The notes under the pieces: generated by a model | What the model saw: the letters and a program-made list of their open reading frames with translations, nothing else | Told to the model about the DNA's origin: nothing | Database searches by the model: none | Translations under genes and position numbers: made by a program | Part shown: positions 1-64,000 of the stretch, piece by piece | How the letters are laid out: the number at the start of each line of letters is the position of its first letter | Numbering within the stretch: the stretch's first letter is position 1 | Assembly (NCBI RefSeq): GCF_042453785.1 | Contig: NC_091673.1 | Span: 193,501-257,500, forward strand | Reading direction: 5' to 3' | Length of the DNA stretch: 64,000 nucleotides | DNA from: Malus domestica | Taxonomy: Eukaryota; Streptophyta; Magnoliopsida; Rosales; Rosaceae

Positions 1-440
1 GTTTGCATGAGCCTAAACTGCAAGACACAAGGCTCCTCGCCTGCACGAGCCTAAACTGCATGGCACAATGCTCCTGGTCTGCACGAGCATAAAATGCAAC
101 ACCAACGCTCCTTGCCTGCACGAGCTGAAACTGCAACACGGCACCAAAAACTCCTTGTTTGCATGAGCCTAAACTGCAAGACACAAGGCTCCTCGCCTGC
201 ACGAGCCTAAACTGCATGGCACAATGCTCCTGGTCTGCACGAGCATAAAAGGCAACACCAACGCTCCTTGCCTGCACGAGTTGAAACTGCGAACGACACC
301 AACGCTCCTTGCCTGCACGAGTTGAAACTGCAACACGGCACCAAAAGCTCCTTGTCTGCACGAGTTGAAACTGCGAACGACACCAACACTCCTTGTCTGC
401 ACAAGTTGAAACTGCAAACGGCACCAAAAGAAAATACCAA
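1..440. repeat. Higher-order minisatellite, about 37-43 bp units
   Basis: About eleven head-to-tail units share the core TGCACGAGNNNAAACTGC, each opening with CTCCT. The first four units recur as a block: the text starting GTTTGCATGAGCC at position 1 starts again near position 157. So there is a second period of about 156 bp above the basic unit. The array runs into an A-rich and TA microsatellite tract. Similar core words (GGCACCA) recur in the hairpin units near 2.9-3.2 kb, so the array probably belongs to the same LARD-like retroelement class. That link is inference. Confidence 0.85.
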
Positions 441-441
441 A

Positions 442-487
<46 letters not shown>

Positions 488-600
488 TTGAACTACGTTA
501 CGACTTGATATCTTCTTTGAAGGGGTACGTAGGCAGCTCGAATATTCAAAATTTGAGTTCAGTCACACCAAAATAAGGAATAAAAATTTTTATTAAAAGT
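441..600 (+). mobile_element. LTR-retroelement-like tail with TA microsatellite
   Basis: A (TA)n tract at about 450-478 is followed by a stretch with the word GGGGTACGTAGGCAGCTCG, which I associate with internal regions of plant LTR retroelements. It probably belongs with the 1-440 array as part of a broken LARD-like element that begins left of the window. No LTR end was recognised here. The family assignment is tentative. Confidence 0.35.
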
Positions 601-1139
601 TTTAATGCTATTACAATTTCTTTGTACCAAAAAACAAAAAGAGAAAAAAAAAGAAAAAAAAAAGAGGAATATACAAGTATATATATATATATATGCATAT
701 ACAAAACTCAAAAGCTGGGCCCTCATCAGTGACCCATCCTCATTAGTATCTCGGCCCAGCAGCAAAAGGGCTCAAGCTACAACGGGCCCAAACTCCTCCT
801 CTTCTTCTTCCTGCTCTCAATCTGCTCCACCATTCTCTCTCTGCAAAAGCTCCAGTCAGCTTCCAGACAACCGCTTATACATTAGCGAAACCAAACAGCC
901 AACTGAGAGAGAGAGAGATCACTTTGCATCTTAGTTAGCTTATATTACAGAAGATTTTCACGCAGGAGAGATCAGAGTTTCTAATCCCCTATGTTCCCCA
1001 ATAACTCTTCTTCATTGGTCCCTTCATCTGATCCTTTTTCTTGCTTAGAAAATGGCAACACCAATAAAAGAAAGAGAAGACCTGCAGGCACTCCAGATCC
1101 AGATGCGGAGGTGGTGTCACTTTCGCCGAAAACCTTACT
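601..1139. other. Spacer with no supported gene
   Basis: This stretch holds A-rich and TA-rich runs (about 640-695) and then a C-rich, CT/GA-rich segment (720-990) that resembles a plant 5' leader. No open frame here matches a family I know. It may be the leader copied along with the broken kinase copy that follows. Confidence 0.5.
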
Positions 1140-1740
<601 letters not shown>

Positions 1741-1854
1741 GGTGACCTCGTGGGTTGCGCTGCAATGGGTTGTCGAAGTTGGTTCATCTTCAATGGCGAA
1801 CGTGACCAAAACTCAGGTCTATTATTGCTGAATTTCTGCCGGAATGCTTGGGGG

Positions 1855-1911
1855 ATCCGATACCGAATCACTTTGGGTGTGGCGAGATCGATCGCGTACC
1901 TCCACGAATAA
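1855..1911 (+). pseudogene. Possible receptor-kinase fragment
   Basis: The plus frame reads RYRITLGVARSIAYLHE, which resembles the block before the catalytic loop in plant receptor-like kinases (compare RYKIALGVARGLAYLHE). The frame stops directly after, and no other kinase block is visible nearby. At under 60 bp the match could be chance or a captured scrap. Confidence is low. Confidence 0.3.
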
Positions 1912-2880
1912 TTGCAAGTGATGCCTGCCCATTTACAGCAATCAGGTTTTGGGAGCTTAAAATCCGAGCTTGGAAGCAAAACCCAATAACAAAAAATGAA
2001 AACCCAGAAATCTTGGACCCCCCATTTCACAGAAACAAACCCTCTAGAAGAGAGAGAGAGAGAATGTGTAATCAAGCAGGAGCAGCAAAATCCTTGCCCA
2101 AGAACCAAACTTTCTGAGTTTGCAGTTCTTCTTCTCCTCGCCGATTTTCTCTGTTAAATTTTGGGCTGCGAGCGAGGGAGGCTTCTTCTCTGCAGAGGCT
2201 TACACGCGCACATCCGGCTTCCAGGGCCAACATCACAAACCGGGTAACGTTGCTCGAGTCGTCCGTGGAGTCTTTCATGCCGGATTCTACCTTCATTGAA
2301 GCATCAGCAGCACCTGGACCCTGCCTTATGTGACGCTCTGCAAGCCGGTCAACCTCTGTGCCAGGTATCGTCGTCACAGGCACCATAAAATGCTGGAGGG
2401 TCGACAACATATCCGAATTGACATCTGGGTTGGATCAGTTCTCCTCGATTTCATCTGGATCGGGTTTTCTTTGGCGGAATTTCCAAAGCCATCCTCCGGG
2501 TTCGATGTTGGTCTGCAAGTCGTGGCTGCCAGTGTGCAAGGAGCTCTGCCTCAACTCCAACACTCTCAAGGCCGTCACTATGTCGCCGCGTCGTCTGAAT
2601 CTCCACCGAACCCTACCTGCTGCACATGGTGCGCACACCTGGAGCAAGTTGGGCTGCGCTCTCGGCATCGACTCCTTCCACCGCAGCGCCTGGCCTCCCT
2701 CGAGCTCGTCACTATGACCACCATGATAGCGAAGAACTTCAAACGACCGCCGTCAAACGACTAGCCGGTCATGAAGCTTGAAGCACCATATTCTCCGTCC
2801 GTCTTCGTCCTTCCCTGCAAGTTCTTCATCCCATCACCAGAATTTATATAAATATATATATAATAAAAAAATTAAAAAAA
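1912..2880. other. Unassigned stretch, about 970 bp
   Basis: Overlapping open frames exist on both strands at 2072-2764 because the base composition is GC-richer than the surroundings. None shows a motif I can assign. One plus frame at 2510-2560 reads MLVCKSWLPVCKELCLNS, faintly F-box-like, but this is not enough to call. The piece may be a degraded gene fragment next to the ITPK pseudogene. Confidence 0.4.
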
Positions 2881-2902
2881 AAAACAACATAGTGGAGCAA
2901 AG

Positions 2903-3240
2903 AGGTGCTGGCACCACGTGAAAAAAAAAAGAAGAGGTGCATCTGGCACCATGATTAAAAGCAAAAAAAATATATATATAAATGTTTGATCTTTGGTGCG
3001 TCTGGCACCATGATTAAAGAAAAAAAAAGAAAAGATAAAATAAAAAATAAAAAAAATGCTTTATCTCTGGTGCGTCTGGCACCATGATAAAAAAAAAAAA
3101 AAAAAAAAAAAAGGTTTGATGTTTGGTGCTCTGGTACCATGTGCAAATAAAATAAATAAAATATAAAAAAAATAATAAAAAAAATAAAAAGGAAAAGAAA
3201 GGAAAATATAAATGGATGGTGCATCTAGCACCACGTGCAT
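2903..3240. repeat. Six short GGTGC/GCACC hairpin units in A-rich spacers
   Basis: Short perfect or near-perfect inverted repeats of the form GGTGC-NTCT-GGCACC occur at about 2903, 2934, 2996, 3069, 3123 and 3215. They are separated by runs of A with few other bases, and most are followed by ATGATTAAA or ACGTG. Each unit could form a 5-6 bp stem with a short loop. They lie at the left of the LARD-like element. Confidence 0.7.
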
Positions 3241-3390
3241 AAAAATAAAAAATAAAAAAAGCATTAAGAGAAATAAAAGTCCATTTTATTTATTTTTTCT
3301 AGAAATTTTACATAAATTTGCATTATACATACCCATAAAAAAAAGAAAAAAAAAAAAAGAAAGACAAATCAAATTTATAGAAGGGGATCT

Positions 3391-4041
3391 TCAAGGATGA
3401 TCAGGTGGCGCCTTATCACTCGGCGAAACTCCAGGAAGAAGAGGCACCGAAGGCTGGTCATTTGAGGCTTCATTACGCAGTACAGCCCCAGAAGACGAAG
3501 GCAAATGTTGTTGGAACAAACCCACAAACCTCCGATGATCAAGTAAAATATGACCATCAGATTCCTGCATCTGGTCAATTTTCCTCTTCATGTTTGTGGC
3601 ATAGTTGTGTGCGAGCTTGTGCAACTGTTTATTCTCATGCTTGAGCCCCCTAATCTCCTGTTTGAGACTCATCACTTCCGCCGCCAATGATTCAACTTGA
3701 CGGGTTCGAGCAAATAGGCGTTGGGCCATATTAGACACAGAACCTGCACACTGCACACTAAGAGCCAGAGAATCCTTAACGGCCAACTCATCAGACCGTT
3801 TGGAAAGTAATCTGTTATCTCTGGGAGTGACAAGGTTCCGGGCCACCACCGCAGCGGTCATATCATTCTTCATCACTGAATCCCCAACGGTAAGAGGACC
3901 AGTAGATGATATGAAAGATGGGCGCCATATGTTATTTGGAGAAGAAGGGACTGCCTCTTCACCAAGATTCAAGTCAAAACGACGGTCGGAGGGTCCAGAC
4001 ATTTTCAAAGTATTGAAGGAAGAAGAAAACGGACAAATCAA
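3391..4041 (-). CDS. Antisense ORF inside the LARD-like element, coiled-coil protein
   Basis: An uninterrupted 216-residue frame runs against the direction of the host element; a likely start is the second Met, at 4002 (MSGPSDRRFDLNLGEE). The middle (residues about 105-160) is rich in heptad-like Leu/Ala with charged residues (SLAAEVMSLKQEIRGLKHEN), which predicts a coiled coil. No catalytic motif is visible. I recall similar uncharacterised proteins in many copies in apple and pear, which would fit a repeat-borne frame rather than a single-copy gene. Antisense ORFs have been described in several plant LTR elements. Whether it is translated is unknown. Confidence 0.5.
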   Translation of the reverse strand: MICPFSSSFNTLKMSGPSDRRFDLNLGEEAVPSSPNNIWRPSFISSTGPLTVGDSVMKNDMTAAVVARNLVTPRDNRLLSKRSDELAVKDSLALSVQCAGSVSNMAQRLFARTRQVESLAAEVMSLKQEIRGLKHENKQLHKLAHNYATNMKRKIDQMQESDGHILLDHRRFVGLFQQHLPSSSGAVLRNEASNDQPSVPLLPGVSPSDKAPPDHP

Positions 4042-5339
4042 GATCTTAGAAGTGCAAGAAGGGAGTTTTCACAAGCGAAAATTCAAGTGTGCTTTGAAAC
4101 AAACTGCATGCCTCTATAAAGAAAAATCAGCACTCGACGGGATTTCAGAGATCGAAGAGGCAAGCTCAGAATTCGAAGAGGCCATTCAAAAATCGAAGAG
4201 GCAAGCTCAGAAATCGGAGAAGCATCTTGCTTTTCCAGACGCGTCGGCACCCGTCACACGCAAACTCAGCTTTGCGGAAATCACGGGTAATTTGTCGAAG
4301 CGCCGATCCCAGATATCGAAGAGGCGCCAGTCTTTTTCAGCCGCGTCATCACCTGTCATATGCACACTCAACTTTGCGCAAATCACGGGCAATTTGTCGA
4401 AGATTTTCGGTGAAGGAGAAAGCACGTGAAAGTTTACTGTTCAATCACGCGTTAGTTGCAGACACAAGTGAAAGAATAGTACCTCTACAGGTATTAAGGG
4501 ACCTCCTATAACTGTCCACCTTCACCTTCCATAGCAAGGCAGACATACAGAGCCTTTCTTCATCTCCAAAAATGCTTTCCCAACGAAACCTCTCGAGTCA
4601 TTCAGTGTTCCTTATTCCTTGGGGTACCTCTGCAAGCCAATGACTCCAAAGCAAGAGTATCTCATATCATGCGTTCTCCCTGTCCTTTCCTTTGTCCTTG
4701 CTCCTACCTATAAAGACAAGGATAAAGAAAACAATATGCCGGAACTTCCACTCAAACTCGGGTAAGGAACCGACTACTTAGAACCCTTCCCTGATTGCCT
4801 GCCTAGCACTGCTCTCGAGTACTCGTCTCCCACTGCTGCTGTACTTCCATAGAAGCTGTCACATCTGCCTGGAGAACAGATAAGGCAAGTGAAAATGATA
4901 CCTTGCAGCATGTGGAGACAAGGTGTAGAAGGAACAAGCAGAGAAGAATGCGGTCTGCACGGTCAACTCAGCATAAGGAGTCCGAACTGAGGAACTCGAG
5001 AAGCTGCCACATCTGCCTAAAGAAACAAGTAGAGAAGAATGCAGCATGCACAGTCAACTCAGCAGAAAGAGTCTGAGATGAATAACTCGAGAAGATGCCG
5101 CATCTGCCTGAGGACGGTGAACTCGTTTTGACCCTCAAATTCTTGGGTCGACTTACTAGGCGTTGTGGGCTGCACGTGCTGATTCACCACCCTTGAATCA
5201 AATCCTTAAATACCAAGTCACCAACTGGAAGAAGAGCCTATCAATCTTGAAGATCATACCGTTGACCAAACTGCTCAGGTGTGAATTAGAAAGATTGAAC
5301 AAAACAACAAGTCGTCACCTTCACCTCGTGCTTGCTTGC

Positions 5340-6770
5340 CATATGTTCGAGTCAACCTCCAAGAATCAAGCCTCAACGGCCCTTGAAGAAGCTTTCAGCC
5401 AAAGTTCAAGATCAAGCCGACGGCCCTTGAGGAAATCACAAGTCCGATTCAAGATTAAGTGTCTACCACCCTTGAATCAAAACCCAGTTCAAGAATAAGC
5501 TGTGGAAAATCAACAGTTTGAGGAATCCAGAAAATCCTCCAGCCCAGTTCAAGATCAAAGCTGTGGAAAGTCAACAAGCGCAACAAAATATGTGCCGATT
5601 CACCCACTACCAAAGCCAAAGATCATCTACCACATGAAGCTCCTTGTGGTCCAATTTCAACCTTCAAGATCAAGCCTCGACGGCCCTTGAAGAAATTTCA
5701 AACAAAAGTTCAAGAACAAGCCTCAACGGTCCTTGAAGAAATCTCAAGCCCAATTCAAGATCAAGCATCGACGGCCCTTGAAGAAATCTCCAGCCCAATT
5801 CAAGATCAAGCCTCAACGGCCCTTGGATCGACATCTACAGTAAGGGACTTCAAAACGCATCTCCTACACGTGACAAGCACATGTATACGACGTGCCTTGA
5901 AGTGGGGGCATTTGTAGACATCGAAATTTCGGTAAATAAATGTTGACCGATAAATCAAAGTGTCAACGCTCATGTATTACATAAATTTTACACGTAGCGT
6001 GTGACTCAACGAAAATTGAAATGAGTTGGAAAAGTCATCAAATAGGACACGTGTCAACACCTGGCAGAAACGACTTATTTCATCTGGGATATTATATTCA
6101 AAATTAGGCCTTGGAAAATTCTATAAATACAAGCCCATTTCATTCATTTTGGGGAACCAATTCATATTACACCTTGAAGCTCTGAAGCTCTGAAACTCCG
6201 AAGCTCTCAAGCATCCAGGTTCCCGAAGAATCAAGAAAGTGTTCTTCGTTCTTCGTTCATCATTCTTCCAAGATCAAGCCTCGACGACCCTTGGATCAAC
6301 AATCATCCACCTTCAAGATCAAGCCCTGACGGCCCTTGAAGAAAGCGTTCTTCGTTCTTCGTTCATCGTTCTTCCAAGATCAAGCCCCAACGGCCCTTTG
6401 GATCAACAATCATCCACCAATTCAAGATCAAGCCCCGACGGCCCTTGAAGAAAGCACCATCGTTCATCATCCGTTCATCCAAGATCAAGCCCCAACGGCC
6501 CTTTGGATCAACAGCGTCGACAAATCCACACATCCAACCGTTCTTCAAGATCAAGCTCAAAAGCCCTTGAAGATCCGTTCATCACTGTTCTTCAAGATCA
6601 AGCCCAAAAGCCCTTGGAGATCCGTTCATCACTGTTCTTCAAAGATCAAGCCCAAAAGCCCCTTTGAAGATCCGCTCAAATCCACCTTTAAGATCAAGTC
6701 CACGGCCCTTGAAGAACGTTCATCCTTAGATCAAGCCCAACAGCCCTTTGGATCAATCGCACATCCACAA
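5340..6770. repeat. 33-bp minisatellite spanning the internal end and the LTR
   Basis: The unit TCAAGATCAAGCC followed by NNNACGGCCCTTGAAGAA recurs roughly twenty times with variable spacers. Copies lie both before the purine tract (5340-5830) and inside the LTR (6260-6770), so the repeat lies on both sides of the LTR boundary. The open frames across it (QDQASTALEE-type) are by-products of the unit length. Confidence 0.75.
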
Positions 6771-6904
6771 ATACACACCTTACGGAGATCGAATCAGAGG
6801 ATCAAAATAGAGAGAGATTGTAACCCAAAATCATCAAATACATAATATTTGTTTGTGCGCGTCAGTTCTTGTCTCTTTCGTTTCAGGAATTTTCCATGTT
6901 CACA
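5913..6904 (+). repeat. LTR of the LARD-like element
   Basis: It starts TGTAGACATCGAAATTTCGG directly after the purine tract. A TATA-like CTATAAATACA lies at about 6121, followed by a leader and minisatellite copies. The right end is placed near 6895-6904, before the satellite array begins; a TG...CA end in TTCACA is likely but not proven because no partner LTR is present. Confidence 0.6.
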
Positions 6905-9440
6905 CCCATGTTTTCCAATCGATTTTGAGAATTTATACAAGATTCATTATAAGCCAAAATTCGAGTCATTCTAGTCGCATTACAAGTTTACTAAAATTAA
7001 TTTAGGATATTCTAAATATTTTCAACACATAAAAATATATTTTTGGGCCCTCTATTAGTTTATTTTAACGTTTCTATTTTTAACCTTTAAAAATCAAGAA
7101 AAATAGTTTCGGGACCTAATAAATGGTAGGATCACATTCAAATGTCTTGCAACATTTTTCTTAACTCCCACGCAAAATAATTCTTAAAACTAAAAATTTC
7201 AATTTTTTGACCAAAACATCAAGTTATTAACCCATGTTTTCTAATTGATTTTCAGAATTTATACAAGATCCGTTTTAAGCCAAAATGCGAGCCATTCTAT
7301 TAGCACTGCATGTTTACTAAAATTAATTTAGGACATTCCAAATATTTTCGAAGCATAATATTTTAATTTTTTTGTTGAAACATAAAAATATATTTTGAGA
7401 CCCTCTAACAGTTTATATTTTTTTCTGACTATTTTTTAACTTCATAAAATTAATATAAAATAGTTTTGGGACCTAATAATTGGTCAGATCACATTCAAAT
7501 GTATTGCAATATTTTTCTGAACTCCCACGCAAAATATTTCCTAAAACTAAAAATTTGAATTTTTTGACAAAAACTGTGACTTATAACCCACGTTTTCCCA
7601 ATCAACTTTGAGAATTTATACAAAACTCATTATAAGCCAAAATTCGAGTCATTGTAGTCGCATCGCATGTTTTCTAAATTTTTCTATTTTTAAACTTTAA
7701 AAATCACAAAAAAATGGTTTTGGGACCTAATAAATGGTAGGATCACTTCAAATGCTTTGCAACATTTTTCTCAACTCCCGTGCAAAATATTTTCTAAGAC
7801 TAAAAGTTTCAATTTTTGACAAAAACTGTGAGTTGTAACCTACGTTTTCCAATCGATTTTGAGAATTTATACATGATTCATTATAAGCCCAAATTCGATT
7901 TTAGTCACATTGCATGTTTACTAAAATTAGTTTAGGATATTCCAATTATGTTCCACACGTAAACATATATTTTGGGGCATTAGTTTATATTAATCTTTCT
8001 ATTTTTAACCTTTAAAATCAATAAAAAATAGTTTCGGTACCTAATAAATGGTACGATCACATTCAAATGTCTTGGAATATTTTTTTTTAACTCCCGCGCA
8101 AAATATTTCCTAAAACTAAAAATTTCGATTTTTTGACCAAAACTGTGAGTTATAACCCTTATTTTTCCAATTGATTTTGAGAATTCATACAAGATCCATA
8201 TGAAGCCAAAATGCGAGCCATTCTAGTAGCATTGCATGTTTACTAAAATTAATTTAGGACATTCCAAATGTTTTCGACACATAAAGTTATATTTTGTGAC
8301 CCCCCAATAGTTTATGTTTATTTTTATTTTTAACCTTTAAAAATCAATAAAAAATAGTTACAGGACCAAATAATTGGTAGGATCACGTTCAAATGTCTTG
8401 CAACATTTTTCTTAACTTCCACGCAAAATATTTTCTAAAACTAAAAATTTCAATTTTTGACAAAAACTGTGACTTATAAACCACGTTTTATAATCGACTT
8501 TGAGAATTTATACAAGATTCATTATAAGCCAAAATTCGAGTGATTCTAGTCACATAATGTTTACTAAAATTACTTTACAATATTCCAAATATTTTCAACA
8601 CGTGAAAATATATTTTGGGACCCTCTATTAGTTTATATTAATTTTTCTATTTTAAACCCTTTAAAAATCAAGAAAAAATAGTTTCATGACCTAATAAATG
8701 GTAGGATCACATTCAAATGTCTTGCAACATTTTTCTTAACTCCTGCGCAAAATATTTCATAAAACTAAAAATTTCAATTTTTTGACCAAAATCGTGAGTT
8801 ATAACCCACGTTTTCCAATTGATTTTACAAGATTCATTTTAAGTCAAATGCGAGTCATTCTAGTCGCGCCGCATTTTTACTAAAATTAATTTAGGACATT
8901 CCAAATATTTTCGACACATAAAAATATATTTTGAGACCCCTTAATAGTTTATATTTATTTTTCTATTTTTCAACTTTAAAAATCAATAAGAAATAGTTTC
9001 GTGACCTAATAATTGGTAGACTCACATTGAAATGTCTTGCAACATTTTTCTTAACTCCCATGCAAAATATTCTCTAAAACTAAAAATTTCAATTTTTTGA
9101 CAAAAGCTGTGAGTTATATAACTCACGTTTTCTAATCAATTTTGTGAATTTGTACAAGATTCGTTATAAGCCAAAATACGAGCCTTTCTAGTTGCACAAC
9201 ATTTTTTACTAAGAATAATTTAAGATAATCCAAATATTTTCAACATATAAAATATATTTGGGAGCCCTCCATTAGGTTATATTAATTTTTCTATTTTTAA
9301 CCTTTAAAAGTCAAGAAAAATTAGTTTTAAGACCTAATTAATGGTAAGATTACGTTCATTGGTCTTACAACATTTTTCTTCACTCCCGTGTAAAATATTT
9401 TCTATAACTAAAATTTATAATTTTGTACAAAATTTATGGG
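6905..9440. repeat. Satellite-like tandem array, eight units of about 320 bp
   Basis: Units begin with a CCCACGTTTTCCAATCGATT-like phrase at 6905, 7231, 7587, 7839, 8156, 8480, 8805 and 9122. Spacings are 326, 356, 252, 317, 324, 325 and 317 bp; the third unit is shortened. Each unit carries the same ordered words: GAATTTATACAAGATTCATT, CATTCTAGTCGCAT, CATAAAAATATATTTTGGGA, GACCTAATAAATGGTAGGAT and AACTCCCACGCAAAATATTT. Unit divergence looks like 10-20 percent by eye. There are no coding frames of note. It lies directly after the LTR and ends just before a CT microsatellite. Confidence 0.9.
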
Positions 9441-9512
9441 TTGCAATAATGATATATGTGATGTACCCTCATCATCCATGAATCCATCATGACGTAGCAC
9501 AATCAGAAAGGT

Positions 9513-9517
<5 letters not shown>

Positions 9518-9554
<37 letters not shown>
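9518..9554. repeat. (CT)n microsatellite
   Basis: About 18 uninterrupted CT repeats lie downstream of the FAD synthetase 3' end. It marks the border between the satellite array and the gene region. Confidence 0.95.
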
Positions 9555-9556
<2 letters not shown>

Positions 9557-9647
9557 GTGTGTGCCATTCATTATTTTTCGGAAGAGGATGACGGATTTCA
9601 TCCTTCTTTTAAAAAGACGAAATGAAAATCAAATCATTTGAACATAC

Positions 9648-12600
9648 TCAAGATTGCGAATCACCAAATTCAATACGTAAGAGCCTCAAGTCATGTGTAC
9701 CAACTCTATTACATACGCCTACGTCTACCTCATCATCCATTTCTATATGGACGTACCCCGTGTCAACCACCACCCTACACGATGATGCTCGGTCAGCATC
9801 CTCCCCAATACAAAGATAACACTTCTCGTACAGACCCTCCTTCGGAGCCAGATTTAACAAACTAGACTTTGGAACTGATAACTTGTGTTTGCTGCCTGGA
9901 AATCCTTCCTGGTCCTTCGAAGCATTCATTATCAGACGATGCTGCCGACCCAAGAGTTGTGAGACATACTTCATATCTCCCACAGCAAGGGCATGGCGAA
10001 CACGAGTAGACGAGACTTGTCCCGTCTTTCAAATCACTCCACTGTATATTTATGGAGCATTCATTCTTGTCCATAACAGGGTTTATGATATAAGCCCCAA
10101 TGCCATACTCTTCACACAACCTCACCAGCTCTGTCGCATCACCCGCAGCTTTGTATCCAAATCGGTAGTTTTCACCTGCCACAACCAGCCACTGCAAACT
10201 CCATTTCTAACTTAAAGTATGTAATAAATGGATTTCTTTACATTAACTTACCTGCCACAATCCCACGCACTCCAAGCTCTTTCAATAATTTCTCAACAAA
10301 TTGCCTTGGTGTTAGATGTCGAACACTTGAAAATTCAATCTCAAACTCTGCAGGTGCCATGTCACCACAGTACGAGGCCCAAGAGGAAAGAACCCGCTTG
10401 CGATCACATTTAGCAACTATGGAAGCCCTGTTCAATTGAATTTACAAGAATATATGAAGTTAATTTAACAAAGCTAGAACCACCCAAACAAGGAAATTGA
10501 GTTCCAATGTGCAGCTCAGATCATAACTAATGACAATACCTTGGTTTCCAACCCAGTACTTCAGCCATTCCAACAAATGACAAAAGGAACGGAGGTCCAA
10601 CCTTGGATGCTTGAACCGCAAGTTCTCGATGACCAATGTGAAGGGCATCAAATTTTCCCAGTGAGACTATTCCTCCTGGGAATGATAACAAAAGAGAAAT
10701 GAGTTGCATATCTTAAGACGAATACAGAAAGTGTACCAAAGAAGTTAATATATAATGAACAAATGGAAAACCTTCTTTATGAGGATACAAGGTGATATGC
10801 AGCAAGCAACCAAAAGTACAGGCTCAGAATCAATGAGGGGAAGGTCAATCGAAAATATAGAAAGATATATTCCACGAGAGTAGCATCCATCTAAAGGAGC
10901 GTGAAGAGTTACTTAGTCATGTTTAATTAAGTTTTAATTAAAGTCAAGCTAGAGTCCTAGAATGTAGAAGATGCAGTTGAGTCTGTTCACCACGTTTGGA
11001 TTTATTTCTGTTGCTTAGGGTTGCTAAACTCCAGAAAATCTGCACAAGTCAAGTTAGTGGTTATTGTGGAGCTTGGCTAACACTATTTCAGATGTAAACT
11101 TATTCAGTCGGTTATAATGAGAATCCTCAGCTTTCAATTACTGAGAAATAGAATTGTTCAAAGCATTCTTTACGTTTAGTGTTTCCAGTTCCCAATATCT
11201 GGTATCACAGCCCCTTTGGCTCTGGAAGAACTCGAAAAAGAGAGTGTCTTGCAGCAGTAAGAAACATTGGCAACTGAGAAAGCCACAGAGAGTTTTGTTC
11301 AACCTGTGATTCCACGGGTTGATGGTTATTACGACAATTGGAGCATGTTGATGGAAAACTTCCTCAAATTAAAAGAATACTGGCACCTTGTGGAATCAGG
11401 GATCGAAGCCCCAGTAGAGGGAGTCACGTTGACTGAGCAACAACAAAGGTAAGGGTGCACCGTTTCTTCTCTTAAGAGGAATAGGAATGTATTAAATTTC
11501 CTTATACAATTAGATTGGGAATCCTAGAAGTCTAATTGGAATAGGTAAGAGAGTGTACTTTCTTATTCCATATAGAATAGGAAACTTAATTAGAAAATAG
11601 GCATGTAAACCACACTCTATACTTATAAATAGGTTGCGGCAAGGCTACGGAAAGAGAGAAAAGCCATGGACAGCCGAGAGGGATAAAGGGTTATTAGTTC
11701 TATAGTTTTGCAGAAGTACTGTAAAACTCTACTATTAATCACAGAAGTCATGGTTTATCTACCCAGGAAAATCACAATTGGAAGTAGGCAAAAGTTCTGC
11801 CAAACCAGTATAAATCTTGTGTGTTTCTAATTATTCTCTAATTTGCTAAGTTTAGTCTATTGCCAGATACTTCAATCCACAGGAGAGTCAGAATATAACA
11901 ATTGGTATCAAGAGCTTAGTTCAAGGTGTTCTACGATGTCAAAAGGAAAGGCGAACGCAGACCTAGGGCCTGCATTAAAACCTTTTGATGGCAAGGATGA
12001 CTTCACAGATTGGCAAAGGATGATGAAGAATGTATTGATACAGCAAGAGTTGGATGACGCACTCGTTGCTGAGAAGCCTACGAACATGACAGTAGAGGCA
12101 CGGAACAAGGTTCTCAAGAAGGCCACGAGCTCCATTGAGATCCATCTTGCAAAATCAGTCAGATCCCACATCACAGAAAAGATAACTGCTAAGGAAGCAT
12201 GGGACAAGTTAGAGAATGTTTATATGGGCAAAAACATGTCCAATAAACTATTTCTCAAGGATGAACTACTCAGGATTCTACTGGAAAGAGGTGATATTGA
12301 AGATCAAGTATGAAGGTTTTAGAATTGCATAGCCAATCTTTAGAAGGTCGAAGAAATTTACAAAGATGATGATGTGGCTACAAGGGTAGATCAAAATCCG
12401 AGAAAAAAAGGAAAAGAAGGATGGTTGTTTAGAATGTGTTTTTGCCAATCAGTGAAGAAAAACTGCAAAATTTGGAAGGAGAAGAACGGCAAGATGGAAG
12501 GAAGCTCAAGTTCAGCTTATGCAGTCACTTAAGAAGCGAGTGACAGAGAGCTTCTTTCAGTAACATCAGGCTCCAAGGCTTTCACAAGGTAGATTTCGGG

Positions 12601-15600
12601 TACCGAATACACATGCCATATGTGTGCAGTAAGAGAATGGTTTGGTACCTACAAAGAGGTCAGCAGCAGAGATTTAATGGGGACGATTCACCATGTCTTA
12701 TAAGAGGAATCATCAACGTTAGAATCAGAATGTTTGATTGAATGATACGAACTTTGTGAAACGCCAATTATATCCCTAGAATGAAGAAGAATTTGATTTC
12801 CTTGGGTACTTTAGACAAGGCCGGACTATGAGTACAGTTCTAAAGCAGGAACGACTCAATGCGATGTGAACAAAGATCACTAGTGGTAATGCAAGGTGAC
12901 CTACAATCCAATACGTTGTATAAGCTAATTGGGATTATGATAGTTGGGGGAGCAGTTGTTTCCACAACGGAAGACTATTGAACTCTGGCATCACATGCTA
13001 GGGCACATAAGTTAGAAGAGGTTGCATGAATTGCACAAGAAAAGCCTGCTGGAAAGCGTCACATTGCAAACTGGACTTCTGTAAATATTGCGTTCTCGGG
13101 AAGCAAAGGAAGGTATCGTTCACAAGTAGCAATGCAGATAATCGAAGCAAGGAGCAACTCAGCCATATTCACTTAGATGTTTGGGCCCAGCACCAACTAA
13201 ATCCAACGGTGGAGCAAAGTATTTTGTTATTTTCATGGAGAAAAGTTTGGGTTTATTTCATGAAGCAGAAATCCAAGGTTTTTGCAAAGTTCAAGGAATG
13301 GAAGACAGAAACCGAGAATCAAATTGGAAAAAAGATCAAGTGCCTGAGAAGTGACAATGGAGGTGATTATACAAGTAAGGAGTTTGCTGATCACTATAAG
13401 CCGGAAGGCATCATGAGGAACTTAAACTCTCATGAAAAGAGAGAGAAGCATCGATTTCATGCAGAATTGCCTAATCGTTTTTTAGCAGAGGTTGTTAATC
13501 ATGCAAGCTACTTGATTAATAGGTCACCATCTACAGTTTTCGTTTTAAGAGTGCAAAAGAGTATGGTCTAAGAAACCAGTGGACTACTCCAAGCTCAGGG
13601 TGTTTGGCTGCAATGCTTATGCACATATTCCAAGTGATGAAAGGTCCAAGCTCAAACCTAAGTCTACACATTACATATTCTTAGGTTTTGAGAAAAGAGT
13701 GAACGGCTTTAAGCTTTGGGGTATCAACAACAAGAAGGTTGTCAGCCAAGATGTTGTCTTGATGAGACAACCATGCCTCTAAACAAAGCCGAAAGTAGTG
13801 ACCTACAACACAATATGTTTTACAAGAATTCCGTTAATCAAACTAGAGGAAGATGAAGCTCAAGTGGAGCCAATTGAGCAAGTTGCTGAATCTGATAATT
13901 TTGGGGAAGAAGAAGAGCATCAGTATCGCTCAACAATTAAGAATCAAGTGGAGCAGGAAATAGGGCAGATTGAAGGCACTCCATTCCACTAGATATCCCA
14001 AGGGTTCGAACTCTTCAAGAGATACATTGCACTAGACAAACCCAATCGAAACAAGAAGAAACCTGACAAGTTTGGGTTTGACCAAGACGAAGTTAAATAT
14101 GCTCTGAACATTAGTCAAGGTATCCAACTACTTATCAAGAAGCTATAGCAAGTGATGAGCAAGCTAATTAGATAAGTGCTATGACAGAAGAAATGGAGTC
14201 TCTTTACAAGAACCCTATATATGGGAGTTGGTTCCTATGCCCAAAGACAAAGCTAGTTGGATGCAAGTGGGTATTTAAAAAAAAAAGGAAGGACTACATG
14301 AACAGCAAGCCATGAGATTCAAGGCAAGACTCGTGGCTAAGGGGTACTCATAGAATGAAGGGGCGAATTATGACGAGGTCCTTTCACCCGTAGTCAAGCA
14401 TACTTCTATCAGATTGTTTTTAGCAATGACAGCACAACATAACATGGAAATTGAGCAAATGGATGTGAAAGCTGCCAAGACAGTGGTACAAAAGGCTTGA
14501 TTCCTTTATGCTGAAAATTAATTTTAGAAGATGTTTATATGACTGTTGTGTCTACTATCATGTTTAATTAAGTTTTAATTAAAGTCAAGCTAGGGTCCTA
14601 GAATGTAGGAGATGCAGTTGAGTCTGTTCACCACATTTGAATTTATTTATGTCGCTTAGGGTTGCTAAACTCCACAAAATCTGCACAAGTCAAGTGTGGT
14701 TATCGTGGAGCTTGGCTAACTTTGGGGCTCTGGAAGAACTCGAAAAAGATAGTGTCTTGCAGCAGCAAGAAACATAGGCAACTGACAAAGCCACTGAGAA
14801 TTTTGTTCAACCTGTGATTCCATGGTTTGATGGTTATTACGACAATTGGAGCATGCTGATGGAAAAATTCCTTAGATGAAAAGAATACTGGCACCTTGTG
14901 GAATCAGGGATCGAAGCCCAACATAGGGGAGTCGTGTTGACTGAGCAACAACGAAAGTAAGGGTGCACCGACTCTATTCTTAGAAGGACTAGGAAAGAAT
15001 CAAATTTTCCTTATACAATTAGATTAGGAATCCTAGAAGTCTAATTGGAAAAGGTAAGAAAGTATAGAATAGGAAATTTAATCAAAAAATAGGCATGTAA
15101 ACCACACCTTATAATTATAAATAAGGTGTGGCAAGGCTAGGGAAAGAGAGAAAAGCCAGACACAGCCGACATGGATAAAGGGTGATTAGTTCTAGAGTTT
15201 TGCAAAAGTGCTAACTCAAAGAAGCCATGGTTTCTTTACCCAGGGAAATCACAACTGGATGTAGGCAAAAGTTATGTCGAACCACTATAAATCTTGTGTG
15301 TTTCTAGTTATTCTCTAATTTGCTAAGTTTAGTCTACTGCCGAATACATCAAAGAGCAAGATCCACAGGAAAGTCAGAATTATAACAGAGGAGACCTCCA
15401 AACAAATATGGGGCTCTTTGGAGAAGAAATATGAAGGGTTAGAGAGATTGAAGCGTGCAGTGCTTCAAACCCTAACAAGGACTTTGAAACCCTACAAATG
15501 AAATCAGGTAAGTCCATCATTGATTTCTTTGCTAGAACCCTGGGAACAGCAAGCAAGATGAGATCCAATGGTGGCACCATAGAAGAAGTGAAAGTCGTTG

Positions 15601-18336
15601 AGAAGATTTTGAGATCATTGACTCCGAAATTTGACTACGTTGTCTATTCAATTGAGGAGTCAAAGGACGTTGTTAAGTTACGAGATGATGAACTCCAAAG
15701 CTCTTTGTTAGTGCATGAAAGGCTTAACCGCACCATTGCAGTGAAGAACAAACAGCGCTGAACGCTTCCACTTTCTCTAAGCCCTTAAATGCTCGAGGAG
15801 GAAGAGGTAGTCAATGCCATCGAAGCGGTGGACGGTTTGGGAATCAGGATGATAGCAAATCATCTTGTGTTTTCAGGAGAGATGTTGTCTCTCAAGAAAA
15901 AGACGAGGCCACTATGACGTCCAAGGTTGAGTGTTATAAATGTGGAAATTTTGGTCACTACAAGCATGAGTGCTACACAAAGTTGCCAAAAGAAAAGACG
16001 AGAATAATCAAACTTTGCTAAGAAAAAGGAGGAAGATACACTTTTGATGGCCTTTCATGCACTGACAGAAACTGATCAGGAGACAAGGTACGTGGACATT
16101 GGTTGTAGCAACCACATGAGAGGATGTAAGTCTTCCTTTGTTGATTTAGATGAAAGCTTTCATTCATGTTGTGAATATAACGTTTAAAATTGAGAAAAAA
16201 CAGAATAAACTAAAAAAAACGACAACAAAATAACCAAGACAAATAACACTAAGAATTAACATGGTTCGGCTATATGTGCCTACGTCCTCGGGAAAGCAAC
16301 AACAATCTTTCACTATATGAAGAATGAGTACAGGTTGCAGACATCTTAAACTAAACCTTTGAAGCAACCCGCATTCAAGAAGTTGAGGAACATGCTTGGT
16401 GTTTGTTCAGTCCAAAGCATTGATCATGAAAAAGGTTATGTGCTGGTACAAAAATCCTAAAACTGTTTTTTGTAGATATCAGTTTAAGGGAGGGTGCTAA
16501 GAGTTATCTAGTGATGTTTAATTAAGTTCTAGTTAAATAAAGGTGACGTGGTAACTTACAGACCAAGTCAAGCTAGAGTCCTACAATGTAGGAGATGTGG
16601 TCGATCATGATGAAGGTTATGTGCTGGTAGAAAAACCCTAAACTGTTTTTTGTAGAAATCAGTTTAAGGGAGGGTGCTAAGAGTTATTTAGTCATGTTTA
16701 ATTAAGTTTTGGTTAAATAAAGTGGACATGGTAACTTAGAGACCAAGTCAAGCTAGAGTCCTAGAATGTCGGAGATGTGGTTGAGTCTGTTCACCACATT
16801 TAAATTTATTTCCGTTGCTTAGGGTTGTTAAGCTCCACAAAATTGGCACAAGTTGAGTTGGTAAACTCCTCTATTACTGAGAAATACAATTGTTCACAGC
16901 ATTCTTTATGTTTAGGGTTTCCAGTTCCCAACAAGGAGATGATGTTTTTACTAGATGAAAACTTACTAGAAACAAAGGGGAAGTGTTAAGATGCAACTTG
17001 TTGAATAACTTTTTTTACAAAAGACAACATGTTGAATCACTGAAAATGCATATGGGGACATCGGAATGGTGCAGTTCTGATGAACCGAATCGAGGAACTT
17101 GGAAGTTTTCTTAATCCTTAAACTCTACTCAAAGCGTGTTTGTTAGCATAGGAAATCTTTGTGCTTTTCCGAATCTGTGGATAATTTCTTTCCCCTATTT
17201 TGCTTAGAAGTTATTTAAATGACTTTAGACTTGGGTGACATAGAAGGTTAGTTCTCCTCGTCAAAATTAGCATCTGTAAATCTAACGTCACCAGATGCAC
17301 TGTGTCACAGTGTAGAAGAATCGCAAATCGCAATATACTGACTTGGTACTTGAAGAAGCAGCTAAAAGGAATTATGGCATAATATGCTAACAAAATTCTT
17401 ACTGTAATATATTGCATACAATATCAAACTAAGGAAAAAGCTTACATATATAATGTGATACAAAAATGCCGTTGAGAAGGTGAAAAAGGGAAAGTAGAGT
17501 TGGAATGAAACCTGCAACAGAGGACAATCCTTCGGGGGGAAGCTCGCATTCATCTTCTCGTTGGCTTTGCAAAAGGGAAAGGAATCAGAGTTTGACCACA
17601 GACAAACATGCCTACATATACTTGCATTGCAGGGTGTGTAGCTAAAGTAATCAACATTGAAACCATCTTAAGGAAAATTGAAACATTGATTCATGTTAAA
17701 AAGTAATCAACATTGAAACCATATTAAGGAAAATCGAATCAATTGATTCATGTTAACTCCTACATCGTAATTTCTAAACCAAATTGAACGATAACAATAT
17801 CAAGATGAGATTCTGAACAATGAACACCCTTTTAGATTTAAGATATGATTAAGTTGTAGCAAGGGGAAAATTTGATCACAAGTAAAATGAAATGTGAATT
17901 GCATTACTGAATGAATTTATAAATCAAGCAAAAGATAAATAAAATAAAAGGGAAAGGGCAGGGATGAGCAGTTGAGTAGAGTAGAGTACCTAAAACAATG
18001 GGGGAGGGCGGTAATGTCGGGGGAAGACGACTTAGAAGAAGGAAGGATGGACGAAAAACGAACCGCCCTTGTGTGAGAGTGAGAGTGAGAGTGAGAGAGG
18101 GCAGACGACAAGGGTAGGGGTTTGAGAGGCGGAGGGCAGGGGTAGCAGCGGAGGTGGGCGATTCTGGTGTTGTAAAACCCTAAGCCGAAGATAAAGACAA
18201 AGCCGAAGCCGAAGCCCAGCTGCGGATGGTGGAGGTGGAGGTGGAGGTGGAGGTGGAGGTTGAGCCGGTGGAGGTTGGAGTCCCGAAGTCGCAGGTGAGG
18301 GGTAAGACGAGAGCAGCCGCCACCACGGCTCAACAT
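9648..18336 (-). CDS. RIBF: FAD synthetase, chloroplastic (RIBF type), probably frame-broken
   Basis: The enzyme adenylates FMN to FAD in the plastid. Five coding exons fit by splice sites and phase: 17990-18336, 17512-17564, 10540-10675, 10252-10427 and 9648-10175. Exon 1 is a plastid transit region starting MLSRGGGC. Exon 2 reads [18 protein letters not shown]. Exon 3 has the nucleotidyltransferase block [13 protein letters not shown] with the HIGH motif, exon 5 has [13 protein letters not shown] and the SSTRVRHA motif. Intron 2 (10676-17511) is 6.8 kb and consists mostly of nested Copia elements. Exon lengths total 1240 nt, not a multiple of three: near 10022, between SDLKD and GQVSSTRV, the frame slips (two bases lost or one gained). 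The unshifted frame ends at 9862 and would lack the last block. So the copy is probably a recent pseudogene, or the slip is a sequencing error. Splice sites are all intact. Confidence 0.85.
11456..14520 (+). mobile_element. Copia element B nested in element A, broken
   Basis: An LTR of about 445 bp (11456-11900, TGCACC...TATAACA) is followed by the primer-binding site TTGGTATCAAGAGC. Parts in order: a gag frame with [13 protein letters not shown] (about 11940-12313), a GAG-pre-integrase and integrase region with [15 protein letters not shown] (13026-13570), an integrase tail ([14 protein letters not shown], 13579-13782) and the start of reverse transcriptase (14190-14480). A second copy of this LTR lies at 14964-15387, inside gag of element A. 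The element has many breaks (more than ten) and is old. Confidence 0.8.
14551..15387 (+). mobile_element. Second copy of the A-LTR / A-gag / B-LTR arrangement
   Basis: This stretch repeats the order seen at 10915-11900: a piece of the element A LTR (14551-14720), the start of A gag (about 14740-14960) and then the B LTR (14964-15387). After it, A gag continues (ETSKQIW-like region, then [16 protein letters not shown]), so it is the right-hand border of the B insertion plus an extra copy of the left part of A. An unequal exchange between nested copies would explain it. Confidence 0.7.
16164..16380. mobile_element. Small insertion with a GGTTCGGC...GCCTACGTCC core
   Basis: An A-rich piece with AACATGGTTCGGCTATATGT and GCCTACGTCC interrupts the Copia A sequence after its protease start. 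The same core occurs in the insertion at 47905-48425. I read both as pieces of a repeat family with LTR-like features. Ends are not defined. Confidence 0.35.
16422..16781 (+). repeat. 180-bp tandem duplication of the purine tract and LTR start
   Basis: The text from GATCATGAAAAAGGTTATGT through the purine tract and the first LTR bases to near 16601 is repeated at 16602-16781 with small differences. Thus there are two LTR starts, at 16495 and 16675; only the second continues to a full LTR. It is part of Copia element A. Confidence 0.85.
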
Positions 18337-18417
18337 TATCTGCGGACGCGGACGCGGACGCGGACGCAGTCTCACAACTCAACCCACAAACTAAACAAGC
18401 TTCCTCTGTCCTGTTAA

Positions 18418-19229
18418 TTTTGTTGGGGTTTCCGGAGTCGGATCCTCTCCGGATCCCTTCTATGCGGAGTCTGTGGATGGTTTAATCTTGGCCGTCCGTG
18501 TACAATCCTACGGCCACAAATAGATTGAATTATTTTTTTTTCACTTTATAACCCGCAAGTATTGTGGAATGTGGATCACTGGATTCATGAAACGTGCAAG
18601 TTCATTGTGGGGGTGGAGAGCGAATGGGACCCCCTTGGTGCGCACCGTTATAAAGTCGCAATTCTTCAACTTTGTGCCTTATTTTCCAATTCTTACATAA
18701 TCATAACGATAAAACCATGAACAGCAATAATAATTGTAAGATAAATAGGACTTTTCCAGGGTCGCCGGTGAATTTTCTTGTCGGCGGAAACGTGACGTTT
18801 GTTGGTAAGGAAGAGGAGCACGATGGAGATTGGGCTCCCCTCCCCTAACCTCTCATAATGCCACCCCCAATTGGTCCGGTGGCATTCCGAGAGCAGGGAA
18901 GTCTCTCGCTCTCTCCCCCATACTTTGTTGCCTTTAAATAATAACAACATTCCATATACTCTGGTAATGTCAAAGATTTCATTCAGTCATTCATCAATGT
19001 AGAGAATCGAACTTGCACTATAAATAAGAAAACGTATACATACATACTGGAGTAACTAGCAGCTCAGCTCTGCTCTGCTCTACAAATTAACAAAGCACCA
19101 AATCGCTTGCAACAACTAAACTCTGTGTCACAATTTCTATGCGGCAACCACATTCCTCAACTATAAAAATGGAAGGGGTTTAGCATAAACAACACAGCTA
19201 GCCCATCTCCAACAGAATAATTCTGTTAC
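18418..19229. other. Intergenic spacer and divergent-side leader/trailer
   Basis: This spacer separates the FAD synthetase start (18336) from the myosin stop (19230). The (GCGGAC)n run at 18339-18366 lies just above the FAD synthetase start codon. A GGATCCTCTCCGGATCC palindrome at about 18440 resembles ends of small Rosaceae repeats. The rest includes the promoter of FAD synthetase and the 3' trailer of myosin. Nothing else was recognised. Confidence 0.5.
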
Positions 19230-22200
19230 TTAATTTATCCTCGAGCTGTTCCGCCTTCCCCACCACTTCTTTTTCACCCTGTCAGCACTGCCCCCCTCTT
19301 CATTCCCAATCTTATGCATAATCAACTTTGTCTCCCTTAGTCTTGCCCCGTAATCCTTCTTCCAAGCCTCAAACATCTGCTTCAACCTTCTTAGCTCTTG
19401 GTCTGGATTCAGACTTGCTTCCACTTTACCAGACTTTACCTCCACCAAGAACTTGGCATCGTCGCCAAAAACTTGACTCCTCTGATCAAATTCTTCAGTT
19501 AACCGGCTTATGACGCTCAAACCTGCACTCAATGGTCTCACCCCATTGCTATCTTGGCCTCTATGGTTACTTCCTGTATCCCAACTCTGGTCACGGTCAT
19601 CACTTGCATTCACTGATGCATCAGAATTTCTCCCAGAATCATCAATGGCTAAGCTCTTCTTCGCAATTGAGAGGCTGGATTGTAGGGATCTCATTTGTTT
19701 CTGCCACACTTCTTCCATGGATTTCATTTTCAGCTCATATTCCGACCAGCGGCTCTCATACTGTTGGAGACGTTGGTGGAGGATGTCATTCTCCTCTTCC
19801 TTCTCTCGCAAGGCAGCTTCAGCTTTAAGAACGCGGCGCTGTAGTTCAGCAAGGAAAGATGCCTTTACCAGAACCTCATCTGACTCGTTAGCCTGTTTGA
19901 GATTCTTAACTGTTAATTATTCCCATGAAACATATGCCTGATTCCGTGCAGAATATTGTTATCAGATAGAAAACATAGTACGAACTGGTGCAAGTGCTTG
20001 CATAAACACCCACAAAGTCTCAAACAACATTTATGGCACTCACACCAAACAGCAGTAATTGAACCTGATGAAAGCCATTATGAGGCTCAATTTATACATG
20101 AAAGTTTTGCATCACTGGAAAGCATGCAAATAAAATCCATACCAGATGGGCAATACCAATAATTTGAAAGATACAAACGTTAAAATGTAGGTGCAAAGGC
20201 CATAATGAGGTAACAAGGAAGCTAGAATAGATAGAAGTGTACAGGACTACCTTCATGCTTCCAGGCTTCAACAATCCTATACTTCCTGAGCATTTTCTGA
20301 CCAACCAGCCACGAAGAACTGCAAAGATAGCTTAAACTTAGACAAAATTATCAAATATATAGACGTTGGGTAGTATGGACTGCTTAACCTTTAACATGTT
20401 GACACAAGTTCAACAAGATTGAGGAACAAAGCTATTGCACCTGATTGTATCACGATTGATGCAGCATAAATGTTGTTGAATTTCTTCCTTGCAAACCTGC
20501 TTTTGACCTGCTTTTGTATGACAACAGCAGCTCTATGCCTCTCTAGTAATATTGAGTACTCCTTCCTGGTTTTCTGTCCCCTTATGACTGCATTAAGTAA
20601 ATTACAATAAATAACCAAATGCTTCTTGACAAAATTTGACAAAGTTCACCAAAATAAACAATGAGCAGGTTAGTACATGATTGAAGCGTGGTGATTCCTC
20701 TCCTCAGCTCCTTGAGGTAACACCGGGCTTGGTGTCCTCTAAAGCAGCTTTGAACACGTAAAATACCATGGAGCGTACGGTTTCTGGTGTCCTCAAGCAC
20801 CCCAATCTGCATCAAATTTCCACACCACTTTGATATCAGTAAAGAATAACATGTACGAAAGATATTCCAAACAGCTGACACGGCCAATGACTTTAGCTCA
20901 GGTTTTTAGATAATCTTGTATATAGATTTAAACACATCAAAATATCTGAACGGTGGAAAACATTAAAATATATGCATAAAAGTGTTGGAACCTAGGCATG
21001 ATAAAAGCATAGCCACACGATAGTCTTATCTCTACCCAGATGCACTAGTCTGACTGTCCAAAACAGGTAGCATATTCATTTTCCTTTCCTCAAAAGCAAT
21101 ACATCAATTTACCTGTCCAGTTCGGAAAAACAACTTTGTATAGCCCACTTGATACATCTCTGGTAATATGTTGAACTGGTGAAGAATAGCTACTGAAACA
21201 CTAAGTGGATCCTGCGATGCAACATTCTCCAGCAGAAGAAAACCATATCTGATGCAACATTCAACAATGGCGAAGCAAACAAAAATGATAAGATACTGGA
21301 GACATGTATAAGGTATTTGAAAGACGAAACAGAAGTAAAGATATCTTGTGTTACCTTCTTGCAAACTTCTGGTGTGACATTCTGGTAGGAAAGCCAGATC
21401 TTGATATGCGAACCACTTCTAGAACTCCACAACATCTCAGCTGCTGCAGTACGAGTCCTTGCTCATATAGTCCAGGGGATTGAAGATTGTTGGGCTTGAT
21501 ACAACGTATGAAATGTGGAGTGGTGTTTTCTAGACGTTTCATCAATAGGAACAATTGACTCTAAATACCAACACAAATAAGTTAATTGAAAGAACACAGT
21601 TAGCAGATAGTTCTGTATCTTATCACAATTATAATCTTCGTTGAACTCAAAGTCATGTTCTTAAAAACAGGAAAGCAACATACCTTAAATTTCGTTGCAA
21701 CACTCAGCTTCTGGGAGTCTACTCCGCCACCTGTTTTATACAGGGGACCAACTAAAGGCTTCTCAGGTCGATTAAGCATACTAGATGCGAATATCTGAGG
21801 AAGGTGGCATGAGCATGATGAAAGAAGCTGAATAGAATCTAAATGCAGTAAGTCCCTGTTCTTCTCCAAAAATCCTGTTGTGTCATATGAAACCTGAGTG
21901 GAAGACCAGGTGGAACAATCAACAGTCAGGCAAGCAAGAAAAAGTTGAATAAAAAGCTTTTTCTCTATTCTTTTTGTCAGTACTACGAGATAATGTATAG
22001 AAGAATTGTTAGCACCCAATCCTCGATTTAGGTCCAAGGGGAGGGTTGGGCTTGGCTACGGTTCAGAAATTTTCAAATCTGATCAAGCAAGGAAATGTAC
22101 ATTGACAATTTTCTTTATGCCAGTTGTGCTTTAATATAATCAGGAGAAATTATAAAGAAAATAAAATATAATATAATTGTACATTAACAATTAATGAGAA

Positions 22201-25200
22201 TATAAAAAAATTGAAAATCAATTAATCAAAAGGAGTACCTCTCCTGCATAATGACTGACAGCAAACGATTTGTCTCGTTCTCCTTTGAAACAAGAATTAG
22301 AACTCAGATGTTGCTTAAGCTTGTTGGCAAAGGTCAAATCAGTACCATTTGGGAAGGTGGACTCCTCATCTAACAGGGACAGTAATCCCAACGGCCTCTG
22401 CATTTATGTCACAAGAAGTTCAGGGACACTCGTACTATAAATTTAGTTCTCATATACTAATTGGCTCAAGGGTTCCAAGCATCACTAACTTCATTGGTTA
22501 TCATCACTTAAACAAGGGACAACTGTAAAGGGAAGGAAAGGGATAAGCTCAGTACCTTTTCAAAAAGACCAAGACAATCTTGGTTGTCTTCAAATTCAAC
22601 TTTTGTCCAATCAATTCCATCTTGGATGTATTCCTGAAAAGAATAAATAATAGCTAGTCAATAAATTAAGCATGTGCTCTGCTCTAATAAACTCTTCGTT
22701 CGATTAATTCAATCCAAGCATAAACGTACCAATAAATTAAGAATCATTTAAGAATTTGATTCACAGGGCAAGCATGATGTACTTATCATGGGTTTTAATT
22801 ATTTTGGCTTTAAATTATTACTGATGAACTAAAATGAGAAATATAATTGTGATGGCATGGTTGCTTTTAAACAGGCTGTGCAGTGCGAATGGTTTTCTAG
22901 TCTAATCTATGGACACAATAAATATCTAACTAGAACTCAATGAAACCCTGTGGAACAGAGAAAGCAAGGAATCAACAAGTCATTATTGTAGTTATAGTAT
23001 TAAAAATGAATGGGATACTTACATCCTGCTCTAACTTGAATAAGTGACGATTGAAGTGTTGTTGCAATCTCTCATTTGCATAATTAATGCAGAACTGTTC
23101 AAAACTATTTCTCTACAGGATTAAAAAAAAAAAAAAACAAATGTTCAGTTAAAAAAATGTAATACACAAACAGAGATCCGATTAAAGCATAAAGAAAACA
23201 TACATCAAATGATTCAAAACCATAGATATCAAGAATGCTGATAGATCTGCCAGTACGCCGTTTTCCTACTGCAAGTGATTTGTTAATTTGTTCAACCAGC
23301 CACTCAAACAGACATGCATAAATTGACTTTGCCAAAGCATCTCTTGTGTCGATGGCCTGAAAAATGCAAGAGAATTTAATGGAGGACATGAAAATCATAT
23401 CAGTATGCTTGGTATAGTTTAGTCAACAATTAATGGAACCCGCCTGGTCGTTACAGAACCAAATACTAATCATCTGAATTCTTTTGTACAAGTGATCTGA
23501 GAGAAAGAGATTCATTTTTGTATCTTTTTTATTTATACAACCCAAGACAACTATTAACTCTCTGAAAGATTTCTTACCTGTGATAGCGTTAGCTTTTGGA
23601 CAATACTGTCAATACCAACTCTCATATTTCGAGTTGATAAAGCAAGCTTAAGCTCATCTACACCACATCCAATCAATTTTGCGACATTGAACAAACCTGA
23701 AAATGAAACTTGAATCATTAAACTCATTTAACCAATGAAAACAAAGACAAAGTGAACTATATAGTCAGCAAGAAAATAAATCACAACAAGAGCCATATTT
23801 ACAACCCCCCCCCTCCAAAAAAAAACCCGCTCAAATAGTTCTCATTATGAAAATTGAAAAACAAAAATCTCCTCTTTCAAAAGGAATCAACAAATCACAA
23901 AACTTCAAGGAAATCTGTCTCAAAAAAGGAGGTCCCTTCTTTTTGTGGAAGAACTTCAAATCCTTTAAAATGAAAATTACAGCACGAAGCATTGATACGA
24001 TGCCAACACAAGTATTACACTCAGCTAAGCTATATATTGTCCTAAGAAATTTTAGCAACCTTCTCACTTACCTTCTTATTTCAACCTTCTGACTTCTCAT
24101 CATGCCACGTGTACTCCAATAGAACTCAAAACTAAAATTATATTAAAATCTCACTACTTTTATTCTTTTGTTAGTATAAATAAATTTTAGTTTGTCAACA
24201 AAAAAAAAAAATTAAAATTTTTAGTTTTGCATGCTAGTGGAATACACGTGGCATGTGTAGAAGTGAGAATGTTGAAATGAGAAGGTAAGTGAGAAGGTTA
24301 ATATCACTCCCCTATTTTCGTTCATTCTATCCTCTCGAAGATTGTTACCTTCATCTTCTACAGGTTCAACATGATTTTCATTATCAATCACACTAAATGA
24401 GATGTTTCCCAGCCACAAAACTGCAGCAAGCATTGCAAATACACCTTGCTGGTCTTCTTTGTTTATATGGACAACATCTAGAGCTTCCTGAAAATGGTAA
24501 GATTCATCGTGAGTTCACATGCACATGATATTTCAAAATGGTTAAAAGGCGAAATAGATACCTAGACTACAGATAGGTGTGTGCTGCATAAAATAGGAAA
24601 GAGTACCTTCACCACACTGAATTCTTCAGCATCATTAACCCCAGAAATGGAATAACAATTGCTTTGCTTCAGATATTGGTACTCATCTGCACTCTTCAAG
24701 TTCAGCATCTCTGTGACATACAACCAAAGGAACAATATACGGAATTTTCTTAAGCCAGCACACACATGCAAAACATACGTATACACCAATTAGTTACAGG
24801 CAAACATTATGAGTGTGTGGGTTGAGGGGGCTTTGTGACTCAATTCTATACAAAGCACGTATGAGAGTCATCAGCCATATAGTTTTCTGAAACTATAAAA
24901 GAAGACATAATGGATGATATGAGTTAATACAAAATTGCCTCTAAATATAATACGTATCTTATATATTGTTAAGTGATATATGAAGAAAATAGAAAAGGTA
25001 ATCAGAATTATTAACCTCTAAGAGCAGGTGGAGCTCCAGCACAAAGCTGATAAAATATATGATAGGACCTTTCACCTTCAGTGCATTGGACCACTCTAGA
25101 CTGTTAAAAAATTCAATTAGACAATGGACTTGTATGAAAAATTAAACAAGCTACAAACAAGGATCAGAGTAAAAAATGATTACCTTTTCAAGCAAAACTA

Positions 25201-28060
25201 TGTCATACAGGGGAAACAGACACAATAAAAGGTCAGTCTAAATATGGTTTTAAAAAAAGAAACACATATGTAAATAGAATTCGCTGAGGAAACTTGGGAG
25301 GACTGAACTTACAAGTTTGAATATTGGCACCAGAAATTTTTCCAGTTTCACTAAAGTGGATTTCAATCAATTTTCCCTGCAACATATTTTCTCATAGTAA
25401 TCAGTATTGCTACATGAAGGGTAATTAAATATACTCCACAATCTGTATTCCCGCTTTTCCAGCCTTGTCCCTTCTCCCCATCTCTCCTCCTCATCCCCCT
25501 CTCCCTGCCTCTCCTCCTCCTCCCACTTCTCTCTCCCAGCTGCACCGGCCACAGCCATGGCGTGGAGGTTTGTCCTCTGCACCATGGCCAGACTGGAAAC
25601 TGGTTCCTTTTTCTTAATTTAATAAGTAGAAAGAAATGAACCTAAAGAAAGAGCATTCATGTGAAAACTGAGAGCTTACAAAGCGACTTGAGTTGTCATT
25701 TCTCAATGTTTTCGCATTACCAAAGGCTTCCAGTATCGGGTTAGTTTTCAAAATTTCATGCTCTATTCCACTTCCACCTCCAAGTGCAGCCAAATATTGC
25801 ATTGCTATCTTCGCAGTTTCAGTTTTTCCTGCTCCACTTTCCCCACTGTATGGACATGAAAAATAGATGTTTGGGTGTCACTGAGGCTAATTCTATACAC
25901 AAATTAAATACATATCCAATATGGAGATAAAGCATTCATTAGGGACGCTGAAATAACATCATATATCTCAGGTGCTACATCATGAAAGTTACAAATGATA
26001 TTACTTAAAGGAATAAGAGTTGATTTCTTAACAAAAGGTTCTTTTATACTCCTAAGCAAAATGAGGAATGCTTTAATTTAGAAGATTTATTATTCTGCAA
26101 GAATAAAAGGCTGTGCTTGAACTATCTGCTTCATTCGACACTTCTATTCTTCTTACTCTCTTATTTTTTTGTGTTATTTTGTATGTCTGTTGGAGTGCTT
26201 TCATAACTATACATCTTTTCTTATGATCAGTGTCCTTAATTGTGGTGCAGCAATCATGTAGTTTCGATCAAATTCACTCAAGGAACAAAAGGCTACAATT
26301 ATATAACTGACTCATTTAAAATAAAATGTTAACTGGAACAATTGAATACAGAAAAGAAAATGTCACACTTTACTGACCTTATAATTATAGACTGATTTAC
26401 TTCATCTGGAAGAAAAATAGGAGTAGGTTAGAATCTACAAATTAATGACACTAAGCTAATATGGTATGAACTGCTGAAAATTCCATCATATAAATTGTGA
26501 ATAAGTAAATCCACCTCTAACCATTTCCCGAATGGCTGTGTCTGCAATGGCATACACATGTGGACTTTCAACTGCTTTACGCTTGTATGCTTCAATGTAT
26601 TCATTCCCATATAAAGAAACTCTCTTAAAGGGATTGACAGCAACCAACACCGGTCCCGCTTTTGTCTGAGATAGACAATTATACCCACAAAAGCATTTAT
26701 TAAACGAAAGAAAACTCGGAAGTAGATTTCAAAGTAGACAAATACAATATAAACACTTACATAAATCATATCCTGATTGTATCTATACTGAAGATTGTAC
26801 AACACTGATGGCTCATTTAGGTAACTAAGTTGCATGAGATCATCCACACCATCAAGGATATCTGGATTAGCTGAAACCAAATCTTCAGTTTTTACCGTTA
26901 CAACCTACACATGAATAAAAAAATGAAATTAACTCAAAAATCAAACTAGTATCACATCATACTTCCATGGTTTTCAAAAGGTGTCTTACTTTATCGTTAG
27001 GAAGTGATATAACAGATTCAGCGCCTGAGGTAGACAATATTCTCCCCAGTTCCCAATTACGGTTTGGAAGTTGGAACCAAGATTGAAGCTTCTGAAACAA
27101 TAATTCTAACGTGTAAGAAGTACTAATACAACCATAATAAGTTATCAAGATCAACTCAAACCATTATAAAATAACTACAGCTAACTTTTTATAATCCCAT
27201 GGCCATATCTGCTGTCAGCAGGTTAAGAATAGAATTACATATGCTTTCATGGAGATAGAGAAATATGAAAAAAGAATTACAAGTGAATCACCCATTTCGT
27301 AGAGCATTAATTTCTGCAAGGCACAGGCCAGAAGATAACAACCCTAGAGATTTTATAATATAACAATTCCCCCTGCTGCAAATGGGATACTAGTTTGTTC
27401 TCACACCTTGAGGCACACACCACAAAATTCCTATATGTAACTGACAATCAACATGGAACTAAAGGACACATGTATAATAATACAGCACACGTGCATCTAC
27501 ATTGATTGTGCGTATGCATAGATGATTATATGAATATCTATGAAAAAAAGTATATGCAAGCTAACAAAAGCAAAGGGGCAAATAAAACCCCTGATTTTGC
27601 AGCATGTAAGCAAGAAAGTCAAGGTTCTTTTCCTTTCATTCTACCAAGAAGCAAATTTAGCTAAAATTTCAAGTGCATGACTAAATACCTTCTTCACAGC
27701 ATAAGGATTGGTGTCACCCCACCTATGTTCCCTACGGGATGAAGCTATTGAAGGCATAGATGGAGCAACAGAATCCAAGTCTTCATCACCCCTTGGGGGG
27801 CTGTCTTCGATGGAGATTGTGTTCCTGCCATATGGTGAATCGTCTACCTGTTCCATGTCGCCAAGAGGCCCAATACTACCCTCAACTCCCTCAAAACCAC
27901 CATTTTCTGGAATACTCGAGGAGATGACATTGCTATTTCCCAAATTCCCATCATCAGATTTTCCAAATCGATCAGAAGCTGGTAGACCTGAGAACCTAAA
28001 ATCTCCGGGCAATGATTTGATTGACTGGAAGGAAGGTGGGGCCCTGGTTTTCTGCGACAT
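19230..28060 (-). CDS. Class VIII myosin (ATM1-like), complete, 1175 aa
   Basis: This actin-based motor acts at plasmodesmata, the cell plate and endosomes in plants. I fitted 23 coding exons whose lengths sum to 3528 nt, exactly 1175 codons plus stop. From the 5' end they begin at 28060, 27091, 26904, 26665, 26405, 25845, 25376, 25197, 25100, 24710, 24487, 23696, 23356, 23112, 22633, 22397, 21893, 21560, 21248, 20806, 20587, 20318 and 19892. The start [11 protein letters not shown] follows the family. Motifs: P-loop GESGAGKT (about residues 267-274), switch I NDNSSRF, switch [10 protein letters not shown] (about 539), actin-binding CIKPNN, three to four IQ repeats (about 840-955), a coiled coil (about 960-1050) and the class VIII tail ending [14 protein letters not shown]. 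Exon 8 is only 14 nt (25184-25197) and exon 5 only 28 nt. No break was seen, so the gene looks functional. Confidence 0.95.
24058..24299. mobile_element. MITE with long terminal inverted repeats in a myosin intron
   Basis: The left end AACCTTCTCACTTACCTTCT and the right end AGAAGGTAAGTGAGAAGGTT are reverse complements, and the similarity continues for about 80 bp on each side (CATGCCACGTGTA shared). The centre is AT-rich. It sits in the intron between exons 24349-24487 and 23578-23696 of myosin. No clear target duplication was found. The superfamily is not determined. Confidence 0.75.
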
Positions 28061-28900
28061 TTCCTCTATAGAGTTTCTGCAACCTTCAAGATCGAAAACC
28101 AAATAAAACTGAGATCAAAAGACTTACTTTTCCAACAAAGAAAATAGGCATATCGAATTTTAGCAAGGTCCCACGAGATGACTTATCCAACAATCTCAGT
28201 GGCGGGGACCATAATCCAAGATACAGACCACACTAATTTTCTCTTGTCAGCCACCAATCAAATGTTCAACGCCAAATGATGCTTGGTATGATCCTTAAAG
28301 AATCTCAAACTGATACTGGTACCAAATCTCCAGAAAATTAATCTAAGCAAAGTTTATCTGAAGAAACCTAAATCAATCTCATCTTTCAACAGTTTGTAAA
28401 TAGAGAACTGCTTCTTGAATAATCTTTAGAGCAATGCCGTTTAGGAGAAACAGATCTTTTCTTCCATGCACTGTCTGGTTGCTAAGAAATTGAATAAAAC
28501 AACAAAGTATGGTCGACTCGCAATAAATTGTCTTGACTCAGTCTAGTCAACTCGATGAGTTCAAGTTTTCAAATTTCAACACAAAGAAGCCAAACTTAAC
28601 ATACCAGGAAACTCAGATTACCCTTTTATTTACTTCATTCATCTACTCAGAAAGTAACCACCAAATTCAAGTTTAAAACACACAGAATTACTCAAACTCG
28701 AACTGATCCACTTACCTCGAACAAAAAGTGGAACCCACTTCGGAATTCGACTCAAATCCTCCGATCAATCACGAATACCCTAAAAATGTGGTCAGAAACT
28801 CAGAGCTCAGCCCAAAAGTTCAAGGCAAAAGCTCTAACCTTTGACGAGGAAAGTTGAGAGAACGTGAGGAGGAAGACAGATTCCTTTCAGGAAAAACCCT
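28061..28900 (-). other. Myosin 5' untranslated region with a leader intron
   Basis: A likely acceptor TTGCAG lies just above the start codon at about 28080 and a likely donor AAAG|GTTAGA at about 28841, giving a leader intron of roughly 760 bp. The non-coding first exon would then lie at about 28842-28900. This is inferred from splice-like sites only. The stretch between has no coding frame. Confidence 0.45.
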
Positions 28901-30130
28901 AATAATTGGGTTTTTTTTTGGGGGGGGGGGGGGGCGCTTGTGAAAAACAATCAAAATGTTGAACGTGAATCTGACAGTATGTGTTTGGATTGTGAGAAAA
29001 TGAGAAGAGAAAAATGCAAAGGTGTGTGGAGAGGACGCAGCTTTTTTGGCTCTTTTTTTCACTGCTCCACATGAATCCACGATAAAAGAAAAATCGGAAT
29101 TTTTTTAAATTTGAATTTTTTATGGTATTAAAATTTTATTTTTATTCGGGGCTTTGGCACGGCACCAACCGACTTTAAAACCAAGATATTAACGGTTTGG
29201 GGAATTGGAGGTGAATTGACGGTGTTGGCCCTTTCAATTGGTACAATGGAGACGAAATCCAAAACCGAAGATTCACGTATCAAACAAATGATATGAAGAA
29301 GATTCATATCTAAATTTGTAATTTGAATTCCAATTTGTGCTAATATTTAAAGGGTTTTTTTTTTGTTTGTTCAAATTATGGGTTTACTAACGGAAGCGTG
29401 AATCGGTTGTTGCGAGAATGGGATTTTGTTTATTTTTCATGTTTGTAAGTATAGTGATGGAAAAATATGATTAATTACATAACTGTCTACAATTGTCATT
29501 GGTTTAGAGTTTAAGATTTCACTTTTATAGGAATTTTAGTGGAAATTTTTGATGAAAATGTTAACACTAATATTTCATAAATAATTGTTTTTGTACATAC
29601 CCAAGCATGAATATGAAGCGAATTAAATCTTATACCACTAAATTAGCTAACATAACATGTTAAAACTTAAAAAGGGAAAATAGAAAAGAAGGAAAAAAAA
29701 AAGTGAAAAATTAGAAAGAAAAAAGCATGGAATGGTTGGGCTATTGGAATCGAATAGCTTGACCTTAAAATAATGGATTGAATACGCAATTTTGAGGAGA
29801 GGTTAAAATAGAAGGTGGGTCCTGCGCCTCCTCCTCCGATGCACAAAAGAAAGTAGTTTTGGGTTGGGTTGGGGCCCTTGGGGTTGGTCCGGGTTTTTTT
29901 CAAGATCTAAATAGTCCCTTTCAAACCAAATAAATTGCTACACTTTTAGATTTGGATGTGGACAGGGATTGGAGGGCGAAGAGGCAACGAGGTCTGATGT
30001 TAACAAGGGAGTGAGAGCATGTGATTAGGGCACGTCAACACACAGAAGGAGACAGCCTCACAACTTTTTCGTTCCAACTTGAAAAGAAGAAAGAGCCGGC
30101 ACTCGTCGGCAGGCGGGAAAACATTACCAA
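28901..30130. other. Intergenic, AT-rich, no gene seen
   Basis: It includes a poly-T then poly-G tract at 28911-28934 next to the myosin promoter and several A-rich runs. Small frames here have low-complexity translations. Nothing supports a gene. Confidence 0.6.
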
Positions 30131-30346
30131 TAGATTAGATAGATCCTCATGTCATGACTGCGTAAGGTGTAACCGTGTAATGCACTTTGTACTGTCCTCC
30201 TTCCCGCCTCCCCCTCTCATCACCACTACCTCATTCTTTTTTTAACAATATTTTATAATACTAGCACGAAAAGAATCTCATTTTTTAGAGTCTTCTTATC
30301 ATTTCTTTAGATTAGATAGATCCTCATGTCATGACTGCGTAAGAGC
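30131..30346. repeat. 36-bp direct repeats flanking about 145 bp
   Basis: The words TAGATTAGATAGATCCTCAT and GTCATGACTGCGTAAG occur in series at about 30131 and again at about 30308 as an identical 36-bp stretch. Such spaced repeats can come from a local duplication or a template-slip during repair. No element ends were recognised between them. Confidence 0.8.
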
Positions 30347-31384
30347 ATCTTCAATGGAGGCTTTATTTTCTTTGAGGCTACCACATTTGTAGCTCTAAAT
30401 GAAAATTTTCATCCCCAATAGGTTGAAAAATATGACTACATCCACCACATGGGCTAGCAATTTGAATCATTAGGTAACAAAAAGTTAGATTACATCTAGT
30501 CCCAAAAAGTAGGGGACCCACACCAAAGTGAGGGCCCAATCTTGGGTTTTTTTTTTTTTTTTAGTTTAGAAATAGGTGAGCCTCATTTTTAATTCCAAGA
30601 CATGATTTAAAGGGTTTATTTTCAATTGTTTGTTCAATTAAGAAAACATATACAAACAACAACCATTTTTTGTGCGATTGATTAGAAAAAAATGTTGTGC
30701 TTTGTGTTTAATTTTCTAGATTGAAAAAAATCATAAGAAATGATGAAATTTAACATTGGTAGTTTGGAGACCTAAACCAAAAATATAACAAATAACATAA
30801 CTAAATTGTGATAAGATTATCAAATCCAATGGTTGTTATGAAATGAAAATTTTGTTTGATTTCGGAGAATGTGTCAATCAGAGAAATAAACCAACGGATG
30901 AGATTGAGATAACATAATCAAATCCAATGGTTGTTATGAAATGAAATCTTATATTGTCTGATTTCAAAGAAACAAACCAACAGATGAGATTGAGATAAGA
31001 AAGCCTACAACAGTGCATAAGTGATGAAATTTAACTTTGTCATAATTTGAATTTTTTTTAGGTTAAAAAGTTCATAAACTAAAATTTCAGATATAACACA
31101 TTAAAAATTCAAGTTAATAAAAGTTAAGACAAAAATAAATTTACCGCGCAATCAAATTACTACATAAATAAAATATATAGCCTCATATAGAGTCCGAAAG
31201 ATATATAACCCCTTATTGGGAGAAATTCTGTTAATTTCTTTCCTTTATTTTCAATAAAATTGTAAAAACTGCAACAAAAAAGTAAAAATTAAAAACAAAA
31301 TGATTATCAAACGAGATGATATGAAATGCAAGGTACTCCAAAGATAGTGTAGAAACTTCAAAGTTAAAGATATAAAATGACGGA
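30347..31384. other. Intergenic with a 95-bp tandem duplication
   Basis: Two adjacent copies beginning ATCAAATCCAATGGTTGTTA lie at about 30819 and 30917. They both contain ATGAGATTGAGATAA and differ at several places. The segment starts with GAGCATCTTCAATGGAGGCT, a typical plant MITE-like end, but the partner end was not found. No gene was seen. Confidence 0.55.
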
Positions 31385-31562
31385 TCAAGATTCTCTACCC
31401 TTCTAATCTCTCCACCCATCCATCATCTCATATTTGAACGGTCACGATTAAGTCACATCAACATTTTATATTTATTTTTTTATAGAGATAATAAGACAAA
31501 ATGTAGTATGTGAGATGAGGGGATGTAAGGGAATGTGAATATGAGGGTAGAGAATCCTCCTC
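31385..31562. mobile_element. MITE candidate with GATTCTCTACCCT ends
   Basis: The left end GATTCTCTACCCTTCTAATC and the right end ATATGAGGGTAGAGAATC are inverted relative to each other; the terminal 13 bp match. The middle holds TTTTTTTATAGAGATAATAA. The length of about 178 bp fits a MITE. Flanking duplications are not clear. Confidence 0.55.
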
Positions 31563-34534
31563 CTAAAATGACACCGTTGGTAGCCACTAGACAATTGTTT
31601 TTCAAAGCAAACCCAACTACAACCTTAATACTTACAAATGAACAAGAATTATATATCTTTGGTGGTCCAGCCACATTTTTGCTGTGCCCTTTGATGATGA
31701 GAAAATAATGTAGTTGGACAGTTGAAATTAATGTAAAAAATAGAATTTTGGTACATATATGTTAATTAATTAACATATTCGTTTTTTGTCAAACGTAAAA
31801 TTTTGGGGTAATTAAAGACAAATGGTTAATTGTGCCAAAAGAAAAGAGTGAGATGGATGGATGGATGTTTGAAAAAATTGGTGGCTGAAGCTGTAATATC
31901 GATGATTCGAATCTAATGGAACACGAAGCCATGTGAAGAACCATAAATTTGGATCAACTACAAATAATATATAAATTAATAAAGAGAATAATGAACCGTC
32001 CAAGAAGAAATTAAGATTTGATCGAATAAATGAGCGTTTGAATTTTTCTTCTTGTTTGTTTGTAGAGTACGTGTCCTCTTTTAACATCGATTAGTCTGCT
32101 GCGAGCCTTCTCACGAGTACAACAACACTGCTTCAGACGTAATTAATCAGATTATCTTGTCAAGATATTGCGTGTGGGTGAGGTTTGTGGTCAAACTTTT
32201 GACATAATTAATTACTGATCATATATATACCTCATAACTCATTCGTATGATATGACAGCCTGGTCAAACTTTTAACATAATTAATTACGGATCATATATA
32301 CCTCATAATTCATTCGTATGATATGACAGCCAACCGAACGGCAGCCAACCAGAAGAAAATACCCGGATGCATGGAAAAGCCGAAACCAACCGACGTACCA
32401 ACCAAATGCGAATAATCAGACTAAGCAAGCATTAATTAATTTAATTTTGGGTGAGTTGGGCCCAATACCCCAGCAGCGTATCATTAATTAATTTATTTTT
32501 GGGAATATGGAAGGTCGAGTCGAGTCGAGTGGTAGAAAGAAATGAATGACCTGTTTCCTGTAGGTTACATATTAGGTCATCCGATGGGTACAAGGTAATT
32601 ATGACAAATGTTTTATGCGTACATATATATATATATATATATGCATGCATGCATGCATTCATCATTTCATTGAACACGTATCTATATACTCATCCGTATG
32701 TGGTGACCTCGTTGGTCTAAAAAATGCATGCATGCATGCATGCACGCACGTTAGCTGTTCTCCATAACTCCATCTAAATTAAGGAATTGGGCTAACCTTG
32801 TTGCCTCTTTCTTAATTTTACTATAAATATTTGTTAGGAGATTGATGGATCGAGGTGTACAATAGGAGAGACTGGGTGCAGCAAAAAGTAATTGAAAAGG
32901 TAGTTTCCACTTTCCACTATATGCAGGCATATATGGATCGATCATGTTCCACTCCATAGACACAAAACAAACTCATACAGAAAAGGAAATAGAAGGGGAG
33001 TCAATGACTCAATGGTCATGCAAAAAAGCAATAGGTTATGGTTAAATTATTTCATAAATTAGATTTCTTATGAATATCGATCGTCTTCTTAATTAAGTTA
33101 CAGACTCGTAAGCATAATGTTATATATTTTATTATTATAAATTCATATATTAAAAAACACTCTGGATGTGCTGCTCATGAGAATCCCCATCCTGATCTCA
33201 GGAGAGGATCCAGTTCCCAAGCAAACTACCAATTTGCCCGGCCTGCCATTGCCAATTTGCCATTTGTAGCTTAATTACATATAGTTTATTATTTATAGTT
33301 ATCTACGTAGTTTGCCTGGTCTGCCATGCCATATATGTTGTTATGTTTGCTAAAGGTGGACTGATGTCGAGTGGATATCTCGTCCTAATTAGTCACAAGT
33401 CATCTGACAACCATTAAAAAAAAAAGGTCTATCGTGCACTTATTTTTCATTTCTCCTTGCGCTCGAGAATAATGCATTTTAAAGTAACAACAACTCTTAC
33501 AAAATCGAATAAAGAAAGATGAATACTTGCAGAGAGTGATTAAATAAAGTATCCATGTGGTTTTGATTGGGGCAAATAATAATAAAGCAAGTAATATATG
33601 GATCTAGTTCTCATCAGTTGGACCAAGCTAGCTAGAAAATTGTAGGATTTATATTAAACAATGCATGTGTTTGTAGTTCTCAATTAGCATAATCAGATAT
33701 AAAGTGAATGGATGGATCGATCAGCCAACGGAGAAAAATAAATAAATAAAGATGGAAAGGTGGAAAGGTGGGGGTGGGGTGTGATCTCTCAGTCTGGCAT
33801 ATTATATGCCCTTCAATAATTAAAGACGCTACTACCTTCAGCTATACTCGACTTATAACAATAAATAATAGAGTTGCTAGAAAGTTTTCCGTGTGAATTA
33901 TCGACTACGAAAAGAGACTTGCTACAAAGTTTTCCAGCCTCCATAAACATCAGCTAGCTCGACAGATCCCAAGCCAAACGAACAAAACACGCACCTACCC
34001 TGCTTTCCAAGACAAGTTTCACACGTCCAATTTACATATAGTCTAAACTACTCTAATTTACATATAGAAAAATCCCGACTTGGGTGCAAGTCAAGGTCAA
34101 CTAGCTTAACAAACGTCTGTAGGTTACACGCACGTAATTATTAGTAAATGTTTTAGAGCTAGGTCCCCGGTTTAATTGGCAAGAGGTTGGACCGTTACAA
34201 CACTCACTACTATGGTTTGGTGGAAGGGGAAGCGAAGACAGACCATCACAATAAGAGTGCGCACAGGCACAGGCACAGGCAACAAAAGTACTGCAATTTC
34301 ATAATTTAACTATAACAATAGAGCTATGTAGAATCTACATCAAAACCCTAAAAACAAATATATATAGAATATAGAGAACTAACTACAAGGAAAGAAAAAC
34401 TAGTTATGTTTATGTCATTTAGCAACAAGAAGAATAAGATGAACATTTATAAGTTAATAGGACAACGTCTCTGCTCTCAACATCTCCATCAATACAACAG
34501 GTGCCGGTCTTCAAAAGAAAGTACGCTTCTCCAT
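31563..34534. other. Intergenic, AT-rich with short repeats, no gene seen
   Basis: It contains a 72-bp tandem duplication (32188-32331), a (TA)n-(TGCA)n tract (32622-32660) and a second TGCA run (32726-32745). An inverted GGATCC/GGGGAT word pair at about 33178-33215 resembles MITE ends. The last few hundred bases before 34535 are probably the CNOT9 3' trailer. The longest frames lack recognisable motifs. Confidence 0.55.
32188..32331. repeat. 72-bp tandem duplication
   Basis: Two adjacent copies begin TGGTCAAACTTTTGACATAA and TGGTCAAACTTTTAACATAA and end ATTCGTATGATATGACAGCC. They differ at about five positions including a 2-bp loss in a TA run. It lies in intergenic DNA. Confidence 0.9.
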
Positions 34535-37500
34535 TCAATTCACCATCATGTGATCAAATCCTCCCCCAGCCTGCAGTGCAGGAATCCGGCTCACTCCAAC
34601 GTTCTGCAGCAGTTGTTGCAGCCACCTTCTAGTAGTTGGATCTTCCTGTATGCATGCATAATACAAGAAACAAAATGAAATCAACAAAAACAGACATAGC
34701 AAAATTAACAAACATCCTAGCTAGTTTGAAACCATAAATTCAGGGGCTAGTAGGCGGCGGAATTAAGCTAGTTTGAAACCATAAATTCAGAGGCTAGCAG
34801 GCGGCGAAATTAAGGACACTAAACACCTCAAACGGGACACTATTACTAATAAAGCTCATGCTAGGGATTATGAATCCCAGGATTATTTTATGAGGAAACA
34901 ACACGAATAAACAGCTGAGATACTTACACAAAGGAAATTGTTAAAGCTAGCATCTCGTAACACATCTGGAAGGCAACTTCTTAAAGCATCACAAGCCCTG
35001 CACAATAAAAGACCAAAGAACAAATTTAGTGTACTAATGAAAATATGAACCCAACCCAATGAAAGAGAAAAAGCCAAAGCTGTGGAAAAGAATCAAATAA
35101 TTATACCGAAGATAGCATAACCAAACCTTGGATTATCTGACAATCGAAGATAGCATCGGATGATGTGTTTCAAAAGGCGTGAGGAGGGTTGATCAGCCAG
35201 TGCTGCAACCATGGTCCCCAAAACTCGACCTACAGCAAAAAACCGCTCTGCTGTAGTACAAATATAGTCCAATCCCATATCATCCAACAGAATCTTTTGA
35301 ACTATAAATGTGGCAACCTGCCATAACAAGATCCTTTGTCAGATAACTAAGAACTTTTAAACCATCCCCGTGCATCAGAGAGAGGGGCCTTCTAAAAGTA
35401 AAATGACATCCTTTAGGAATATAGTTCTTCTACAAAAAATTAGGTATCAGATAGAAAGCATTCCAAAGAGAAACTTTAATGAAATAATCAGGACACTCAA
35501 CTGTTTTTGAGAGTTCACTACCCAATTCCATAGTGCGAAGGCACAGTGGAATTATTTCTGTTGATAGAAGGAAACTAATAACTTCTGTATCATCAACCTG
35601 GAAAAAGAACAATATAAAAACAATATGATCATAAGAGGCTGGTGAATAAAAATTAGAGCGAATATCCATTTCTTGTATCTGAGCATGCCTCTGTGCAAGA
35701 GGAGGGGCGGAGAATGTGGGTGCAACAATAGTATGACAGGGACTCAGATATTCCCTTGCCTGAATTAAAGATTCATTAGAGAACTCAAGGTTATAGCACA
35801 AACAAAGGAAATGGTCAAGAGAAGTTATCCCATAAAAAGTACCTTCACCAGGGCACCAATGACTCCTAAACTAGTAAGCCTTAAGTACTCAAATGGTCTT
35901 GCCTTGCTTGTTGTATTGAGAAAAGGATACAGATATAAAGGTATATGAGCTGCAAGGCAACAGAGAAAAGTTGAACGGGAATAATAATTTAGAGCTGAAT
36001 AAGTTAATGCAATTATTAGCATCTGCAGAAATATTCCTATTCTTAAGCAATGCACACAAGGAGAGTTACATGAAAAAAAGCATGATAAAACATAACAACT
36101 TAATCATGAAATGCATACTTAAGCATCCAAAGACATGGGGAAAGACATTATTTCCCAAAAGAAATCGAAAACAAAGACAAAGAAATGCCAGTGAAAGGAC
36201 TTGACACTCCCTAAATATTTGGGGGCTAAGTCAGCGATTAAGTACCTAATAGCTAATACAATGTCAAGAAACCCTTATAACAAGTAACCGTAACATAATC
36301 AGAGGGTAAACTCTTACAACAATACTATAAGAGAAAACAAGGGAGTTAATATCCAACCTGAAATCAATGCATCAAGATGATTGCCACCACAAATTCAACT
36401 TTTATACAAATATATGTGTACAGTACCATATTATATCTAGGTTAGAATTATTTTAATCAGTGTTATGCTGTCTTACACTGCATTTCCATATCCATGTTTC
36501 ACGAGAATAAATCAAACTTTTTAATATGCTGATGTTTTCTACATAGACATGAACTTTCTGAAAGAAAAAAAAAACTTCAAGACCATAAGAATTAAGAACT
36601 TCCATTTTTTAGCTTGCGAAAACATTATAATGGAGATGTCATAGAGAAAATAACAGTTAATGTTTCGTGGCATACATTAATAAACAATTGGACAATGCAT
36701 AATTGATTGTCTTGATACGGTTGAATACATTTGAGCCTTAAAGGAAATATAGCTTAATTTATTTAAACAAAACCAAACCAGAAATATAAGCTATATAGCA
36801 TCATACTACAAGTCTACAACAGGTAGGATAACTTTACATACTATAAAAGATAAAAGGACAAATTACCATTAAGGAACAACATTCTTGTATCTGGGTGTGA
36901 AGCTACACACTGCAAGAAAATACAAAACGTAACAAAACGTAACACAATATTAATAGAATTATAGTGAGAAATGAAGAATCGAATATCAGTTACTGAGAAA
37001 CACAGAATTGATCTTTGAATCTAAGCAACATAAATGGTAAAGAAAAGAAAACTAGTAGCATAATCATCAAATCCAGATTTCAAAAGATAACAACGACTAC
37101 CGTCTGATTTTGATTGACAAAAATATGGGCTTTTCAAATTTTTTATTGTAAATATGGGCCTTGTACATAATTCATTTACTCAAGCTTAAAATTCAGTCCC
37201 TAAGTTAGTTTAAAAGAAACCATAAAAGGGGAGTCAGAAGGTGCTTCTCATACGGATGAATTACAAAATCATAAGTATATATAAAAAAAAAATATACGTA
37301 TATAACATAAATTTGATACTTGAAACAGGAAATCATGTGACCTGGAGAAGAGCAAGAGCATTGCAAACTCGATTGGATTGTGCCGGAGTCAGATTTGGTG
37401 GTGATAGGACAGGGTATATTGAAACTATCTCCTGCAAATAAAAAAGAAACCAACATCAGGGAATAGCTCCAACAAGCATCCATCAAAAATGGAATGTCAA

Positions 37501-38570
37501 CAAACCTTAACATATGAAAATCTCACTCTAAATTTAAAGAAATGTAAACATTAAACAATTCAACAGTTGTGATCAGAATAGGTAAAGAAAAGCAACAAAG
37601 AGAGTCAGCAACGAGTGAAAACTGCTAACGAACTTCGTTCAACCGAGTTGAAAAAGTGAGATGGACAATAAATATATGACAAGCATACATCAGATGTAAT
37701 ACATGTGGGACTTATCCCAAGCTACCAACTTAAGCAACAATACAACATACCTGTAAAAGTGCAGCAATAGTACCAAAAGAATTCCACAATAAAGGAGCCA
37801 AATCTTGAAATAATTCTCTCTTCTAAAAGTATGAACAGAAAGAAACAAAAGTACCTGGATGAGTGCAGCAATAGTACCAAAAGAATTCCACACGAAAGGA
37901 GCCAAATCTTGAAATAATTCCTTGTTCTAAAAAATGAAACCAAAGGCACACAGATTTTATAGGGCAGCATATCAATGTTGTAATATAAACTGCACAACCA
38001 CCTAAAGGAAAGTCACGGGCACAAATATTCAACTATAAAATCTGCTGTAAAAACCTACGCAAGCTTCCCCATGATCATAAACATATAACATGTAAAGCAT
38101 ATAGCATATGTATCAATCAAGATGCTCCGAGTCGTTTATGGGTCCTATTTAATAAAAAAAAGGGTAAACTTTTGAATGCCCACTTATAATGATGCAACTG
38201 TCAAGCTTCCGAATCCAGTTTCTCGCTACAGGAAACAAATTCACTTTTCTTCCTCTTGTTAGTTATAAAAATGAGAAGAAAACAACGAAATTACATAAAT
38301 AACAGTCAGTTACATCCAAAATTACAAGCCTCAGACTCAATGCTTCATTCTTAATATAGGAAGTGACCAATCAAAATTTGCAAAAGTTACCTTTGAAAGT
38401 TCAAGAAGTGCGTTTTCTCGAAGATCAGGATTACTCAGGTCAAGCACCAAGTGCTCTGCGGATGCCATTTTACGATCTTTGTTTGCTTGAGCTCCAGCGA
38501 CACTTGGTGCTGAAACGCTTGGACCTCCGAATTGAACATTTAATGAAAGCGACTGGGGCCGGTTTGCCAT
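34535..38570 (-). CDS. CCR4-NOT subunit 9 (CNOT9 / RCD1 homolog), 319 aa
   Basis: CNOT9 is an armadillo-repeat scaffold of the CCR4-NOT deadenylase complex, which shortens mRNA tails. Coding exons: 38391-38570, exon 2 in two versions (37855-37926 or 37751-37822), 37342-37431, 36867-36909, 35843-35949, 35502-35597, 35127-35317, 34928-34997 and 34535-34645. With one exon 2 version the length is 960 nt, 319 residues. The start is [10 protein letters not shown]. Conserved blocks include [68 protein letters not shown] and [16 protein letters not shown]; the end is [10 protein letters not shown]. All splice phases agree. The two exon 2 versions lie only 32 nt apart. A 5' leader intron up to about 39590 is likely. 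Confidence 0.95.
34718..34815. repeat. 49-bp tandem duplication in the last CNOT9 intron
   Basis: Two adjacent copies starting CTAGTTTGAAACCATAAATT and containing GGCTAGTAGGCGGCG (or GGCTAGCAGGCGGCG) lie between the last two coding exons. They differ at three or so positions. No function is visible. Confidence 0.85.
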
Positions 38571-39620
38571 TAATTGCAACAAACAAACTTCTCACTACTC
38601 AGGTATGAGACAGATTTTACTATCAAGTAGGGGTAGCCAGACAGCACCTTGACGTACTTAATTCAACTGATTAATCAAACGAGAGAGAGTAAGTATGGAA
38701 GTAAAAGGCCATAAACAGAAGCCATTAGCAAGAGGGAGAGTACGAGAATTTTATATGGTTACCAAATATTTAAATAACTTTACTTATAAAGTGCCCATTA
38801 CCAAAACAACCACTGTGTATAAATTGCTATTTTAAGTGTATGGACTGTCAGAAATGAAAGTTCCAAAATAGCAATGTTTGGCAGTCCGAAAAACAAGACC
38901 TACTGTGAATTGGGTAACTGATGCAAAATCTTTTCTCTTTTGGTAAATCTTTTATATACAAAGAAGAATTTCCTTCTTGATATTTCGACCTTAAGAAGAC
39001 AAAGAACGGAACATTACTGCAAACGAACAAAAAGAAAAACGTATGCGTATTCCTACAAAAATTATGAAATTTCTCTCACAGGCAGACAGAAACACGCACA
39101 GGGAGAAAAAGGTTGCAGAATTATTTCAGATAGATGTTTAAGCAATTGAATATCAAGTTATCAACCAAACCCAATTCAAGGTAGACTGGAATTGTTTAAC
39201 ATCATCCTGGGTTTGTAAATCATCCCCTAATCGCTCAGGAACAGAAAGGAGGAGGGGAAAAAAGAGCATGCATCAGGAACACAAATCAAATTGCTGCCAC
39301 AATTGCATGAAATGAAGAGAAATTTAAGCCACCCAATTCACATATACAGCAGAATCACCAAGTTTATAAAAGCAATTAAGCATCACTGATTTAAACTAAA
39401 CATGAACAGATTCTTACGCTTAAAATAATGATACAACAAAACAGATGAAATCCATCTCATCAACCTTTTCAGACAACTTAATACGTAGATTCATTGTCGA
39501 TATCAAAACATGAATTTAATAATTAAAGATAAAATTAAAAGATGAAGGGAGGAGGAGGAGATGATTGGGTGGTCGGTGCCTCACCTAAAGAAGAAGCCTT
39601 TGGATGACAATGGAGACGTT
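38571..39620 (-). other. CNOT9 5' leader with probable intron
   Basis: No coding frame with family likeness lies here. A good donor on the minus strand (CTTTAG|GTGAGG at about 39588) suggests a leader intron ending shortly above the start codon at 38570. The promoter then lies above about 39650. This is inferred from splice-like sites. Confidence 0.4.
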
Positions 39621-39639
39621 GCTGAATGCTGATCGCGCT

Positions 39640-40535
39640 CTCCCTCTGCTCTCTTCTGTCGCTTTTATTTTTAATTTCTCATTTGGGCTTGGACTTCAAC
39701 TTGGGCCATGTGCAATGAGAGTGCTCAAGTGATAAACTTACCTGCCCGAGTTGACCCACATGATTTATTGTGGCTTTGTTTTTTGGGTTTAATTAAGGAG
39801 GACTTGCACGTTACGGACGGCGGTCATGTAACGTCTCTAGTCAATAATATAAAAATGTGTTAGTATTCTTCTTTATTTGTAAGTAAAATGTCTTAGGTTG
39901 AAATCTCGCTAAAGACAAATTTGAACCACATTATTACCAATCCATTGCGGAGCTTAACCCAGCAGCCCAACCCCTCCTCTTATTGTAGATAATATCGTTA
40001 GTTCTAGAAAAAGAAAAAAAAAGACACTAATAGATGTTCTTATATTATTGATACTGAACGTCATTGCTTTAGTGAACTCAATTATTAAAAAAATACTAAC
40101 AGATGTTCTTATATGTAATCCCCACTCTTAATCTCCAAAACCTAATTAGCTTAAAAACTGGTGGTCAAACCAATGCTATATAAAAGCAACTAGATATATA
40201 AACTTGAACACATCTATCAAGCATGATCTGTGAAAAATACACAAATAACTAGAGTCTAGAGTCAGTAATTTCCTCTGAATTCAAGCCTTCTAAATTGGTT
40301 GATACATTCTGTAAACAAATCGTACAACAGGAATCGGGGATGGATGCATTCTATCAATCTCAACAACGGCTTCACTGAATATGATCCGCTCCAATCCTCC
40401 AAGCAACAACTAAGCTGTAGAAGGCGATGAAGTAATTCGGCCTCCTTTGCAAGTTTGCAACCCATTATCAGTTCAACAACACAACACTACTCTTGATCAA
40501 GTACCCTGCCCACAAAATCCCAAGGAATTCGATCT
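39640..40535. other. Intergenic and ICMT 3' trailer
   Basis: This is the promoter side of CNOT9 followed by the likely 3' trailer of ICMT (about 40260-40535). Two related phrases around ACTAATAGATGTTCTTATAT and ACTAACAGATGTTCTTATAT (40024 and 40097) suggest a small local duplication. No gene was seen. Confidence 0.5.
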
Positions 40536-41129
40536 TCACTTTACAAAAGGCACCCCCGAAGGAATCCGTCGGCCATATTCCTCGTATTGCGGCCCAAAAA
40601 ACTGCCTCAAGAAATACTCTTCATACGGAATTCTTTGTGCAAAGAAGCGCCAAACTACAAGTGCAAATGCAATTGTTGATACGGGATTACAGAGCATTAT
40701 CTGAGTACCCACCGACCATATGAAGAAACCACAGTAACCAGGATGACGAACAACTCTATAAACTCCATTCGTAATCAATCTGTGATGCTCTGAGGCATGA
40801 GTCCTTATAAGATGTGTGAAGGACTTACCAGCTGTAATTATTGCCATCTTCCGTATGATTTCGCCTATTATGACCATTGCAAGGCCTAAGTTGCTGACCC
40901 ACCGGTGTTCCTTGAGGCCAGGGAACAAAATAATTTCAACACAGTATTCCACCAAGGAAAAAACCATCGCAAGAAGATAGTTTTTGCTGATCAGAAGTGA
41001 CTTAAGAGTAACGTTTGATTTCCCGTGAATGCCAACTGCTAAAATGTATTCAGAACCGTGAAAAAATATTACTGCCAGGAACATCTGAGACAACTGTCTG
41101 CAGGCCGTGTAACTGAAGAGCTGTGCCAT
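40536..41129 (-). CDS. ICMT: Protein-S-isoprenylcysteine O-methyltransferase (ICMT), 197 aa
   Basis: This ER membrane enzyme carboxyl-methylates prenylated CaaX proteins using S-adenosylmethionine. In Arabidopsis the pathway damps abscisic acid signalling. The coding frame is intronless. I chose MAQLFSYTACRQLSQ at 41129 as the start because the family begins there and the length of 197 residues matches the Arabidopsis proteins; the frame stays open 45 codons further up. The C-terminal half has the family block HHRLITNGVYRVVRHPGYCG, then FFIWSVGTQ and the end EEYGRRIPSGVPFVK. Several hydrophobic segments fit a multi-pass membrane protein. A leader intron upstream is likely. Confidence 0.95.
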   Translation of the reverse strand: MAQLFSYTACRQLSQMFLAVIFFHGSEYILAVGIHGKSNVTLKSLLISKNYLLAMVFSLVEYCVEIILFPGLKEHRWVSNLGLAMVIIGEIIRKMAIITAGKSFTHLIRTHASEHHRLITNGVYRVVRHPGYCGFFIWSVGTQIMLCNPVSTIAFALVVWRFFAQRIPYEEYFLRQFFGPQYEEYGRRIPSGVPFVK

Positions 41130-41893
41130 GTTTGCTACAATAGTGTGAATCGACTTTTGGCTCTGGTTTACTGTAGTTAGACCTAAGAGGAATAACTGCC
41201 TCGATGAAGTTGCAGCAATCTTTGTCCAAAAGCTGTAACGAAGAAATAAGTTTACTTCAGACATGGCACAGAAAAACCATTCTATGCAGTTGAAGCCAAA
41301 AATAGTCTCTCGACATCACGCCAAATATGCTTCAACAAGGACATATCCTGCACAAAACAGGATTAAGAAGGTCGAGAATAGTTCACATTTCAAGGAAATC
41401 ACCAGGATTCTGATATGCTAAACATCTTAATGAATACCAACTATGAAACCATACGTGCAGATTTTGAACAAAACAATCAAATCTGACAACACAATTACAT
41501 GAAATTAAAACACAAAATCAATCAAATTTCAACAATCCAATTTTCTGATTTCTAATTTCAATTTCATGACAAACAAATCACGACCCGCAACTTAGCAAAA
41601 AGCATCGAACCTGAGATCTAATTTAACACATGAAATTTGAAAAAACAGAAACGCATATAATCTTAAAAACAAAAGGAGGATTATTTGGAATATATTAACC
41701 TTCTGATGATAACTGTGATAGAGAAACATTACCTGATGATGATTGATACTGAGAGGTACTAATCTGTATGCGCTTGCAGGGGATCTACCGTTCACCGCGG
41801 TGTTCTCTTTGCGGTTGTGGGCGAGCGAACTTACCAAATCCAGTTCAAGATCAAGGAAGAAGCTTCGTTAATATTCATATAGGGTTTTTCTTT

Positions 41894-42042
41894 GAGAGAT
41901 TATATTCACAGAACTCAAATTACTTCTCACACACCTTTTTAATTTTTTAATATTTTTTACACACCACTAACATTTGATAGAAAAATATTAAAAAATTAAA
42001 AATGCGTGAGAGAAGTAATTTGATTTATGTGAATATAATCTC
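41894..42042. mobile_element. MITE, 149 bp, with 9-bp target duplication
   Basis: Terminal inverted repeats of about 65 bp (left GAGAGATTATATTCACAGAA, right TTATGTGAATATAATCTC) flank a TTAATATTTTT core. Identical TTTTTCTTT lies on both sides (41885-41893 and 42043-42051). A 9-bp duplication fits a Mutator-like MITE. It sits upstream of the ICMT start. Confidence 0.8.
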
Positions 42043-42286
42043 TTTTTCTTTTCATCAAGGCCTTGTTCGAGTCTGTCCTCACTCCTCACACTAATATGAT
42101 CAAATTACGTTCTGGTCCACCTAGTTTGAGCCAAATTTCATTCAAGTCCTCATAGTTTCTTTTTCGTTGAAAAGCCCTAGTTACAATTGGTGCTAATTTT
42201 TCCGCTATAGTTGGTAATAATCAAGAAGGAACTATCATTAGAAAAACTGGCGTTCTAAAACAGTGATTGAGCACGAATTCTTTATA

Positions 42287-42432
42287 GGGTGTTGCTATCA
42301 ACACACTCATTTTTAATTCTTATACATCATTTTCAATGTTTGACATTTGGAATGAATAAATTGAAGAAAATCAATGAACAAGAATTAACAAGAGAGTTTG
42401 GAAAGTAAAAAGAGTGTGAATAGCATCATCTT
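42287..42432. mobile_element. MITE candidate with GGTGTTGCTATC ends
   Basis: The left end GGTGTTGCTATCAACACACTC and the right end AGAGTGTGAATAGCATCATC are imperfect inverted repeats. The same end style (GGTGTGCTATCCACACAC) occurs at 55152. It lies between ICMT and PFD5. Confidence 0.6.
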
Positions 42433-43322
42433 CTTTATATTTTCACTAGGGGTTAGAGTATGATGATTTTTTGAAGTGCAAATAACTTCCTTCACGAGAA
42501 TACTTCTTTTAGTCAATCGACAATATTTTGAACTTCTTTTGGATGGTTTATCTTAATTATCAAATTCCAACCTCCAAATTTTATAGTTTTCAAAGTGTAG
42601 GGACGGGGCATTGGAAGGGTCGTTTAATTACCATTTCATTTTTATATTTTAGATTTTGGTTTCAACTCTCAATTTTTTGAAAACAGAAAACTTGTTTAGT
42701 AACTTACTTTCATTTTTAGTTTTCAAAAACATAAAAAAACTCAAGAAAGTGGTTTTCAGTTTTCATTTTTTTTTAAACAAAAGTAATTGTCAAATAAGAT
42801 TTAGTTATAAAGAAAAAAAACAGTAAAAACTGAAAAACGAAATTATTGATGCATAGCAAATCGAGTAATTGACGTCCCCTCACTCTTAAGAAGTACCAAA
42901 ATTTTACTTGACTTTTGTAGGCATAAATCATAATACCAGTGAACTCAGCATCATGATTCGTTGAGGCTGCGAATCAGTGTATTCTTTCACACATCCCAGG
43001 GAGTGCAGCTATGAAACCTGATGCTTTTAACAAGCTGAATGTTTAAATTATAAGGTTTCCTCCAAACAAAAAGAAGACGAACAATGGCACTGTTCATCCT
43101 TGAAGTTAAACCCAACAGCTGAAATCTGATAAAATTTGAAACAATCAACTATCAAGTGGTTCTGTCCTGCCACACAACAGCATCGTGTTTCTCAGATTCA
43201 CAAGGATCACTTGATTAAATGCCAGATGGGAAATCAATCCTGGAAATCTAAAAGGGCAAGAAAACAAGCACTCGTTCACACTCGAAATCCACTACATTTC
43301 AACATCATAACAAACATATTAT
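42433..43322. other. Intergenic between ICMT and PFD5
   Basis: AT-rich spacer, and near the right end the probable 3' trailer of prefoldin 5. No coding frame or RNA gene was recognised. Confidence 0.5.
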
Positions 43323-44394
43323 CTACCCCTGCGACGTCGTAGCAGCCAACTGCTTCACTTTGGCTTGCAAAACTGCCCCGGCTTCATCTGCAATGCTTTT
43401 CTTTTTAGAAGCAACCTGCACAGAACATTGAATTCCTGATTTCTTTCTAAATGGGTGATAACAGCAATACAAAACGCAGAACAAAGGATCACCACCAGCA
43501 AACTAACAATCAAAGTTGAAGAAGGTTGCAACCAAAGGACTTTTATACTTTAGGGAAACGATTCCCGCACAAGCGCTTTCTCTTTCTATACAAACCCTAA
43601 ATGTTTTTCTATCAATTATGATTGACTTATTGAGGCCAGAAACAAACAGGAGGTGTGCAGAATGCGGAAATCACTTCCCTTTTGATATCCGCTTTATTCG
43701 ATTCATTCCTAATTTCCTCAACCAACAAAAGTAACATCTTTCCTCCTACAAGAACTATTCAACTAAACTACAATTGAAACGAAGCATACACAATCAAATC
43801 ACCCAAACAAAATTTGAAAGCTAAACTGTTCCTACCAATTAAGCTCCCAATTCAATTTAGTAAATGAGTCCACAATGTGGAAGAGAATAAATCCCAAACC
43901 CTAGCACTATCAAAATCAATGGAAAGTACTCAATATTGAAATATAACTTTTTGCAAGATTACATGTTAATTAATCTCTAATAATGATAATAATAAATGAA
44001 AAGTTGAACATACCTCGACAAGTTGGTCAAAATTAGATTTGAGCAAGCTGATCTTACGTTCGCAGTAATCTTTGGCCTGAGGCATGGTTTTCTCGATGAA
44101 GTAGCCGGTGCCAACGTCGACCAGGACTTGGTGGGCGTCGTGGAGGGTGCCGGGGACGTAAAGCGACGCCGTAAGGGGGACGAGCATCTTCTTTCCCTGA
44201 GGGCGGAGGGAGAGGTCGTGGAGGGCGGAGGTGGCGATCTCGAGGCGGGCGGTGGCAGTGCGGATGTTGTTGAGGGAGTCCTGGAGAAGATTGACTTCCA
44301 AATCGGTTTGTTCTTTGACGGCCTTCAACTGCTCAGGGCTCAGCTTCTCCATCTCCGCTCTCACGTTCACGCTCACCGCCTTCTCCTTCTCCAT
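43323..44394 (-). CDS. PFD5: Prefoldin subunit 5, 157 aa
   Basis: An alpha-type subunit of the hexameric prefoldin co-chaperone, which hands nascent tubulin and actin to CCT in the cytosol. Two coding exons, 44014-44394 and 43323-43415, add to 474 nt. The start MEKEKAVSVNVRAEMEK was chosen because residues further up are not family-like. The core QTDLEVNLLQDSLNNIRTAT, SLRPQGKKMLVPLTASLYVP and DVGTGYFIEKT match the beta-hairpin and coiled-coil layout, and exon 2 continues the second coil (AGAVLQAKVKQLAA). The donor is GAG|GTATGT and the acceptor CTGTGCAG. Confidence 0.95.
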
Positions 44395-44540
44395 CTCTCT
44401 CTCGATTGATTTTCTAAACACTCTCTCTACACTCCAGAGACTTCTGTGTTTGGTCCCTCCCAACTCTGCGACTCTGGAATTTTATAGTGTTTAATTTATT
44501 TTCCTATAAATAAGTAAGTTGGACAACATTATCACGGGTA

Positions 44541-44612
44541 GCCCCTATAGCTCAGTGGTAGAGCGTCAGTCTTGTAAACTGAAGGTCTGTAGTTCGATCC
44601 TGCATGGGGGCA
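44541..44612 (+). tRNA. tRNA-Thr (anticodon UGU)
   Basis: A 72-nt gene folds as a full cloverleaf. The acceptor arm is GCCCCTA with TGGGGGC, the anticodon stem TCAGT with ACTGA around a loop CTTGTAA that places UGU, and the T-loop is GTTCGATC. The discriminator base is A and no CCA is encoded. There is no intron. It differs from the plastid trnT-UGU, so it is nuclear. Runs of T just downstream can end Pol III transcription. Confidence 0.95.
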
Positions 44613-44616
44613 ACTT

Positions 44617-44682
44617 GCTTTTTTCTCTTTTTTTTTACTACTCGCCTTTTTTCTCTTTTTTTTTACTACTCGCCTTTTTTCT
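44617..44682 (+). terminator. Duplicated poly-T tracts after the tRNA
   Basis: Two copies of a unit of about 29 bp (CTTTTTTCTC then TTTTTTTTACTACTCGC) follow the tRNA gene, and a third copy starts. Each contains runs of six to nine T on the plus strand, which are standard RNA polymerase III stop signals. Confidence 0.7.
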
Positions 44683-44932
44683 AGTCTACAAGACAATGCT
44701 CAACAAAATATCTCACATCCTTGTCATGGCTTGGCTTTGGTTGCTTCTCTACCCAAATATCTTGGACTTGGAGGCTCCTCAATCATCGTTGTCACTCCCT
44801 CGTATAATATGCAAGTAATACAAGTATACTACATCTACAAGTCTCCTCCTCCTCCTCTCCTCTTCTTATCTTTTGTCTCTCAGACGTGGGCTTATTAGCA
44901 ACATAGAAACAATTAACATCGGAACAGAAGAA

Positions 44933-46754
44933 ATGCCGGCAGCAGCGTCTCTGACTCTTCCTCTTCTTCCTCTCATTCCTGCTGCTACCACTACAAACGC
45001 TATAACCAGAAGCAGCTCCCCATTCAGATTCAGATCAGCTACTACTTCATCAAATGTCATAACAATTACTAGATGCAGGGCCACCAGGGGAAGGCAGAGG
45101 AGCGTGGTTGTTTGTTGTTCTGCTTCTAATAATACAAGTAAGGAAAATGCTAGCAGTTCAACTTGTAACATCACAGATTTTGATCTGTACGATCTCATGG
45201 GGATCGACAGCAGTTGCGACCGCTCACAGATCAAAACAGCCTATCGCAATCTGCAGAAGCGCTGCCATCCGGACATCGCAGGTCCAGCAGGACATGACAT
45301 GGCCATCATCCTCAACGAAGCATACGCTCTTCTCTCTGATCCTAATTCACGTTCTGCTTATGACAAGGTACTTATTTAATCTACTCACCATTGTATAATT
45401 AATCAACTGAACAACTCCCTTGTTTAATTATGATATAACAAAATTGACCAATGAACTGCCTGCAGGAGCAATCGAAAATCGCACAGCTTCGAGGATACAC
45501 AGGGAAACCAATATACTCGGCATGGTTTGGTTCAGAGAGCGAAGAAAGGGCGGTTTTCGTGGATGAAGTGAAGTGCATTGGATGCTTAAAATGCGCATTA
45601 TGCGCTGAGAAAACATTTGCAATAGAATCAGTTTATGGAAGAGCCAGGGTTGTAGGACAGTGGGCTGACCCTGAATCCAAAATCCAAGAGGCCATCCAGG
45701 CTTGTCCTGTCGATTGCATCTCGTAAGTGTTTTCTCATTTCATTAATTTGCCCTTGCATTTACATATAAGTATAAATTAATCTGGACGCTGTTATGCTAA
45801 CCGTGAATGAATCTCTGACTAACTTTTCAATTAGTACCTACATTGTATAGGATTAATCACCTGAACTAATTTAACATATATCATAGGATTGTGGAGAGGG
45901 AAAACCTAGCAGCTCTAGAGTTTCTAATGTCGAAGCAGCCACGAGGCAGTGTAAGAATAGGAATGGGGAATGCAGCAGGCGAGCGCGTCGCCAACATCTT
46001 TGTTGATGTCAAAAAGTTTCAGAACACATTCCAGGATGCAAAAGATAAAGCTTCTAAGTCGTCAACAGACCTACAAAGTGAAGCAAGACTATCAGCTATT
46101 CAAGCCATCAGATCAATCTCCAACTGGTTGTATTGGAAAACACCCTATTCCTCCTATTCAAATGCAGCAGGTGATAAATCCACTACTCCTCTCCTATTAA
46201 TGGCCGGTAAATCCCAGGATCAGCCGAATATTGGCAAGCTCCGAGATGCAGCTGCTGCTAGGAAACAGGCAAGAAATCATCAGACCACAAGGCCCCTCCA
46301 GAGCAGTTCGTCAAATAATGAGGAGGACTACTATTGGATGCCATTAACCAATGCTCTTCCTGCAGCATCAGCCTCATCAACCCAAAACGACAACTCCAAC
46401 TCATCAACAACAACAGTTTCAGCCTCATCATTAGACGAATGGAAGCAAACGAATAATAATGCCATTGGTGATAATGGTTATAGATCACAAGTAGCACAAA
46501 GGAGGCCCAACCCCATTAGATGGTTGGCGCCTATGGTGCCAGCAACATTGATGGCTGCAGTTGTAGGTTTACAAGGAGGAGACAGGGCGGCTGTCAGCAA
46601 TGGAGGAGGGATAAAGGAGCATATAGGTGGCTCTTTTGCGTTGGAGATAGTTAACAGTTCTTGGTTACAGATCCTATTGGTTGCCATTACTTGGTACATC
46701 ATCGGTATGATCATTGTAGGAATTGCAGATGCCTTTCAGAGCAAGAAAAGTTAG
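44933..46754 (+). CDS. Chloroplast J-domain protein with bacterial-type ferredoxin domain (DJC76-like), 519 aa
   Basis: Three exons, 44933-45367, 45466-45722 and 45887-46754, sum to 1560 nt. The N-terminus is a Ser/Thr/Arg-rich plastid transit peptide (MPAAASLTLP); an earlier in-frame ATG exists at 44873. Exon 1 carries the J-domain (DFDLYDLMGIDSSCDRSQIK, with the HPD triad in CHPDIAG), which stimulates Hsp70. Exon 2 carries a ferredoxin-like 4Fe-4S site with CIGCLKCALC and CPVDC. Exon 3 ends in a hydrophobic segment (LQILLVAITWYIIGMIIVGI), a likely membrane anchor. Arabidopsis DJC76, DJC77 and DJC82 share this layout. The role in thylakoid or redox-linked folding is inferred from that family. 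The gene looks intact. Confidence 0.92.
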
Positions 46755-47403
46755 TAGGATTCATAAATCATACTTACAGTAGTTAATCACAAACAAAAGT
46801 GACAATTACGTTGTTATATATATAATTAATTTAATTAATACGTAGGATTGTTATATATTCTGTATGGGATTTCTTTGTCTAATGTAGTTTTGTTTCTCCC
46901 TTTTTCTTTGATCTGCAAAGTAGAATCACATAAAAGGAAAGAAGTTGTATGCAGAATCCCATTTCTAGAATCTGTTGAAATTTAATAGGAAGCTATATGT
47001 TTTTATTGTTCACGTGCTTTAACTGTTGATATCCCTAGGAGTCTTGACCTCCAAGCCAAATCTTGCAGTACTTTCCATTTTTATTTCCACGACACTATTT
47101 TGTGTGCAAAAACAATTAGTTTTCCTGCCAATTAATTAAGATAGCATCTCAAGGCCTAGACAGTAATAAATTTGGGGTACAAACATGTTGATCCTTGAAC
47201 AATTTCCCTTTTGTTATGGGCAAAGGAGGTTTCCTATTCTATTTGGACGTAATTTAGAAAAGTATATAAGGATTTCTAATCAGCTTGTGATATGCGTATC
47301 CCCTTAGGCTCTATCTCTATATAAGTAAGCATCCATACGTGAGAGATTCAACAATGATCGATGTTCGCGAAGAGGAGAATATAAGATTGAGACTTGGCAT
47401 AAA
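46755..47403 (+). other. DJC76 trailer and F-box gene promoter
   Basis: No coding frame was seen. The first part is the likely 3' trailer of the J-domain gene. A TATA-like CTATATAAGTA at about 47317 lies about 85 bases before the F-box start codon. Confidence 0.5.
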
Positions 47404-47905
47404 ATGAAGAAGCATATGCGTTCAACTTTTTTAAACCCCAAATATAATCCAAGTGATCGTGACAGTGTGAGCAGTTCAGCCCTTGGTGGTGTTTCCGCTA
47501 CACAGGTTCAGAATGCAAAGTCAAATTCGAGTGCACATCCTTTCAAGGCTCATAACAGCCATACTGATACCGATACCAATAATGATAGCAATAGGAAAAG
47601 TAAAAGCAAAAGCTGCGGAGACAGTATGATCATGTACAAGTGGTCGGAACATCTTCTAAAGGATTTAATTGAAGAGATAGCGAAGCGGCTAAGCCTTAAA
47701 GATAGAGTAAGAATGGGGGCCGTGTGTCGATCTTGGAGCAGTGCAGCATCAAACTGTTCAAAACAATTAACAAGAACAAGAAACAGCAGCCAGGAATTGG
47801 AATCTGTTCCCAAAATTCAAATTCCATGGGTGATAGAATCTCATTCTTCTCCATATTCAACAAAGGTGATGTGTAGTATGTGTTGTGCGGAAGCGGCATA
47901 CAACT

Positions 47906-48425
47906 GTAAGTGAATAGTTAAACAGAACAGAATAAAACCACTATCAACAAGAACACCAAAATTTATACTGGTTCGGCAATGCCTACATCCAGTTTGGAGA
48001 CGACGGAGTATTCCACTATAATCAATGAGAACATACAATAGTGTTTATCACTCAATTTCCCAAAGACCCAAATAACCCAAGCTCTCACACTTACAATAGG
48101 AAGAGAAAACAAAAAATACAAAGCAAGACAATTTGAGAAAATTCTTCTCTATGCCGAATGGCTTATTGCTATTTTTCTCTTTTCCTTGTTCTCCTCTTGT
48201 CTCTACTCCATGCTTATGAGCTGCACCTTGCTCTCCTTTTATAGCCAAAGAAAAGCTTCTCAAAGACATCAATGGCCAAAGGCCTAACATCAAGTAAAAA
48301 AGAATTAGGCATAAGTGCATCCAATTTTGGTTTCCCACATGTAGCATGCCATCCAACAATTTTGACCACAAAAGTAGCCCAAAGGTTTGGACTTTGACTA
48401 CATGTTTGAGTCAATAATCAACAGT
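47906..48425. mobile_element. About 520-bp insertion in the F-box gene
   Basis: The host reading is cut after EAAYNC and resumes at MYNPSENK. The inserted text contains ACTGGTTCGGCAATGCCTAC, a core shared with 16164-16380, and starts TGTAAGTG and ends AATCAACA, so TG...CA ends as in a solo LTR are possible. No matching target duplication is evident. It also begins with a good donor (GTAAGT) and ends with CAACAG, so it might be spliced. Confidence 0.5.
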
Positions 48426-48676
48426 ATGTACAATCCAAGTGAAAACAAAATCTACAACAACCTCAACAGGTTTTCACTATTTCCTGCACCAGTTGGTCCA
48501 AAAGATGACGACGCCCCTATTAGTAAGCATGTTGTAAACTACCGGGGAATCCGGTGCTTGGGATCAGTGGACGATTGGCTGATAATTTCGGATTGCGTAT
48601 GGCACAAAACCTGCAGGACTACTAACCTTGAGAGTGCCAAGGTGAGGGTCTACTTGTTCCACCCAATGACCGGTGA

Positions 48677-50448
48677 TCATGTTACGACAGATGGTGGCCT
48701 TGTTGGAAGAAGAAGTTCATCCAAACCAGGTACAATCATTACTTCTGGTATGAACCGAGTGCCTCTTTTGGTCTCCACAATCAGTGTGCCTTTGCCAACT
48801 GAGTCAACCAATTCCCCTGTGCCCATTTTCACCTTACACCTTATACTTCTGTCAATGTTGATCAGCAGTGATTCAGTACTGGTCATGTGGTTACTGCAAC
48901 CACTGTCCAGATACCAAACACCACTATTTTCTTGCACAGAGGCCTTATGACAGGCATAGAACATCATTGCATTATCTTGAACATGATTCAAGTAATTTGC
49001 AGTATGATTTTTCTTTGGCTGGTGACAATCTCTCACTACATGTCCAAATCTGTTGCAGTTATGACACTTAGGTTTTCCTTTGAACCAACACTCTCCATGA
49101 TGAGCCTTATCATAGATCTTGCATTTCTGTTTAACACCCTCAATGATCTCACCCTGTCTCTCAGGCAGTCGAGTGTTGTTTTCCCACTTCCTAGTCATAG
49201 ACTTCCAATTCTTCTTTCCCTTACTGTGATTTCCCTGTGTGAGTGGCTTATTCTGTGCTTTAGGTACAAGACCCATAGTGGAGAAAGCATGCTCCTTGCT
49301 TGTAATTTCATCAACATGTCTACTCAATCTAAGCTCATAACTCTTAAGAGATCCTACCACTTCTTGCACAGTCACAGTATTCAAATCAAAAGTTCTTTCA
49401 ATCACAACACAGATTGGATCATATTTACTAGACAAACTAATCAAAACCTTTTGCACTTCTCTTTGATGAGTGAGGTTCTCACCATAAGATTTCATCTGAT
49501 TAATCAACTCAAATAGTCTAGTAAGATAGACAGATAGAGATTCATTCTCCTTCATTCTCATATACTCAAATTCACGACGTAAGCTTTGAAGTTTAACAGA
49601 TCTTGCCTGTTCATCGCCGCGAAACTCCTCCTGGAGTAGATCCCAGGCACCCTTTGAGGTCTCTTGATTCACAATCCGAGGGAAGATCTCCTTCAAGACA
49701 GCACTCTGAATAATGCCCAGTGCCTTAGCATCTTTCATGAGCTGATCTTCCATGTGTGCGTCCAACTCGTCATCATCTCCTTCATCATCATCCGATGAGG
49801 ATGAATCTTCCTCGTCTTTCTCCTTCTTTGTTTTCTTCTTTTCTCCTTTCTTCTTCGATTCTGGAATAACAATCCCTTTGTCAACCAATTTCCATATCCC
49901 ATACGATTTGAAAATGGTGACCATTCTCACTTTCCAGAACTCGAACTCCGTTCCATCAAAAATAGGAGCTCGTAAATCACTGCTTCCAGATCCAGCCATT
50001 TAGCTTGACTCAGAATGAAATTGAGAGATTTCACATTGGATGCTCTCACACAATTTCACAGAATTCAACGCCCAGTCCGAAATCGAACCTAGGCTCTGGA
50101 TACCATGTTGGAAGAAGAAGTTTTGAGAGAAAGTGAAGAGGCAGAGAGAGTTCTCTAAAATATATCTGTGAGAGCCAAAAATGCTCTCTGCATATATTCC
50201 TTCAGAACCTCAACATTTACATGACATTAGGGAGAGAGAAGCTACGTGAGCCTATGAGCTCATCATACCATCCATTACAAGAACCTATGAGATCTTGACA
50301 CATGCTTACATCTGAGCCTAGCACAATATTATCTAATCTCAGCCCTTGATCACAAACTGATTTATTTACACATGCTAAAGTAAGGAAAATACAGTTTAGA
50401 CCTTAATCAACTAACAGGCCTGTTCAGTTCCCAAGAATACTAGTAACA
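48677..50448 (-). mobile_element. Copia element in the F-box gene, broken, gag and protease only
   Basis: One LTR lies at 50107-50448 (342 bp, TGTTGG...GTAACA on the plus strand). The primer-binding site (TGGTATCCAGAGC on the minus strand) adjoins it. One open frame (48677-49999, minus) carries the UBN2-type gag (FDGTEFEFWKVRMVTIFKSY), a CCHC knuckle (CHNCNRFGHVVRDC) and a protease start (WYLDSGCSNHMT). Integrase, reverse transcriptase and a second full LTR are not recognised. The gag frame is well kept, which suggests a fairly young insertion that is now broken. Confidence 0.85.
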
Positions 50449-51344
50449 ATGCATGCATTGTGGCAGCAATTGCAGCAGACAGACGTATGCTGTTGTTTTG
50501 CTGGCTAACTGATGAGAAATGGACATGCCAATTGAACAACAAAAGAATTTGTGAAATTCAATTCCATGACGATGGCAAGTTGTATGCACTAGAGATGGAA
50601 GATATTCGCCGTGTGGTTGTTTTTGATCCCCAAGAGGTTCTTGCAGATTCTAATCAAAGCACCGAATTCAAGGGCAAGACATTAGATGTAACAGTGCCCG
50701 ATCGTATTCCTTATGAAATGCATTCTTCGACAGCGTCCTTGTTCAGTTCCTCCAAAGGTGATATCATGCTCTTTTGGCGGGATGAGCCTTACACATTTAT
50801 AGTGTTGAAGTTGAAGTTTGATGATGCAAATGGTCCACCCGAATGGGTAAAGATGAACGGCAGTCACTATCTCAAGGACGAGGACATCTTTGTAGGTCGC
50901 GGAGGAAACACCTTGGTTCCTAGGTCCAAGCTGGACTACTACTCACCAAACTCGGAGGAGTTTCTAGGATTGGGAGGTGGAAACTGCATCTATTTTCCTA
51001 GCGAGGTAGATGTTCGTAAGATTTGTGTTTACAACGTAGCTCAAGGGACACTAGTCAAGTATCCTCCTACCCGGCGTGGACCAGGCGCCCTTAAACCACA
51101 TCGGATTTCGGTTTGGTTTACACCCAAACCTGTCGTCAAAGACTATACAAGTACTGATCCTGCTCCTGTCGTCAGAGAATGTCATCCAACTAGCACTGAC
51201 GATTGTGACGAGGAGGATGATGAAGATGCTACGATTTGTTTCTCCAACAATTTCGTGCTGCTACAATCTCTTCGTCCAGATTGAATAATATTCTTAATAT
51301 ATAGCTAGCTATACTTACAGAACATGGAACCTTTTCATTTGTAA

Positions 51345-51860
51345 TTGAACAATTTCGTGCTGCTACAATCTATTCCACGATGATGGGAAGTTGTACGCAA
51401 TGGTGCAGGAAGATATCAGTTATCTAGTGGTTTTCGATCCCCAAGAGGTTCTCTCCTCCAAAAATGAGTGCAGGGGAAAGACATTATTTGTATGAGTTCC
51501 CCACGACATTCCTGGTGAAATGGAAGATGCGAGAGCGTCCTTGTTCAGGTCCACCAAAGGTGACATTATGCTTTTCTGGCGGAGTGAAGTGGAAGATATA
51601 TATCTGATGTTGAAGCTGAAGTTTGGTGGTCAAACTCGTCGAGCTGAAAGGGTAAAGGTAAGCGGTAGTAATGATCTCAAGGACGAGGTAATCTTTGTAG
51701 GAGATGGGAGGAAACACCTCGATTTCTATGTCAAAGCTAACCAACTCATCGATCTCCGAGTTGTTGAGCCTGAGAGGTGGAGGTGGAAACTGCCTGTACT
51801 ATGATAGCGAAGAAGTTGTCCGCCAGATTTGTGTTTATACGTTGCTAAAGAGACGCGAGT
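51345..51860 (+). pseudogene. Truncated tandem copy of the DUF295 domain
   Basis: The plus strand reads FHDDGKLYAMVQEDISYLVV, then VFDPQEVLSSK, ASLFRSTKGDIMLFWRSE and LKDEVIFVGDGRKHLDFYV, parallel to block 3 of the F-box gene. It lacks the F-box and the start of the propeller, and its frame is lost at several points (an in-frame stop after GKTLFV and a shift near 51790). It begins with a 24-bp stretch identical to the very end of the upstream gene, so it arose by a local duplication. It is not functional. Confidence 0.8.
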
Positions 51861-52225
51861 GAAATATTATTATTCGAGCAGGAAAAAGCCGTACCGCCTA
51901 CACGGCAGTGGCGACGCACGGGCACCAACCATCCATGGACTAAATTTCATGCATCAACCATCCAAGGACCAGTCAAAAACTTGACGCAAATACATTTGCT
52001 ATTTGATGATCTATGTAACGCGTTGCCTACAACCTCTCATCTTAAAAAATAACTTATTAGACCCATCATCTTCTTCCCCAGTCCATAAAGCACTTTCATT
52101 AATGCCACAACGTAAAGAAAATACGATGTCCGATAGCCGGGTTACACATTTCAAAGGTTCAATGCAACTCCAACCAATTTCAAATTACAAGATATTCCCC
52201 GAAATGAAAAACATGTCTGCAGGGC

Positions 52226-53387
52226 TTAGTAGCGATACTTGGTGGAGTAGTCCTTGGGAGCAATGACCAGACCGCGTCCCTTCCTTGCCCCGCGGTACAC
52301 TGTCTCAACAATGTCAATGAACTCTTGCTTGTCCTTGAGAGCCCAGTTGATCTTGTTGTTGTTCCCCGTGCCAAGATCAATCATAATGTGCTTGTTTCTG
52401 AAAAAGAACATCACTGTCGATGGATCGTACAGCTCATACATTGTGTTGAAATCAGGAACCTCCGTGATGTCCACAAGGTAAATCACAGCAAAGTTTTTTA
52501 ATGTCTCAGCAACTGAAGCCAGCACCTCATCCATCTAACAAACCGGACATGATAACCAACCACAAGTTAACCGGCAGCTTTCAAATTAGGGTTAATAAAT
52601 ATATCCAATATACCGAAAAAAAGAGAGTTGATAAATGAAACAAGGATCAGATAAGAGGCTTAAAATAAATCGGACTACTTTTCATGAACACGGTCCATCT
52701 AACTTAAGTTTTTTCATCACAATAAAGAAATGGATCCGTATGAAAATAAATCGTTGCCCGTACGAAAGCTAATCACCACAGTGAACACTGAACAGCCCAA
52801 AAAAAACAGAGAGAATTTCATAGAACACTGAAAACGGTTTACAAGATCAAACATTTACGATATTAGTTGATAATTTGGCTTGCTCGGGAATCAGTTTGGA
52901 ATATATCAATATAAGAGATTACTAGAATTTCGAAACTGCTTCATACTTGGTAAAATTTTACTAAATTAGTCTAAGCAACTCAAATCTTCAAGCATACTGC
53001 AAATACGAAAAGTTTACATACACCAAAGAATTTCAAAGGATATAATTACTATATGCATATACGAAATAAAACCCTAGCAAAAGTCAGCCACACCTACTCA
53101 GTTGCTAAAGAATCATTCCTGATGTCGTCTCTCTCCAAAATAATAGGATTTTACCATGTAATCGAATCAATTTTGAATTAAAAAAAAAAAAGAATCATAA
53201 ATAAATAAATTAATTAAAAGAATTGAGGATTTAGGGTTAACGAAAGTTGCGAAAAAGGAATCCGAACCTGCATACAGGTCTCATCCCAATCGTGGCCGAA
53301 TCGGATGAGAACGAGACGCTCCTCCTCGGCGAGGATGGCCTGATCGACGGCCCATCCTGAGTGGAGGTGCGGCAGCAGATACGACAT
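52226..53387 (-). CDS. YLS8: U5 snRNP 15-kDa protein YLS8 / DIM1, 142 aa
   Basis: A thioredoxin-fold component of the spliceosomal U5 snRNP, essential and extremely conserved in eukaryotes. Two coding exons, 53268-53387 and 52226-52534, give 142 residues plus stop, the standard length. Exon 1 reads MSYLLPHLHSGWAVDQAILA and then FGHDWDETCMQ. Exon 2 has VIYLVDITEVPDFNTMYELY, FFFRNKHIMIDLGTGNNNKI and ends APKDYSTKYRY. The donor is CAG|GTTCGG and the acceptor TTAG|ATG. A second version of exon 1 lies upstream at 53970-54089. Confidence 0.96.
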
Positions 53388-53969
53388 CGTTTCCCGTCGA
53401 CCCTCTCCCTCTTACTCTCTCCCAAGCTTTTCTCTCGCTCTCAGAAAAATCTAAAATAGTTTGACAATTTTTTAAGAAAGAATAATGGATACCACGCGCC
53501 CCGACCAACTTATACCAACATGTAGTCGGTGGGGCATCGTTGCTTTTACGAGTAACATTTTAGAACCGTTGGATGAAACGAAGGGTCCAGATTAAAACTT
53601 GAGAAAGGTAACGGACTGAACCCGTATGACCGGAACCGGAATAACCCGCGAGTCCCGGGTTCCGAGCATCTTGGATTTGGCTCTGCGACTGTTTTGCCTC
53701 TCTTCCAATTCGTTTTTCGTTCAAGAATTAATGAATTAATATTAAAGATAAGAAAACAGCAATCGCGTGAACCTGAGATGATCAAGCCTTTCCACATTAA
53801 TATCAAAACAAGCAAGAAATTCGTTAAGAGTATTCAACCTCGTCATCCGAGGTTCCGAATTCAAATCTCCTCCACCTGGCATCGCTAGTATAAGAAAAGG
53901 AATCAAGGCTACGAAATATGAATCAAGCAATTGAATTAATTAATGGAAAGGGAAAAGGAAAAGAAGTAC

Positions 53970-54089
53970 CTGCATGCAAGTGTCGTCCCAGTCATGGCCG
54001 AATCGGATGATGACAACGCGCTCTTCCTCGGCAAGAATGGCCTGGTCGACGGCCCACCCTGAATGCAGGTGCGGTAGCAAGTACGACAT
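53970..54089 (-). CDS. Second copy of YLS8 coding exon 1
   Basis: This 120-bp exon has the same length, the start MSYLLPHLHSGWAVDQAILA, and a good donor (ATGCAG|GTACTT). It differs from the downstream exon 1 at roughly twenty bases, but only three residues change, all mildly (L to V, L to I, E to D). No second copy of exon 2 is near. It is either an alternative first exon that skips the other copy and joins exon 2, or the remnant of a tandem gene copy. The low rate of protein change favours use. Confidence 0.75.
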
Positions 54090-55151
54090 TGTTATTGTTG
54101 GTCGATCGACCTATGTAATTTCTTCAGTATTTCAAACTTTGATCTGCAATTTGTGTATCCAGATCACTCTCAGCCTCACGTCTAAATTCCTTATTTCATA
54201 ATTATTCGCAGGAGAATGCCCATGACCCTATCAATGCTTGTGACTGGTTAGGATCGTGGAAGCCTCCAGAAGCATCTGGACCTGTCGCCTTTTTTCTTTT
54301 AATAATTAAAAGAAAAAAACTAATTTGGTGGAAATTGCAATGTGGAAACAACTTCACTGCTGAAAAGCTGATGAGCTATCATACATGGACACGTGTACGA
54401 GTTTGATTAAAAAAATTAAAATTTGAACATGTGTGCGCGCGTGATAGGTTATCAGCAACAACGAAGTTTTGTTCTTGCAATGTGCCCTCGACTACATGTC
54501 ATATTTGATAGCGTATCCTTAATTTAGTGAAATTGCTATTTTTTTCTTATGTGTAATTGTAAAATGTCATGGCTAAACTATAATTTTAATTAAAATTGAA
54601 TCTTTAAGTACTTTTTAAAAAATTAACTACATAAATTTTAAAAAATAGTCAATTGACCCCTCTTGTTAGATTTTATCCACGATGCAAAGAACGGATTGCC
54701 CTACTTTGAGATTCAAACTACTGTTCAGAAGAAGAATACATTTGCTCTAGCCAACAAAACTAGGATCATGTTATGTAAACTTTGTTTGAGGGTCCGGTAT
54801 TTCAACATCTTTTTCAAAATAGAAGTATATTCTCTCTGGCTAATGTGATCAAGGTTATGCCTGCACTATATTCAATTTGATAAGCCCTTTTCACTTTAAG
54901 TTAACACATCTTTTAAAAGGCTCAGTCATCATTTGCTTATTACCTTTAAACTAAAGTTAATATATTTTTGAAAACCCAACAGAAGAAAGTAAATTCGAGT
55001 TCAACAAATTAAAGTAAAAAACATGTCGAAATAATAGTCTGAGTGAAATTTTTTATTGAAAAGGACCTTAGTATATAATTAGGAACCTGTAACATATTTA
55101 GAAAAAAAAAGTTGCATATTCCCAAATATTGCTTTTACTGGATGAAAAAAA
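54090..55151. other. Intergenic, no gene seen
   Basis: AT-rich spacer upstream of the second YLS8 exon and of HEMC. Short frames show no family likeness. It probably holds the promoter for the upstream YLS8 exon. Confidence 0.5.
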
Positions 55152-55282
55152 GAGGTGTGCTATCCACACACCTCTTTTTACTTCTCACACACCATTTGTT
55201 AATTTCTGTCCGTTGATCTTCTTCAATTCATCTGATCCGACGACCAAAAATTAGAAAGATATGTGAGAAGTAAAAAAGGATC
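55152..55282. mobile_element. MITE candidate with GAGGTGTGCTATCC end
   Basis: The left end GAGGTGTGCTATCCACACAC continues into CTTCTCACACACC, and the right side ATGTGAGAAGTAAAAAAGGA is its imperfect reverse complement. The outer left 23 bp form their own hairpin. It resembles the 42287 element and may be shortened at the right. Confidence 0.6.
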
Positions 55283-55289
55283 TAAATAT

Positions 55290-55360
55290 GTTATGCACAA
55301 GTTACATTCAAAATTGGAACATGGGCCATAGTTATGCACAAGTTACATTCAAAATTGGAA
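55290..55360. repeat. 30-bp direct repeat
   Basis: GTTATGCACAAGTTACATTC plus AAAATTGGAA occurs at 55290 and again at 55331, 41 bp apart. It lies in the HEMC promoter region between a MITE candidate and the leader. Confidence 0.9.
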
Positions 55361-55584
55361 GTCCAAGAGGAAAAAGGATCCAAATCTGGTTTGAGGAAAA
55401 GCGGGGCCGGGGTGGGTTCCAAAAAGTGAAAATAAAACCGACGTGGCAAGGCAGGAGTTGGACTTGGCTGAGGGCAATCATGAGAAGTTGATAAGGAACC
55501 GGACGATAAGACCCAAATTATCCTATCCAACATCGATCCTCAGACAATCCCTTCGAACTCCAACACTCTCCAATCCCCGGCTCC

Positions 55585-55616
<32 letters not shown>

Positions 55617-55629
55617 ATCTGCAAGTGCA

Positions 55630-58117
<2,488 letters not shown>

Positions 58118-58401
58118 CACGAGACTTGCTAATAGAGAAAGCTGCGGAAGTCAATGCAGCCTTCCTCCCTCCTCGTGCAAATTTTGGTGGTTGCAACCAA
58201 TTAGTTTATTTATCATCATTTGAGCTGTCTGTTGTAACATTAGTATTTGTTTTTCTTTGATTTTGTTGCTAGAAAGAGCGTCTGTTACATTTTTAAGGAT
58301 AGTTGTTTCATTGATTGTATATTAGCATTTAGAAGATAAATCGGTCACACTATAGGCTTAGCTTGATTGTTGTCTGAGTTCATTTAATTGCCAAAATTTT
58401 G

Positions 58402-58402
<1 letters not shown>

Positions 58403-58453
<51 letters not shown>
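58403..58453. repeat. (CT)n microsatellite after HEMC
   Basis: About 25 uninterrupted CT repeats lie in the HEMC downstream region. Confidence 0.95.
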
Positions 58454-58455
<2 letters not shown>

Positions 58456-58499
58456 GGCTGTAGATCACACATGATTGGAAATGGTTGGTAGTTTTCTAT

Positions 58500-58680
58500 G
58501 ACCTACAGTCAGTTTTCGTTTATGGTGGCTGCCTGCTCAGGGATGCAAATAAACGAAAACTAACTGTAGAAAAAATAGCGACGCCTAATCCTGCATCTGG
58601 ACGGCTATTTTTGTTTATGGTGAACTTACAGTTACACGGATCCTGTGGCGCCGCTATTTTTTCTTCTGTTCGCCACTAAA
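58500..58680. repeat. Compound fold-back region between HEMC and SCPL
   Basis: CTACAGTCAGTTTTCGTTTA (58503) pairs with TAAACGAAAACTAACTGTAG (58549), with one mismatch. A second pair, AAAAAATAGCG (about 58570) and CGCTATTTTTTC (about 58652), follows, and TGTTTATGGTG echoes CGTTTATGGTG. This could be a remnant of a small inverted-repeat element. The rest of 58118-58849 shows no gene and includes the trailers of both convergent genes. Confidence 0.65.
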
Positions 58681-58849
58681 TGTATGCACAGGTATTGCAG
58701 ATTCGTTTCACGCAACTGCTTCAAAGTTTGAAAGACTCCACCAATTAAGACTAGGAAATCTGACTTGTACGATTGATGGCAGAGGCTAACCAAGCTTACA
58801 AAGAATCGTTTGCTTATTGACATCAAGAAGAAGAAGAAGATAAGGAATG

Positions 58850-61008
<2,159 letters not shown>

Positions 61009-61361
61009 CTGCATCCACATCAGGATTTTTATTTTGAGTTAATTTAATTTCTCAAGACTAGTTAGACAGTTTAGTGTGGTTGTGTATATACTGGAGCATA
61101 TAGTATGCGACCAAATGTACATTCAGCCGTTCATTTATCATGTTTATACTAGAATTTTCAGAGAATTTATTCATTTTCTATCAAATCTATCAAACAACGA
61201 AAGAAAAACGGACATGTGACATAGCTAGAAAGCAAAACAGAACCAAATGGGCCGTTGCCTACTCTACTCGGCGCGTATAAAGAGAAAAATTCTATCTTTA
61301 TGAATGAATCTGTGATGCAATTGCAGATACTATCAAATAGGTAAAACTAGACAGAATACGA

Positions 61362-61400
61362 CTATATATATATATATATATATAATATATAGTATATACT
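61362..61400. repeat. (TA)n microsatellite beside the Copia insertion
   Basis: A TA run of about 23 bp and further TA-rich text precede the target site of the Copia element. The rest of 61009-61409 is intron of the carboxypeptidase gene with nothing else recognised. Confidence 0.9.
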
Positions 61401-61409
61401 ATATACACA

Positions 61410-63426
61410 TGTTGAGAGTCAATGTCAAAGTTAGGCAATGTTAGGCAATGTTAGGTATGGTTGTGTGAAAAAAATAATTAGGTGCAATTAATGTGTTTTG
61501 TGTGGTAGTAAATAATCTTAGTTTAATTAAGTAGCTTTCATTTGGTTTGCTATAAATACCCAAGTCCCCAAGCCTTGTACATCATCCAAAGGAAAAACAA
61601 AGCTAAGTGCTAAATAAGAAAAGCTTTGCTAATTAGTGTTTTTTGTGAGCTTTCTTTAAGAGTGTGCTTTATTTTCTTCTTCTTGGGATAATTAGAGTTA
61701 TCTTGGATACTCTTTTTGTTCAACAATTGGTATCAGAGCCAAGACGGTCAGGGGTCGTTCTTGGTGGAGCTATCTTGAGTCGTGAGGAGTTTGGTACTCT
61801 GCAAGTTTGTTAGTCAAGCTTGATCGTTACAGTCGAAGTCTTGCCGGCACGATGGGTGACCTTCAAGTAGTTGGAGGAATCAAGAAGCTCAACAACAAAA
61901 AACTACAACACGTGGGCAACATGTATGGAGTCTTACTTACAAGGTCAGGACCTTTGGGAGGTTGTCGGTGGTGGTGAGGTTACACAACCGACGGCAGAAG
62001 ATGCCAATGGCATCTTGCGAAAATGGAAAATTAAAGCAGGCAAAGCGATGTTTGCTTTAAAAACCACAATTGAAGAAGAAATGTTGGAGCACATTCGGGA
62101 TGCCAAAACGCCAAAGGAAGCATGGGACACTTTTCTTACACTCTTCTCAAAGAAGAATGATACAAGACTGCAACTTCTCGAGAACGAGCTGTTATCGATG
62201 GCGCAATGCGACATGACGATTGCCCAGTACTTTCACAAGGTGAAGTCGATATGCCGCGAAATTTCAGAGTTACATCCAACAGCTCCTATTGGGGAAACCA
62301 GGTTGAAGAGAATTATTATCCATGGTTTGAGACCCGAATATCGTGGGTTTGTTGCCGCTATACAGGGATGGCCGACACAACCATCACTTGTTGAGTTTGA
62401 AAATTTGCTTGCAGGTCAAGAAGCTATGGCCAAGCAAATGGGAGGAGTTTCGTTGAAGGGTGAAGAGGAAGCGCTCTACACCAACAAAAGCAAAGGCACT
62501 TTCAAGCGGTACACTGGTAGTGAATCTAAAAAGGATGGAGACAAGGTGAAAAATCACCAAGGAAAGGAAGGCTCTCGTCTAGGGAAAGCTTCGAAGAATC
62601 GCGTTAATAGTAGAAAGTTTGATGGCGAATGTTACAACTGTGGGAAAAAGGGCCACATGGCGAAAGATTGCTGGACCAAGAAAGAGCATGTTGAAAGTAA
62701 TACTGCTACTTCCAGTTCAAAGGAGAATAATGAAGATGGCTGGGATGCTGAAGCTGAGTATCGAGCAGCAGCAATAGTAGCTCAAGAGAGTACATGGCTG
62801 ATACAGCTGATGAATAATCTACATCAATCAGTAGATTATGCTGTTCTGTTGTACTGTGACAATCAATCGGCAATTTGTTTGGCAGAGAATCCAATTTTTC
62901 ATGCAAGAACTAAACATGTTGAAGTGCACTACCACTTTATCAGAGAAAAGGTTCTGCAAGAAGAGATTGAGATGAGACAGGTTAAGACGAATGATCAAGT
63001 TGCGGACTTGTTCACAAAAAGTTTGAGTACAGGTAAGCTCGAAATATTTCGCTGTCTGCTTAGCACAGTGCAAAGAATGAGAGCTGACATTGAGGGGGAG
63101 TGTTGAGAGTCAATGTCAAAGTTAGGCAATGTTAGGCAATGTTAGGCAATGTTAGGTATGGTTGTGTGAAAAAAATAATTAGGTGCAATTAATGTGTTTT
63201 GTGTGGTAGTAAATAATCTTAGTTTAATTAAGTAGCTTTCATTTGGTTTGCTATAAATACCCAAGTCCCCAAGCCTTGTACATCATCCAAAGGAAAAACA
63301 AAGCTAAGTGCTAAATAAGAAAAGCTTTGCTAATTAGTGTTTTTTGTGAGCTTTCTTTAAGAGTGTGCTTTATTTTCTTCTTCTTGGGATAATTAGAGTT
63401 ATCTTGGATACTCTTTTTGTTCAACA
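61410..63426 (+). mobile_element. Young compact Copia element (non-autonomous) in SCPL intron
   Basis: LTRs lie at 61410-61725 (316 bp) and 63101-63426 (326 bp), both TGTTGAGAGTC...GTTCAACA. By eye they are identical except for one extra 10-bp unit (GTTAGGCAAT) in the right one. The target duplication ACACA flanks both ends. The primer-binding site TTGGTATCAGAGCC and the purine tract TGAGGGGGAG are intact. A TATA-like CTATAAATACCC is in each LTR. One long frame (61871-63106) carries Copia gag with a CCHC knuckle (CYNCGKKGHMAKDC) joined to an RNase H end (YCDNQSAICLAENPIFHART). Protease, integrase and reverse transcriptase are not present, so it would depend on a relative. It looks whole for this class and is probably very recent. 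Confidence 0.93.
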
Positions 63427-64000
63427 ACACATACAGACACAGCTCCGTTCTTTTCAATTTTTATTTTATTTTAAATATTTTTAAATGAAAAATCGAGGGC
63501 ATCTCTATATTAGGCAAATGAAGCCAGAGACAAAGTCAGATTCAGAGCAATGATAATCATACTTGCGGTTGAAACTTGAAACTGTATATTATTCAAGGAA
63601 AAGGAATTGGGAATTAATCCATCATTGTAGGATCTGACAGCTCCTCTTTTAGTCCGATGAGGATATGGAAATTACACAAGCGCATGTACATATATTATTC
63701 TTTTCATTTGCATGCATGGTATCCTGATTTTCAAATGCGGTTTAGAAGAATTTATTAATTTGAAAGTCTCCTTCTAATTGAACCTATCTATATGAAACAA
63801 AAACATAATTAAGCTCACAATTATATATGACTATGGAAAATAAGAAAAAAATGATGACAGGGAAAGAATCGATGGCGAATGCACAACAAAAAGATGAATG
63901 CATGATTGTGACAGGTTGGATATTTTGCTCACAACAGGTAGATAGGCTATCTTTGGGGTAATTTCTAGGGAGTTTTAACGAAAAACCCACGGTACTGTTC
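63427..64000. other. Rest of the SCPL intron to the window edge
   Basis: AT-rich intron sequence on the far side of the Copia element. On the minus strand no exon of the carboxypeptidase N-terminus was found here. Confidence 0.5.

Follow-up and report, generated by a model that had tools for sequence, protein, structure and literature searches.

The NOT9 gene and its duplicated exon 2

The window analyzed here is a 64,000-nt stretch of the apple genome, taken from the contig that we refer to as C13. It carries, on the minus strand, a gene for NOT9/CNOT9, a core protein of mRNA decay, in which coding exon 2 occurs twice in tandem, as exons 2a and 2b. Its features, numbered by window position, are as follows.

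38570-34535, minus strand: NOT9/CNOT9 gene
38570-38391, minus strand: coding exon 1, from the ATG to AAG/gtaac; the spliced protein matches Pfam Rcd1
37926-37855, minus strand: exon 2a, 72 nt, phase 0, inside the longest identical run between the C13 and C16 genes
37859-37863, minus strand: CTCAT in exon 2a, putative branch site, at the same position in C16
37854-37823, minus strand: gap from the 2a donor to the 2b acceptor, 32 nt
37822-37751, minus strand: exon 2b, 72 nt, phase 0, found in 4/4 intact paralogues
37431-37342, minus strand: coding exon 3, predicted to be joined to 2a or 2b
36909-36867, minus strand: coding exon 4
35949-35843, minus strand: coding exon 5
35597-35502, minus strand: coding exon 6
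35317-35127, minus strand: coding exon 7
34997-34928, minus strand: coding exon 8
34645-34535, minus strand: coding exon 9

An earlier note on this DNA had described two 72-nt copies of exon 2 with AG and GT borders and a shared phase, flanked by exon borders at 38391 (exon 1) and 37431 (exon 3), and all of this was confirmed in the sequence. Exon 2a is bordered by ttttttag/AAC and CAG/gtactt, and exon 2b by acttttag/AAG and CAG/gtatgt. The note had counted about 8 differing bases in 72, and the number is exactly 8: the copies share 64/72 bases and 19/24 residues, and the five residues that differ are 61, 62, 71, 72 and 83 (apple numbering). The identification of the gene as CNOT9/RCD1 likewise held, as both isoforms match Pfam Rcd1 (PF04078) over its full length (1-260/260), with 414.3 bits for the 2a form and 421.1 bits for the 2b form. 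Solved CNOT9 and CAF40 chains match the first 128 residues of the 2b form, with E values down to 8.8e-38. An assembly artefact or chance as the source of the exon pair was rejected, since the pair recurs on contig C16 (96% identity over query positions 1-199/201).

Two further observations concern the gene model. Window positions 39650-39581 match the 5’ end of a NOT9 retrocopy and so represent an exon of the 5’ UTR, joined by splicing to about position 38667. Intron 6 (35501-35318) has an unusual donor, ACA/gttgagtgt, identical in all four intact paralogues, and differs between C13 and C16 at 8/182 positions, the lowest proportion among the introns compared.

Predicted constraints on joint splicing

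NOT9 carrying either 2a alone or 2b alone is an intact protein of 319 residues. Joining both copies keeps the frame and adds 24 residues, as had been claimed, and skipping both keeps the frame and removes 24 residues. Retention of the 32-nt gap, by contrast with these in-frame outcomes, shifts the frame and leads to a stop.

The published criteria for mutually exclusive exons are similar length, matching splice sites with a conserved frame, and sequence similarity (PMC3228551). Both NOT9 copies measure 72 nt, AG/GT borders and phase 0 are found in C13 as well as in C16, and 64/72 bases agree; judged from its DNA, the pair qualifies as a mutually exclusive exon candidate. A predicted bar to joint inclusion lies in the sequence between the copies: the gap, whose length the earlier note had given exactly, is 32 nt, below the published plant intron minimum of 70-73 nt (Goodall and Filipowicz, quoted in PMC1626468). 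Because the gap falls below this minimum, 2a and 2b would exclude each other sterically.

Our model suggests that exon 1 is spliced to either 2a or 2b, and that the chosen copy is then spliced to exon 3. Joint inclusion would be barred, because a 32-nt stretch would be too short for excision as a plant intron. The branch site of 2b would probably lie inside 2a, at CTCAT, the A of which is 37 nt upstream of the 2b acceptor in both C13 and C16. CTCAT is the sole YTNAY match 10-110 nt upstream of this acceptor, and the other matches, 9 or 7 nt away, are too close. Because of this probable location within 2a, the spliceosome could not engage the donor of 2a together with the acceptor of 2b. An mRNA that retained the gap would be frameshifted and presumably removed by nonsense-mediated decay. 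The two remaining mRNAs would encode NOT9 proteins that differ at five residues in and beside the NOT1-binding helix, to which phytochrome A also binds in Arabidopsis NOT9B. As for the balance between them, all four 2a and 2b acceptors in C13 and C16 are TAG, compared with 3/30 of the other acceptors, a descriptive count over four related genes. Because the 2b acceptors are of this rarer type, one exon may dominate.

We consider it probable that exon 2 is a tandemly duplicated, sterically enforced mutually exclusive pair giving two NOT9 forms. The earlier note had proposed mutually exclusive exons acting as a splicing switch. The first part is supported by length, phase, borders, homology, the gap, retention in the homoeologue with 2a unchanged and the presence of just one exon 2 in a retrocopy; the switch itself, and the present use of both exons, are what we infer from these features.

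Paralogues, a decayed copy and a retrocopy

Paralogues were sought in the 651-Mb genome, comprising 19 contigs, and four intact genes were found, on C13, C16, C3 and C11. The C13 and C16 genes both have 2a and 2b with frame and splice sites kept, and the C3 and C11 genes have a single exon 2 of the 2b type. Ks over exons 3-9 is 0.127 for C13/C16, 0.158 for C3/C11 and 0.88-1.17 between the pairs. Judging by these values, each pair stems from the recent whole-genome duplication, and the two pairs separated much earlier. The C13-C16 and C3-C11 pairing fits the apple karyotype. C9 and C17 each carry a more distant NOT9-like gene, and no second exon 2 was found upstream in the C9 gene (best local score 16). 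Scans of viral contigs and of genome contigs for stray plant DNA found no relative.

The comparison of C13 with C16 revealed how the two exon copies have fared since the gene duplication. Exon 2a has 0/72 differences, and 2b has 2/72, neither of them silent (K61T and L71V in C16). As the earlier note had it, 2b agrees with the conserved form, but it is 2a that is unchanged between these two genes and 2b that has two amino-acid changes. Differences amount to 5/32 in the gap, 39/457 in the intron preceding 2a, 281/2629 in the other introns and 33/888 in the other exons. The identity of 2a is significant against the introns (binomial 2.9e-4, Fisher 5.9e-4) and against the gap (p 0.002), and 2b also differs from the introns (p 0.03). 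At the rate of the other exons (33/888), zero changes in 72 positions have a probability of 0.065, so that 2a is not exceptional for an ordinary exon. Because it shows 0/72 differences against 281/2629 in introns and 5/32 in the gap, we read 2a as having been under coding constraint since the C13/C16 duplication, like a selected exon and not like a dead copy. The retention of both copies suggests that they are kept so that two forms of the partner-binding part of NOT9 can arise.

The identity of 2a might instead reflect recent gene conversion between the homoeologues and not selection. Both genes lie near contig starts (C13 at about 0.23 Mb, C16 at about 0.21 Mb), where homoeologues can exchange, and the longest identical run of the C13/C16 gene alignment, 105 nt (37953-37849), takes in the acceptor region, 2a and the start of its donor, overshooting the exon by 27 nt upstream and 6 nt downstream. 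We regard conversion as improbable, as the exon is flanked by sequence with the usual divergence (gap, 5/32; preceding intron, 39/457) and the converted tract would need to coincide with the exon.

A second alternative is that only one exon is used, either 2a (in C13 and C16) or 2b, and that the other lingers as a silent duplicate. One copy suffices, given that the C3 and C11 genes live with 2b alone, and the two amino-acid changes with no silent change in C16 2b could be relaxation. This alternative seems to us unlikely: 2a and 2b are both more conserved than introns (p 6e-4 for 0/72 and p 0.03 for 2/72), the frame and splice sites of both are kept in both homoeologues, and the retrocopy described below has a C16-type 2b start spliced to exon 1.

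The C3/C11 pair tells us what becomes of an unselected copy. The C3 gene contains a remnant of a second exon 2 (TTTTCGTATCGAATCCTTTTGGTACTATATATGTACATATACACATAG), and the C11 gene a similar stretch; in each gene the alignable part ends about 62 nt upstream of exon 2. The relics have kept 32/45 (C3) and 30/45 (C11) core bases, and their donor is gone; it is lost identically in both, CACATA standing for CAGGTA, and the loss therefore predates the C3/C11 split. Their presence indicates that an extra copy without selection does decay. Chance similarity was rejected: with 2a as the query, 0/2000 dinucleotide shuffles of the intron reached the score in either gene, and with the gene’s own 2b as the query, 8/2000 (C3) and 1/2000 (C11) did so. 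The shuffle test is somewhat lenient, since in comparisons of other exons with their flanking introns 5/50 non-relic comparisons had at most 1/100 shuffles reaching the score, more than expected; the highest non-relic score there was 29. When 2a was compared with the full set of 34 introns and gaps from the four genes, the two relics scored 39 and 38 and everything else at most 24.

At core sites where 2a and the gene’s own 2b differ, the C3 relic has the 2a base at five, the 2b base at one and another base at one; for the C11 relic the counts are three, two and three. Set against the 2b of C13, the ratio of 2a to 2b bases is 3:2 for C3 and 1:3 for C11. The diagnostic bases thus lean to 2a for the C3 relic and are ambiguous for C11. 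The simplest account of these sequences would place the exon duplication before the separation of the two gene pairs, followed by loss of the second copy from the C3/C11 pair, although the relic may also stem from an independent tandem duplication in that lineage.

A processed NOT9 retrocopy on C14 (C14:31556001-31561000, at about 2250-2870) offers a view of a spliced transcript. It contains stops, lacks the 5’ UTR intron and introns 1-5, and is closest to the C16 gene: at covered sites where C13 and C16 differ, it has the C16 base at 17/21 and the C13 base at 4/21. There is one 72-nt exon 2, with exon 1 directly before it and exon 3 after it, and therefore no joint inclusion in that transcript. 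This exon is chimeric. Its start (ACGAGAG..GTATTG), joined to exon 1, is the C16 form of 2b, and its end (CATCCAG), joined to exon 3, has three bases diagnostic of 2a; in BLAST, retrocopy bases 429-494 fall on 2b and bases 437-503 on 2a. One exon 2 per transcript is thus seen in one processed retrocopy, itself a chimera. The C16-type 2b start joined to exon 1 shows that 2b was being used once the C16-specific changes had arisen.

A reverse-transcriptase template switch would fit the chimera: copying begins at the 3’ end, here on a 2a mRNA, and the enzyme would have moved to a 2b mRNA within about 29 identical bases. An identical exon would also result from gene conversion in the parental allele, an equally possible account.

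Other features of NOT9-derived copies were also recorded. In the retrocopy, exon 4 is followed by base 44 of exon 5, with 43 nt skipped and the junction after an AG (ATCAAG/CAAGG), perhaps because the parent mRNA was spliced to a cryptic acceptor within exon 5. The retrocopy runs into intron 6 and then into unrelated sequence. Three related repeats carry a captured NOT9 piece of the C3/C11 type, best matched by C11 at 168/179 bases (C3:36.12 Mb), 165/179 bases (C13:23.21 Mb) and 147/163 bases (C2:27.95 Mb). The first two pass from exon 1 into the start of 2b with no intron, and the piece in the third ends at exon 1.

The putative NOT1 and phytochrome A surface

We placed functional positions of Arabidopsis NOT9B on the apple protein by their spacing from a conserved tryptophan, which was checked on the human sequence. 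In this placement, H70, V72 and A77 presumably correspond to the exon 2 residues N74, F76 and A81, and V85 to the exon 3 residue I89. The mutant H70A V72A A77Y V85Y of Arabidopsis NOT9B binds neither NOT1 nor phyA, and the two partners compete for the same NOT9B site (PMC8009681). NOT1 binding has been shown for both NOT9A and NOT9B, and NOT9A, which differs in the PNB region, binds NOT1 and not phyA (PMC8009681). By spacing, exon 2 would encode three of the four NOT9B positions mutated to abolish this binding. No mutations at the NOT1 interface of human CNOT9 were found in a search of open text.

Variable residues 71 and 72 stand directly before W73-N74, and residue 83 follows A81. If the stretch is fully helical, residues 71 and 74 would share a face, with 71 preceding by one turn (a hand estimate at 100 degrees per residue). 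A swap between 2a and 2b therefore appears suitably placed to tune NOT1 or phyA binding. None of the five variable residues is itself a mutated PNB position and the changes are mostly conservative; because of this, the functional difference between the forms may be small.

At the extreme, 2a and 2b might be interchangeable, chosen at random and functionally equal, and the pair would persist because the loss of either competitor costs little. The spared PNB positions, the conservative changes and Rcd1 scores only 7 bits apart are in line with this. We consider such interchangeability a rather doubtful but serious alternative, as neither homoeologue has altered the 2a residues F71, V72 and I83 since the two diverged (Ks about 0.13), and 2a has never been homogenised to 2b.

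With functionally distinct forms, the exon pair could be a splicing-controlled partner switch: 2a and 2b would tune one NOT9 surface for NOT1 as against phytochrome A or another competitor, and exon choice would set the share of NOT9 in the deadenylase complex. We put this forward as a speculative hypothesis with a low chance of being correct. If true, one apple gene does what Arabidopsis splits between NOT9A and NOT9B, and the chimeric retrocopy would be a template switch between co-existing isoform mRNAs, a fossil that both were made.

Mutually exclusive exons in tandem are frequent in animals, and few have been documented in plants. For Arabidopsis, a 2014 study reported that none were described in the sources it named (PMC3923563). 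Its Kassiopeia predictions for Arabidopsis thaliana, which use the same criteria as applied here and are predictions only, number 166; less 26 initial and 41 3’-terminal exons, 99 internal or 3’-unspecified candidates remain, given there without gene names (PMC3923563). The nearest plant case that we found is Arabidopsis FLM/MAF1, likewise a plant gene in which a mutually exclusive internal exon pair swaps an interaction region, and its paralogues MAF2 and MAF3 have intronic sequence that resembles the alternative exon and is not usable as such (PMC3266260). Unlike the NOT9 pair, FLM/MAF1 encodes a MADS transcription factor, and its isoforms were shown by RT-PCR and translatome reads (PMC3266260); the apple pair belongs to a CCR4-NOT subunit, has exons of equal length and a 32-nt gap, and is known here from DNA.

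The tandem homologous exons also resemble the sterically exclusive exons of animals. In human clusters, a donor-to-branch-point distance below 50 nt was counted as potential steric interference, which applied to 57 clusters (9%) (PMC5740500). The NOT9 pair differs from these in lying in a plant gene and in having a whole intervening stretch of only 32 nt. Arabidopsis NOT9A and NOT9B, too, are two NOT9 forms that differ near the NOT1/phyA-binding (PNB) site, but they are two genes (PMC8009681), whereas in the apple gene the exon encoding most of the corresponding site comes in two versions. For mutually exclusive exons in plant NOT9/CNOT9, no report was found by title or start of abstract, in a search largely of literature outside subscription.

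The NOT9 pair thus adds to a known class of mutually exclusive exons, and it is the gene and the place that are unusual: the pair sits in a CCR4-NOT subunit that is otherwise highly conserved, and within it in the exon for most of the site at which NOT1 and phytochrome A compete in Arabidopsis. The pair makes it simple to test, isoform by isoform, whether the deadenylase complex can be retuned by splicing, and the loss of the second copy in one paralogue pair provides a natural comparison.
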